Assembly: GCA_963576565.1 (NCBI GenBank) | Contig: OY755039.1 | Span: 142,297,369 to 142,361,368, forward strand | DNA length: 64,000 bases | Reading direction: 5' to 3' | Source: Aspidapion aeneum | Lineage: Eukaryota > Arthropoda > Insecta > Coleoptera > Brentidae | Shown here: positions 1-64,000 of the stretch, piece by piece | Numbering within the stretch: position 1 is the stretch's first letter | Layout: each line of letters begins with the position of its first letter | The notes under the pieces: model-generated | Seen by the model: only the letters and a program-made list of their open reading frames with translations | Told to the model about the DNA's origin: nothing | Databases searched by the model: none | Position numbers and translations under genes: made by a program

Positions 1-642
1 GCCATTGAGATTCTGTGGTAATTCAAAGGGTCCAATTATGTGATCGTCGAGAATACCCGCCCATATGTTTATTTTAAATCTGTGCTGAAACTTTCCCTCT
101 TGGATTGTGTGGGGGTTCTCCTCAGCCCATGTATGGGTGTTGTGAAAATTTAAAATTCCATCACGGGTAAACGTACACTCGTCTGTTGCCAAAATACTGC
201 GGAGGAAAATTGGATTTTCCTCGATTTTGTGCAAAAACCATCGGCAAAATGCCAACCTTTTTGGATAATCCGCAGGTGTCAATGCCTGGACTCGTTGAAC
301 ATGGTAAGGATAGAGCAGATTACCACATAGAATCCTGTGTACGGATGTATGAGATAGGCCAACTTGCCGGGCTAGAACTCGCGTACTAATAGCAGGATTA
401 GCCTCTACAATTCCTAAAACTCGTTCTTCTTCTTGCACTGGTATCTCTCTGTCTCTTCCATGAATCCGCGGTTGAACTTGCCCTGTGTCAATGAGTCTTT
501 GACATTCTTGCACTATTGTTCTCGCGTCGGGATGTCTCCGTTGAGGAAATCTTTCTCGATAAACGCGACTTGCTAAGTTCGAATTTCTACGCGCTTCCCC
601 ATACACTAGCAACATATCTACGTATTCTCCGTTAGTGAACAT
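1..642 (-). CDS. Transposase, DUF4817 helix-turn-helix type, N-terminal 214 codons (partial)
   Basis: The reading frame is open without a stop from the ATG at 642 down to base 1 (214 codons) and is cut by the window edge. It starts MFTNGEYVDMLLVYGEARRN, the typical start of insect DUF4817/mariner-like transposases. It continues with an HTH region rich in Arg (RERFPQRRHPDARTIV), then a second HTH-like segment (STRVLARQVGLSHTSVHRIL) and LYPYHVQRVQALTPADYPKR. The motif ILATDECTF places the first catalytic Asp of the DDE/D nuclease at about residue 154. The other two acidic residues would lie beyond the edge. Such proteins bind the terminal repeats and catalyse cut-and-paste transposition. The frame has no frameshift, so this copy is either young or one of the rarer intact ones. 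Confidence 0.85.
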   Translation of the reverse strand, partial: MFTNGEYVDMLLVYGEARRNSNLASRVYRERFPQRRHPDARTIVQECQRLIDTGQVQPRIHGRDREIPVQEEERVLGIVEANPAISTRVLARQVGLSHTSVHRILCGNLLYPYHVQRVQALTPADYPKRLAFCRWFLHKIEENPIFLRSILATDECTFTRDGILNFHNTHTWAEENPHTIQEGKFQHRFKINIWAGILDDHIIGPFELPQNLNG

Positions 643-1411
643 TTTGAATTTTTTTATCAAATATGAACATGCGCACTGAAAGCTAAGAGTAAAGTCACAC
701 TTATTCGCGCACGACAAAACAAAAACTAATGCGGCGTTTAGATTTTGACCATGTCTCTTGCCCATTGCCGAATTTGCTAGTAGGAGGGATAATTTCCCCG
801 TCTTTCCTAAAATATTTCCGCGAAAATAAGTGTTTACATGAATGTCCATCTCTTTGAGGCAAGGTCTTGACGATACCCCTGTTTTGACAGTGAGTTCGAT
901 AAATGACTGAACAGCGCGGTACATGATCTCTATCTCGCTTCTATGCACCTTATTCAAAAGAGAGAAAAAGGTGATCGGGTGATGAACCGAACCGAAGCCG
1001 TCGCGTACGGTCAAGGGGAATCACACAGTGCGTTTCGTTTCACACGTTCACCTTTAAGGTGAGCAACGTGAGCCAGTGACCCTGGGGTAAGATACGTTGC
1101 CAAGTTTATTTCGATTATCAAAATGCCAGTTCATTTTTTTTAGTGATTTTTTTATTTTGTTAGTTTGTAATTTTGCGGTCTGAATTTTCTTTAGATTTAT
1201 TGAAAATTGAACTGATTGCAACTTATCGTGGCCAGTTTTTCTCTGAGTGAAATGGTTTTGCCGCAAATTCAATTCAAAGTTTCTAGATTCAAAGTCATTT
1301 AGACAAAAAACTATTGATTTTTGACCCCTATATTATATGAACTTTTTTTCTTATTTTGACCTTCCCTATCACCTATTAACAGGTCTACATTAGGATCGTT
1401 TACACCCTGTA
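1..1411 (-). mobile_element. Mariner/Tc1-related DNA transposon, 5' part (runs off the left edge)
   Basis: The minus-strand transposase starting at 642 continues past base 1. On its upstream side the DNA runs to about 1411, where the plus strand reads TACACCCTGTATA. Read outward on the minus strand this is TATACAGGGTGTAAACGATC, which resembles the TACAGGGTGT termini common on insect mariner-like repeats and is preceded by a TA. I infer this is the outer terminus. The roughly 770 bases between terminus and start codon hold no other recognisable gene. The opposite terminus lies outside the window. Confidence 0.6.
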
Positions 1412-1462
1412 TAATATATCCAAATATGTCAACAGACAGCATACAGGGACTCTACCTTATAC

Positions 1463-1750
1463 CAAATATCCCAAATGCACAACGTCTTGGAAAGCTTATA
1501 GCTTCTTAAGTCCGCTTAAATAACTACAAGTAGAAAGTATAAGTAAACTGCAACAAGTATTTACAGTTTTTAAATAAATTTATTCCGAAAAATCACTACA
1601 AATGTAAAAACTAAACCATTGAAGAATAACAATACTTAAAAACACATGTCACCATAGCGCTCTAAACAAATCGTGGCGTTCCAAATGACGCGCTGTCACC
1701 TCTCACGCCGCTTCGGCCATAGAGTTACCAGGCAACCTATCATCTACAGA
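1463..1750. repeat. Dispersed repeat, copy 1 (inverted partner at 29510-29805)
   Basis: About 290 bases match the reverse complement of 29510-29805 with scattered differences. Shared landmarks are ATGACGCGCTGTCACCTCTC near 1685 and AGAGTTACCAGGCAACCTAT near 1722. A short piece (GAGTTACCAGGCAA) also occurs near 24214. The apparent ORF starting at 1673 translates this repeat and is not a gene. Confidence 0.7.
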
Positions 1751-3819
1751 CCTCGGGCAAGGACTATACATATATCAGCACGGTTCGTAAGGAAACGGTT
1801 GCCTGGTGACTCGGGTGACATGGCGGTCGTTACGTCACTGCTACGTCATAATTATCCAAGGAAGCAGCAGTTGCATAGCGGGTTTGGACATTTTGCGAGA
1901 ATTTTTTTACACTTGATTTTTTTTTGGCTTTGTAATTGTTTTAATAACATTTCTGTGGTTGCTATACATTTAATAAAGACTATAACTAAGATAATTGGAT
2001 CCATGATGGATCTGAAATCTTCCTAGCTTTTTTGTAAATATCTCGAAACTAAAGCTCTTACAAAGTTTTTGGGTACAACACAAGTTACACTGTTCTACAA
2101 AAAAACTTTTTTCTGACTATATCTGGTACAGTGGGGGCAATTCTTCAAAATTTGAAATAATTTGAAATAATCTGACGAAATTTGAAACAACAGAATTTAG
2201 GTGTAAATCTTGACAACACTGCAATTTCAGCTTTGTGTAAAACGTCTTACACCACACGGTAATGGGCCAAGTTAGGAAATTATGAAAACCCCAAAAATTT
2301 AACATATGCGGGAAAATTTAATCTAAAACCTACCTTGAAACTCGGCTACTGATAATCCACAAGTTCTTGATAAATTGTATTTTTCCGAGCACCTCATCAT
2401 ACAACGGTTTTTCTATCTGGCAAATTTGACAACTGTCAGTCAAAGATCACCAAGGGGACTGTCAGTTACGAAATACTATGTTGCCAATTCATTGTTTCCA
2501 AGTGAAACCAATAAAGGTACCGTTCACAAGTTGGATTCACTTTTTAAATATGTTGTTAAAATATTTTTACGAAAAACTCTTACAACGTAACGTGCAGGGT
2601 GGTACCTAAGGGGGGATCAATTTCCCCCCGATATTTTTAGGAATAAAAAGTAATCAAATATTTAGTAGTGATAATAATAGTAGAGATATGGATAATTCGC
2701 ATTTTTTACGGCGGAATTGATTCTGATTTTTGAGATGTTTGCTTATAATAGCTGAAAACATGCTCAAACTAAAGTTTGGTTAAGTATTTTGTTTTCTAAA
2801 AAATTTAAATCTTAAAGGTATTTTTTTATACCTAAATGCATGGAGAGTGGAAAAAAATTTTGTTTTCTAAATCTCATAATTTTATTCATAAACATTTGTG
2901 TGTTTTAAATAATATTACTTGACTTGACTGCAAAATCAATCCAAGATTTGAGCAGCTGCTAAAAAATTGTTTTTCTTTGTCGTGTTTTTGAACTTGATTT
3001 TAAAATAAATTTGAATGAAAAAGGATGCTTGGCTGACTTATTTTTTAGCCACTCATAGGTAGGAAGGCTATTGGGGACCGTCAAAAAATACCTTTTTATT
3101 TTTGCTCAAAATAAGTTTGGGCCAAAAAAATCAAAATGGCTGTCTGTCTTTATTCATAGTTCTTTTAAAAATAAAACCAAATAATTTAAATAATTAGTCA
3201 CTTTGTCTGCAAGTTTAGTGAAAATTTTTACTTGGTTTTATTTTTATGTTTAAAAAAAAACAAATTCAATTTTTTTTACCCTTATTATATTTGTTATAAT
3301 CAAAACCTTAAAAACTATTTTATTTTTTTTATTACTTTTTCAAATTAGGTAGCTATTCAATGAACCTACAGAGTAAATAATTTTGCACTGGAATTTATTC
3401 TTTAGCTTTTTAACTATTTCTTCAATTTCAATATATTTTATTTATAGTATCTAGGGTTTTAAACCCGTTATATTTTGTTTGTGTATTTTATTCCGGGATT
3501 AACATTAATATTGATAAAGGTACACAATTGACAGGGTGCAAAATTTTTTGCCGACTTTTTTGGACGATAGCTTTTCTAAAAGGTTCGATGTCATCACATT
3601 TCGTGCATTTCCTAATAAAAAAAGCAAATTTTGCATTTTTTTTATCAAACCAAACCTCACCTTTGTCGATTGATGGCAAACTTATCCTAACCTGTTAATT
3701 CAACTCTGGTTAATTGATCGAAAACGTGACCTAACCGGTCCATTGGACACTTTTTTTTTGGTGGAAAAGGGGCGTGTATGGACAGGTAATGATAAGTTTG
3801 CGATCAATTGAAGGGGCGA
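1751..3819. other. AT-rich DNA, nothing recognised
   Basis: The stretch is long-run AT-rich with homopolymers. Short open frames at 2117-2305, 2375-2590 and 3488-3679 have no recognisable motif and low-complexity composition. I see no gene. Confidence 0.5.
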
Positions 3820-4245
3820 CGGACGAAACATCGAAACACAAAATGTCGAAAGTACAAAATGTCGAAGAAACAAAAATACTAATAGTTGAAAAATTTTAAA
3901 GACAGAAAATAAAACCTAACCAGATCGGGTTAGATTGGTATACGAAATAAAAAAAAAGCAAACCTAATCCGGTTGGGTAATTATAATTTCAAAAAAACTA
4001 ACTTGACCAGAGCAGGTTAGTTTGTTTTGTATAATAACCTAACCAGGTCAGGTTTAAAATCTAACCTGACCTGGATAGGTGAAAATTATAAAAAAAAACT
4101 AACCGTTTCTAGTTACTTAATTACACTGAATCTAACCTGACCAGATCGTAATATGTTATTAGGTTTTATTTCGCATTTCGATATATTTTTTTTGACATTT
4201 TGTAATTTCGATATTTTGTAATTTCGACATTTTGTAATTCTTCTT
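3820..4245. repeat. Foldback (long inverted repeat) element with internal AACCTGACC motifs
   Basis: The left arm carries ACAAAATGTCGAA twice (about 3838-3866). The right arm carries the complement, TTCGACATTTTGT-like copies, at about 4190-4235. Between them the motif family CTAACCTGACC/GGTCAGGTT occurs on both strands at least six times (about 3915-4145). The fold is imperfect and no target duplication was found. Confidence 0.6.
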
Positions 4246-5049
4246 CATTCGCACACACAGTTTCCAATAGAATCTACATTTATTTTTATTTTAATATTTA
4301 TTTTTATCCTTATAAACCCAACAGTAACGTCTTTTAGACGAAAATTGTTCGTAGCACCCCTGTAATCTTCCGCCGGCGGCGACTGTAGCAAGTATTTCTG
4401 ATTACCCTATCCAAAACCTCATGGGCCGTCACTGAATAACAGCAGTTTCTATATGGGAGGACCCCCCAGAATAAAAAACTATATACGTGCCTAGCTTTGA
4501 TAAGAAAAGTAAAAAAATAATCACCACTTCAATAATTTGACCAGTATCCCACTTAGTCAGATTTTTCTGGCAGATTTTAAAGAAATAATTTGACATTCCC
4601 TTAAAAATCCGTTCAAATATAACGGTGGCAACAGCGTAGAGCTAATTTTGTAGCGACCCTTCCACGACATGCAGTTAGTCCCTCTTTGTTAATTTTACCG
4701 TGAAAAACAAAGAAAGAAAGTAAACTTAGCTGACCTCATAAAGAAAACGAATAGGAATCATAAATTTAAAAGAAATGTGACGAAATGTGACGAAATCTGA
4801 CATTTCAGTTTGTGTGGTTAATGGTTATCTGCTTTGAATTTATTTACAATTTTTAAATTAAAAATTTTTAATAAATTAGTCGTTTTTAATTAAAAAAATA
4901 TATTATATCGTGAAGCTACATCTATCAAAAAGTGGGAAATGGCCTTTTAGGTAAGTTTTTAAGTTTAAAATTGCCTTTTATACGAGAAATCTTAAGCGCC
5001 AGATTATGTCACATTTTTTCAAATTTCGTCAAATTTTTTGAAATGTAAA
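4246..5049. other. No gene recognised
   Basis: AT-rich intergenic DNA. No open frame with recognisable domains and no paired terminal repeats were seen. Confidence 0.45.
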
Positions 5050-5375
5050 GAATTGACCCCAGTAAGTCAAATACATGTCAAATATAACAGTTGGCATGTG
5101 GTACATGGCGGGTAATTTGAATTCAAAATAAGGAATGCTAAATCTTGAAGATTTTAACCTTTTAATCATGTTGCTTCCTTACAAACCTTTGGTGGAATAT
5201 CGGGATGGTGTCTGAGAATATTTCACTGAAGTTTTGCGGAAATCTGTAGTGCCATTTTGAAAATACCATAAAAAAACCTCTGACCTCCCATAAGACCCAA
5301 TGTAAAATTCAGCCCCGGGAGAACAGCTGATTTTTTCAGGGTCGTGGCCTCTATTTTTCTGTTGGCCTTGGCTTT
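5050..5375. repeat. Dispersed repeat, copy 1 (inverted partner at 25980-26320)
   Basis: About 320 bases match the reverse complement of 25980-26320. Shared landmarks are AAATACATGTCAAATATAAC, TAAGGAATGCTAAATCTTGA, AATCTGTAGTGCCATTTT and GGGTCGTGGCCTCTATTTTT. Both copies have drifted and have no coding frame. The element class is unknown. Confidence 0.75.
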
Positions 5376-6939
5376 ATGTACCACTGGACACATTTGTTTT
5401 CTGTGTCTTTCAAAAACATATTCACCACAAATATAGCAAAAACTGTTTGGGTTCTTACGTCACTTATAACGTGACGACATTTTCTCGGACATTTACCACA
5501 CTTCACAACTTTCTATAAGAACGAAATAGATGAAATTAACCATATTATAATCTATAATCTTTGATTAACCCCATCGAACAACAACAACAACGTTGCTAGA
5601 GAGCGCCCACGGATCCCCTTGCAAAAGATTGGATGAAAGTCCCTATCCGCTTGCTCACCCCACTCGCTATCACTTCGAATGGTCCTCTCTCCAACTTATC
5701 CTACTGCCAAGTAGCCAAAGTTGTATCGAAATTTTGAATAAAGAGCTGCCTGAAAGGCTTAAGACATCGGTCTTCCCAAAAAGGGACTGTTGCTGGGGGA
5801 GTCAAAAGGGGAAGGATAAAGGTTTTGGGGCTAGGAAGGATTGGAATAGAGGTGAAGGAAAAGACCTACACAAGTAGCTGTAGGCGTGGTCGTTTGTATC
5901 TGTGTCTGATCCGAGGATCGTAGTCAGAAGCTTGTCGTACCAGTAATAACCCCATCGATATTGTTATATTAAGTTTTGTACACTGCAATGCGCACTGGAT
6001 TAGAAGTACCGCCTCCTCCTTGTCAAAAGTCGTGCTATTATTGGTAGATCCTTCCCTTTGTCGCTCCCATTGTGTTTTGAGGATTATAATAATCCCCAAA
6101 ATATGGTTTTAGGTATCTCCCGGTTACTAATTATTATCCTAGATAATTGCATTTTAATCAGAGTAATTTTTACCTGAATGTTCCCATAAAATACTGAATA
6201 TCTCAAAATCTGTGCCTCTTAAAGCAATTTGAATTAAAGATTCTGTTTTAGAACCATTAACTGCCATTTAGGATCAAACATCAGTACCCCAGAAAAAAAT
6301 ATCGTGAAGAACAGTGGTATTATATTTAGTCTGCAAAAAAGAGGTGAAGGAGCGCTTCACCTGCGTCATTAGGTGAGCCGCTACTGCCCCTTACCCCCCT
6401 CGAGCGTTACATTAATTTAAGAACGGTCCCTTAGTCATGTGGATCTGGATTTAAAGACTTTTTGTTCAATTGTTCAAGTAGGTAGGTGCGGAGAGTGGAC
6501 TTTTACTCATCTCACGAACTTAAGCGTAGTCATGATGCCCCAAATGGCCCTAGGGCATTTCGCTCATGGGAATCAAATCCGTTTTTAATGAGAAAAAGCC
6601 TGGAGAATCATTTTTTAGAAAATAGGAGAAACAAATGGATTCATGACGGATCTGATACCTTCCTTGCCCAAATCCACTCTATATCGGCCTTGAAAACAGT
6701 TTTTATCCAACTGCAGCACGGCGAAAGCAAGGGTATTGTTTTACAATTAGGATATGTATGTAAATATGTATAGATGTGTCACGCTAGAGGCTAAACGGCT
6801 GAACCGATTTTGACAAGCTAGTGATCCCGAAGTTGCTATAGGCTATATTTTTTTAAACAGGAATCAACATGGCGGTCTTCCATTTTGTCACATGATGTAA
6901 ATTATCTAAATTTCAGGCGAATTTAATGAAATTCCTTCA
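5376..6939. other. No gene recognised
   Basis: Small frames at 5593-5877, 5866-6099 and 6486-6773 show no domain signature. The segment near 6780-6850 (AAACGGCTGAACCGATTTTG) resembles phrases common in arthropod interspersed repeats, but no element boundaries could be placed. Confidence 0.4.
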
Positions 6940-7440
6940 AATAACCTATTACAAATGTTTTCTAATATGCTGTAATAACTTTTTAGTCCTCCCTGCTCCC
7001 ACCTATCTCCCCTCCTGTCATTCCCCCTACCCTATTGAAAAACTATATGAGCATAATTTTATCAAATATAGGGCGAATTCAAAAATTGTTTCTGCATACG
7101 CTTTCAGATTTTTTTTCCAACACCATTTTACTAGTCCCCCCCCCCGTCACTCCCTCTCTGCTCCCCGCCCTCCTTAATAATAATAGTTGTAGCTATAACT
7201 TGCACAAATATAAAGCGATTTCAAACGTTCTTTTTGAACACGCTTTAAGACTTTTTTCCAACATCATTTTACTAGTTTCCACCTCCCTCTCCCTCTCTTC
7301 TCTCCACCCTCCTTATTAGTAATAGTTGTAGTTATACCTTTCACAAATATAGAGCGATTACAAAAATTCTTTCTGCACACGCTTTAAGATTTTTTTGGAC
7401 ACCATTTTACTAGTTCCCTCCTCCCTCTCTCCTAACACAG
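6940..7440. repeat. Tandem repeat, unit about 140 bp, roughly 3.3 units
   Basis: The phrase CACAAATATA.AGCGATT recurs at about 7059 (diverged), 7203 and 7342. Each copy is followed by CACGCTTTAAGA, CATTTTACTAGT and a pyrimidine-rich CCTCCCTCTC tract. The spacing is about 140 bases and the units are diverged. Confidence 0.75.
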
Positions 7441-7572
7441 GTAGCACTGTTCGCGTCCGTAAAAAATCCAGACGTACTTTTTGGGTAAAGCTAAGTGAAT
7501 GGTAAATGGCTTTTTATAAGGCTGAATAAAAATTAAACCAAAAAGTTGAAAAAAAAATTAAATAAAAAAAAT

Positions 7573-7758
7573 ACCCAACTACTAAATTTACTTGTAACTA
7601 CTAGTGCCCTTTGGGCATCAAAGCAAAAAGTTGAAGCATGTCGTACATTATTATAGGTATACCCACGGATCACCTAACAAATAAGGTGATCCGTGGTATA
7701 CCTATCAATTTTGTACCCAACTGCGACTAGTAGTTACAAGAAAATTTAGCAGTTGGGT
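7573..7758. mobile_element. Foldback MITE, 186 bp
   Basis: The left arm starts ACCCAACTACTAAATTTACT and the right arm is its reverse complement with few changes (arms of about 33 bp). The centre folds separately as a near-perfect hairpin: GGTATACCCACGGATCACCT pairs with AGGTGATCCGTGGTATACC across AACAAATA. No coding frame is present and the target duplication is unclear. Confidence 0.75.
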
Positions 7759-8090
7759 GTTTTTTTTAATTATTATTTTTTATTTATAAATATCTAAGGG
7801 CCGCTTTATCAATGGAGGGGTAACTCGTCGTTTTAGCTAGCCCTGGGTTAACTTTAACATTAGGGTTAAGCCGCGAGTAAAAATAGAAAAGTGTTTTTCC
7901 ACCAATTTTAACTCAGAGCTCCGAAACTCGTAGGTTGGCAAAGGTGATAAACGGCCATCTAAGTTTTCCCTTCTTATTTAATAGTCTGTGGTATTTTTGA
8001 CATTTTGTGCTTTCAATCATGTTTGTATTTTTGGTTTTGGGTGTTTCGTTAAAAAAAATTATTTGGCAAATACTTGTTTACCTTCTTCAG
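7759..8090. other. No gene recognised
   Basis: Spacer between two MITEs. No recognisable feature except the 7-bp target-duplication copy TCTTCAG at 8084-8090. Confidence 0.4.
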
Positions 8091-8240
8091 CATGGGCGCA
8101 GCCAGGGGGGCTGGGGGTCCAGCCCTCCCCAAGCCTAAGATTTTTTCCATATTTTCCACGTATTTCATGAATAATTACAAAAATACATGGGGTCTCGCCC
8201 TTTCCCCCCCACCCATGACACATTCGTGGGTGCGCTACTG
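8091..8240. mobile_element. hAT-type MITE, 150 bp, with 7-bp target duplication
   Basis: The left end is CATGGGCGCAGCCAGGGGGG and the right end, read inward, is CAGTAGCGCACCCACG. Both ends have G/C runs inside the terminus. TCTTCAG flanks both sides (8084-8090 and 8241-8247), consistent with the 7-8 bp duplications made by hAT transposases. It is non-coding. Confidence 0.65.
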
Positions 8241-8540
8241 TCTTCAGTTCACAGTGTTACTGAGGTCTTAAAAAAACTAAGGCTGTTTTGGAGTTTGGGA
8301 CACCTTAGAGAAACCATTTTGAGTAACTTTGAAATCGAACCTACTTCTTCCCGGTTGTAAAGCAGTTTTGTTTTTAAATTTAATTTGCCGGTTAGCCCGA
8401 CTGGCACCCGGCATAGCGTAAAAAAACTGCCCTAATCAAGAAGAATAGCTCGTAGAACATGTACGCCAAATTTGATTCAAATCGGTTTAGTATAATTGTA
8501 AAAATACTATTTATGATGATAATAAACAAACATTTTTTAA

Positions 8541-8770
8541 AAGTGTAAACTTCTTTAGGCGCGTTTAGCAGTTTTTGTGGGTAGTGAATTGAACTGAGCC
8601 GTCAGGCTCGGATATGTAACGCTCATTCGGGTGAAGGAGGCTCGAGTCGACTAACTGTGAGAGAAACATTCAGCGAGCGATATGATGATGCAGATGAAGG
8701 ACAGTATTATGAATTTCGTCTTGTTGAAGTTTACACTTCTGCCGTGTGGTGTTAAGCACACACAATTTTT
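8541..8770. mobile_element. MITE with palindromic AAGTGTAAACTTC termini, copy 1
   Basis: The left end is AAGTGTAAACTTC at 8541 and the complementary right end GAAGTTTACACTTC ends at 8739. Similarity to the second copy (33411-33690) continues through a tail, TGCCGTGTGGT..AAGCACACAC, to about 8770. Interior landmarks are GAGCCGTCAGGCTCGG and TTCAGCGAGCGATATGATGA. This copy lacks about 50 bp found in copy 2. Confidence 0.75.
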
Positions 8771-9105
8771 TATTTCTACAAGGTAATCTCTAGCGCACGT
8801 GTTTTTACTATAATTATGTCAAGTGGTATGTTGTAATGCACAAAAAATAGTTGAACAAAACATTGCTCAAACTTCCTGGCAAACATTTTGGTATACCTAG
8901 GTAACCGTTATATAAGTAATGCTGATAGATAAGAAGTTGATAAGGCCAAATAAACAGATAGGTTTACCTTAACCATACTGGTAAGTATGGTAGGACCACG
9001 GATATGGGATCACTCAACAAAGTAGGACCCCTTTACCGCCTTTAAAAAGCTCCGTTTACACTCCGTCTTCTTAGTCTATTCAGAAAGTAAGTCGCTTTTA
9101 AGCAA
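8771..9105. other. No gene recognised
   Basis: Intergenic AT-rich DNA with no recognisable ORF or repeat structure. Confidence 0.4.
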
Positions 9106-10450
9106 ATCTGAGGGCACGGCAGTACCATGTTTTCTTGAAACATTTCAGCCCATATTTGACCTATCTAAAACTCTACTTCGGAATGAGCTATGAATCTCAA
9201 ACTTTGCGCAGTCGTAGATCTTCATAAAGTTAACAACCCGTCCAAGTATCATGGACTTGCATAAGGTAGAAAAGTAGTTACGAAATTGCAAAAAACATCG
9301 AAATTGCCACTCACTCACTCACTCATGTATAGATCATCAAAATTCTACTGTACTTCCAGACATGCTAGAAAGCTGAAATTTGGCAGACTGTTAAAAATTA
9401 TAACCAAACCATTGGAAAAAATTAAAAACCGCATAAGTCTTAAGTATTGTTCATACTCGTCTTAGTCTTTTGTTTTTGATTAGTCTTTGTCCTTTGATTA
9501 GTCTTACCTGTCTTAAACAAAATCGGCTGTTCATACTCGTCTTTTATTTTTGATTAGTCTTAGTCATAACCCACTGAAAAAAGAATTCAATTTCAATAAA
9601 GAGGCCTTATTTAAAAGTCATTTTCTACACAAAACAATCTTATTTAACCTAATCTGTGCACGAAACACAGACACGAAAGAACAAAAGCGAAAGAAAAAAC
9701 AAATAAAATGTTGAGGTTATGTTGAGATTTTCTGTTAAAAACATGATTAATGGCGGTAAATTCAAAATTTCGGCCGCGCGCTTGCGCTCTTCGGACGCCC
9801 TGTAAAAAAACAACAAATATCAGCTGATGTCTGTCACTCGTCGTAGTCGTTGTCCTAAGGATTGAAAGTTGGCAACTCTGAAGACAAAGACTAATCAAAA
9901 ACAAAAGCAAAAGCATTGTATGAACACTCCCATATGAAACAGTGGTTCTAACTTTTTTATGACAAGACATATGACTAAACCAAGACAAAAGACTAGACAA
10001 AAGACGAGTATGAACGATCCAATTTACTTCCCTCCCCTATACCTGTAGAATTAAGTAAAAGTAACATTGCGCACTTCCAGAGATGCTTGAGACCTGAACT
10101 TTGACAGACTGATAGGAATTATGACAAAACTATAGGAAAAAATATAAAAACCCCAAAATTATAATTTACGTCCCTCCCGTATAAATGTAAAGTAATGTAT
10201 AAGTAACATTGTCAACTTCCAGAAACGCTAGAAAGCTGAGCTTTGGAAGGCCGATAGAGACTATGATAAAATCATCAACATCCCAGAATTCTAATTTACT
10301 TCCTTGCCCTATAAATGTATAAAATTATGTAAAAGTAACACTGCCCACTTCCACAAAAGCTAAAGAGCTGAGCTTTTTAAGACTGAAAGGCACTATGATA
10401 AAACTATAAGTAGGAAAAAGTTTAAAAACACCAACATTTTAATTTACTTC
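9106..10450 (-). mobile_element. Helentron-like non-autonomous element (HINE), copy A, interrupted at 9444-10021
   Basis: This is the reverse-orientation relative of 30512-31492 and 46803-47823. Its hairpin-bearing end lies at 9106-9122 (ATCTGAGGGCACGGCAG). Inside are diverged tandem units of about 125-140 bp, recognisable by TTCCAGA..TGCTAGAAAGCTGA and the AATTTACTTCCCTCCC phrase. Internal minisatellite plus terminal hairpin, without coding capacity, is the architecture of Helentron-associated interspersed elements. The class assignment is inference. A TTAA-flanked element has inserted inside a tandem unit. Confidence 0.6.
9444..10021 (+). mobile_element. TTAA-flanked element (piggyBac-type MITE), copy 1, 578 bp
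   Basis: Imperfect terminal inverted repeats share the core GTTCATACTCGTCTT. TTAA lies directly outside the left end (9440-9443). The right flank has lost three bases of the expected TTAA. Two further copies are at 21905-22487 (opposite orientation) and 34188-34755. Subterminal DNA is full of AGTCTTTTGTTTTTGATTAG phrases. It is inserted in the tandem units of HINE copy A, so it is younger than that element. The open frame at 9644-10000 is a by-product. Confidence 0.7.
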
Positions 10451-12059
10451 CCTCTCTTCCCAGCAAACATGGATTACAAAAAAAGTACTTTTTAAGTACT
10501 GGCTTTCACTGCAACCCATACCGGCAAAGTACTAAGTAGGATGTACTTGATTTGTATTGATTTAAAACAACGGCCTGAATCAGGCCAGCAAGTATATATT
10601 TTAATACAAAAAACACTGTACTTTTAAAGCAATGCATTTTTTTTAATTGTACACAAAAGCATGTACGTTTAAAGCAATGTATTTTCTTCGTATTTTAAGT
10701 ACAAAAAAAAGTGAACTTTTTAAACTTAAAAAAATACCTGTACTTTTAAAGACCTGTACTTTTAAAGCAATGTATTTTATTAACTTTTTTAGTACAAAAA
10801 AACTACTTTTATTGTAAATATTGTAAGGACATTACGTGTCACTCACGTCTCATATTTACGGAAAGACATATTTGATCATTGTATAAGGATCTTTAATATT
10901 CCTTTTCATATCAGATAAGAATATTTCCCAAGATTATGGAACATTTCAAACCAATTTAAAAATAAATTAAATCATTCACATTCTTAAGCTTGACATTCCT
11001 CAGTGTAACAGTAAAATGTTGACTGGTGTTTGCCATCTAGCGGCCACGCCAGCAAACACGTTTTTTTGTAAATACTTTATTTTCACAGTAAAATATTAAA
11101 TTTTTTTGTACTAAAATAAAGTGCTTTAAAAACAACTATGTAAAAATACCTTTAAAATGTTTTTTCATTGTCATATTAATTTTGCAGCAAAAATTTTAAA
11201 CTTTTAGTAATAAATTTAATGTACTTTAAGAGTACCTTCTTCAAAATGTTATTAAAATGTTTTTTTTTGTAACTATTTATATTTTTTTCAATGGAGATGA
11301 ATACTTCGATTTTTCAAAATACATACCCTTAGTCCACCGATGATGTCATTAATTTTATGATATTTGTCAACAAATCCATGGACTATATTGTTATAATTTT
11401 TATTAAGTAGATAGTTATTAGTAAATAAGTACCTACTAAATATGTAATGCGAAATTAAATTTTTTTTTTAAATTAATAATTAAAAAAAACTAAGATATTT
11501 TATGTTTTAGTTTTTGATAAATAGTTTTGGCTATCCTGATTTGGGATCAAATGTCCTGACAACTTAAAACAAATGTCCTGACAGACCTAAATTAAAGTTG
11601 GCAAACCTACATTCTACCAAATTCAAAAATTTCTAATCTGGATTAAGGTCGAAGCAAATCTCATGTGAACGTCGTAAAATAATTTACAATTCAGTTCAAG
11701 ACCGGTAGCAAGATAGGCAGGCAGTGGATAAAGTAAACACAAACAGAAAACGGTAGTTTGTCAACGCATAATGCCCAATTTACTTCAAAGCAGAAAAGGC
11801 CGCCGCTGTTTTCTTTAACCTCAGATCAGAGATATAAGAGGGGAATAGATAGCTTTTATTGTCTGGCCAGAATAAAATGAGGAGCAAAAGAGATGGCTCA
11901 ACTCAATCTGTCTCGCTCTGTTTACCGCACTTTTGTCTTATTGGGTGGTATTCATTTTTCGCAAATTTACTACTACTACTCGTCCAGTGCGTTTAACGAA
12001 ATCGACTTCAGCCCGTTCATAATTCACACGCCTTTATTGGGTTTCTATTGTTACCGCTG
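10451..12059. repeat. AT-rich stretch with dispersed TACTTTTAAAGCAATGTATT motifs; otherwise no gene
   Basis: Between about 10480 and 10800 the phrase ACTTTTAAAGCAATGTATTT recurs at least three times with variants. Related TACTTTAA phrases occur to 11260. CCAGCAAACA occurs near 10467 and 11050 in the same orientation. From 11300 to 12059 nothing was recognised. Confidence 0.45.
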
Positions 12060-12765
12060 ACTCAATTAGACTCCGGCAAACAAATGGTGATGTACCAATC
12101 GGCAGTAAGAGTCTTTTAATCTTCGAGAAGAATTGTTGCTATATGACCTACTTTTGAGACAAATGTCTCGACTATATTTTTGGATACATCGCGAGAAAGA
12201 ATTTTTGTTGGCTTCTCTTCATCTTGGAACACCCAAACAGACAACTGACGTTTATTTTCGGGTTTATATAAGTAAATCCAAAATTCATCACTACTGACAA
12301 TGCTGTACACGTTTTTTGAGTTTCCTTCCTCAAGGCGATTTAGAGTTTTCTGGCACCACTTGACCCTAGCTTCTTTCTGTTATTCGGTTAACAGATGCGG
12401 TATCCAGCGGGAAACTAATTTTCTTAACCTTAATTCTTCATGCTAAATTTTCTGAATTGATGTTTTTGAAATCCTCAATGAAACTTTAATCTCGTGATAT
12501 GTCAGATGTCTATCTTCAGTGATAAACATGCGCATAGCATCGATGGTTTCCTGGGTGACAGCCGTTTTTGGTGCACCTAGTCTTGGATCGTCGCTTAGGC
12601 TAATCCGTCCACGCTTGTATTCTCCATACCAACGAGAAACTGTCGACAGATGTGGTTAACATTAACGAAAACAGTAATCAACTCGGAAAAGCATTCTTGC
12701 TGAGATAATTTCCTTCGAATGTTGTAAAAAATTATAGCCCAAACATGTTCTCGGTTTAATTCCAT
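12060..12765 (-). pseudogene. Mariner transposase pseudogene (minus strand)
   Basis: The start codon at 12765 begins MELNREHVWAIIFYNIRR, the N-terminal HTH of a mariner transposase. Stops and frameshifts follow. The middle is readable at 12116-12310, with SSDEFWIYLYKPENKRQ (first catalytic Asp plus Glu, as in the GDE/SDE motif), SVWVFQDEEKPTK and VSKVGHIATILLED. The frame then goes on to TADWYITICLPE near 12060, where similarity is lost, so the C-terminal catalytic Asp pair is missing. It is the same family as the nested copy at 49045-56295, which also begins MELNRE. It is not functional. Confidence 0.85.
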
Positions 12766-12987
12766 TTTTTGACTAATTTTTTACTTTAAAAATTCACTGT
12801 ACCTATGAAACTATATGTTTAAGTAACGAAATTCGATCAATACTGTTACTTATACTAAATTTAATTATTATAAATTTATTTTTTATTACAACTTTTTATT
12901 TTTTAAATAAGTATTTGAAACTTGGTTAGTATTTTCATAAATAAAACTTGTCTTACAAAAATATTGATTCTAAATTACACAACCGCC

Positions 12988-13261
12988 CAGTGGCGGATCC
13001 AGGGGGGGTACTAGGGGCACTTGCCCCCCCCGAGAATTTTTTGAATATACAAAAAAATAAGTAAAAAGTAATGTTTTTGCTAATAAAAACTCAAAATTTT
13101 TGCCTGCGGCGCATGAAAGTGTCTATTATTGTTATCATTGAAATTACAACCACTGACTAATTCAATAAAATGCTGCTTAAAAAAATATATACCGTTTTTT
13201 ACCAACAGAGAATGTCACCTAAAGTGCCCCCCCCCGAGAAGCACCTCTGGATCCGCCCTTG
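12988..13261. mobile_element. hAT-like MITE with CAGTGGCGGATCCAG ends, copy 1
   Basis: The left end is CAGTGGCGGATCCAGGGGGG and the right end, read inward, is CAAGGGCGGATCCAGAGGTG. Inside each end lies a run of G or C. The body is nearly identical to 14486-14728 through AATTTTTGCCTGCGGCGCAT and ACCACTGACTAATTCAATAA. No clear target duplication was found. Confidence 0.7.
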
Positions 13262-14485
13262 ACGACATTTTAAAGTATATCTTTGGGTGCATTTACAGGC
13301 GATAAGCTCTTGTAATTTTTCCATTGAAATATCGGAACTTGTAGACCAAAGTGGTTCAAATTGATCCCCAACTTTCTTCCACCCCCATTCGCCTGGATTT
13401 GGCTGCTCTGCATCTCGTTGAAGGCAATTTCTCCACACGAAACACTGCAGAATTACTCTTGTAAGATGATTTAGCAAAACTTCACACGTTGGCGGAATAT
13501 GTTCGATGGAACGGTTATGTTACGTCACTTTCACGCTTACCTCACGGGATCCCAAAATACGGGCCTAGGTCAGGTCAGGTCACTTCTGGTATTTTTTAAT
13601 GTTTTTGACAAAATACTGTTAAATCACTTGTTGTCAATTTTTGGGAGAAGTCAAAGGGATTTTGGGGACTCGAGGGGATAAAAAGGGTTAGGGCGGGATG
13701 AGAAAATTTATTAGAGGGAAGGAGTTTCTAAAATTATTAACAAACATTTAATAAATCCCAAAAAAATGTTTTTTATTTTGCATGCAATACAAGAAAATTA
13801 TTAGAGTTCAGTCGAACGAGGGGGCAGGGGGTGTGTTAGTGGAGGGAGGGACAAACAATAATTAAAATTAAAAAACTGTTTTATACTTAATATTTAATAT
13901 ATTTTTTTTTGTTTTTTTTGTACACAATTTGTTGTCAATAAAGCTGTCAGTTTTTACTAATTACCACAATTTAAAGAGATGCGTTAAAACTACCCCCCCT
14001 ACAAAAAAATGAATATAAGTTTTTTTTTTAGCAAATTATTCAAGCTTTAAAATGAGCTTAAAAACTAAAAATCGGTTAAAAAGTAACAAAATTACTGATA
14101 ATAATCTAATTTCCTGCTAAAAATTTTGTCCGCCCTTTTGATGACGTCATCAAAGGATGATCCGGACATGCCAGAGATTGTCTCCCGGCAATTTTTGAAG
14201 CCCTATTATGTGTAGAAGCTGTGTGCCAAATTTGGTGCTGGTGTCCAGCACTGAAATATTTTGGTGCTTTTTAAGGTCAACGCCATCGACTATGGTCCTC
14301 GAATCACTCCATGTAGAAATTTGCTACCACTGGCGAAACAACGAACCTATTGGAAGTCCATCATTTTGCGCGTAAAACTTATCTTTCACTTAAAAGTAAG
14401 AGTTACGGAGGTAGAGCTCCAACAAATCCATCAACTCCTCCACCGATAGCTTTGTTCTCTCGTGAAGTGTATCATCAGTTTGTAG
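13262..14485. other. No gene recognised
   Basis: AT-rich spacer. Small frames at 13199-13477, 13499-13681 and 14261-14449 have no domain signature. A short direct repeat (CAGGTCAGGTCA) sits near 13570. Confidence 0.4.
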
Positions 14486-14728
14486 CAGTGGCGAATCCAG
14501 GGGGGGGGGGGCACTAGGGGCACTTGCCCCCCCCCAAGAATTTTTTGAATATAAAAAAAATGAGTAAAAAGTAATGTTTTTGCTAATAAAAATTCAAAAT
14601 TTTTGCCTGCGGCGCATGAAAGTGTCTATTGTTATTGTCATCGAAATTAGAACCACTGACTAATTCAATAAAATGCTGCTTAAAAAAATATATACCGTTT
14701 TTTACCAGCAGAGAATGTCACCTAAAGT
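14486..14728. mobile_element. hAT-like MITE, copy 2 (right end missing)
   Basis: The copy starts CAGTGGCGAATCCAGG followed by a G run and matches 12988-13230 almost base for base. It stops at TGTCACCTAAAGT (14728), short of the right terminus. Confidence 0.7.
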
Positions 14729-14957
14729 CACCATTTTATTCCGTATGCAAAATTGGGCAAAGTGAACTTTTTACAAAAGTAAAAATAAAAGCATGGTGGA
14801 GTTCTAAATCACTTAAATTGAACATTAAAACATACAGATAACATATCTAGCCAACTTAATTCCAAATATTCATTGTGGGTTTGAAAAAAGAGATCCAACT
14901 CTTCACAAAATCAATTTAAAATTTTTCCAAATGACAAACGCAATGGTGGTCATTTAA

Positions 14958-15390
14958 CCCTTCCAGGATGGCTAACTGCAGTACGTGTTGTGCCCCGTGA
15001 CCGGGAACAAAATGCGTTGCGGCATGACCGGATGACGCATATATGCGTCGCTATTTTTATATGCAAAATAAATATTTCTAACATATTTTGGCTTTTTTCA
15101 AAAAAGATCAGCAAGAACGAATAACAAACGAAAAATAATATTTCACCACTTGTTTCCCCAAAAAGCAGTCTGTACGGCCGGCTAACGCAAATATGCGTCG
15201 ATACGTCGCGCCCGCTCAAAAAACAATCACGCACTGATGCGTCATCCGGCCGTCGACCATATCTTTTTTTAAAGTCAGCTGACTCTAGTTGGCATGAGAG
15301 AAGATATAAGCCCGTAACGCACATGTGCGTCAGCCGGCCGTGCGGCAAGTTTTGTTTTAACGGAAATGTGCGTTCCCCATCCCGAAAGGG
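14958..15390. mobile_element. piggyBac-type MITE, 433 bp, with internal GACGCAT/ATGCGTC palindromes
   Basis: Terminal repeats are CCCTTCCAGGATGG (left) and CCCTTTCGGGATGG (right, read inward). The left flank is TTAA (14954-14957) and the right flank TTAG (15391-15394), one change from TTAA. CCC-starting ends at a TTAA site are the signature of piggyBac transposases. The interior holds repeated palindromes such as GACGCATATATGCGTC (about 15036) and ACGCACATGTGCGT, each next to CCGG. The 132-residue open frame here repeats THMCV/THICV only because it translates these palindromes. Confidence 0.8.
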
Positions 15391-15618
15391 TTAGTAGGAG
15401 AAATAAGCCTATAAAATTAAGTATCCCGTTTTGCCCCCCTTTCCCCTATATACCATACGCAGAGCTCTCTCTTAAATGTAAAAATCAAATAAACTCCATA
15501 TCATTATTTTTGAGATAACTTTTTGATAGTTATCAGCTGTTTACCATAACAAATAGCATAGGCCAACGAAAAAAGTTGTAAAAACTTGTCTCAAAAACAA
15601 TGATATTAACTGTACGTT
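15391..15618. other. Spacer with a small inverted repeat
   Basis: ATATCATTATTTTTGAGATA near 15498 is mirrored by the complement of TGTCTCAAAAACAATGATAT near 15587, a possible MITE of about 110 bp without a clear target duplication. Confidence 0.4.
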
Positions 15619-15627
15619 CTAGCATAA

Positions 15628-16923
15628 GGGTAGGGGACAATTCGCCGCGGCCGATTCGCCGCAGGGACAATTCGCCGCGAGATTTTTTATTTTATGATGT
15701 TACCATTGGCAATTGTTTAAACAGTTTTATTTAGCTTGACTTCATATAATATATTTGTTTATTTGTTTGATCATAACTTTTTTGAAACTTTTCCAACTAG
15801 GTATTTGGTGTTAGTATACAATTCAACAATTTTTTCTATTAGAAAAATAAATAAAATGGCGGATCATAAATGGGAAAATCCGCTATTTTCGATTCGCCAT
15901 TTTCATTTTTTTAAATTTAAGTCAAAAATTGTATTAAGTTACCCCAAGCGCCGTGATGAAAATGGCAGATTTTCCCATTTATGAATAATAATAATAATCA
16001 GCGACCTGAAAGATCTCAAATTTCCGAGTTTGATGCAAATCGGTTCATAAATGGGAAAATCCGCTATTTTTGATTCGCCACTTTCATTTTATTAAATTTA
16101 AGTCAAAAATTGTATTAAGTTACCCTAAGCGCCGCGATGTTTCAAGTTTGAGGCAAATCGGTTCATAAATAGGAAAATCCGCCATTTTGGAACCGCCATT
16201 TTGATTTTTTTTAAATTAAGTTAAAAATAATAATCAGCGACCTGAAAGATCTCAAAGTTCCGAGTTTGATGCAAATCGGTTCATAAATGGGAAAATCCGC
16301 CATTTTTGATCCGCCATTTTAATTTTTTTAAATTTAAGTCAAAATTGTATTAAGTTACCCTAAGCGCCGCGATGTTTCAAGTTTGAGGCAAATCGGTTCA
16401 TAAATAGGAAAATCCGCCATTTTGGAACCGCCATTTTGATTTTTTTTAAATTAAGTTAAAAATAATAATCAGCGACCTGAAAGATCTCAAAGTTCCGAGT
16501 TTGATGCAAATCGGTTCATAAATGGGAAAATCCGCCATTTTTCATCCGCCATTTTAATTTTTTTAAATTTAAGTCAAAATTGTATTAAGTTACCCTAAGC
16601 GCCGCGATGTTTCAAGTTTGAGGCAAATCGGTTCATAAATAGGAAAATCCGCCATTTTATTTATTTTTCTAATAAAAAAAATGTTGAATTGTATTATACT
16701 AACCACCAAATAACTAGTTGGAAAAGTTTTAAAAAGTTATGATCAAACAAATAAATAAATATATGAAGTCAAGCTAAATAAAACTGTTCAAACAATTGCC
16801 AATGGTAATATCATAAAATAAAAAATCTCGCGGCGAATTGTCCCCGCGGCGAATTGGCCGGCGGCGAATCGGCTGCGGCGAATGGGCTGCGGCGAATCGG
16901 CCGCGGCGAACTGTCCCATCCCC
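15628..16923. mobile_element. Mutator-like non-autonomous transposon, 1296 bp, 9-bp target duplication
   Basis: CTAGCATAA is duplicated exactly at 15619-15627 and 16924-16932. Long terminal inverted repeats (about 230 bp) begin GGGTAGGGGACAATTCGCCG (left) and GGGGATGGGACAGTTCGCCG (right, read inward). They carry repeated TTCGCCGC/GCGGCGAA motifs, then shared AT-rich DNA containing TTATTTAGCTTGACTTCATA and its complement. Between the arms lies a tandem array with a period of about 239 bp. Long inverted repeats with a 9-bp duplication are the hallmark of Mutator-like (MULE) elements. No transposase is encoded. Confidence 0.85.
15866..16655. repeat. Tandem array inside the MULE, period about 239 bp
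   Basis: The block AAATCGGTTCATAAATGGGA recurs near 16038, 16277 and 16516. It alternates with GTTCATAAATAGGAAAATCC half a period later, so each 239-bp unit is itself a diverged double of about 120 bp. CCGCCATTTT and TAAGCGCCGCGATGTTTCAA are conserved landmarks. Confidence 0.85.
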
Positions 16924-16932
16924 CTAGCATAA

Positions 16933-17365
16933 ATATATGTTCAAAGAATCGAAAAGTGAAGCCCTCATAGCTGGCTTTGAAAACAATGGCAAATTTAAAT
17001 TCGCGGATGCGAATTTTCAAGTGCGCATGCTTGTGTTTTATCATGTAGACACACAGCTGCTATGTGAGTGGAGGCCATCTTGAAATTTTGTGGTATTTTG
17101 TGTTTGTCGTGTAAAATTATGTTTTTTTCTGTGAAAAATTGGAAATATTTCACGTAAAACGTGCGGTTTGTGGAAAAATGTCCGGAAGAAGTAAGGGAGT
17201 GCCATTCCATAGGTAACTACGTGCATTTTTTTAAATGATTTCTTAATAAAGTTAAGAGTGGTTTATAGATGCCATTAAACAGTCTTCATGGTGTTCTTAA
17301 TAAATCTGCACAATTCGTTTTAAAAAAACTACAAAATTAATCCACAATTTGATAAATTTTCACCC
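16933..17365. other. Unassigned stretch; possible THAP-like 5' exon near 17150-17213
   Basis: The plus strand at 17152-17213 reads VCGKMSGRSKGVPFHR and is followed directly by GTAACT, a possible splice donor. GVPFHR is the kind of phrase seen near the start of THAP zinc fingers, but one expected Cys is absent and no second exon is visible. Otherwise nothing was recognised. Confidence 0.25.
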
Positions 17366-17373
17366 AATCAACT

Positions 17374-17758
17374 TAAGGACACTCATCGTTAAGCCAAGCT
17401 TTATAGGAAGCGAAGCTAACGTCAGGCTTTCTATTTTTTGGTTATTATTTTTGACATGTTTTCCTCGGTTTCGCATTGGCGGTTCTGTTTTATTTTGAAG
17501 ATGTTGTTTTACACAGTATGAAGGTACCTAAACTATATATATTTATGTAATTAGAATTAAGAAGTTATGCTGCAAACTATCTAGAAACTGTATCATTATT
17601 AAATAGATCTTTAGACTGTTCTAAAAACACATTTTTAAAATAACAACGAGCCGCCAATGCGAAACCGAGGAAATCATGTCAAAAATTATAACCAAAAAAT
17701 AGAAAATCAGAGTAAGGCTTCGCTACCTGTAAAGCTTGCTTGACGATGAGTGACCTTA
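17374..17758. mobile_element. hAT-like foldback MITE, 385 bp, 8-bp target duplication AATCAACT
   Basis: AATCAACT flanks both sides exactly (17366-17373 and 17759-17766). The ends read TAAGGACACTCATCG and, inward from the right, TAAGGTCACTCATCG. Inverted arms of about 125 bp continue through CTCGGTTTCGCATTGGCGG and its complement near 17653. It is non-coding. An 8-bp duplication suggests mobilisation by a hAT-type (or P-type) transposase. Confidence 0.8.
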
Positions 17759-17894
17759 AATCAACTAGTTTTTAGAAAAAATAATACACATAACCCTAAG
17801 TATTTGATAATTGTCAAATAATGTAGTGACGTAACGAAGTATGTTCTAAAACCACGGTGGATAGAATAGACCGGTGTTCGGATCTTATATATAT

Positions 17895-18441
17895 GTCGAA
17901 TTTTTTACGTCACTGGTGGTCCAGCTGATTTTTGTAAACAAAAGTTAGATATAATATGAACAACGGAACTACTAATATTTTTTGAATTTTTTGAAAACTA
18001 AGGCAATTTTCCCACTGTTTTTTGGTACATCCTTATAAAATATAATTTTCTAGACTTATTGTCGTTATTTTTTTTTAGCGCGCTTTATTTTTTATTACAC
18101 AAAACTTAAACTACAAGTAAAACTGAATGTGATCGTTTAATATCAAAGGTGAACCGAGGACTTGGGAAGTAAACAAAGATGTAGGTCAGCGGATTATTTT
18201 TGAAGCTGAAACGAACACATTATTTTCTTAGAATTTTAATTTTTGTGTAAAGAGAAATGAAGCGGGCTAAAAAAAATAACGACTGGTATGTCTGAAAAAT
18301 TTTATTTTATAAGAATATACTAAAAAATAGTAGGAAAATTGCCTTAGTTTTCAAAAAATTTAAAAAATATTAGTTGTTCATATCATATCTAACTTTTGTT
18401 TATAAAAATCCGCTGGACCACCAGTGACGTGAAAATTCGAC
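17895..18441. mobile_element. Foldback MITE, 547 bp, nested in the left arm of the P-like element
   Basis: The ends are GTCGAATTTTTTACGTCACT (left) and GTCGAATTTTCACGTCACTG (right, read inward). The arms pair for about 190 bp, including CTAAGGCAATTTTCC and its complement, around a 160-bp centre. Alternating TA sequence flanks both sides (TATATAT / ATATAT), so a TA-type target is likely. It splits the P-like inverted repeat between GGATCTTATATAT and ATAGCGATTTCGG. Confidence 0.8.
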
Positions 18442-18457
18442 ATATATTTAATAGCGA

Positions 18458-18977
18458 TTTCGGCTTTTGCTCTAAAACTGCCCTGGATTGCTCGAAAATT
18501 GCTCTGAAACGGATGCACGCGTTCGACTTAAAAAAGAGCGGTGCTCTAAAAAAGATTTGCGTGCTTGACTATTGCCCGCAAATCTCCGAGCGGGTGCTCT
18601 GAATTGCTCCATCTCTTTTGACGGAGCAACGTTTCAGATCAAAACAAAAACCTAACCCCATTTTTTATATATGATTAATTTGTTTCTAACTTTGGTGTAT
18701 TTGTGTTTTTATAAGCGTTTTCGGTGTTTTGCATATAGAAAATTTACATTTATATACACCAATACACCAAAAAAAAAATTAAATAAAAAAATTATAAACC
18801 ACCAATATTTTTTATTTGTTAAGGTTATAAAACCCACAAAATTTCGATCAAGGGTTTGAAAAAACATGTTCGCCCTTGCTCCAAAGGCGAGTAATCCCGC
18901 TCGATCTCAGATCAATCCCGGGGTGCTCTGAGAGAGATTCGTGACGTTACCGCTCTACCCGCGAGTGATTTCAGAGC
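18458..18977. mobile_element. Small transposon with subterminal GCTCT repeats, nested in the P-like element
   Basis: The P-like arm is interrupted between GATTTCGGCTT and GAAGCCACAGCC. The insert starts TGCTCTAAAACTG and ends with the near-complement AGTGATTTCAGAGCA. GCTCT or GCTC recurs several times within about 150 bases of each end, like the clustered transposase-binding motifs of hAT elements. The target duplication could not be resolved. Confidence 0.5.
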
Positions 18978-19320
18978 AGTGAAGCCACAGCCTTCGTAAA
19001 CTAACGAGCCACGAACCAGAAGAAACGGCAACACAGCGTGGAGGCCGGTCATTTTCGTCCACGTGCGTCGCCCACCACGCTAGTTACTGGCCGTTTCCGC
19101 GCAGATAATGTTTTTTTTTAACTTTTAGTATATTTCAAATCGCGTTAACAAATAAAACAACTGTTCTGGTTTTAGTGAGATGTGTGGTGAACCTAAAATT
19201 ATATTACCTACTTAATAAAAGCTGTGTAAAAAAGACCTTTTGTACACCAGTAATAAGTGAGGTTAGATGTTTGTTTTTGTTTGGAATTTTTGGCCTGTTT
19301 TTTCTTTTTAAATTTTAAAC

Positions 19321-19746
19321 ATGCCGCGAAAGTGTTGGGTACCCGGTTACAAAAATAAACGATGCATTATGATTAATGAAGAGGGTCACGAAACAACCTT
19401 TAGCTTCCCAAAAGAAAATGACCTAAAAAATGCTTGGCTTCAGGCCATACACAGAGAAGATTATGTTGTGACTGCATCTTCAGTGGTTTGTTGGAAACAT
19501 TTTGACATAAGTGACGTTGTTAGAACCGAGATAATTAGGGATAAAGAGGGAGTACAAAAGGAGGTGCCACTAACATTCCCTAAGTTAAACAATGGGGCAA
19601 TACCTCGGCTATTTGAATCTCAACCCGAGTATATGTCAAACCCCAAACCTCCAGTAAGAGAAAATCCTGACGACAGGCGAAAAAAAATTGAAGAAAGGGA
19701 GGGTATGGAAATATATATAAATATATATTGTGTTTATAGACTTTGA
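19321..19746 (+). CDS. THAP-domain ORF, truncated by a retroposon; one zinc ligand replaced
   Basis: The 141-residue frame begins MPRKCWVPGYKNKR and forms a THAP zinc finger over about residues 1-100. THAP domains bind DNA; in P-element transposases they recognise the element's own subterminal sites. Visible signature residues are Cys5, Pro30 (FSFP), Trp39, Cys57 and His60 (VVCWKHF) and the late AVPTIF-like motif AIPRLF (93-98). The second Cys of the C2CH set is Tyr10, so zinc binding is probably impaired. After DDRRKKIEERE the frame runs into an RTE fragment at about 19713, so the last 15-20 residues are foreign. A GTAAGT donor lies beyond that insertion (20553), suggesting this was a first coding exon. 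No catalytic domain follows. Confidence 0.75.
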   Translation: MPRKCWVPGYKNKRCIMINEEGHETTFSFPKENDLKNAWLQAIHREDYVVTASSVVCWKHFDISDVVRTEIIRDKEGVQKEVPLTFPKLNNGAIPRLFESQPEYMSNPKPPVRENPDDRRKKIEEREGMEIYINIYCVYRL

Positions 19747-20545
19747 AAAAGCTTTCGATTGCATTGAGCACTGGGCATTAAAAGATCTTTAATGAATAGC
19801 CGAATAGATCACAGATATACAGACTTAATAGCCAATATATATAGTGAAGCAACAACGTCAATCAAAATCCACAGACGAACCAAGCCAATCCACATAAGAA
19901 GAGGTGTCAGAGTGACACAATATTCCCTAAATTATTTAACCAGGCCCTAGAAGATGTTTTTAAAAGCTTAAATTGGGAAGAAATAGGCATCAAAGTAAAC
20001 GGACAATTCTGAACCACCAAGATATGCTGATAATATCAATCAATCTAAAAGAAAATAGAACAAGTAGAGGAATATATAGGACCTGGGACAAATTATTAAA
20101 CTGAAAAAAGAAAAGCAAACAGCTGAAATCAAGAGACGAGTAAGATTGGCCTGGGCAGCATTCAGTAAATTAAGCAACATATTAAGAAATAAAAAATATC
20201 CTCAGTACCTCAAAACGGAAGTGTATAACCAATGTATCCTTCCTGTACTTACCTATGAATCCCAGACCTGGACACTTACAAAATCAAACATGGATAAGGT
20301 AACAAAAGCCCAAAGATCAATGGAAAGACAAATGTTACATGTAAAGCTAACAGGTAGAAAAAGGAATGAATTGATAAGAAATAAAACAAAAGTAAGGGAT
20401 GTCAGAGCAGAAGTAGCAAAATTAAAATGGAAATTTGCCGGTCATATTATCAGGCAGAAAGACGATTGATGGAAAAATGGATTGTAAACTGGAGAACTTG
20501 GCCAAAGATGGATTGACGATGGCTAAATAGAATAGATAGATAGAA
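19713..20545 (+). pseudogene. RTE-like reverse transcriptase fragment inserted in the THAP exon
   Basis: The fragment is 5'-truncated and starts just before IVFIDFEKAFDCIEHWALKD (RT motif A region). RRGVRVTQYS (motif B) and YADN in place of the catalytic YADD follow, with stops and frameshifts between. The 3' part is readable at 20146-20469 (LPVLTYESQTWTLTKSNMDK and AKLKWKFAGHI), the usual RTE C-terminal region. It ends in a short GATAGATAG tail, as RTE elements often end in simple repeats. It is inactive. Confidence 0.8.
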
Positions 20546-20596
20546 AAAAAGGTAAGTTCATTTAAAGTTTAAATTAACATGTTACCACTTAAACTA

Positions 20597-20753
20597 GATT
20601 CATAGTTCTGTAAAGTAAGCAGTCAGACATAAGAAACTATCCCACAAACATCCTGTTGTTCAAACTTGACAGTAATAACTTAGCAGTAAGAAAGGAACCA
20701 TTTTTATTTCTTACTGCTCACTTCATACTGCTTACTTCACCGTACTATGAATC
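20597..20753. mobile_element. Small MITE, 157 bp
   Basis: GATTCATAGT at the left is mirrored by ACTATGAATC at the right, and AAGTAAGCAGT by ACTGCTTACTT. The arms are about 28 bp with mismatches. It is nested in the P-like element, without a clear target duplication. Confidence 0.55.
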
Positions 20754-21089
20754 GAACTTTAGGGTTGTTCTCACAAATTGTTTAAAAGTAATTTCTCTTC
20801 TATCTGTTTATTCTACTGATATTTATTTCCAAATGTTTTGTTTGTTTTAAAAATTAAATGTAACACGCCTAAACACAGTTTATTAGTTTTTACAAAAAAA
20901 AACAAAATCGCCAAACTACAATCAAAACAAATAGCAGATGTTTATATCTCCCATGTATATATCGGTCCACCAGCCGGCCAATTTGCGATGTTGCCTTTTC
21001 TGGTGCGTGGCTCGTTAGTTTACGAAGGCTGCGGTGAAGCCGAAATCGCTATAAAAGATCCTTACACCGGTCTATTCTATCCACCGTGG

Positions 21090-21900
21090 TAACGGAGTAT
21101 GTTCAAAAACCACCAAAACTGACGCATGGGCAGTAACCGATATCATGTCTAGCCGAAAAAGGAACATTAGGAATTAAATAGAGGTTCTGGCTTCAAGCAT
21201 CGCGTGTGAGAAAGCATGGATACCTACTTCATTCAATCGTAAAAATCTACACACACGTTAACGCAGGGTGGAAGAGTAATCTATTTCTCTTCCATTTCTC
21301 TGCTTCAGACCGCTTAAACATTTATAATACCCTATAGAGGGTATTAAGCATAACTTTAAGTCATTTAGTAGAGATAATACCCAGGTGGCAAAGCTTGAAA
21401 AATTGTTTTTATCAACGCGGAGATAGGCATCAAATTATACAAAAAATATTTAGGGGAAGACCGGGGAATTCGGCCATGAGGGATCCAAGCAACCAGAAAC
21501 ACCAGGGTTCGGTTCGGTTCGGTTCTTGAACGATGTGATAGTTTCCATAACATGCTTTGACCAATGGCAGGCTTTAAATTAGTTCCGAGCCGTCACGTGC
21601 TATGCAAAAAAACTCCATTGCGCAAGCTTCTCCTACGATCCGACCGAGGATCGCTCAGTCGGTACCCGGGCAGGAGAACAGATTTCACGTCAAACGCGTA
21701 AAATTCACTAACTCTGAAGAGCGGGCACCTATGCCATTGGTCGAGTTAGGTCATTTGGCACAACAGGCGACCGCTTAGAGTTTAGTCAGAATAGTCACCC
21801 AGAGAGCTGCCTGTTACGACAAACAGATAAGTAGTGGTGCCAGAAGCTAAAGCATTCCAGTTACAACGTGTCGACGCCTTATATTAATTTCGGCTGCGGT
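21090..21900. other. No gene recognised; short (GGTTC)4 run
   Basis: The stretch has somewhat higher GC but no frame with recognisable domains. GGTTC is repeated four times near 21507-21526. Confidence 0.4.
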
Positions 21901-21904
21901 TTAA

Positions 21905-22487
21905 TGGATCGTTCATACTCGTCTTTTGTCTAGTCTTCTGTCTTGGTTTAGTCATATGTCTTGTCATAAGAAAGTTTAAACCACTGTTTCTTATGGGAGT
22001 GTTCATACAATGCTTTTGCTTTTGTTTTTGATTAGTCTTTGTCTTGAGTTGCCAACTTTCAATCCTTAGGACAACGACTAAGACGAGTGACAGACATCAG
22101 CTGATATTTGTTGTTTTTTTTTACAGGGCGTTCGAAGAGCGCAAGCGCGCGGCCGAAATTTTGAATTTACCGCCATTAATCATGTTTTTAACAGAAAATC
22201 TCAACATAATCTCAAAATTTTATTTGTTTTTTTTTCTTTTTCGCTTTTGTTCTTTCGTGTCTGTGTTTCGTGCACAGATTAGGTTAAATAAGATTGTTTT
22301 GTGTAGAAAATGACTTTTGAAGAGGCCCTTTTTATTCAAATTGAATTTTTTTTTCAGTGGGTTATGACTAAGACTAATCAAAAACAAAAGACGAGTATGA
22401 ACAGCCGATTTTGTTTAAGACAGCTAAGACTAATCAAAGGACAAAGACTAATAAAAAACAAAAGACTAAGACGAGTATGAACAATAC
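21905..22487 (-). mobile_element. TTAA-flanked element (piggyBac-type MITE), copy 2, 583 bp
   Basis: Both flanks are exactly TTAA (21901-21904 and 22488-22491). The termini share GTTCATACTCGTCTT. It is inverted relative to the copies at 9444 and 34188. A conserved internal segment (GAGCGCAAGCGCGCGGCCGA, about 22137) is found in all three. The frame at 22044-22313 is not a gene. Confidence 0.75.
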
Positions 22488-22491
22488 TTAA

Positions 22492-23274
22492 GTAGATTAT
22501 GCTGTTTTGCTTCTAATGTTTATTGTCGTTGACTGGTGGTTAGATTACCGTTTTTTAAATTTTACATTAGGGTTCAAAAAAAGTTCATTTTTGTATTGGC
22601 CAATACATTTTTATAAAATATGTTGATGTGTTTTTTATTTATCAATCTTTCTAAACCAGTAGAAAGTATCAGGTATAAAGAAACCCCGCTAACTCCAACT
22701 TTTTAAAAAAATTAATATTTCTTTTATATTTATGCAAAAAAATACACAATTTTATAATTAAAAGTTATAGTTATGTTAATAGCTAACTAAATAAAAAAGA
22801 TTTTGCAATTAAAATTCAATTTAAACGTTTGAATTCCCCCGTCTTCGCCTATGTGTAGCTATTCTTCAAATTAGGGAAAAACGAGAAATCTTTCTTGAAT
22901 ACACATATCTGATTGGTTAACACAGGGCACGACTTTAGTAATATACGTAGGTTGAACATCTGATTCAATGACCCCACAGGAGCAAAAGACGTTGTCATGA
23001 CAACCAACGGACGCTTTCACCCTGTGACTTGACGACTGGACACAAAAATGAACGAACGAAAATCGGAAGCTTCTTCAACAGTGTTGACAAGCCCTTGACA
23101 TTTCTAAACCAGACAATGAAATGTCAATGGTTAAAAAGGCCGGGACGGCGGCCATTTTTGATTTGCTACTTTGACTTATGTCAAATCCAATCCCTTAATG
23201 TTCTATTATCCGTGTTACGACCTCATGCTAGGTATGTCACACTAAGAAGTATATAGGTAGGTATATAATTATAT
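22492..23274. other. No gene recognised
   Basis: Intergenic. No domain or repeat structure was seen. The last nine bases (TAATTATAT, 23266-23274) are the target duplication of the next element. Confidence 0.4.
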
Positions 23275-24183
23275 GGGATGTTGTATCTCTCCAACTCTTT
23301 TTAAAATATATATCGCAGTGGCTCTAAAAAACTGGAAACGTAAAGTGCACGGCATGGGAATACAACTTAACAACCGATTTACCATATACACACTACAGTT
23401 TGATGACGACCAAGTTATTGTAGCTAATGATAAAGAAGACATGGAGTATATGATGAGAAAGTTAACGGAAAAATACCAAAAGTGGGGGTTTACAGTGAAC
23501 GTGGACCAGACATAGTACTTATGTATTAAAAACGAATCAAGTGAGTTAGAACTAGACAATGGACAAACAATATCTTCATGCAATGAGTATGTATACTTGG
23601 GTGTCACATTTGATAAGACAGGAACAGACTGTAAAGAACTAGAAAAAAGAATAGTAAAAGCAAAAAAGGTAATTGTTGTCTTAACAGTATTTTATGGAGC
23701 AGAGAGATAAAAAAGAATGTAAAATTTAACATATATAAAACAATGGTGAAAAGCACGCTGTTGTATGGAATAGAGACTTGTCGCGTAACAGAAAAATACA
23801 AACCAAAAATGGAAAGTGTCGAAATGGATGCAATAAGAAGATCAATGAGAAAATCTAGAACAGATCACATAAGAAATGAGATCATAAAAGAAAGGATGGG
23901 AATGGGAATCGAGGGAAGCATAACGGATGACATCACTAAAAGGCAACTGATATGGTACGGCCATGTACAACGGATGAACGACGAAAGATTATCAAAGCAG
24001 GTCCCAGAATGGCAACCAATAGAGCGCAGAAAAAGAGGCCGTCCAAAACTAGAATGGCAACAGTCAATCCAAAGATCAATGAGTCAAAAAAACCTGACAG
24101 AAGATGATTGTGAGTATTGAAGGAGGTGGAGAATAGGCGTCGGAAAACGTAGAAAAACCTTCTAAACCGACATAATAGTAATT
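23275..24183 (+). pseudogene. RTE-like retroposon copy A, 5'-truncated, with 9-bp target duplication
   Basis: TAATTATAT flanks the copy at 23266-23274 and 24184-24192. It begins inside reverse transcriptase motif B (GCCISPTLFKIYIAVALKN) and continues through the catalytic region, where LQFDDDQVIVAN has FDDD for the expected FADD. Then come a stop and a frameshift, and the C-terminal part VKSTLLYGIETCRVTEKYK through RQLIWYGHVQRMNDERL. The end is AACCGACATAATAGTAA. Related copies are at 43193-45518, 48051-48455 and 54814-56255. The endonuclease and most of RT are missing. Confidence 0.85.
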
Positions 24184-24192
24184 TAATTATAT

Positions 24193-24734
24193 CAAACTTT
24201 TTCGGTAGGTACCATAGAGTTACCAGGCAATCAGACCCCTCAATTTGCAGATCTTGACTATACACATCCAAATATTGTGTAACTTATTTAAAAAATCCGG
24301 TAGCATCAAACAATTATATATTTTTTTAAAGGTTAACAGGTAGTAAGTAGGTATGTTATTGGTATTCTCGACTCGGTAATAATTAACTTTCGATTCTGCA
24401 TGATGCAGGACACGAAAATTTGGCGCCAAAAAGCAACACGATCATTGGCGTACACAACATGGGGCAGAGGGGTAGGTATTTTTTATTGCAATAGCATAAT
24501 ATTATTTTGGCTGTTTTTGATTTTGAGATATTTTTAAAAAAGTGGAAAGGTGCAACCGGAAAGTTCAGGGCACTGATACGCAGCTTAGAGAGACAAATCC
24601 ACGAAAAATTTTTTGGTTTTTTAGTTTTCTTGGGTTGATGTATAAACGTGCCAATGCTTATCAAAGTCCCCCCAAAAATTGACGAAAATGGCGTTTTGCT
24701 GCCCGACCATATCTTGCGTTTTTGAATTGAGAAC
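24193..24734. other. No gene recognised
   Basis: This includes the short repeat fragment GAGTTACCAGGCAA near 24214 (see 1463-1750). Frames at 24220-24429 and 24383-24664 have no domain signature. Confidence 0.4.
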
Positions 24735-24737
24735 TAA

Positions 24738-25954
24738 GGGCCCATCGCACCGACTTTTCTTTCCGTTTCTTAGCCTAAAGAATACTTTATTTCGTAAAAT
24801 TTCGTTGCACCGAACTTAAAGGCAGACTTATTCCTTCCTTAGTGTTGTTAAAATTAAGTCAGCTTTTTTCGTGACTTTACTATTCTTAAGAGCTGCTTAA
24901 AGATAAGATGCTGGTCACATAATGTAACCCGTCTGGCATAGCCATAGTAACTGACAATACCTACAAATGAGCAGTGTTTTGATTAACGTGAATTTTGTAT
25001 TTTTTAAGTAAATAAAGTAAAAAACATTTTTTTTTTAAATAAATAAAAATGATTTTGAAAAACTTTATTGCACAAGATAACGGCTAGATTTTGGTTCTTT
25101 TGGCACAATGTTTTTGTAAAAAAATATACCTAGTATCGATTACAAAAAGATTTGTTTGTGATTTGAGGAAGAAAAATAATTTAAATAAAGTTGAATCTAA
25201 TTTTTACAAGCTTTTATTATTACAGTATTTTCGTCCGATTTTTGGGTTAACTGTTGTTCACAGCCTAGTGGGTACAGCGGTAAGGGTAGGATAGGACTGA
25301 CCAGTGTAAGAAAACCCTTGCATTTAAATGAATCTGCAGTGCATGAAGTAACAAGACGATTTTCCTTTCTGCCTTACTACATTTTACATTTAATTTTTAA
25401 TCCTTTGGTTATATCCAGGGGTGTATGGGCCGGTGCCTTATGGACAGGAGCCTTATGGGCAGGTGCCTTATTGGCCTGTGCCTTAGGAGCAGTACATTTT
25501 TCGACCGGGCGCGGATTTTGTTCTGGGCTGGATGGGGAACCGTAAATCAGCCCGGGAAAAAATACGCGACTGTACCAACAAGGCGACAAGGACACCCAAA
25601 TTCCAAAAAATCGAGTAGCACCATCTCGATTTCATCATCTTCCAAATATTCTTCCAAAAATTCAAGAACTTTCATTTTTGTAAATAAATTTTTAAAGGCG
25701 ACTTGACACCGGAAATTGATGGGTCTTGACAAAACTATTTTGAGACGTACTGGGTGTTGTTGTTGTTTTTTCATAGTTTAAAAATTATGTTGTTTGAAAC
25801 AGCGGCGTTGCCTGATTGGGTCACAAGGTGGCCGCATCTTAACAAAGAAGAGGAGATTTTTGCTCGGTGCAACAAATTTAAAAATAAGGCATGCTTAAAA
25901 TTAAAGAAATCCATAGTTAAGAAAGGGAATTTTAAAAGTCGGTGCGATGGGCCC
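24738..25954. mobile_element. PIF/Harbinger-like element, 1217 bp, TAA target duplication
   Basis: The terminal repeats are 21 bp and identical, GGGCCCATCGCACCGACTTT inward from both ends, each flanked by TAA (24735-24737 and 25955-25957). A second inverted motif, GTTGCACCGA, lies about 60 bp inside each end. A three-base TAA/TTA target and GGG-starting ends fit PIF/Harbinger. No transposase is recognisable. A minus-strand frame at 25547-25774 contains an acidic, leucine-rich stretch (MKVLEFLEEYLEDDEIEMVL) that could be a remnant, but I cannot support that. Confidence 0.7.
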
Positions 25955-25979
25955 TAAAGAACATAAACGACTTGCTTAA

Positions 25980-26320
25980 TCAAGGCCAACACAAAAATAG
26001 AGGCCACGACCCTAAAAAAATCAGCTGTTCTTCCGGGGCTGAATTTTACATTGGGTCTTATGGGAGGTCAGGCGTTTTTTTATGATATTTTCAAAATGGC
26101 ACTACAGATTTCCGCGAAATTTCAGTGAAATATTCTCAGACACCATCCTGATGTTCCACCAAAGATTATACTCGTTTCTGACCAAAGGTTTGTAAGGAAG
26201 CAACATGAATAAAAGGTTAAAATCTTCAAGATTTAGCATTCCTTATTTTGAATTCAAATTACCCGCCATGTACTACATGCCAACTGTTATATTTGACATG
26301 TATTTGACTTTGTCATCTGT
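25980..26320. repeat. Dispersed repeat, copy 2 (inverted partner of 5050-5375)
   Basis: This is the reverse complement of 5050-5375 with about 10 percent change by eye and a short insertion (TTATACTCGTTTCTGACC) relative to copy 1. It is non-coding. Confidence 0.75.
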
Positions 26321-26849
26321 GATTGTCACATTCGCTTCTGTTTTAAACTTAATTTTTGTGTGAGCTAATGAAGCGGCTTTGAAAAATTAAGGATTACTAT
26401 AGATTTTAAAAAAATTGTTCTAAAAGAATATAGTAAAAAAAATCTCAAAACCGGCCTTATTTAAAAAAAAATCAAATATACATGAACCGTCATTCCAACT
26501 TCAATATTTTAATGACAATCAGCTGTGTCGTAACGTGGCCAACAAAAAAAAATCAGCCTCGGATGTGACGTCAACAAAGTCGAGGATCGTGGCCCGTCCG
26601 TTTTGATAGCCCTGGCTTAATCAATAGCGTTTAGCATTCTTATTAATATACTTAAACTCCCCACCGCTCCTTCCCGTGCTTACTTGACAAAATGACGCCA
26701 CCGTCTTGAATTTTTGCTAATTTTTTGTTCATTTCCCAATAACCATTAAAATAAAACTTTTTTAAAAAAGTTAATGAGACAAAAAAAAGACACTATTCGG
26801 GTAGTTCTAGCCTAAAAAGTTTTGAGGATAAAATTTTTTAAATTTAGTC
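26321..26849. other. No gene recognised
   Basis: AT-rich spacer without recognisable frames. Confidence 0.4.
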
Positions 26850-27322
26850 TATTTTTGTGTATTCCATCGGTGCCTTTTTTCTTTATTCTCCAGGTTCCGT
26901 CTTTTTTCTTTCAGTTTCTTAATTTCTTCTGACATAAAATTTTCTCCCTTTTCATCTTTTTGTGCGACTTTTTCCTACTCTGGTCATAGCTCTTGTGAGC
27001 TTATGATTTACTTCATTAATATTTTCATTTTCATACTTAAGTTTTGGGTTAGCTATTCATTTAGCCTTTCTTTGTATATAGCTTTATATATATTTCTAAG
27101 TTTATTCATGTCAAGTTGTTTGTTGTTATTAAAAATAATTTTTCTTTTAATTTCGAAATTGCTATTAATGCAGATTTTCGTTCTGACCGTCCTGTGATCA
27201 CTGCCTGTTGTAACGCTGATTAGGACGGTTACATATCTGACGATGTTTTTCTCAGTAGTCAGTATGTAATCAATTTCGATTTTTGCAATTCCATTAGGGC
27301 TGAGCCATCTCCATTGTCGTTG
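26850..27322 (-). pseudogene. RTE-like retroposon endonuclease (APE) fragment
   Basis: Read on the minus strand from about 27320, the frame gives RQWRWLSPNGIAKIEIDYIL followed by VTVLISVTTGSDHRTVRTKI. These are the last two conserved blocks of an apurinic-like endonuclease (the NEIDYIL and SDHR motifs, the latter containing the catalytic Asp-His). The linker toward RT follows (IKRKIIFNNNKQLDMNKL, then a Lys/Glu-rich stretch) with stops. It nicks target DNA in intact elements; here only a decayed fragment remains. It cannot be tied to a particular RT copy in the window. Confidence 0.7.
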
Positions 27323-28520
27323 AGGTTTCTTTCGATTGTCCGGCCAGAATTATCTTTCTCTGGATAATAGCGGGGGGTTTAACGCCCGGCTTCCTCTGGG
27401 ACCGCCACTGATTAGTGTCGGCGAAAAAGTCACGGTAAAAACGAGGAAACACATATTTTTTACAAAAACTTTTATTTTATTTTGCTGGCCTCTTCTATAT
27501 CTTCTTAGGGGTGCGCCTATGAACGCGACGTGTAACACAGCAGTAATATGAAGGTCAACAAGTTTGGCCGAATTTTATAGTTTTTTTATTACTTGCAAAA
27601 GTTTAATATATGCAATATTTGCACTCCGCTGTGAATCATTCTTTATATTTGAGCCTTGTCTACTCTGGTCTAACCTAAGGTTCCACTTCTTACTATAAGA
27701 TGGGTCAAAAAATAAATTTTTTTGTAGGGTGGTGATTATTTTTGCCCGAAGTTCATCCAAAGTTCATCTTAAATGACCATGCAAATAAATTTGGCTTTTT
27801 GCATAGGCCCTTAAAAACAAATCATTAAGAAAGCATGCGCTGTTCCCTGTCGTCTCCCATTTCACGAACAGGAGGTGCCTCTCCACAACTGCATTTGTGG
27901 CAAAAATTGATCATGTTCGTTGAAAATGAGCTACTATTTTTTGGACGATGCTACGGCTTTGAAGATCCATAATATATATTATAATCTATAATCTTTGGAA
28001 GATCCCTTCCCTCAAACAATAAATTTGTCACATCTTGACAGCTATTTCCCCCGAAATACCATTGAACCCAAGGTCTCTAGCGCAGCCAACGATAAAGACC
28101 GGCCATGGCGCGTTATAAGCACGTCGGCGGTGACGTGATCTTAGGAGTCCCAGGATTCTTATTGTATTGCTTAATATATTATATGTTTTTACACAATTTA
28201 AATAAATTAACAAAAAATTTTTGTTCTTTTATAGGCAAAAATTGAAAAAATATTGTGCTGATATATGTGTTTATTATGGATAAAAGAACTGAATCTATAA
28301 AATAAAAAATATACAAAATTTGCACTCTAATATCTTCAGGTTCGGTTCATAGGTACATAATATCGTTAGTAACTTCAAATCTATACAAGTCTTTTAAAAT
28401 TGGACATATCAAACCTAAGCTTTTAGTTTTTTAATTTTTCTTTGAGTGTCATCATCTTTGTCTCAGTTCTTATTCAAAGATTTATTAGCAGACACTAAAT
28501 CATTGTGCTTTTTAATAAAA
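27323..28520. other. No gene recognised
   Basis: GACCGCCACTG near 27400 resembles a hAT terminus, but no partner end was found. Frames at 27336-27551, 27575-27760 and 28028-28213 show nothing recognisable. Confidence 0.4.
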
Positions 28521-28525
28521 TTATT

Positions 28526-29170
28526 TTAAAAAACTTTACATGCCCTTAAACTAATTTTTTCAAGCTTTGACAATAGTTTTTCTCCACAAAAACACTCGAT
28601 AGAGTTATCTGAAGAAAAATTTTCAATATAAAACATTTCACAATAATTTATTAAAAAGAAACAAGTGATTTTGTGAATAAGTGAGATGGTTTTCACATTC
28701 AATGAACTGAATGTAGTGGTCGTCAATAATTTTTTGAAAAATTACCCAGCACAAAGTTTAATATATATTTCATTAAAGTGTAAGTTAACTACCAGCTCAT
28801 GTTGTCTTAAAAGCTGTATCTTACTTTTTAAATATTTCACACTACCAGAGAGATTACTATCTGTTAACAATATTTTACAAATCAGTTTTTTAATATTGCG
28901 AGGGTGCGGAAGACATATTACCTTAGAATTGTAAATTGACGTGTATGCACTGGATGACTGGATAAACAAAGATGAAGCCAACATTAAAGTGTATCCAACA
29001 TATCTTCGATTCTCAGGTTACCTTTCCAAGAGACTTAATTGTTCAATAAGAAATGACAACTGAACACATTTTTCACTCTCACTATCGAAAATGTCACTAA
29101 GGATATCTATTACTTGATCAATCTTATCCAAGATCTTATCTTTTACCACTTCTTTCCCGTTTGCAACATA
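28526..29170 (-). pseudogene. P-type (THAP9-like) transposase with large internal deletion
   Basis: One minus-strand frame from about 29170 to 28526 contains two stops (29018-29020 and just after 28745) but no frameshift. In order it has: a Leu/Ile-rich coiled stretch (KIDQVIDILSDIF, then LSFLIEQLSLLER), like the zipper after the THAP domain of P transposase; ENRRYVGYTLMLASSLFIQS and SSAYTSIYNSKVICLPHPRN, the conserved block before the catalytic core; and LHFNEIYIK, where the first catalytic Asp (usually FDE) is Asn. It then jumps straight to a C-terminal block, FSSLNVKTISLIHK and IENFSSDNSIECFCGE, equivalent to the conserved F-TD-E-RFG segment. Several hundred residues are missing in between. 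No THAP domain was found upstream. Confidence 0.65.
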
Positions 29171-29286
29171 TTAGATTTCAGTTTTATAGTTTGACCGACA
29201 AGGAACAAGATTAATTACACGTTCGCGGCATTGTTTATCTTATAGGTATTTTCTTTATAATTTACTCATTAGCCATTAATTATTTT

Positions 29287-29323
29287 AACGCAGCCCACTA
29301 CAGTCTTTTTCGTGGGCTGCGTT
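29287..29323. repeat. Perfect 12-bp stem hairpin
   Basis: AACGCAGCCCAC (29287-29298) pairs with GTGGGCTGCGTT (29312-29323) across 13 bases containing TTTTT. It could be a terminator-like or element-end hairpin; its role is unknown. Confidence 0.6.
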
Positions 29324-29509
29324 ATTTTAATAACTTTGACAAAATTCACATAAAATTCGTGCCCGAATTAAAAAAAAATCGACGTAAACAAACATACCAA
29401 AACTGAACACACACATGTTTTATAATGACAGCGGGCCGTGAGGCGTTGTTTTGTGAGCCTCCTACGGTCACGTGATATTTTCACGCCCGGGCCGGTTTTT
29501 CTCGTGGAC

Positions 29510-29805
29510 TGCGGTCTGTACAGGATAGGTTGCCTGGTAACTCCATGGTCGAAGCGGCGTGAGAGGTGACAGCGCGTCATTTGGAGTGCCACTATTTGAT
29601 TCGAGCCCATTGTTTACATGTGTCTTTAAGTATTTTTATTCTTTGATGGTTTATTTTTTACATTTGTTGTGTTTTTTTCGGACTATATTTATTTAAAAAC
29701 CGTAAATACTTATTCTAGTTACTTATACTTTCTATTTGTAGTTATTTTAACGGACTAAAAGCTTCCCAAGACATGTTGCCTTTGGGATATTTGGTATCAG
29801 GTAAG
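29510..29805. repeat. Dispersed repeat, copy 2 (inverted partner of 1463-1750)
   Basis: This matches the reverse complement of 1463-1750: GATAGGTTGCCTGGTAACTC, GCGTGAGAGGTGACAGCGCG, and ACTTATACTTTCTATTTGTA near 29725. The 80-codon minus-strand frame here translates the repeat. Confidence 0.7.
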
Positions 29806-30221
29806 TTTTATATTTAAGTTAGTTGATGTATTTTATGAATATTGTTATTAGAAAAATTATAAGAAAAATAACAAGACATCTTTACATTTAAATCAATAAA
29901 GGAACACAAGAAACTTCAAGATTTTCTACTATATTAAATGCTTTTTATTTAAATGGGCACTCCGGGTGACGTCATTTCCCGCTTCTACAACTGGGTCTGA
30001 TTGGTCAGAAAGTTACCAGGTAACCTGTCATTGAACCATTGAAACGCAAATTAAAAACTATCACCAAGCTGTCAACAGAAGCCATGACCACCTCGACCGT
30101 AAACATAGATTCTCCGGTCTCTCCATTCTTTACCGGTCCCAGTTTAGCCCGGAGAGTTTTGTAAAAGAAAATACCTCTAAAATTGTACTTTCCGTACAAA
30201 AAAATTTTACGGAAAGTATTT
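29806..30221. other. No gene recognised
   Basis: AT-rich, no recognisable feature. Confidence 0.4.
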
Positions 30222-30511
30222 ATCATAACCAAAACATTTCATGTAAAAAAAGCCAAGTACGCGAAAATGGCATTCCGTAAAAGAATTGAGATAAAAGTAA
30301 AGCCAAGTTCTCTAGTACAAATTTCAAAATGAAAGGTTCTTACTAGTTTGGAAATGTTTTTTTAAACTTTGCTATTACAGCCAAACTTGTTTATGTTCAA
30401 TTTTGCACTGTGCCTAAGAGTCATTTGCAGCCGTAATAGCCAAGTTTAGAAAAACATTTCCAAACTAGTAAGAACCTTTCATTTTGAAATTTGTATTGGA
30501 GAACTTGGCTT
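30222..30511. mobile_element. Foldback element, right arm truncated, joined to HINE copy B
   Basis: This is the same element as 46431-46802. The left arm is ATCATAACCAAAACATTTCA through AAGCCAAGTACGCGAAAATG; the centre contains GCACTGTGCCTAAGAGTCAT. The right arm stops at GAGAACTTGGCTT, about 75 bp short of its end. HINE sequence follows at once, as in the 46-kb copy. Confidence 0.75.
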
Positions 30512-31492
30512 AATATTTAATTTTTAAAGTAGTAAAATATTCGGAATAATGTTCAATATTTTTGCAATGCCTTACTTAAAATTTTGAGGTTTTTTAATTT
30601 TTTCCCATGGTCTTATCATAGTTCCTATCAGCCTTCCAAAGCTCAGCTCTCTAGCGTTTCTGAAAGTGGACAAGGTTACTTTTACATAACTTAACATGTA
30701 TAGGGGAGGGAAGCAAACTAAAATTTTCGTGTTTTAAAAATTTTCCTATAGTTTTATCATAGTTCCTATCAGTCTTCCAAAGCTCAGCTCTCTAGCATGT
30801 CTGGAAGTGGGCAATGTTACCTTTTCATAACTTTACATTTATATGGGAGGGAAGTAAATTAGAATTTTGGGGTGTTTTAATTTTTTGCTATAGTTTTATC
30901 ATAGTTCCTATCAGTCTGCCAAAGCTCAACTCTCTAGCATTTCTGGAAGTAGGCAATGTTACTTTTTCATAACTTTACATTTATAGGGGAGGGAAATAAA
31001 TTAGAATTTTGAGGTTTTTTAATTTTTTCCGATAGTTTTATCATAGTTCCTATCAGTCTGCCAAAGCTCAACTCTCTAGCATTTCTGGAAGTAGGTAATG
31101 TTACTTTTTCATAACTTTACATTTATAGGGAAGGAAAATAAATTAGAATTTTGAGGTTTTTTGATTTTTTCCAGGGTTTTGGTCATAATTTCTATCAGTC
31201 TGCCAAATTTCAGCTTTGTAGCATGTCTGGAAGTACAGTAGAATTTTGATGATCTATACATGAGTGAGTGAGTCAGTGAGTGGCAGTTTTGACGTTTTTT
31301 GAAATTTCGTAACTACTTTACTACTTTATGGAGCGGTTGTTAACTCTACGAAGATCTACGACTGTGCAAAGTTTGAGATTCGTAGCTCATTCCGAAGTAG
31401 AGTTTTAGATAGGTCAAATATGGACTGAAATGTTTCAAGAAAAGATGGTACGGCAGCTTAAACTTGGCGAGGCACTGCCGTGCCCTCAGATT
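30512..31492 (+). mobile_element. Helentron-like element (HINE), copy B
   Basis: At least four tandem units of about 135-140 bp share ATAGTTCCTATCAGTCT.CC, AAGCTCA.CTCTCTAGC and CTTTACATTTATAGGG (near 30617, 30757, 30896 and 31030). A diverged final unit leads into GAGTGAGTGAGTCAGTGAGT and a unique tail. The end at 31475-31492 is GGCACTGCCGTGCCCTCAG, in which GGCAC and GTGCC form a 5-bp stem. It has no coding capacity and no obvious target duplication, as expected for rolling-circle elements. Confidence 0.65.
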
Positions 31493-31995
31493 TTCCGGTC
31501 AGTTAAATATTTTTTTTAAAATTTTTATATGCTACATGTTCCACTGCATCCTCAGGTTTCATCCTAACCGATTTCTAGCCTCAATTAGGACGTATACATG
31601 GGTAAACATGCGCAAAAAAAACTCGTCCTATTAGTGTCACCGCCAAAGCCAATTTCACACGTTTTATCTTTGTCCTGTGGCCCTTGAATCTATCAAAAGA
31701 ACTATTTAATAGAACCGAGAATAGAAGAATAGCCCCACAGTTGAAAATAAGAAGAATAAGAATAAAGTACTTGTGTATTCGCGAAAAAAGGGTCAACAAA
31801 CATTCGGCAACGACTAGAAATAGAAACGCGATATTCTAAACAACCCCTGGACCGTTTATACGGCCCTTTAGGTTGAATTTGCAATGGGGTTTAACTTTTG
31901 TACGGGGTCCGTCACAAGTTTTGTGAAGTTAACCGAGGTTCTCACGTGGCGATCGTTTTACTAAGCAGCGTTAACATTAGGCAACTCAGCGCGGT
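31493..31995. other. No gene recognised
   Basis: Spacer. Frames at 31581-31799 and 31702-31884 lack domain signatures. Confidence 0.4.
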
Positions 31996-32652
31996 ACCGA
32001 ACCCAGTGGCGGTTTCTCCATAAGTGCACATGTGCACGTGCACTCCCAAATTTTACTTAAAAAAATATTAAACTTTGATCATTCCTTAATTTAATGCATT
32101 ATTATCCCAAAAGAAATTCACTAAAGACTGGAATATAATCTAGGAATTATTACCTGATGTATGTGTTTGTATTCGTGTTCAAACTCTCCATCAAACAATC
32201 ATATACGGAATACTACGGATATGCAAACAACGCTTTTATTTACTGGAACCAAATTCTATGCACCCTAGATGTTATGTCGCATGCTAATTACGAAATATAG
32301 AAAGAGAGGACGACATGTCCCAATAGAATTTTACAGTACATAGAATCTGAACCTTCCTTCTGCACGGCGCGTATACAAAGACCAGCCTCAATGCCGCCCG
32401 CACCCCCGTGATTATCCCAGCGTCGTCGGTTCACGTTGCATGTTTGAGCACTTTTAATTCGTGCACTTAGTAGTGTGTGCAATGATTACTTTTCCAAGTA
32501 TCGAGTAGATACTGATACTTCCTATTCGAGTATCAGATATTTTGTATTCGGTACTAAGTAATCATTATATTATAGGTAAATCCAATAAATACTGAATAGA
32601 GTTGAAATTTTAAGTACTAAGTATGCAAAAAACTCTGCTAATATATGGGCCC

Positions 32653-33375
32653 CTAAGCTCACACTAGGTACTATAGTTATAGTTTACGTGTGAGCTAATA
32701 TAACTAAAAACTGAAATATATTTTATTCAACTCCAGACTAAATTACCTTTTGTTTGATACCACACATGCCATGTTTTGACGTAAACTCAAATTTTGAAAA
32801 TCTACCCCCACCCTTAAAAAAAACAAAAACTAAAATGTATTTTGTTAAACTCCGGCCTCAATAACCTCTCGTTTAATATCACACACCCAGATTTTCACTT
32901 AAACTCTAATTTTTGAAATTTACCCCCACCCTTTTTTTTAAATAAATTAAAATGTATTTTGTTTAATTCTAGACTCAATTACCTTTCGTTTGATATCACA
33001 CACGCCATATTTTAACATAAACTCTAATTTTTGAAATCTACCCCCACCCTTTTATTTGGTTTGTGTTCGGTGGATTTTGTTCATTTTTAAATGGGACCAT
33101 CTCGACCCAAGCACGGATCACCTAACAAACAAGACCCAGCCTAGGTACCAAATTTCATTAAAATAGGCCAAGCGGTTTTCGAGTTATGCGCGTTGGTCGT
33201 TACAGACAGACAGACAGACATACAGACAGACAGACGGCGCAACAAAAAAGTTTCAAAATCATCTGAAACGCAAAGATTAATAAAAATTTTTGAAATCGGA
33301 GCAACTTTTTTTTTCTGGAAAAAATTAGGATTACCATCTCACACTACTATAGTATAGTATATGTGTGAGCTAAAA
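32653..33375. repeat. Interspersed repeat bounded by two CTCACAC/GTGTGAG hairpins
   Basis: The left edge (32656-32696) and right edge (33338-33372) each form a hairpin with CTCACAC/GTGTGAG stems around ACTATAGT. Between them are three units of about 115-120 bp (AATGTATTTTGTTAAACTCC and TACCCCCACCCTTT phrases), then ACCAAATTTCATTAAAATAG and a (GACA)n run at about 33209. The DNA left of the first hairpin (TATATGGGCCCCTAAGCTCA) recurs inverted near 62250, so the true left edge may be further out. Confidence 0.6.
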
Positions 33376-33410
33376 TAAAAATATTGATGTTTTACATGTT
33401 TGTAGTTTTT

Positions 33411-33690
33411 GAAGTGTAAACTTCTTTAGGCGCGTTTAGCAGTTTTTGTGGGGAGTGAATTCAACTGAGCCGTCAGGCTCGGCTATGTAACGCTCATTCG
33501 GGTGAAATCGGCTCGAAGAGTCGACTAACTGTGAGAAACATTCAGCGAGCGATATGATGATGCAGATGAAGGCCAGTACACAGAAGAGGTCGGTTCGGTC
33601 CGCTTTGCAGAATATGTTATGGGCCAGTATTATTAATTTCGCCTTGTTGAAGTTTACACTTCTGCCGTGTGGTCTTCAGCACACACAATT
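33411..33690. mobile_element. MITE with palindromic GAAGTGTAAACTTC termini, copy 2
   Basis: The left terminus GAAGTGTAAACTTC (33411) and right terminus GAAGTTTACACTTC (ending 33662) are complementary. The body matches 8541-8770. This copy is longer by about 50 bp (AGAGGTCGGTTCGG region). Confidence 0.75.
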
Positions 33691-34187
33691 TTTTTTTATT
33701 ACGAAAATGTAGATATATTAATCTGGGGAATTTTGACAATGGCGGAAATTTCTAATTCTGATAGCATTAGCGTCCAATATTTAAATAAATTTTCATCTTT
33801 GCCATTAGGGGAGAAAATATACTAGGTGTGATAATTTATTATTTATTTATAAAAACAATAATAATAGGTAATTAACTAATATTTAACTAAATATCTCATT
33901 TTTGAATTATTTTCTCTAAATTATATGATATGACGGCCCACTCGAAGGCCCAAAAAGTTAGCGTGGCACTGAAAAAAGATTTTCGCCTGCGCTGCAATTT
34001 TTATTTTTATTTTTTGGTGTGCACCCCCAAAGCTTTTTATCACGCGTCGCCACTGACCGAACCCATTAACGTACTTTTTAGGTCCCTTTAGGTACCACAA
34101 CCCCATACCTAAAAAGTACGTTTTAAAAACGTTTAAAATGAGACGATTCAAACACATCCATTTTGGAACGTTTTTAAAACGTTTTAA

Positions 34188-34755
34188 GTATTGTTCATAC
34201 TCGTCTTAGTCTTTTGTTTTTGATCAGTCTTTGTCCTTTGATTAGTCTTAGCTGTTCATACTCGTCTTTTGTTTTTGATTAGTCTTAATCAAAACCCACT
34301 GAAAAAAAAATTCCATTTCAATAAAAAGGCCCCTTTTTAAAAGTCATTTTCTACACAAAAGATTCTTATTTAACCTAATCTGTGCACGAAACACAGACAC
34401 GAAAGAACAAAAGCGAAAAAGAAGATAAAAACACATAAAATTTTGAGGTTATGTTGAGATTTTCTGTTAAAAACATGATTAATGGCGGTAAATTGAAAAT
34501 TTCGGCCGCGCGCCTGCGCTCTTCGGACGCCCTGTAAAAAAAAAACAACAAATATCAGCTGATATCTGTCACTCGTCTTAGTCGTTGTCCTAAGGATTGA
34601 AAGTTGAAACTCTTAAGACAAAGACTAATCAAAAACAAAAGCAAAAGCATTGTATGAACACTCCCATATGAAACAGTGGTTTAAACTTTCTTATGACAAG
34701 ACATATGACTAAACCAAGACAAAAGACTAGACAAAAGACGAGTATGAACGATCCA
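34188..34755 (+). mobile_element. TTAA-flanked element (piggyBac-type MITE), copy 3, 568 bp
   Basis: TTAA lies at 34184-34187 and 34756-34759. Termini and internal sequence match copies 1 and 2. The flanks rejoin as an ACGTTTTAAAAACG-like local repeat, consistent with simple insertion at a pre-existing TTAA. Confidence 0.75.
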
Positions 34756-34759
34756 TTAA

Positions 34760-35301
34760 AAACGTTCTGTGGGGACGTTTTAAAAACGTAAAAATACCCA
34801 CAAAACCCCAAAAACGTTTCCTAGGTTCAAAATAGACGTTTTTATAACTTTCAACGTACCTGTGCTACTAGGGTTTAGCCAGTGGTGGTTACTAGTGGAA
34901 GGGCAACGGTTCAGTGCCCTCCCAAAACTTGACAACAAACAGTATTTTTAATTAATTTATTTAAAAAATGTTAAATTTTTCTGTACATGTCTAGTTCTTT
35001 TTTTTAGTCCGTGGTTAACAAAAGGCGATTAATTTGGTAAACTTTTTTAGCGTAAATAATTACAAGGCGGCAGCACTGCGCGGGACAAGATTTCAATTAC
35101 ACCCGGTTTTTAGCAGTGTATGGGTGGCTGTTCTTGCATGGGGGCGGGAGGAATGTTTGTTTTAGTTGAAGTCGGCCATATTCATTGTGCGAAAACGTTC
35201 GTTGCCCTTCCTACGTATTGCCGGTTCTATCCTTAGTGTTGACGTATGAGTTTATTTGATGATTGTTTGTTTGATGATTGTTTGTTTGTTTTAAAGCCAA
35301 T
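34760..35301. other. No gene recognised
   Basis: Spacer left of the BEL/Pao element. TTTGATGATTGTTTGT is repeated near 35260-35285. Confidence 0.4.
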
Positions 35302-35306
35302 GTGAT

Positions 35307-35720
35307 TGTGCGTGCAAGGGCTGAAAAATAACGGAATTTCCTTCGATAGGTCGCCGGTATTGGCTTCACAAGCACATTTAAAAATAATTGTCGATATTGA
35401 CGATTGAAAATGGAAAGTTACGATACATATGGAATTTTATATGAAAAGGCACCTACCTCGGACTCTCTTGCAGCTCCAGTCGACGTTTAAACGTCCAGTT
35501 TTTTCACCTCAAATTCACTTTTTTCGGGAACGTGATTTTGCTAGTGTCTTGTTGTGACGGTGGTTCGGTTGGTGGTTCATCGCCGCGCTGCTTCTCTTCC
35601 ACGTGTCCGGTGCCGTGAAACCCCATATGCATATTTTAGAGCGCGAAAATTTAAATTATTTTAAACGCGCAGAAAAGGAAAAGAAAATGAAAATTAGGAA
35701 ATTTCTTGCTTGCACCAACA
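35307..35720 (-). repeat. 3' LTR of the BEL/Pao element
   Basis: The 414-bp repeat differs from the other LTR only around 35565-35577, where CGGTTGGTGGTT stands in place of CTTTGCGCACT. On the minus strand it is preceded by the purine-biased GGCCGGAAAA, a possible polypurine tract. Confidence 0.95.
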
Positions 35721-35923
35721 TTTTCCGGCCGCCAAAACACGTGTGTTTTTACTTAGTTAAGAAAAGGAAAGGAAAGAAAAATTAAATAGTATTCGCCTAT
35801 TAGCAATTAAACGATACAATTTAACATTAACCCAAATATGCATTAAATTATGCATGTAAATTAAAATTAAAAGAAAAGAAAAAATACTTAGAAAAAATTA
35901 AGAAAGAAAAGGAAAATTTTGCC

Positions 35924-38900
35924 TTATGCGTCGGGCATAGGCAAAGGACATAGTTTCACTACTGGTCGACGATATGTTCCTGTAGCTGTTTTAACGGTCA
36001 CAACACGAATATGACCGTCTGAGCCAGGGTGTACGTCGACAATTCGCCCAACAGCCCATTGCAATGGCGGTTTTTGTTCATTCTTTACCACGACTAAAGT
36101 ATTTAGTTTAATATTGTTAGAAGCCTCTGTCCATTTAGAACGCTGTTGCAAGGTGTTTAGGTACTCCAAGTTCCAGCGTTTCCAAAAATCGGACTGGAGC
36201 CTTTGCACCAGCTGCCAGCGGGACAGGGTGTTCAACTTGGAATCAGAAAATTCGGGTTCTGGTACGGAATTCAACGGTTCCAGGGTAAGAAAATAACCAG
36301 GGGTCAGTGGAAGAAAGTCATTCGGATCCATACTTTGGGCATATAGAGGCCGGCTGTTTAGTATGGATTCGACCTGACACAAAAAAGTAAAAAACTCTTC
36401 ATAGGTTAACCGTTGCTCACCTATTACACGTTTTAAATTTGCCTTGGTGGATTTAACTCCTGCCTCAGCTAGTCCGTTTAGGTGCGGACTACCAGGACTT
36501 GAAAAATGCCAGGTAATTTTTAGACTGTGACATGCTTCCTGGGAGCACTGTTTGAGTAAACGATCAGCTCCCAAGAACGCGCTACCACAATCTGAGTAAA
36601 TGTCAGAGATTCTTCCTCTTCTTGCCACAAATCTCTTAAAAGCCGCAAGAAAGGTAGGGGTGGAAATATCGGAGGTAAGTTCTAGGTGAACTGCCTTTGT
36701 TGCAGAGCAGACTAAGACAAGAATATAACCTTTGGATACCTTTGCACCTCGGTACTTTCCCATTGTAATTGGCAAGGGACCACAATAATCTATGGCAACA
36801 TGTGAAAATGCCTTTACTTGAGAGATGCGTTGAGCAGGCAAGTTGCCCATGATTTGTACGGAAGGTTTAGGATTTAATCGATAGCATAAAATGCAATGAG
36901 AAGTTATACTCTCGATTGCATAGCGAGGGGAAAGGATCCAAAATTGTTGTCTCAACGTTTTTTGACCGGGATGACAGTACCTTTTGTGAGTGTACTCAAT
37001 GACAAGTTGAGTAAGACGGTGAGAACGTGGTAAAAGTAAAGGGTGTTTTGCTGAATAAGAGAGTTCGGAAGAATGTGGTAATCGACCCCCCACTCTTAAG
37101 CAGCCTTGTGTATCTAGAAAAAGTGAAAGTTTACGAAATTGTTTAGGAAGTAGCTTTGCGTCATTCAAACGTGAAATGAGATCAGCAAAGATGGAACGTT
37201 GAACATGCCGAACGAGAACAATAAGAGAATGTTGAAGTTCTACTTCGGTAATATTTTCGTTAGGATATTTAGATTTCTTTTCGGTAAGGCGAAAAATATA
37301 GGAAATTATGCGTTGAATTTTCTCTAGGGAAGAGTAACGAGAAAGAAAAGTATCAAGCATGTGTGGTTCAACTGTGCATGTTTGAAATACTGATTTGCGC
37401 TCTTCCAGAATAACCTCGTTTTCCGGAGGGTCTGGACAGCGAAAATCATCAGGCCAGCTCTCTTTTGGTAGCTTAAGAAAACAAGGACCTTCCCAATACA
37501 AGTCATGTTTGACAAGTTGATTAGGCATAAGACCGCGCGAAGCACAGTCGGCTGGATTTAGCGCTGATGGAATATATTTCCAGGCCGTAGGAGAAATGGT
37601 TTCTTGAATGTGACAGATACGGTTTGCCACAAACGTTTTAAACCTGTGAGGTGAAGCCGCCAACCAGCATAGAACCACTTGGGAATCACACCATGCACAG
37701 ATTTGGTTGAAGTTAAGAATATCTGAATAAGTGTTTTGAATAAAGGAAATTAGGTCGCAAAGTAAAGTGGCACCAAGAAGCTCCAGTCGCGGAAGACTGA
37801 CTGTTTTCACTGGTGCGACCTTAGATTTGGCCATTACAAGAAAGGTATGGATTTCTCCGGATACTGACTCCATTCTGAAATAGACCGTAGCCGCGTAACC
37901 TATCATAGAGGCGTCTGAAAAGCCGTGAAGTTCAATGCTACGTGGTTGATCAATGGAAAGGCGTCTAGGTAAATGAATATTTGAAAGATTTGGAAGTTCG
38001 GTTCGAAATTGATTCCAAACATTTACGATATGCGGAGGAGGCTGAGAATCCCAGTCCAGCTTCTCCTTCCACAGATCTTGCATGAGATGCTTAGCAAGTA
38101 AAGAAACGGGAGAACAGAAACCTAAGGGATCAAAAATTTTCATGATTTGAGATAAGATACCTCGCTTGGTGCATGGTTTATCTTCTGGTACGACCAAGTA
38201 GGTAAACGAATCTGAGATAGGATTCCATTGGAGACCTAATATTTTTACAAAATTAGGTTCGGATTTGTCGAAACGAATGGACATTTGTGTTTCTGATTCT
38301 GAGAATGAGGAGAGAAGTTCCGGACTGTTGCTCGCCCATTTTTTAAGTTCAAACCCTCCTAGGCGCAACAGGGAGATTAACTCCGACTGAAGTTCTTTGG
38401 CAGAGGCCACAGAATCCTGCCCAGTGAGCACGTCGTCGACGTAAATGTCTTTAAGAAGCACCTTGGAAGCATTAGGATACCTTTCAGACTCAAGTTTAGC
38501 TAGTTCTTGTATAGTACGAATAGCTAAGTAAGGTGATGACTTAAGTCCATAAACAACTGTTCTTAAGGAGTAGGTTTGGACAGGATCATCCTCAGAAAAT
38601 CTCCATAGAATATTTTGATAACGCGTGTGCTCAGGAATAATTAAAATCTGTCGGAACATTTTTACTATGTCAGTAACAAAGGCTACAGCATGAATTCGAA
38701 AATTAAGTAAAATTTCACGGGCATCATTTTGCAGTTTAGGACCTGCGCACAACGTCTCGTTGAGTGAGACACCTCTGGGACTACGTTGAGACCCATCAAA
38801 GACCACTCTTATCTTCCCAGTGTTCCAGACACTGTGATGAGGGATAAAGTAGGAATTATCCAAGACATCTTTAGATATAGGCGTAGGAATAGGTATCATG

Positions 38901-41272
38901 TGACCAGTGTCTAAATAATCTTGCATAAAATCTTTGTAAGCTTGATAATTAGCTGAGTCTTTGAGAAGTCTAGCTTCCTGAAGCTTGAAACGTTTTAAAG
39001 CGATTGGATAGGTGTCACCCAACTGGGGTTCTAAGTTTATGAAAGGTAATGGAACGACGAATCTACCTGATTCGTTGCGTGAAACTGATTGTGAAAATAA
39101 TTTTTCGCACATAATATCCTCAGGACTGTGATGAACCTTATGTGGAACCTGCTCTATCTCCCAGAAGCGCTCTAGGCAGATATCCAGAGATGGTTCGATG
39201 GAAGTGTAACAGCTTATGAGTGATTGTGGATTTTGTTGCTTTGAAGTTTCAACTTTACCAATCAGCACATAGCCAAAGATGCTATTAAAAGCACTAGGTT
39301 GTCCACGCTCTCCGTGGATAACTCCCTCTTGTAAGAGATGCGGAAAAAGTTCACAACCTACTAGGACATCAATGGAACTTGGTATATGGAAGTTTTGATC
39401 AGAAAGTTTGATATTGCGAATGTGATTCCACTTGCTCGAGTCGACAGCGCAAGAAGGAATCTCTGTACAAAGTTTTGGAAGTACTAAAGCCTCAAAATCA
39501 AAGGTAGGTCCCGCTTGACCTTGAGGTTTGATAAGACATTTCGTCTTACCTTTGGTATTGGAAGATGTCATTTGATTTAAGCCTTGAATAGAAGTAGAAA
39601 AGAAGCTTTTCGAAAGACCTAAACGATTTAGACATTTTTCTGAAATAAAGTTTGCCTCTGAGGCAGAATCGAGTAAGATACGAACTGGTTGGTAATGTCC
39701 CCTTGAGTCTAACATGTCAGCTACAACGGTAGAAAGTAGAAAAGTGGAATTTTTGGAAATCATTGTCGCATGACAGTTTGTGGAATGGCTTCCTGACATA
39801 GGGGTGCTATTGGAATTGGAAAGTGGAATATTAGCGTTCTCTGGAGGGTGTGAATTAACACTCACAGAGGGCGCTACTGGTTGTGGAACGTGAAGAAGAC
39901 TGTGGTGCCTAGCTCCACACGTAAAGCAGTTGTAGGAGGAGGGGCAATTCACGGTCTGGTGAGCAAAATGTAAGCAATTTTGACATAGATTCACCTGCCG
40001 AACATAACCCATCCTTTCCTGTGGACTTTTGTTTTGAAATTCGATACATTTCGATAATGCGTGATTCGAAGAACATAGGTAACATTTTATTTTTGGATTA
40101 AAAGATCTGTTCTGATTATTTTGTATTTGAGGGTTGCTGCGTTGATTGCTATTTTGTAAAGTATTTTGTTGATTTCTTGAATTTGAACTTTGATTTGAAA
40201 TAGTTGTATTGAAAGCAGAAGGTGAATTAAAATTATTAAAACTGTTTCTCTGAAAACTGTTCTGTTGAGAATTACGCGTAGTTTGAGGTTGTCTAGGGGT
40301 TTGATTTTGCCTACTAAAACTGGGCATTTGCACTACAGATTCGAGCGCAACGCAATGATTTTCTATAAACGTGTAAAGATCAGTGTAGGACGGAATTTCT
40401 GAATTGTTTTTCTCTCTACTATAGTAAAGTTCGAAATCAGTCCTCATCTTTACTTCAAGTTTTGAGAGCATCATGTTAAAAGTAAGAAAGTCCCATTCTT
40501 TTGTAGGAAAACCAAGCTCATTTAAGATGGCTAGATTCTCAGAAAATGTATCCAACATGGAACGTAATTCTTTCCCAGAACTGGATTTAGTTGAAAGAAA
40601 GTTAATAGCATTCAAAGCGGTAGTAGCAATAATTCGTTTATTTTGATACCTCTTTACTAAGGTTTCATACGCAATGTGATAATTGCTATCTGCGAGGGGA
40701 ATGGTTTTTACTAGAGAAAGGGCTTCATTCAGAACAGAACTCCGCAATTGTTGAAATTTCTCTATATCACTTAAATCAGAATTTTGATGTACCATGACTT
40801 TAAATAAGTCAAACCAGTGTTGCCAGCTTTTATAATTACCATCGAATATTGGCAACCTTGGTTGTGGAAATGATCTTGTATTTGACCTCTGAACAATATT
40901 TTGTTGGTTAGGGTTGCCTACGTAATTGACAGGGTTGGCCCTAAAAAGGTCGTAGTAAATACCCTTACACTCATAATAAAGGTTGTCAAAGTCTTTTCTA
41001 GTTTTATCCTGCTCGTCAAATGAAAGTTTAAACTCTTCGAGAGAGCCAATAATTTGGTTATGAAAATTATAGAATTGAGCATGACATTCTTCGACGTCTT
41101 CATATCTGGATTTAAACAAAAAGTGAAACGCTGTATCCGACTTCGCTTTCAAAGCTACCTCGTGAGCTTCCGCCATTTGGTTGAAGCTCAAAAGCCTTTT
41201 GTCGCAAAGTTTTTTCTGTTTTGCGTAGACATTTTTGTTTTTGAAAGTTAATTTGTTTTTAAAATTACCCAA
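35924..41272 (-). CDS. BEL/Pao gag-pol polyprotein, 1782 residues, intact
   Basis: Approximate residues, in order. Gag (DUF1759-like) 130-300, with FDGNYKSWQHWFDLFK. Gln/Asn-rich linker 320-390. Zinc knuckles at CYLCSSNHALSKC (397-409) and about 430-460. Aspartic protease (DUF1758-like) 525-650 with active-site LLDSAS, so Asp535 is followed by Ser-Ala rather than Thr-Gly. RT about 790-1010 with Asp868 (FVTDIV) and YVDD (944-947). RNase H 1105-1245 with Asp1120, Glu1164, Asp1196 and Asp1242. Integrase H2C2 zinc region about 1410-1463 ending CILC, then catalytic core Asp1495 (AIDYCG), Asp1561 (YSDCGSAF) and Glu1603 (LAEAGVK). C-terminal DUF5641-like region 1690-1780. All catalytic residues I looked for are present and there is no internal stop. 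The protein packages RNA, reverse-transcribes it and integrates the cDNA. Confidence 0.95.
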   Translation of the reverse strand: MGNFKNKLTFKNKNVYAKQKKLCDKRLLSFNQMAEAHEVALKAKSDTAFHFLFKSRYEDVEECHAQFYNFHNQIIGSLEEFKLSFDEQDKTRKDFDNLYYECKGIYYDLFRANPVNYVGNPNQQNIVQRSNTRSFPQPRLPIFDGNYKSWQHWFDLFKVMVHQNSDLSDIEKFQQLRSSVLNEALSLVKTIPLADSNYHIAYETLVKRYQNKRIIATTALNAINFLSTKSSSGKELRSMLDTFSENLAILNELGFPTKEWDFLTFNMMLSKLEVKMRTDFELYYSREKNNSEIPSYTDLYTFIENHCVALESVVQMPSFSRQNQTPRQPQTTRNSQQNSFQRNSFNNFNSPSAFNTTISNQSSNSRNQQNTLQNSNQRSNPQIQNNQNRSFNPKIKCYLCSSNHALSKCIEFQNKSPQERMGYVRQVNLCQNCLHFAHQTVNCPSSYNCFTCGARHHSLLHVPQPVAPSVSVNSHPPENANIPLSNSNSTPMSGSHSTNCHATMISKNSTFLLSTVVADMLDSRGHYQPVRILLDSASEANFISEKCLNRLGLSKSFFSTSIQGLNQMTSSNTKGKTKCLIKPQGQAGPTFDFEALVLPKLCTEIPSCAVDSSKWNHIRNIKLSDQNFHIPSSIDVLVGCELFPHLLQEGVIHGERGQPSAFNSIFGYVLIGKVETSKQQNPQSLISCYTSIEPSLDICLERFWEIEQVPHKVHHSPEDIMCEKLFSQSVSRNESGRFVVPLPFINLEPQLGDTYPIALKRFKLQEARLLKDSANYQAYKDFMQDYLDTGHMIPIPTPISKDVLDNSYFIPHHSVWNTGKIRVVFDGSQRSPRGVSLNETLCAGPKLQNDAREILLNFRIHAVAFVTDIVKMFRQILIIPEHTRYQNILWRFSEDDPVQTYSLRTVVYGLKSSPYLAIRTIQELAKLESERYPNASKVLLKDIYVDDVLTGQDSVASAKELQSELISLLRLGGFELKKWASNSPELLSSFSESETQMSIRFDKSEPNFVKILGLQWNPISDSFTYLVVPEDKPCTKRGILSQIMKIFDPLGFCSPVSLLAKHLMQDLWKEKLDWDSQPPPHIVNVWNQFRTELPNLSNIHLPRRLSIDQPRSIELHGFSDASMIGYAATVYFRMESVSGEIHTFLVMAKSKVAPVKTVSLPRLELLGATLLCDLISFIQNTYSDILNFNQICAWCDSQVVLCWLAASPHRFKTFVANRICHIQETISPTAWKYIPSALNPADCASRGLMPNQLVKHDLYWEGPCFLKLPKESWPDDFRCPDPPENEVILEERKSVFQTCTVEPHMLDTFLSRYSSLEKIQRIISYIFRLTEKKSKYPNENITEVELQHSLIVLVRHVQRSIFADLISRLNDAKLLPKQFRKLSLFLDTQGCLRVGGRLPHSSELSYSAKHPLLLPRSHRLTQLVIEYTHKRYCHPGQKTLRQQFWILSPRYAIESITSHCILCYRLNPKPSVQIMGNLPAQRISQVKAFSHVAIDYCGPLPITMGKYRGAKVSKGYILVLVCSATKAVHLELTSDISTPTFLAAFKRFVARRGRISDIYSDCGSAFLGADRLLKQCSQEACHSLKITWHFSSPGSPHLNGLAEAGVKSTKANLKRVIGEQRLTYEEFFTFLCQVESILNSRPLYAQSMDPNDFLPLTPGYFLTLEPLNSVPEPEFSDSKLNTLSRWQLVQRLQSDFWKRWNLEYLNTLQQRSKWTEASNNIKLNTLVVVKNEQKPPLQWAVGRIVDVHPGSDGHIRVVTVKTATGTYRRPVVKLCPLPMPDA

Positions 41273-41938
41273 AAAAATGCTTAAAATATAGCTTAAAATA
41301 TAACCCGAATTTTAGCAAAAATTAAACAATTTTATTATTTTAATTTTATTAACTTTTTTCGAAAATTTTGAAATGAAATGTTTGTAAGTTTGTCTGTATG
41401 TTATTATTTGAACATATCCCTTAAAAAAAACTTTTATGTCTCACCAAGGATTGAACCCCGCACCTTTCGATTCCAAGTCGCACACTCTGTGCATACGACT
41501 AGCGGTCCCGTCTGAAAGTTTCTAACGAACCTCGGTATTTGAAGAAACAACGCGCGCAACGTGAGACCTTGGTGACGGCGACACTTGCACCTGCGCGTCA
41601 ACGCGACACCTGTACAATCGACAATTAAAGGAATTTAGATGGAAGAACCGCCTTAAATTTTCAGTTTCGGCGTATTGACGCCACTTTTACTGAAAATGTA
41701 ATGAACAAAGCGATCAACTTTCTTTGATGAACTAGTAAACTATACGAAATATGTGCATTGGCTATAGCTATTTTTGAACGGTAATAAACACTTCGATCAA
41801 CTTTGAAGGAACATATCACCAACGGGTGATACATTTTGAAATTTGAAATAGAAATTTGGAATTTTTGTAGGAAATTGCTGAACCACAGGAGTCTAGGTAG
41901 TTTGGAACACTAATAATCCGGTTCGAAGGACCATTAAA
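41273..41938 (-). other. BEL/Pao 5' leader with candidate primer-binding site
   Basis: Just inside the 5' LTR (minus strand, from 41938) the sequence is TTTAA followed by TGGTCCTTCGAACCGGATTA. The TGG start, five bases from the LTR, fits a tRNA primer-binding site. The primer tRNA was not identified. The leader also holds a tRNA-like segment at 41439-41510. Confidence 0.55.
41439..41510 (-). other. tRNA-like segment in the BEL/Pao leader
   Basis: Read on the minus strand the 72 bases end in GCGGGGTTCAATCCTTGG, resembling a T-arm/B-box (one base short of GGTTCGANTCC). They contain CGACTTGGAATCG, which could form an anticodon stem-loop. The acceptor stem does not pair and no A-box is convincing, so this is not called a tRNA gene. 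Confidence 0.25.
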
Positions 41939-42351
41939 TGTGCGTGCAAGGGCTGAAAAATAACGGAATTTCCTTCGATAGGTCGCCGGTATTGGCTTCA
42001 CAAGCACATTTAAAAATAATTGTCGATATTGACGATTGAAAATGGAAAGTTACGATACATATGGAATTTTATATGAAAAGGCACCTACCTCGGACTCTCT
42101 TGCAGCTCCAGTCGACGTTTAAACGTCCAGTTTTTTCACCTCAAATTCACTTTTTTCGGGAACGTGATTTTGCTAGTGTCTTGTTGTGACGGTGGTTCTT
42201 TGCGCACTCATCGCCGCGCTGCTTCTCTTCCACGTGTCCGGTGCCGTGAAACCCCATATGCATATTTTAGAGCGCGAAAATTTAAATTATTTTAAACGCG
42301 CAGAAAAGGAAAAGAAAATGAAAATTAGGAAATTTCTTGCTTGCACCAACA
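41939..42351 (-). repeat. 5' LTR of the BEL/Pao element
   Basis: The 413-bp repeat is near-identical to the 3' LTR and carries the promoter for minus-strand transcription. The short frame crossing 42186-42386 is also in the other LTR (35603) and is not a gene. Confidence 0.95.
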
Positions 42352-42356
42352 GTGAT

Positions 42357-43192
42357 GTAAATTTTAAATTTTTGACTATGTTTTAATGTTTTTTGTTTTG
42401 GTTTTTTGTTGCAGTGATGTGCCAGGTCTGATGATGCTTGTATAAGCGAATCACGTGTAACCCATTAAATTACATAAAAATTTTGAGGCCAAGACTTGGA
42501 GTGTTTTTCCAATTTCCCGAATCTGAAATTCAGTTCACTTTGAGAAAAATGGACGAATTCTTTGAATTAACAAATTAGGCAATGCCGTAATTTTAAGATT
42601 ACACATCACCTTGGTTGACCCTGTACGAACAAAAAGGGCTTTGCACTTTTTTCTCACCGTTAAACGAAAAATATTCTTCCCCTCCTCCGGACCAACCCCC
42701 TTTGTGCAAAAAACAGAGGTGTGGACATGCACCTGAGTCCACTTCACATAGATTAAGGTGTAATTGTATGTCATTGTAAGGTAGGTATTCTAAGGTATTC
42801 TTTAGGGCCGCTTCGGGGCAGGGCTACCGCCCGGGGCGCAACGATCAAGGGACGCAAAATTGGTTTAGAATAACGCAATTGAAATCTACGAAATTTGGCA
42901 GAGACAATATACTTAGTTATGGCAAGATAAAAATCCACTTAGAAGCATTTTATATTAGCCATTACATCGCTATTTTGATTGTCGCTATTTCGATACTACT
43001 ATTTTAATATCCGGTATTTTGTACATCACTAATTCGTTCCGGAGCCAAATATTAGGATTTCTTGTTGTGAAATCAAAAAATGGAGATATCTGCTGCGCAA
43101 AAACGTTATCGAAATTCTTAAAATTCGTTGTTTGGGTTGTTTAAAAATGTTTTAAAATCAAAATAAAAATTTTAAGTGTTTTTGGTTAAAGC
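42357..43192. other. Spacer with a degenerate hammerhead-like motif
   Basis: At 42425-42462 the plus strand reads GGT CTGATGA T GCTT GTAT AAGC GAA T CACGTG TA ACC. This has hammerhead order and a good stem II, but an extra T before stem II and a T where the core expects A15.1. A MITE-like G/C-rich end lies near 42808. No gene was seen. Confidence 0.3.
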
Positions 43193-43249
43193 GAGTAACC
43201 AGTACTCTAAGTAAATGGTACGGTAGGATTCTTAGAGATCTAATAGAGA

Positions 43250-43455
43250 CAGCGGCGTAGCGTGCCTGAAGGGGCGGGGGGGGCCGACAGCTAAAAAGGG
43301 CGCCCATCAAAAATCTTGCGACCAAAAAAAAAGGTCATCACGCATTTAGTTTCCTTTGCCGCCCTCTCCAAAGCTTAGGGCGCTTGAAGAACTCATGGGG
43401 CGCCAGTATCCTCGAGGCGGGGAGGCGACAAACCCCCCGTGTCCCCCCCCCCCAC
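43250..43455. mobile_element. G/C-run MITE nested in RTE-like copy B
   Basis: This starts CAGCGGCGTAGCGTGCC with a G run and ends with a run of C before CACG. It interrupts the retroposon between CTAATAGAGA and GAAGAAGAGCAAAGTGGG. The CAG.GGCGTAG start is the same style as other hAT-like ends in the window. Confidence 0.5.
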
Positions 43456-43566
43456 GAAGAAGAAGAGCAAAGTGGGTTTCGTGCAAGCAGATCTTGTAGT
43501 GATAATGTTTTTTGTCTTAAACAAGTAATTGAGAAAAGGAGTGCCAGAAATGTAGAGACTCATGTT

Positions 43567-45167
43567 AAGTGTCTTTAAAATGCAAAAAAGAGTAATAAGA
43601 ATCAGGTTTGGACTAACAACGCTAAGAAGCTGCCGTCAAACTTTCAAAAATAATAATTATTTAACAGTACAACGTTTATATTTTTGAATGTATCTTATAT
43701 TTAAGAAAGAATCCCAGTCTATTTGAGTCATTAAAGCCAAACCATTCATACCAAACGAGAAACCGTAACGATTTACTTCTCTATCCAGTACATAGACTTT
43801 CATCAACCGAAAAAGGCCCGATCAACTCGGCTATTAAGTTTTACAATAAACTCCCAAAGCTGATACAAGACATACATAATTTTAAAAAATTCAAGACAGA
43901 ATGTTTCAAAATAATATGCCAAATTGAACCTTATACAATAGGTGAATATTTAAATTTTAACTTATAATGGCTCAAGATGAAAAACAGAAATTAACTTTAT
44001 ATATTATGTAATATGCATATTAAAATATATGTGTGAATTTGTCTCAGTGTTCATAATTTATATTTGTCCTTATCTATGTGTTTAAAATTTTTAAACATTG
44101 TATTTTTAATTTTTAATTTTTTAATTTCTACTCTTATGGTGAACTACATACCTATATATAAAATGTTAAGCATTAAAAATGGTAACATTTTTTATAAACG
44201 ATAAGTATTTCTGGAAAACCTTTAAATTATTACTATACCTATACATTTTTTAACATTTTTTTTTTGTCAAACACACTGTGTTTTTTTTATTACAATCTAG
44301 TCAGTACGACTAATTAGCAATTTTGTTTTAACTTAATTTACTAGAAAAGTCAGATTTAAACTTAGGGTTCACTCAACAGTTCTCCCCGCTTTGTTTAGTC
44401 TGTAACTCACAATTATGTTGTGTTTATAGCATTATTTTGTTTTATGTGTAATTCACTTAGTTTACTAGCTCAAACGGCTTCACTCTTTTTAGTCGTCGAA
44501 CTAGCATAGTATTGTCTAGAAGCTGAATTGCTTCCACATTCACATGCCGATGGAGTCTATCTTCATGACTTTTTGCGTACTTTTTTATAGTCTCTGCTAC
44601 AGTTTCGATTTTTAGATCTCGATGAAGGTCACTATTTCGAACGTACCAAGGTGCATTCACAATGTTTCTTAATACTTTATTTTGAAATCTCTGTACAACT
44701 AGAATGTTACTCTCTTTAGCACAACCCCATAGTTGAATACCATATGTCCATACTGGTTTCAGTATTTGTCTATAAAGCAGTAACTTATTATGAATTGTTA
44801 AATTGGACTTCCTTCCAATTAGCCAGTTCATTTTTCTATACCTTATCTCAAGTTCTTCTTTTTTTTTCTTAACATGTGCTTTCCAGCGCAATTTGGCATC
44901 AAGTGTCATACCTAGATATTTTGCCTGATTCGAATATGGTACCGGAATGTTGTTAATTGTTATTTGTATGTGATTTATATTTTTGTTTGTAAAATCAACA
45001 TGAATTGATTTGGTTTCATTTAATTATATTTTTTAACATAAAAATATTTTTTAAACTTATGTTTTAAGATTTCTTAAATTATTAAGCGTATGACGACTCC
45101 ATGTATCTGTACATTTGTATTAATATTATGGTAATAAAGATTATCTATCCATCTATCTATCTATCTA
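43567..45167 (+). mobile_element. Second non-LTR retroposon (plus strand) nested in copy B, itself interrupted
   Basis: Near 43570-43970 the plus strand encodes a typical non-LTR C-terminus: NPSLFESLKPNHSYQTRNRN, then HRLSSTEKGPINSAIKFYNK, with a frame ending near 43970. The 3' end is AATAAAGATT followed by an (ATCT)n tail ending at 45167. A minus-strand Jockey-like fragment (44290-45025) sits inside. The clade is uncertain (CR1/Jockey-type). Confidence 0.6.
44290..45025 (-). pseudogene. Jockey-like retroposon 3' fragment (minus strand)
   Basis: From about 45025 the minus strand reads NETKSIHVDFTNK and NNIPVPYSNQAKYLGMTLDA, then the open frame 44909-44457. That frame contains RWKAHVKKKKEELEIRYRKM, LLLYRQILKPVWTYGIQLWG and FQNKVLRNIVNAPWYVRN. 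These are the conserved blocks after the RT active site in Jockey-clade ORF2 proteins. The frame ends FELVN at 44457 and the element ends in an A-rich tail near 44260-44290. It is 5'-truncated, lacking endonuclease and RT catalytic motifs. Confidence 0.85.
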
Positions 45168-45518
45168 CCTTTGTGGACCTACAAGAAGCATATGATACCG
45201 TTTCAGAAGAAAAATTTTGGACAATGTTAGAACAGACTAATATCAATCATACATACATAAAAGCTATAAAAGAACTATACAAAGGGTTAAAATCTAAAAT
45301 TAAAATTGGAAATCGACTTTTAAAAGAATTCCTGGTAACGAAAGGCTGAAGCCAGGGATGTTGTATCTCTCCAACTCTTTTTAAAATATATATCGCAGTA
45401 ACTCTAAAAAACTGGAAACGTAAAGTGCACGGCATGGGAATACAACAACGACCGATTTACCATATACACACTACACTTTGCTGACGACCAAGTAATTGTA
45501 GCTAATGATAAAGAAGAC

Positions 45519-46430
45519 TTGAAAAGAAATAATTTTTTTATTGTCAACCCCTTTTTTGAGTTTTTTAAATTTTATTTATTTTTATTTTATTGATTTATTA
45601 ACAATTTTAGACATTGTTATTTAATAAAGGAAGGTTAAAAAAAAGACATACATGTTTAAATTCAAAAAGAATTGAAGAGAGCGCAAAAATTTCGGTTTTG
45701 CCCGGCATGCAAGAATCTGTAAAGTCGGCTCTGTATTCTTTTATTTACAGAGTTCATCTTTTGGCAATCAGGTTTTTTTAAGAGCTTTATATGTTGCCTA
45801 GGGACGTTGGTAGAAATCATACTTAGTTGGTTTATTAATTAACATAATATTATCAATGCGCTTTTTTTGATGTGATGTGAGAGGATGTGGGATGGGTCAT
45901 TTTAACGTTTTTCAGCTGCTAAGAGGATTGCGTAAGACCCCATTTTTTTATGTCATCACAAAAATTTCATTGTAAATGTCTCCACGGTCTTATCCTACTT
46001 AATACGCATGCTACCAAAAACTTGCTTAAATTGTTACAATATTTTAAAAATTTTAAATCTAAGGGACCTGTGGTCCAAGTTGTCAAGTGCCATTTTGACA
46101 TATATTCTTGAATTGAATTGGGTATTTTTTGAATTTTGGTCCCTTCTGTAAGCTTGATGTCCCTTCTGTAACACCTAAAATACCTGATTTCCATTGTTAT
46201 TCTAAACCATTTTTTTCAAATTTCAAGTTGTCTTTTAGTTACAACTTATAAATTATTTTTCAGATAATACCACAAAAAATACCTAACCAAAACTAAAAAA
46301 TTAGTTTTTAAGAAATATATTTCTAGTTATTTTAATAAAATTACTTCGCTGTATATTTTTTTATTCAGTTTCTTACTATAATTATCCATTTTTTGACACA
46401 TTTGATAAATTTTGGGTGAGTAATATGGTA
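45519..46430. other. No gene recognised
   Basis: AT-rich spacer between retroposon copy B and a foldback element. Confidence 0.4.
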
Positions 46431-46802
46431 ATCATAACAAAAACATTTCATGTAAAAAAAAGCCAAGTACGCGAAAATGGCATTCCGTAAAAAGAATTGA
46501 GATAAAAGTAAAGCCAAGTTCTCCAATACAAATTTCAAAATGAAAGGTTCTTACTAGTTTGGAAATATTTTTTTAAACTTTGCTATTACAGCCAAACTTC
46601 TTTATGTTCAATTTAGCACTGTGCCTAAGAGTCATTTACAGCCGTAATAGCCAAGTTTAGAAAATCATTTCCAAACTAGTAAGAACCTTTCATTTTAAAA
46701 TTTGTATTGGAGAACTTGGCTTTACTTTTATCTCAATTCTTTTTACGGAATGCCATTTTCGCATACTTGGCTTTTTTTTACATGAAATGTTTTTGTTATG
46801 AT
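46431..46802. mobile_element. Foldback element, 372 bp, complete copy
   Basis: The arms are nearly perfect complements for about 150 bp. ATCATAACAAAAACATTTCA begins the left arm and its complement ends the right. Inside are AAGCCAAGTACGCGAAAATG and GTTCTTACTAGTTTGGAAAT with their complements. The truncated sister is at 30222-30511. Confidence 0.85.
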
Positions 46803-47823
46803 TTCACTTCTTTTTTAAAGGAATTGGATAATACTTAATTTTTAAAGTAGTAAAATATGCGGAATATTGTTCAAAACTTTTGCAATGCCTTACTTAATTT
46901 TTGAGGTTTTTTAAATTTTTTCCGTGGTTTTATCGTAGTTCCTATCAGCCTTCCAAAGCTAAGCTCTCTAGCGTTTCTGAAAGTGCACAATGTTACTTTT
47001 TCATAACTTTACATGTATAGGGGGAGGGAAATAAATAAACATTGTCGTGTTTTTAAATTTTGTCCTATAGTTTTATCATATTTATCATCAGTCTTCCAAT
47101 GCTCAGCTCTCTAGCGTTTCTGGAAGTGGGTAATGTTACTTTTACATAACTTTAACATTTATAGGGGAGGAGAGTAAATGAAAATATTGGACTTTTTAAA
47201 TTTTTTCATATAGTTTTATCATATTGTCTTTCAGTCTTAAAAAGTTCAGCTCTCTAGCGTTTCTGGAAGTGGGCAGTGTTACTTCTACATAAATTTACAT
47301 TTATAGGGGAAGGAAGTAAATTAGAATTTTGGGGTGTTTTAATTTTTTTCTATAACTTTATCATAGTTACTATCGGTCTTCCAAAGCTCAGCTCTCTAGC
47401 ATGTCTTGAAGTAGGCAATGTTACTTTACTTAACTTTACATTTATAGGGGAGGGAAGTAAATTAAAATTTTGGGTTTTTTTGATTTTTTTCAGGGGTTTG
47501 GTCATAATTTCTATCAGTCTGCCAGATTTCAGCTTTGTAGTATGTCTGGAAGTACAGTAGAATATTGATGATCTATACATGAGTGAGTGAGTGAGTGGCA
47601 ATTTCGACGTTTTTTGAAATTTCGTAACTACTTCACTACTTTATGGAATTCGATGAAACTTAAAGGGGTTGTTAACTCCATGGAGGTCTACGACTGTGCA
47701 AAGTTTGAGATTCGTAGCTCATTCCGAAGTAGAGTTTTAGGTAGGTCAAATATCGGCTGAATCATTTCAAGAAAAGATGGTTACGGCGCGCGAACTTGGC
47801 GAGGCACTGCCGTGCCCTCAGAT
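46803..47823 (+). mobile_element. Helentron-like element (HINE), copy C
   Basis: At least five tandem units of about 140 bp are recognised by TTCCAAAGCTCAGCTCTCTA and AACTTTACATTTATAGGGGA. The GAGTGAGTGAGTGAGTGG tract and the terminal GGCACTGCCGTGCCCTCAG hairpin end (47804-47822) follow. The same upstream foldback as in copy B argues that foldback and HINE spread together. Confidence 0.65.
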
Positions 47824-48050
47824 AACTACCGCGTTACCGAAGGGACAAAAAAATTACTGTTCTAAAAATGTATTTTAACTGTTTTAAACTTTTCTGTCCT
47901 TGTACTATTTTATTGAAATTGCTTATTACGTAATTTTATATTTATATTATTTAAAAAACATTTTTTTTAACTTTTAGAGCCCTTGAGAAAGCCGAAACGC
48001 GTCGGGTTGATAGATTTTAGAAATAAATTAAGCATAATTTAAAATTTACG
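47824..48050. other. Spacer with a partial hammerhead/Penelope-like motif
   Basis: At 47979-48006 the sequence is CCC TTGAGAAAGCC GAAACGCGTC GGG. The CCC/GGG stem and GAAACGCGTC match the 3' half of a small hammerhead as found in Penelope-like elements. The first half has a shifted core and no stem II. No protein remnant is nearby. Confidence 0.3.
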
Positions 48051-48455
48051 CACGCTGTTGTATGGAATAGAGACTTGTCGCGTAACAGAAAAATACAAAA
48101 CAAAAATGGAAAGTGTCGAAATTGATGCAATAAGAAGATCAATGACAAAATCTAGAACAGATCACATAAGAAATAAGATCATAAAAAAAAGAATGGGAAT
48201 CGAGGGAAGCATAACGGATGACATCACTAAAAGACAACTGATATGGTATGGCCATGTACAACGGATGAACGACGAAAGATTACCAAAGCAGGTTCTAGAA
48301 TGGCAACCAACAAGGCGCAGAAAAAGAATGGCAACAGTCAATCCAAAGATCAATGAGTCGAAAAAATCTAACAGAAGATGATTGTCAGGATTGAAGGAGG
48401 TGGAGAATCGGCGTCGGACAACGTAGAAAAACGTTCTAAACCGACTAAATAAAAA
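48051..48455 (+). pseudogene. RTE-like retroposon copy C, 3' fragment
   Basis: This begins at CACGCTGTTGTATGGAATAG and encodes YGIETCRVTEKYKTKMESVE through RQLIWYGHVQRMNDERLPKQ. A frameshift in the Lys/Arg-rich segment follows, then the standard 3' end (GGTGGAGAATCGGCGTCG). It lies in order and orientation with copy B and may be part of it. Confidence 0.75.
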
Positions 48456-49042
48456 TACAATTTTCGCTTTTAATTTCTCAACATATCAGAAATTTGTGGA
48501 GTGAGGACGTTTTTCCTTAAGAATTATTTCAAATTGAAAAATGCTCCACGTAGAAGAGTTGGAATCACAATTTAATAAATATACCGTCGACCATTACCCC
48601 CCCCCCCCCTAGATTTTGGCCTAGGTCGTGTGATTCGTGTGTAGGTATTTACCCGTTAATACTTATTCAAGGCCTTACTTAAAGGAATGCCACAGGGGAC
48701 GGTTCCTCGTCCATCATAATAAATATATGACCGTTATTGAAGCTCCAAAATGAAATCTGGACAGCTTTTAGTATCTAAGCCAAATCACACAATGGAAGAA
48801 AGGAAGAAAGTGAGTAGGTATTTCGCATGCGTAAAGTTCTCCCATCCAAATGGGTCGTATAAGAAAAGGTTATTATATTTGAAATGTAAAACCTATTCTT
48901 AAAGGTGGTACCTAGCGATAGCCTCTGTTAAACCATACAAGAAGGGATTAGGCACGTATCACCAGAATATGTGCGTTCGATACTTTTACTTAAATACATT
49001 AGGAATGCTGTGTCTTGTGTCTTTTATTATTAATTTAGTAAG
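48456..49042. other. No gene recognised
   Basis: This includes a C run near 48600. CTCCCATCCAAATGGGTCGT near 48840 has an inverted counterpart near 56405, outside the mariner on the other side. The meaning is unclear. Confidence 0.4.
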
Positions 49043-49590
49043 TACGAGGGCTATCTTTTATATTTCGCATATATTAACATAGAGGGCGACACTGATGGAA
49101 TTACCCTCAATCTTGACCTTACTTAAATTCAAAACGCCAGTGCGATACATGTACTTTTAGAGCTAGAGTGAATTTTTTAACTTAACAAAATCAGTCGAAA
49201 AATGGAATTAAACCGAGAATAACTTTCGAAGGAAATGATCTCACCAAGAATGCCTTGATTTCTGTTTTCGGTAATGAAGCACCTCATCAGTCGATAGTTT
49301 CTCGTTGGCATGGAGAATTGAAGCGTGGACGGATTAGCCTTAGCGACGGTCCAAGGCCAGGTGCACTAAAAACGGCTGTCATCCAGGAAAATCGATGCTG
49401 TGCGCATGCTCATCACGGAAGATCGACAAGTGACATATCGCGAGATTGAGGCTTCATTGGGGCTTTTAAAAACCTCAATTCAAAAAATTTTGCCTAAAGA
49501 ATCAGTAGTTGGAAAATTAGTTTCCCGCTGGATACCGCAACTGTTAACCGAAGAACAGAAAGAAGCTAGGGTCAATAGGGAACTTGCCCA

Positions 49591-50234
49591 TTAACTGTCA
49601 ACACTTATTAGGTGTCCATTAGATCTTGGACCCCCGTGAGGTTAAGCTTTCAAGCTACCCACGGAAAAATATAAGGGAAACAAAAAACTCCTTTTTGCCC
49701 GATTAGCCATGAAACTTGTTTGATTTTTAAATTCACGGGTATGAAATTTCACGTTTGTTAGTATTATTAGGCTTAAAAATTCCGTTGATTGACGCTCACT
49801 GTCTTGATGACGGGTAAAAATGCAAAATGCGTTGATCCGGCCTGAAAAGACAAAGAGCTGTCGTAGGTCACGGACTATAGTTGTTTTCTTTTATTTGCAT
49901 TCGATCTTTTCATTGATCGATATTGTATAGCAGTGTTTTTCCCTGCTTTTGGTTTTTTGTTTCTCTCGTATCTCGGTAGATGGCGCCTCTTGCTATAGTT
50001 CGCTCACTAATTACATTTAATTAGAGACAAAACCGTCTGAACTTCGCAAGATTTGTCACTTGACCAGCAGTGTTCTGAGGAGTCCCATAAGGACGAAACG
50101 GTTAACTGTCAACACTTATTAGGTGTCCATTAGATCTTGGACCCCCGTGAGGTTAAGCTTTCAAGCTACCCACGGAAAAATATAAGGAAAATAAAATACT
50201 CCTTTTTGCCCGATTAGCCATGAAACTTGTTTGA
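49591..50234 (+). repeat. 511-bp hammerhead-bearing repeat, 1.26 units in tandem (retrozyme/Penelope-LTR-like)
   Basis: Bases 49591-49733 (TTAACTGTCAACACTTATTA start) are repeated at 50102-50234 with few changes, an offset of exactly 511. The interior 49734-50101 is single copy and non-coding. A complete type I hammerhead straddles the unit junction (50069-50116), so self-cleavage of a longer transcript would release 511-nt monomers. Tandem hammerhead units of a few hundred bases are known as animal retrozymes, as the roughly 500-bp pDo500 satellite of cave crickets, and in Penelope-like terminal repeats. It sits exactly at the break in the mariner ORF. Confidence 0.75.
50069..50116 (+). ncRNA. 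Type I hammerhead ribozyme (canonical core)
   Basis: Stem I 5' strand AGTGTT (50069-50074); core CTGAGGA (50075-50081); stem II GTCC/GGAC (50082-50085, 50091-50094) with loop CATAA; GAA (50095-50097); stem III ACGG/CTGT (50098-50101, 50106-50109, one G-U pair) with loop TTAA; cleavage-site C at 50110; stem I 3' strand AACACT (50111-50116). Every core position matches the consensus, including A15.1-U16.1 and a GUC-type cleavage triplet. Cleavage is predicted between 50110 and 50111. Activity is inferred from the fold. Confidence 0.85.
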
Positions 50235-51320
50235 CCATTTTTTTTTATTTTACTAAAATGTGTGTTTCTGTATGAAAACGCATTATACCAAATATCAGCC
50301 CTTAAATCGCAATACTTATTTTACAATAAATAATTAAAGTTGGAATCGCTGACTGGTATATTCAAACACAGCAAAATGTGCGGCAGCCGCTGTGACGTCA
50401 CTCCTTAGAAAAATCCCGGGCCCCTTATGAGTATAACGGCCATTCGGTTCATAATTTCCTTTGAAATGATGTTTCACACTTAATATTTAATTTTTTTATT
50501 TTTTTATATTTTTTTATATTTTTATTTTTTTATTACTTCTTATTTTTTTAAAATAATTTAAAAATAATTTAAACCAATTCTTATTCAGAAAACTAAAAAA
50601 AAAAGTTAAGAGGTAACTAAAAACTAAAAATATAAAAAACAATTAAAAAAAATAAAAAATAAAATATTAAGTGTGACATGTAATTTAAAAAAAAAAAATA
50701 AGCTGATTTCAAAAATCGAATAAAAAAAAGGTCATTCCATAAGAAAAATACAAACCTTATGTAATATCTCAAAAACTAAAAGTGACAGATAAAATTTAAT
50801 TTGACAGTTGAATTGCTCTTAAAAAAGTGCCTCAGGAATCTTTTTACAGTAATAAAAAATATTCATAAATATAAAAGTTACGGGGGTGGGTCGAAAATGC
50901 ACCAAATTAAAAATATATATCTTGAAAGTAGTTTAAGATATCGATGTGCGGTTTTCGGCATTAATGTTTTAACAAAAATCGAGCTCGTAACATGTTGGTT
51001 AGTTTTTTCTATCTCCTCTAGAAATGGGCGTTTCCTATCAAAAGTGTCCAATTTGGACCACTCTGTACCTATGTGGGTAGGTATAAATAAAAATAAATCA
51101 GCACTAGTGTTTATAGAGCTCATTCTAAACAGTGTTTAAATAGGTGGGTACCTACTTAATTAATATACTTATTTTTAATAAGACTTATTAATATGGTTAT
51201 ATATATATATATATATATATAATTATTATATTATAGTACTTAGGTATTTATACTTACTTGCAAGCTTTTACACCACGAACTTCAGCTTGAGAAAAATCCC
51301 CCGAATTTTTAATGTATAAT
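50235..51320. other. Insert DNA of unknown origin, with an AT-rich foldback
   Basis: CACACTTAATATTTAATTTT near 50474 is mirrored by the complement AAAATATTAAGTGTG near 50675. Between them is almost pure A/T. A (TA)n run lies at about 51201. No gene was seen. Confidence 0.4.
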
Positions 51321-52279
51321 AGTGGGTTTACACATGCATGAATTTAGTGGCGCCAGTTCTATTTGCACGCCAGTTAAAGTTTACACTATTGTGCGAAAAT
51401 TAAAAAGACTGGCACGCCAGTTTCATTTTTAAAGTGTACACGATACGCGATATGTCGTCTGAACTCTCGGAAGCCTGCAAAATAGTCGCTAAACTTTTAT
51501 TGAAAAAAAAATAAAAGAGATTCAGAAAAAGGAACAACGAAAAGGCCGTATCTAGGCAATGAATACACGACTCTATAGTTTGTATTCATTGATCTAGGTT
51601 AAAGCATGGATTGCTCGTCAATCTACTGAGTTTCTCTTATTTGAACAACATTTTTTAAAATTCGGTCTGCTACTTTAAACCATGGTACTTTTGGGGTGTG
51701 TACTTCATCTGCACCGTTGCGGAACATGGGCTTTTTTTAATTTTTGTCAATTCCAAAGCATATGTGTTTCTTAAGGATTGTATTTTTGCTTTTACTTCTG
51801 CAACTTCAAAGCCTTCAATATTCATTATTTCACTAATTTTTTGGTAAGCATTATCTCGACTATCTTTGTTTTTATAAGAACTACTGTGTACATCCCATAA
51901 ACAAGGAAAACATTCAACGCCTTCAAGAGACTGTATGGTCAGTTCTGCTGACCACTTATTTTTAGCCATAATAAGCTATAAAAACAACAATAAACAAAAT
52001 TTTGAAGCTCAAACACAATGAAAATAAATAATAATGTAAAATAATGAACTTAAAACTGGCGAGCCGACGTGCAAGCACCTGTTTACACATAAAAATTTTC
52101 TTTTTCTGCGCGCATGCGTCACCACTGGCGCCAGCAAATTCAGTCAGCTGCAGACTTTTTTGATACATGCATGCAAAAAAATAACTTGTGTGCAAGTCGG
52201 TGTTTACATTTGCAAATTTAACTTACTGGCGCGCCAGTTTTTATTGGCGCCAGCAAATCCATGCATGTGCAAACTCTCC
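51321..52279 (-). mobile_element. Small DNA transposon carrying a MADF/Myb-like ORF
   Basis: The ends match over about 19 bases: GTGGGTTTACACATGCATG (left) and GAGAGTTTGCACATGCATG (right, read inward). GGCGCCAG and GGCGCGCCAG motifs recur on both sides within 200 bp of the ends. TTAATG occurs just outside both ends, but spacing to the termini differs, so the target duplication is unresolved. PIF/Harbinger elements carry a Myb/SANT-like companion protein, which makes that class plausible. This is inference. Confidence 0.5.
51670..51969 (-). CDS. MADF/Myb-SANT-like DNA-binding protein, frameshifted near its C-terminus
   Basis: The 99-residue frame starts MAKNKWSAELTIQSLEGVE and continues CLWDVHSSSYKNKDSRDNAY, ISEIMNIEGFEVAEVKAKI and LRNTYALELTKI. 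This is the Trp-plus-three-helix pattern of MADF domains over about residues 5-85. MADF proteins bind DNA as transcription or transposition cofactors. Near residue 87 the frame shifts. The alternative frame gives ADEVHTPKVPWFKVADRIL and then VVQIRETQ, the expected continuation, and stops near 51630. It is therefore probably a recent pseudogene. It lies inside an inverted-repeat element on the minus strand. Confidence 0.65.
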   Translation of the reverse strand: MAKNKWSAELTIQSLEGVECFPCLWDVHSSSYKNKDSRDNAYQKISEIMNIEGFEVAEVKAKIQSLRNTYALELTKIKKSPCSATVQMKYTPQKYHGLK

Positions 52280-52483
52280 TTAATGCAGGTCGCATGGATC
52301 GAGATCCAAAGACGTGACGTCACAACCAATGGCAGCGCGTTTTAAGAACGGGTCAAGTTATTCAAATTTCAAACCTTTATTTCTCAGGTAATTTAATTGT
52401 TATTGGAATTTTGCTTTTCCTGGGAACTTTCTTATGATAATACCTTACGATTTTAATTGTTTTTAATGGATTCGATTTTTTGG
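52280..52483. other. Spacer; ends in an inverted copy of mariner sequence
   Basis: GGGCAAGTTCCCTA (about 52483-52496) is the reverse complement of the mariner sequence TAGGGAACTTGCCC at the other side of the insert (about 49577-49590). It lies directly before resumed mariner sequence. Confidence 0.5.
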
Positions 52484-52588
52484 GCAAGTTCCCTATTCAG
52501 TCAGAAAACTCTAGACGGCTTTGGGGTAGGAAACTCGAAAAAACGTGTACAGCTTTATCAGTGGTAATGAATCGTGGATTTGCTCATA

Positions 52589-52848
52589 TCGCCCCCTTCA
52601 TGACATAGTGACGTAAGTGCCAAAAATTTAAAAATTGAGTTACGTCGTCAGATAAATTATTTTGGTCGACTTTTAATATGACAAAGTGACGTATCTATAT
52701 TTCTTATAGATCTTCCAGAAGTCATTATTAAAGATTTGGTTTTTAATAGCAACGCTATGACCTGATAAACTTTGGTTCATTTGGTTTTTTGTCTCTCCTC
52801 GACAATTTACAAATAGTCAGTTACGTCGGTATGTCATGAAGGGGACGA
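52589..52848. mobile_element. Tc1/mariner-type MITE, 260 bp, TA target duplication
   Basis: TA flanks both sides (52587-52588, 52849-52850). The 28-bp ends read TCGCCCCCTTCATGACATAG and TCGTCCCCTTCATGACATAC, each going on to GACGTAA. Removing it rejoins the mariner codons for WICS and YEPENKRQ in frame. Confidence 0.85.
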
Positions 52849-52916
52849 TATGAACCCGAAAATAAACGTCAGTCGTCTGTTTGGGTCTTCCAAGGTGAAG
52901 AAAAGCCAACAAAAGA

Positions 52917-54292
52917 AGTAGTAGTAGTAGTAGTAGTGGGGGGGTGGACCCGCAGGCTGACAAGCCATGCCCCAAGTCTGTCCCTTAACCCACTCTCTGC
53001 ACTTCCCTTTGATGGTCGGGTAACTCATTGGGCCTTCCTGTTCTCTTTACAAAGTCCAGTAAGTCTGCCCATTTCAGCATGTGCAGTTCTTCCTCGCTCA
53101 GAGTTGGCGCTCCGAGTGCCTGTTGTCTCATCCTTGCGTAGGCCTCGCATTCTGCCACGAGGTGTCTTGATGTCTCTTCTTCCTGTCCACAGGCTGGGCA
53201 GGTAGGGTCATTCTCGACTCCTATACGTGTCATGTGCTTCCTCAATCGGTTATGTCCGGTTAGAGTACCTATCAGCAGTCCGAGGTCTTTTCGTGTCCGT
53301 CCCAGCATCCATCTAATTCTGGTCGCTTTTGGACGGTCTACGAATTCTCTGGTCTGTCTGCAACCCGTTCCTGTTTCCCAGGAGTTTAATAGCGCGTCCT
53401 GGGCCCATTTGTTGAGTCCGCTTTGCACTTGTCTTTTTGTCACGCCCAAAAGTGGCTCCGGTCCTACATAGGCGGTTCCTGCCCCGAGTCGTGCGAGTTC
53501 GTCCGCCTTCTCGTTGCCCGGTACCCCCGTATGTCCTGGAACCCAAACCAGCGTCACCCGTTTGCCATCGCTTAGGGTCTCCAGCGCCTCTGCGCATTCT
53601 TCCACCAAGCCGTCAGCAATCTTGGGTGCGTTTAGCGCCTTCAGGGTGGCTTGACTGTCAGAGCATATATATATAAGCTCCTCTTCGCTGTTCCGAACCT
53701 CTTCTAGGGTTGCGGCCATTATTATGGCGTAGACTTCTGCTTGAAAAACAGTAGCCTGCTCACCGAGCGAGTAGCTCTTCTGAACTTCTAGTTTTTCCAC
53801 GTATACTCCCGCTCCTGTGGTTTGCCTCTCTGGTAGTTTGGATCCATCAGTGTAGCAAACTAAAGCGCTCTCCTCAAACATCATTTCGTCTCTCTGCCAT
53901 GCTTCCCTGTCTGAAATGTGGATTTTGTACCTCTTCTCGAGCCTCCAAGGTGCGTGTGCTCTGCTGACCGTCATTGACGTGAGGGGGATTTCTCTAATTG
54001 TCAGCTCTTCTATAGCTAGATGACCAGCTGTTTCCCCTCTTCCTCTCCACTGACCCGTGTCCTTAGACGTAGGTAGGTCCCCATCGCCCCCTCTTGATCC
54101 AAGTTGGTAGCGATGGTAGTCCCAGAAATGTCTCTAGGGCCAGGATCGGGGTAGTTCTCATAGCTCCGGTTATCCCTCTACACATCAGCCCCTGTAGGCT
54201 TCTGGGTTTTAGGGATGTGGTCGTTTTCTCCACTGCCGGCCACCAGACTATGGATCCGTATTGGATCCTCGGTCTCAGTATTGCCGTGTACA
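52917..54292 (-). mobile_element. I/R1-like non-LTR retrotransposon, 5'-truncated copy 1, (ACT)n tail
   Basis: On the minus strand the copy ends in CCCCCC followed by an (ACT)n tail (52917-52945). Its 5' break at 54292 is in the post-RT region (MYTAILRPRIQYGSIVWWPA). It is inserted in the mariner ORF. Copy 2 at 56866-58716 is longer. A frameshift near 54090 separates the thumb region from the RNase H ORF. Confidence 0.85.
52985..53974 (-). CDS. ORF2 C-terminal part: RNase H and CCHC zinc finger (partial)
   Basis: The first Met of this 329-residue frame is internal; the natural ORF2 would start far upstream. RNase H spans about residues 35-165 with the full acidic set: Asp43 (CYTDGS), Glu80 (QAEVYA), Asp106 (SDSQA) and Asp158 (NEKADEL), plus WVPGHTGVPG. 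It would degrade RNA in the RNA-DNA hybrid. A CCHC knuckle follows with Cys259, Cys262, His271 and Cys276 (CPACGQEEETSRHLVAEC). The frame is open to its stop at 52985, so this fragment is young or conserved. It is not functional alone, since endonuclease and RT are missing. Confidence 0.85.
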   Translation of the reverse strand: MTVSRAHAPWRLEKRYKIHISDREAWQRDEMMFEESALVCYTDGSKLPERQTTGAGVYVEKLEVQKSYSLGEQATVFQAEVYAIIMAATLEEVRNSEEELIYICSDSQATLKALNAPKIADGLVEECAEALETLSDGKRVTLVWVPGHTGVPGNEKADELARLGAGTAYVGPEPLLGVTKRQVQSGLNKWAQDALLNSWETGTGCRQTREFVDRPKATRIRWMLGRTRKDLGLLIGTLTGHNRLRKHMTRIGVENDPTCPACGQEEETSRHLVAECEAYARMRQQALGAPTLSEEELHMLKWADLLDFVKRTGRPNELPDHQREVQRVG

Positions 54293-54813
54293 TCGAAGAA
54301 AGTTATCCATTCTCGAAGTGTATCCGAAAAGACGGTAACGTAAATAATTAGTTTACTGTGGTCGCGACATTTCAAAAGCAGATCAAGTAGCAACAACTCC
54401 TTTGGAAGATCAAAGGACTGTTACATGCCGATTGGTACATCACGAACCCCGAACGGCGAGTTATCCTCCACCAAGACAATGCAAGTTCGCACAAAGCACA
54501 AAAAACCATTGAATTTTTAACTCTACAAAACGTCGAATTGTTGGACCATTCTCCATACAGTCCCGAGTTAAGTCCCAACGATTTCTATACTTTTCTAAAA
54601 ATCAAGGAGGACTGCGTGGTCAAAGATTTCAGTCTTCAGAGGAAGCAGTCGACGCCTTCTAGAATGCAATTTTGACAATACCAACAAACGAGTGGGATAA
54701 CAGCTTTGACAGCTGGTTTGAGCGCATGCAAAAGTACCTTAATTTTCGTGGAGAATACTTCGAGAAACAATTAAGTCTTTAAAATTATCGACTGTTTTAT
54801 TCCAACTGTATAT

Positions 54814-56255
54814 ACTACTACTATGTCGGTTTAGAACGTTTTTCTACGTTGTCCGACGCCTATTCTCCACCTCCTTCGATCCTGACAGTCATCTTCCGTC
54901 AGGTTTTTTTGACTCATGGATCTTTGGATTGACTGTTGTCATTTCAGTTTAGGACGCCCTCTTTTTCTGCGCCCTATTGGTTGCCATTCTAGGACCTGCT
55001 TTGGTAATCTTTCGTCGTTCATCCGTTGTACCTGGCCGTACCATATCAGTTGCCTTTTAGTGTTGTCATCCGTTATGCTTCCCTCGATTCCCATTCTTTC
55101 TTTTATGATCTCATTTCTTATATGATCTGTTCTAAATATTCTCATTGATCTTCTTATTGCATCCATTTCGACACTTTCCATTCTTGCTTTGTATTTTTCT
55201 GTTACGCGACAAGTCTCTATTCCATACAACAGCGTGCTTTTCACCATTGTTTCATACATGTTAAATTTTACATTCTTTTTTATCTCTCTGCTCCATAAAA
55301 TACTGTTAAGACAACCAATAACCTTTTTTGCTTTTACTATTCTTTTTTCCAGTTCTTTACAGTCTATTCCTGTCTTATCAAATGTGACCAACTATACATA
55401 CTTATTGCATGGAGATATTGTTTGTCCATTTTCTAGTTTTAATTCACTTGATTCGTTTCCAATACATAAGTACTGTGTCTTGTCCACGTTCACTGTTAAC
55501 CCTCACTTTTGGTATTCTTCCGTTAACTTTCTCATCATATACTCCATGTCTTCTTTATCATTAGCTACAATTACTTGGTCGTCAGCAAACTGTAGTGTGT
55601 ATATGGTAAATCGGTCGTTAAGTTGTATTCCCATGCCGTGTACTTTGCGTTTCCAGTTTTTTAGAGCTACTGCGATATATATTTTAAAAAGAGTTGGAGA
55701 GATACAACATCCTTGTCTTAAGCCTTTCGTTACCAGGAATTCTTTTGAAAGTCGATTTCCAATTTTAATTTTAGATTTTTACCCTTTGTATAGTTCTTTT
55801 ATCGCTTTTATGTATGTATGATTGATATTAGTCTGCTCCAACACTGTCCATAATTTTTCTACTGGAACGGTATCATATGCTTTTTGTAGGTCCACTAAGG
55901 TAACATGAGTCTCTATATTTCTGGTGCTCCTTTTCTCAATTACTTGTTTAAAACAAAAAACATTATCATTACAAGATCTGCCTGCACGAAACCCATTTTG
56001 CTCTTCTTTTTCTTGTTCATGAAAATCATTCTCTATTAGATCTCTAAGAATCCTATCGTACAATCTACTTAGAGTACTGGTTACTGAAATTCCTCTGTAA
56101 TTGTTGCAATCCAGCTTGTTTCCTTTTTTTTGTATTGAGGATATAAATGCAATTTTCCAATCATTAGGTACTGGATGTCCGTTTATGCATTGATGGATAA
56201 TATATGTGAGATTTTCGAGTAGTTTCTGTGATCCATATTTGAGCATTTCAGCATA
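54814..56255 (-). pseudogene. RTE-like retroposon copy D, 5'-truncated, 16-bp target duplication
   Basis: TATTCCAACTGTATAT is repeated exactly at 54798-54813 and 56256-56271. On the minus strand the copy starts near LLENLTYIIHQCINGHPVPN (fingers region). It then has NNYRGISVTSTLSRLYDRIL, EEQNGFRAGRSCNDNVFCFK, LVDLQKAYDTVPVEK (motif A Asp), RQGCCISPTLF (motif B), LQFADDQVIVAN (intact FADD) and the thumb/C-terminal region to the tail, which ends in AGTAGTAGT. A few stops break it. It is the most complete of four copies. It interrupts the mariner just inside the mariner's right terminus. Confidence 0.9.
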
Positions 56256-56295
56256 TATTCCAACTGTATATGCAAAACTTAAAAAACAACCCTCG

Positions 56296-56865
56296 TTTTT
56301 TTCAATTTTGACACCGACTGCGAATCCTGGGATTCCCAAAACTTTTATTATGGTTAACATAGCGCAAACCATTTTATGACCCTTTTTTATACGGCTTATT
56401 TGGATGGGAGGACTATACCTTACCTAATTTGAATTTCGAAAGAAACTTGAGTCACACGCAGATTTTTTTTGTTTGATTTAACTTTCTAAAACCTGATTTT
56501 TTCTTTTCGCTACACTCGGCCATCAGATCGGATATATGATATGCCTATTTTGCATAGGGTCTTTAATAATAATTTTGGCAAAAGCAGTGATATGCATTAA
56601 CTATGCCTCTATGCTTTCAATGCCAGAGGCGTAGAAGCAGAAGGGTAAGGGTACTAAACACAGGGTTAGTTGTTTACCTATAATTTATTGAAAAAAAAAT
56701 ATACGTATTTTTATCATTTTAAAGTTAGGTAGGTTACATTAAAGAACCATTTTAAAAAATACTAAAATTCGACTATACGCTGAAAATCAACCAGAGTTTT
56801 CAGAACAACTAGACATTAGAGGCGAATTTTCGTGCTATATGTTTTGAAACAGTGTGGTTCAATAG
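56296..56865. other. No gene recognised
   Basis: Spacer. TACGGCTTATTTGGATGGGA near 56393 mirrors sequence near 48840. Confidence 0.4.
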
Positions 56866-58716
56866 TAGTAGTAGTAGTGGGGGGGTTGACCCGCAGGTCT
56901 GACAAGTAGGCCAGAGTAGGCCCTTTTTGCCATGCCCCAAGTCTGTCCCTTAACCCACTCTCTGCACTTCCCTTTGATGGTCGGGTAACTCATTGGGCCT
57001 TCCTGTTCTCTTTACAAAGTCCAGTAAGTCTGCCCATTTGAGCATGTCCAGTTTTTCCTCGCTCAGAGTTGGCGCTCCGAGTGCCTGTTGTCTCATCCTT
57101 GCGTAGGCCTCGCATTCTGCCACGAGGTGTCTTGATGTCTCTTCTTCCTGTCCACAGGCTGAGCAGGTAGGGTCATTCTCGACTCCTATACGTGGCATGT
57201 GCTTCCTCAACCGGTTATGTCCGTGTCCGTCCCAGCATCCATCTAATTCTGGTCGCTTTTGGACGGTCTACGAATTCTCTGGTCTGTCTGCAACCCGTTC
57301 CTGTTTCCCAGGAGTTTAATAGCTCGTCCTGGGCCCATTTGTTGAGTCCGCTTTGCACTTGTCTTTTTGTCACGCCCAAAAGTGGCTCCGGTCCTACATA
57401 GGCGGTTCCTGCCTCGAGTCGTGCGAGTTCGTCCGCCTTCTCGTTGCCTGGTACCCCCGTATGTCCCGGAACCCAAACCAGCGTCACCCATTTGTCATCG
57501 CTTAGGGTCTCCAGCGCCTCTGCGCATTCTTCCACCAAGCCGTCAGCAATCTTGGGTGCGTTTAGCGCCTTCAGGGTGGCTTGACTGTCAGAGCATATAT
57601 ATATATATAAGCTCCTCTTCGCTATTCCGAACCTCTTCTAGGGCTGCCGCCATTATTATGGCGTAGACTTCTGCTTGAAAAACAGTAGCCTGCTCACCGA
57701 GCGAGTAGCTCTTCTGAACTTCTAGTTTTTCCACGTATACTCCCGCTCCTGTGGTTTGCCTCTTTGATAGTTTGGATCCATCAGTGTAGCAAACTAAAGC
57801 GCTCTCCTCAAACATCATTTCGTCTCTCTGCCACGCTTCCCTGTCTAGGATGTGGATTTTGTACCTCTTCTCGAGCCTCCAAGGTGCGTGTGCTCTGCTG
57901 ACCGTCATTGACGTGAGGGGGATTTCTCTAATTGTCAGCTCTTCTATAGCTAGATGACCAGCTTTTTTCCTCTCTTCCTCTCCACTGACCCGTGTCCCTT
58001 AGACGTAGGTAGGTCTCCAACGCCTCGGTTCGGTTCGGTTCATTGATCCAAGTTGGTAGCGATGGTAGTCCCAGAATTGTCTCTAGGGCCATGATCGGGG
58101 TAGTTCTCATAGCTCCGGTTATCCCTCTACACATCAGCCCCTGTAGGCTTCTGAGTTTTAGGGATGTGGTCGTTTTCTCCACTGCCGGCCACCAGAATAT
58201 GGATCCGTATTGGATCCTCGGTCTCAGTATTGCCGTGTACATCCAGTGGAGGGTCCTGGGGGATAGTCCCCAGATCCTGCCGACTACCCGTCGTAGCTGC
58301 CACATTGTTGCCTGGACCTTTACGATCATATTGGTAACATGTGGCGTCCAGGTGAGTCCGCTATCAAGAATGACACCCAGGTACTTCAGCTTTGGTACTA
58401 AAGCTAGGGGACTTCCGTACGGGTGCTCTAAAACCTTCGATTTTTCTCTTTCTGGTGAACAGTATCATCTCTGTTTTACCTGGGTTAACTGAGAGTCCAT
58501 TTTCTTGGCACCAGTCTTCTATGATGCTAACAGCCATTTGCATTCTACTGCAGACAACGTTAAGGAAGCGACCAACCACTTCCACCACGCCATCATCTGC
58601 ATAGGCATAGGCGTCGAATCCGTTCTCTGACAAACGCTTCAGTAAGGTGTCCATAATCAGGCACCACAGGTGGGGCGACAGGCAACTGCCTTGTGGGCAC
58701 CCTCCCGTGCTCAGCT
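56866..58716 (-). pseudogene. I/R1-like non-LTR retrotransposon, 5'-truncated copy 2
   Basis: This has the same tail as copy 1 (CCCCCC then (ACT)n on the minus strand). It begins inside RT: GGCPQGSCLSPHLW (motif B, about 58700) and FDAYAYADDGVVEV (catalytic YADD, about 58610), then ENGLSVNPGKTEMILFTRKR. After a frameshift come the thumb region (58329-57928), RNase H (57908-57215, broken by an AT-rich expansion near 57600) and the CCHC knuckle (CSACGQEEETSRHLVAEC). Relative to copy 1 a 35-bp deletion at about 57222 causes a frameshift. It is inactive. Confidence 0.9.
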
Positions 58717-59029
58717 AAACGTCAAAAAATGACATACCATGTGTATGCAAAATATGAGGACCGCAGTTTGACAATGGATTCTAGCTGACAAAAGTCACAG
58801 ATTAACGATCTGAAGCCAAGCAGGTTTTGGTCCAATTTTTTTTACCGCCCCCCCCCTTCTCCTATAGTCGTGTTCGAATTTCTAAAAATTTAACTAAGTT
58901 GACGTCTTAAAGCCACAATGACAAAAATATTAATCAAATATGTGTAAAATCCAACCTAGATTTAAAATTTTATCAGTTTGTGAAATGTTAGCTGCAAAAA
59001 CCCCCCAGGCCCCCAAAACCTGAGATTTT
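58717..59029. other. No gene recognised
   Basis: Contains C-rich runs near 58850. No ORF or repeat structure was seen. Confidence 0.4.
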
Positions 59030-59545
59030 GATGTTTTCTTCAAGTTTTTTTAAAAACTAAGCTTCTTAGGGAAAAATATGTAATTACCTTTATTATAGAC
59101 AATAAAATTTGCTTTTGAACGATGTATTAGTCAGTGGGGTACGACCAATGACAAACTCTTCAGTGGCGTCCGTTTATTGAGGTGATGTAAAAAAAATGAA
59201 AAAAAGAAATATGTTTATTACAGGATTTACCCGATTTTCTTGAAAACTACGCTCTTTTTCAAAAATTGTGACCTACAGGCAATTGTAGACAATGAAATTT
59301 CCTTTAAAATGGTGTGTAACAAGGTAAGCCTATTTTTATTTATAACAAATTAGGGTCGGCCGTAAATTACAATTTTGAAAAATTACTAAACTTACCAATT
59401 TTCTCAAAAACTAAGCTTTTTGGGAAAAAAATTATTTTACACCTTATTGTACAAAATTAAATTATCTTTTTAATAATGTATAAGCTAGTGCGGTCAGGCT
59501 AATACAAAACTTTTCAGCATCGTTCGTTTATTGAGAAAATTGTAT
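59030..59545. repeat. Diverged tandem repeat, about 3 units of 165-200 bp
   Basis: TTTTCT.(C/G)AA..A..AAGCTT and TAGACAATAAAATTTGCTTT-like phrases recur near 59035, 59235 and 59398. GTTTATTGAG ends the first and third units. Confidence 0.55.
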
Positions 59546-60012
59546 TGTATGTATATAAAATCATTTTGATTGGCACGTCACTGACTTATCCGTTTAAAAA
59601 GAATAATTCAAATGAATAGAATCAGTTTATGACCATTTATGCCCATGCTATTATGGGTGCACTATCCGCGGGTTATAAAATTTAATTGCTGCTCTCACTG
59701 AGATAAAATACTTTATGCAATCCTAGTGGACTATATGCGCCATTATATAAGGGCATAAAGTTTCAAACAATAAAATCCTAGATTTAAGTGATAGCACGAT
59801 ATGGCAAACACATGGTTAAAAATGTATCTGAACATAAAAAGCCCGAAAAGCCAAATTTTTTTTTTTTGATAGATGTGCAAAATTTCCTTTATTTGCCACA
59901 AAAAAACTATTATTTATTTATTTACCAAAATTTGTTCATACAAACTAAAAATCCATGCACCCCATACATACATCCAAGGAAAACGACTATTAGCTCACAC
60001 ATATACCATACT
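59546..60012. other. No gene recognised
   Basis: TTAGCTCACACATATACCAT (59991-60010) resembles the hairpin edge at 33345-33375. Otherwise nothing was recognised. Confidence 0.4.
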
Positions 60013-60136
60013 ACAGTGGCGTATATACAAAAAAATTTCGGGGGGGGAGGCCGAGACAGTTTCGGGGGGGGGGGGGGGGGTCGAGACCTCATGAGGCCGT
60101 ATTTTATGCTATTTTATGTTTGTATTCATGAAATAT
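60013..60136. mobile_element. hAT-like terminus with G runs
   Basis: CAGTGGCGTATATAC is followed by two TTTCGGGGGGG blocks. The partner end may be the inward-reading CAGGGGCGTTCC near 61936, which would place the satellite array inside the element, but the flanks (CCATACTA and CTCACGCA) do not match. Confidence 0.35.
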
Positions 60137-61605
60137 TGTGGCGTCATACAGATACGAAAAAACACTGATTGAGTTGAGATTCCAAAAAACGTCATTTAGC
60201 GATTTTTAGTATAGGGAAACCAATAAGATCAAAATGGCAAAACTGAAAATTCATATTTTACAAACTATACAGTTTATCAAAAAAAGCACCGAGTTGCAGT
60301 ATTGTGGCCTCATACAGATACGAAAAAACCACTGAGTGAGTTGAGATTCCAAAAAATGTCATTTAGAGATTTTTAGTATAGTGAACCCCATAAGACCAAA
60401 ATGGCAAAATTTTGAAAATTCATATTTTACAAACTATACAGTTTATCAAAAAAAGCACAGAGTTGCAGTATTGTGGCGTCATACAGATACGAAAAAACCA
60501 TTGATTGAGTTGAGATTCCAAAAAACGTCATTTAGCGATTTTTAGTATAGGGAAACCAATAAGATCAAAATGGCAAAACTTTGAAAATTCATATTTTACA
60601 AACTATACAGTTTATCAAAAAAAGCACTGAGTTGCAGTATTGTTGCGTCATACAGGTACGAAAAAACCACTGATTGAGTTGAGATTCCAAAAAACATCAT
60701 TTAGCGATTTTTAGTATAAGGAAACCCATAACACAAAAATGGCAAAACTTTGAAAATTCATATTTTACAAACTATACAGTTAATCAAAAAAAGCACCGAG
60801 TTGCAGTATTGTTGCGTCATACAGATACGAAAAAACCACTGAGTGAGTTGAGATTCCAAAAAAATTCAATTTGGCGATTTTTAGTATAAGGAAACCCATA
60901 ACACAAAAATGGCAAAACTTTGAAAATTCATATTTTACAAACTATACAGTTTATCAAAAAAAGCACCGAGTTGCAGTATTGTGGCGTCATACAGATACGA
61001 AAAAACCACTGAGGGAGTTGAGATTCCAAAAAACGTCATTTAGCGATTTTTAGTATAGGCATAAACTAATTTATATTATTAGTTTATGGTATAGGGAAAC
61101 CCATAAGACAAAAATGGCAAAACTTTGAAAATTTATATTTTACAAACTATACAGTTTATTAAAAAAAGCACCGAGTTGCAGTATTGTGGCGTCATACAGA
61201 TACGAAAAAACCACTGAGTGAGTTGAGATTCCAAAAAACACCATTTAGCGATTTTTAGTATAGGGAAACCCATAAGACCAAAATGGCAAAACTTTGAAAA
61301 TTTATATTTTACAAACTATACAGTTTATTAAAAAAAGCACCGAGTTGCAGTATTGTAGCGTCATACAGATACGAAAAAACCACTGAGGGAGTTGAGATTC
61401 CAAAAAACGTCATTTAGCGATTTTTAGTATAGGGAAACCCATAAGACCAAAATGGCAAAACTTTGAAAATTTATATTTTACAAACTATACAGTTTATCAA
61501 AAAAAGCACCGAGTTGCAGTATTGTGGCGTCATACAGATACGAAAAAACCACTGAGGGAGTTGAGATTCCAAAAAACGTCATTTAGCGATTGTTAGTATA
61601 GGGAA
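60137..61605. repeat. Satellite-like tandem array, 9 units of about 169 bp
   Basis: ACAGATACGAAAAAAC recurs at about 60153, 60319, 60488, 60657, 60826, 60996, 61201, 61370 and 61539, so spacing is 166-170 except one 205-base step. Each unit has GAGTTGAGATTCCAAAAAAC, AGCGATTTTTAGTATAGGGA and TACAAACTATACAGTTTATC. Units are very similar. The long step contains a 36-bp hairpin insertion (61058-61094). Confidence 0.9.
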
Positions 61606-62879
61606 AATATATATAACCATCTTAGAAAACCTCTTAATTTTTTTGTTTGCAAAATATTGTGAATATTTAGCACCCGAAGAGCTCTACTCTCACCTAGTTT
61701 TGTTAAACTGACATTATTTTTGCAAAAATAAAAAGTTAAAAACAAAAAATACGGTTTTTTTCATTTTTCTAGAACATTTTGAGGTTATGTAAAAAATTAC
61801 ATTAACAAAAGTTCTAGATATTTTTATGACCTATGACTGTTATGTATGTCACTTTTTCTACGAAGTCAACTTTTACCGGAAATCGCAAAAATACGATTCC
61901 GTGCCCCTTTTTACCCCCTAAACCCGGAACGCCCCTGCTCACGCATTTATTTTTTTTAACTTTGTTTTTCGCCGTTCTACAATTTTTAATGCTTCAGGTC
62001 CTGTTAATAATTTTTTTCTCTCAAAGTGCAATTTGACTGGCCTAAAATGACAATCTCCTTGAAGTATGAAGTTCACAAAATACTAAATACCGGGTGACCA
62101 CCGATAATTAGAACTAAAGAGAGAAAGGTTACACTACTTGTATGTTCTCACTCTAAAAAAACTGTTAAAATTTTTGCCTCAGTGTCCCGTATACGTAATG
62201 TATAGCCGTGGCCGTTCCAGTTACTTCTTATATAATTCATTGTAACTAGTGTGAGCTTAGGGGCCCATATATTGGCAGAGTATTTTTTTTCTAATCTTCA
62301 TCGACCCACAAAATAAATCTTATTCATTAGACTTTTTGCACTTTAAAACTTTGCATTTTTAGCCATCAAAATCAAGCGGTGGAATAGAGGGTAAAAAAGA
62401 TCTGTTATTATTTTTCTTTAAGAGAAACTTTCTTTTCTAATATTCACCTTTTCTTCCTGTTTAATTGAGTTTGGCACACATTAATTTCGCTCACATTCAA
62501 GCATTGTTGTGTGGCGGTTTTCGACTTAATTGTTCCTCACAAGGGATGTAAATGAAGTGTGAAAGATATGTATGCAAACGAGCCTATTAGGAGCAAGGTC
62601 TTCATAGTTAGGCCTCGTCAAAAAATAAAATATAAGATTTAAATGGTTGCTACTACTAGACTACAATAGATTTTACGATGGCATATGATTTAAATTATTC
62701 TTACAAATGTATTCTTCTAGTTCAAACATTAAAATCCCCGAAGAGTGGAAAAACGTGAAAATTGTTAAAAAAAAATTGCCAACCAAATTCTTGCCAATTA
62801 CTTAAGAGGCTTATAGTCAAAAATCATGTCCAACCTTTTTTACAGTTTTTGTGTAAAACTAAGTTAGCAAAAGTTATTA
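61606..62879. other. No gene recognised
   Basis: AT-rich. GTGTGAGCTTAGGGGCCCAT near 62250 is an inverted copy of the DNA at 32640-32668. The frame at 61833-62036 lacks a domain. Confidence 0.4.
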
Positions 62880-63480
62880 GCCAAAGTTTGTAAAAAAAAT
62901 TGAAAATGCCGCCATTTTGGATTTACGACGTCATATAGGCCCTGTTACTCAAAATTGAAGCAAACACCTGGCGACGTAACATTGAGTGATCCATCACCAA
63001 TCGATCGAAAGGAGTCTTAAACTTTTTTGCTCAATCTTTAATTTTTGTAATATTTAAAAAAAATAACAATATCTTTTATAGTTATTGAGATATAAAGCTT
63101 ACTAAAACAACAGTTCAATTGTTCTATTGCAGACAAATCACAACCTATACAATTTTTTGTTGATATGTCAAAAGTTAAAATCAAAAGTTTGTGAAAAAAC
63201 ATGGAAAAATCGCAATTTTGGATATATGACGTCACACAGGCGCTCTAACTCAAATTTAAGGCAAATTACAGGCGACTTAAAAATGAGTGATCCAAAACCA
63301 ATCCATTTGGGGTAGTCCAAACTTTCTTCCTCAATTTTTTGTTTTTTGGGTAATTTAGCAATTTAAAAAAAAATATATTTGTTAGTTTTTAAGATATGAA
63401 GCTCATTTCTTTACCGTCTTAAAACGTATTAACCTTCTTTAAAACTAATTTAGGAAAAGTTTGGAGGCAAACACCCGGTG
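62880..63480. repeat. Diverged tandem repeat, period about 290 bp, just over 2 units
   Basis: GACGTCA..AGGC, ACTCAAA.TT.A.GCAAA and GGCGAC.TAA....GAGTGATCCA recur at about 62930-62990 and 63228-63295. A third partial unit lies near 63465 (CAAACACCCGGTGACTTAAA). Confidence 0.65.
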
Positions 63481-63828
63481 ACTTAAAATAGGGTGTTTGA
63501 CAGTAGTAAAAAATAAATATATATCTATTTTTAGATATATCTTTAGGTCTTGGGAATGCTAAAAACAAACTTTTTTGTTTAATTTTTTCTCAAATTCACA
63601 GTTCTCTTAATTAAATAAATTCATTGAATTAAAACAATTAGCCACGTGATTCAAAACAGGCGGTCTACCAATCAGCTGCGAGTGACGTCACAAAACAGTA
63701 AACGCCTCGAACGAACCTATTTTCTGTGTTATTTTCTTATGGAAGGTAATGTTTGCTTTGGTTTAAAGTGCGAATTATCGTCCTAAATTAGATTTTATTT
63801 TGTGTTTTGCTTATAAAAAATATTTTCA

Positions 63829-63956
63829 ATGGAAAACGGATTCTCCAAAGCCGATAGCTCCATCTTGCCAATGCTGAACTCCTTTATGGTGGCAGGCTTC
63901 TTTGCCAACAACAGTGATTTTTGTTCTGCGGAATTTAGAAACATTAAAATGTTGAT
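63829..63956 (+). CDS. First coding exon of a YqaJ/SWIM-type protein (partial gene)
   Basis: ATG at 63829 opens MENGFSKADSSILPMLNSFM, then VAGFFANNSDFCSAEFRNIK and ML. A consensus splice donor follows (GTAAGTATT from 63957). Without splicing the frame stops after one more Met at 63958-63960. The phrase F-N-F-SAEFRN-K-L resembles the N-terminus of a family expanded in aphids, beetles and other arthropods, in which a SWIM zinc finger precedes a YqaJ-type (lambda exonuclease-like) recombinase nuclease domain. Those domains would lie in later exons outside the window. The match is from memory of the family pattern, so moderate confidence only. Upstream DNA at 63700-63828 is a likely 5' leader. 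Confidence 0.5.
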
Positions 63957-64000
63957 GTAAGTATTCGATGAGTTGTTTTGTGTATAACTGAAAGTTTTTT

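Follow-up and report, generated by a model that had tools for sequence, protein, structure and literature searches.

A type I hammerhead motif in a partially duplicated 511-bp repeat of the beetle Aspidapion aeneum: a probable integrated copy of a retrozyme-like element

A hammerhead-like sequence at the junction between two copies of an insect repeat raises the question of whether it is a real ribozyme motif, and of which kind of element has left it there. The sequence lies in a 64,000-nt stretch of the genome of Aspidapion aeneum (contig OY755039.1, positions 142,297,369 to 142,361,368), which we call the window and to which all coordinates below refer. Our analysis suggests, with a probability of roughly two in three, that positions 49591-50234 represent a single integrated copy of a retroelement that is non-coding and non-autonomous and of the same type as the retrozymes of animals, a judgment drawn from this one locus.

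The motif comprises 48 bases on the plus strand, 50069-50116, and every core base is present. Its core heptamer CTGAGGA (50075-50081) has a G at position 7, which is the sole core position that is free to vary (PMC2837043, in part). Stem I is formed by AGTGTT and AACACT (6 bp), stem II by GTCC and GGAC (4 bp, closed by the loop CATAA), and stem III by ACGG and CTGT (4 bp with a single G-U pair, closed by the loop TTAA). On the 3' side of stem II follow GAA and then A15.1, and C17 is position 50110, so that cleavage is predicted to occur between 50110 and 50111. All the core features of a type I hammerhead (CUGANGA, GAA, A15.1-U16.1, H17) are found in this stretch, together with the type I layout of three helices, of which helix I is open and helices II and III are closed by loops. 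A previous sequence-only reading had placed a canonical type I hammerhead at these positions, with stems of 6, 4 and 4 bp, one G-U pair and a cut in front of 50111; the position and the stems are borne out by our reading of the sequence and by the Rfam alignment, the type is supported by the same two lines, and the cut site agrees with the placement of C17. Judged by its sequence, the motif is a real hammerhead, a predicted ribozyme, and the locus can be assigned to the type I architecture, which is an assignment of architecture and not of Rfam membership.

The Rfam model Hammerhead_1 (RF00163) aligns to the motif over its full length (model positions 1-45 of 45) with 24.7 bits, corresponding to an E-value of 0.0016 in a stretch of 801 nt and of 0.13 when the whole window is compared with all 4227 Rfam families. 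This is the lowest E-value among the eight matches listed in the window, and the next two, at 0.35 and 0.37, are presumably chance. No Rfam family scores at or above its gathering score in the window; for Hammerhead_1, this score is 34, against the 24.7 bits of the motif. It had been proposed beforehand that the lack of a covariance-model hit above threshold would refute the ribozyme, and, taken literally at the gathering score, this is the outcome. We do not consider the low score decisive, because all core bases and the three stems are present, and because an E-value of 0.13 over 4227 families amounts by arithmetic to about 3e-5 for a single family that was predicted beforehand; the gathering score is a curation cut-off and not a property of the molecule. 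Furthermore, the two pairing strands of stem II are identical to the Hammerhead_1 consensus. A strict descriptor, whose limits were chosen after the motif had been seen (the core, at least 5, 4 and 3 bp in stems I, II and III, at most one G-U pair in each, and loops of 3-15 nt), detects one locus in the window, 50069-50116, and no second hammerhead. The same descriptor had no match on either strand of 240 Mb of order-1 Markov random sequence, which by arithmetic gives a chance expectation below about 8e-4 per window (95% bound). A loose pattern of the core only is uninformative, because about one match per window (0.87) is already expected by chance.

Energy calculations do not single out the hammerhead fold. 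For the 48-mer, the predicted minimum is another structure (-9.1 versus -8.5 kcal/mol for the native fold, a gap of 0.6), and in an 85-mer around the motif the native hammerhead lies 3.8 kcal/mol above the predicted minimum. Constrained folding yielded a possible outer part of stem I, with a 5' strand at 50057-50063 and a 3' strand at 50119-50125 on the plus strand, which would add 7 bp (2 of them G-U), separated from the inner stem by an internal loop of 5 and 2 nt, and is compatible with the native fold. This extension is weak, as 680 of 20,000 random flank pairs equal it; its internal loop might make the tertiary contact with loop II that marks type I hammerheads. The foldedness of the whole unit (z-score -3.99 as a linear and -3.7 as a circular molecule) was dropped as evidence, since 11 of 86 control stretches tiled over the window, folded as linear molecules with 20 shuffles each, also reach -3.99.

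The motif is embedded in a direct repeat of 133 bp (49591-49723 and 50102-50234) with a spacing of 511 bp. The element 49591-50234 therefore consists of 1.26 units on the plus strand, namely one full 511-bp unit as left copy (49591-50101) and a partial second copy of 133 bp (50102-50234), which is 97.7% identical to the first. The left copy has the initial base of loop III as its own first base; it retains the 3' portion of the motif and lacks the 5' strand of stem I, the CUGANGA core and stem II. Upstream of this junction, the sequence matches that of the right copy at 15 of 51 positions, the likeness ending at loop III, and the locus contains one complete hammerhead. Self-comparison of the window detected no third copy of the unit, and its seven other matches are short (15-29 bp); a separate search for tandem repeats had a longest period of 500 and is uninformative on a 511-bp unit. 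The 133-bp copies differ at three sites, which all lie inside the same 10 bp (49677-49686 and 50188-50197), an odd clustering if the inserted copies had decayed at random. The tandemly repeated 511-bp unit of the sequence-only reading thus stands as to its spacing and as to the position of the motif at the junction, but not as an array, since the second copy is a partial one of 133 bp. The further idea that a multimeric transcript is cut into unit-length RNA finds no support at this locus, where the left copy lacks the 5' half of the hammerhead, and we reject a long tandem array that yields such RNA here, as there are two copies, one of them partial, and one complete ribozyme. Because of this single complete hammerhead, a transcript through the locus should be cut once, and no 511-nt monomer should be released; a unit-length product would have to come from a different copy that is more complete. 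The unit has a GC content of 39% and no long frame: even when it is read as a circle, stop-to-stop stretches do not exceed 43 codons on the plus strand and 82 on the minus strand, and a list of frames of at least 120 codons has none there. A tRNA-like part was not found in 49000-50800.

The outer junctions of the element are distinct, and their comparison revealed CCATT on both sides, at 49588-49592 and 50235-50239 (plus strand), where the left pentamer shares 2 bp with the start of the repeat and the right one begins a T-rich stretch. This is a possible target-site duplication, which with its 5 bp may also be chance. The insertion target adjoins ATT and the T-rich stretch, and the right end of the element lies 124 nt downstream of the predicted cut. 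The left flank (49147-49575), which we take to be a mariner-like fragment, is 79% identical to 12360-12818 on the minus strand. We considered and rejected that the element had inserted within a mariner, as the alignment of the joined flanks with the window's other mariner copy did not continue past the junction; the element adjoins the mariner-like fragment, and adjacency is all that we claim.

With metazoan (non-LTR) retrozymes, which have been reported in insects among other phyla, the locus shares the type I hammerhead with a short stem III, the non-coding nature, the low GC content and the tandem or partially tandem arrangement (PMC7229834, in part). The GC content is below the 50% that marks retrozymes, and no long frame is present. 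A target-site duplication, which in retrozymes is longer than 4 bp where there is one, would here be the uncertain CCATT of 5 bp, partly inside the repeat. The unit of 511 bp lies outside the range of about 150-450 bp that is typical of metazoan repeats, and the same source gives 150 to more than 1000 nt for retrozyme circles (PMC7229834, in part). Retrozymes are further recognized as dimers or longer forms with a hammerhead in each unit, whereas 1.26 units with one complete ribozyme are found here, which speaks against the completeness of this copy but not against the family. According to the published model for animals, oligomeric transcripts cut themselves, host ligases circularize the units, and a foreign reverse transcriptase makes tandem cDNA from the circle (PMC7229834). 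For the family to which our locus would belong, we infer RNA processing, circularization and mobilization along the same lines: each 511-nt unit would carry one type I hammerhead, oligomeric transcripts would be cut after C17 into units, a host RNA ligase would close these into circles, and the RNA would be copied into new sites by a reverse transcriptase that another element, perhaps a Penelope-like one, supplies. The copy of 1.26 units may stem from a circle that was copied for more than one round, or from a multimer that had not been cut; its length and its ends away from the ribozyme cut fit both, and our data do not choose between them. Isolated hammerheads, as in mammals, are not expected to form circles (PMC7229834, in part), which agrees with our reading of the locus. 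In sum, the complete core with its three stems, the 133-bp repeat at a spacing of 511, the distinct outer junctions, the absence of a long frame, the low GC content, the 4-bp stem III, the position of the 3' end relative to the cut and the target next to ATT and a T-rich stretch argue for a retrozyme-type copy; the single locus, the uncertain 5-bp duplication, the 511-bp unit, the non-minimum fold and the Rfam score below gathering argue against it.

Among the alternatives, a pseudo-LTR region of a Penelope-like element survives best, and we consider it unlikely. The locus would then be what is left, truncated or solo, of an autonomous element that carries a hammerhead close to its start, and no separate non-coding element. 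Penelope-like elements form partial tandems, carry hammerheads in their pseudo-LTRs and use AT-rich insertion sites (PMC11167929), and partial tandems are also described in the consulted part of PMC3846280. The locus resembles them in its partial tandem, in its AT-rich target and in the position of its hammerhead, which precedes the 3' end of the insert by about 100 nt (PMC11167929; PMC3846280, in part), the distance of 124 nt being of the same order as in Penelope. In the Penelope of Anolis, reverse transcription has an internal start on the RNA, at 111-118 bp of the ORF, and the hammerhead cut is located 26 bp into the ORF, so that the start lies about 85-92 nt downstream of the cut; the target is cleaved at ATT in AT-rich DNA (PMC11167929). 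The likeness of the 3' ends is suggestive only, as it concerns one locus and compares distances and not sequences. The Anolis data also speak against the retrozyme reading, because hammerhead cleavage, which itself needed the protein, was not necessary for insertion in vitro (PMC11167929), and a ribozyme in such an element therefore need not shape the insert. What argues against a Penelope remnant is the motif itself: Penelope hammerheads are minimal and usually lack stem III, whereas stem III of the locus has 4 bp and brings it nearer to the classical invertebrate motifs (PMC7761336 and PMC6155905, both in part). Moreover, and unlike in Penelope-like elements, no reverse transcriptase or endonuclease frame is present; the whole 511-bp unit lies between the copies, and, with the short frames given above, it contains no frame for a reverse transcriptase with GIY-YIG endonuclease as would be expected between pseudo-LTRs. 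Beyond the unit, the check for Penelope proteins covered 8 of the 20 window frames of at least 120 codons. We had also considered that the G at position 7 abolishes a Penelope-type start codon and dropped this argument; C3 and G8 precede that start codon (PMC11167929). Returning to the retrozyme reading, Penelope-like elements are the proposed candidates for moving animal retrozymes (PMC7229834, in part). More specifically, the locus could represent a separate insect retrozyme family with an unusually long unit of 511 nt, whose insertions end at a fixed point about 124 nt past the cut owing to an internal start by a Penelope-type reverse transcriptase. We offer this as a speculative and rather unlikely extension; if true, the fixed 124-nt end would directly record in the sequence the mobilization of retrozymes by Penelope proteins.

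It is rather improbable that the element is a stray piece of a hammerhead satellite array like pDo500, displaced by recombination or through extrachromosomal circular DNA without reverse transcription, as the locus has 1.26 units next to a mariner-like fragment, and the rest of the window contains no other copy. By size, pDo500 from Dolichopoda cave crickets is the nearest precedent: it is an insect repeat with a unit of 463-505 bp, close to our 511 bp, and with a hammerhead of 49 versus 48 bp that also has a G-U pair in stem III and is often outcompeted by a structure of lower predicted energy, 113 of 146 potentially active sequences not being minimum-energy hammerheads (PMC2837043, in part). 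This likeness is one of description and not of sequence, and pDo500 is abundant, making up about 5% of the genome in D. schiavazzii, versus the 1.26 units of our locus (PMC2837043, in part). A chance resemblance of unrelated repeat DNA to a hammerhead, for which the score below gathering, the frequent loose core pattern and the non-minimum fold might be adduced, is very improbable in view of the empty random sequence under the strict descriptor, the full-length model alignment with its consensus stem II, and the position in a dimer-like non-coding repeat, a known context for such motifs.

The repeat had been called previously unassigned, which may hold for the sequence, as no match was found in collections poor in insect DNA, but not for the kind of element, which is known in insects. 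Neither the exact hammerhead pattern in viral contigs, nor the exact unit pattern in a collection of genome contigs, nor a distant blastn search for relatives in phages gave a match, and these misses say little because all three collections contain little or no insect DNA. We found no published description of the repeat at 49591-50234 among the papers listed by a literature search by words, not sequences. Published reports describe hammerheads in repeats of animals, among them insects (PMC2837043, PMC3088659 and PMC7229834, each in part), and mosquitoes are among the reported hosts (PMC3088659, in part). Taken as a retrozyme-type copy, the locus is a fresh example of a kind of element known from many animals, with a longish unit; on its own, it is one more hammerhead-bearing repeat. 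If many copies of the family shared the 3' end, and if an autonomous Penelope-like element of the same genome ended at the matching point, this would be a direct test of the mover.

The window contains several other features. A loose hammerhead-like match on the minus strand has its core at 49290, inside the presumed mariner-like fragment, with 4 bp in stem II, 2 bp in stem III and a loop III of 14 nt. Descriptors of such looseness gave 57 rows in 240 Mb of random sequence on both strands, or about 0.015 per window, and cmscan did not list the match at E-values up to 10; we set it aside as a second hammerhead, and it is probably chance. A neighboring RNase H frame resembled insect retrotransposon proteins in a protein search, the best named among 120 of 182 matches being those of Exocentrus adspersus and Molorchus minor (46-53% identity), which we take to be longhorn beetles; this is in line with an insect host. 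An uninterrupted frame of 1795 codons on the minus strand (35924-41311) presumably encodes a Pao/BEL-type retrotransposon polyprotein. Close to the element, a long AT-rich palindrome occupies 50460-50690 (74% self-complementary over 236 aligned bases), and at about 51320-52285 inverted similar ends (ACATGCATG...GGCGCCA) resemble those of a DNA transposon with terminal inverted repeats. Farther downstream, 60134-61606 is a tandem array of a 169-bp unit with about 8.5 copies and 86% matches.
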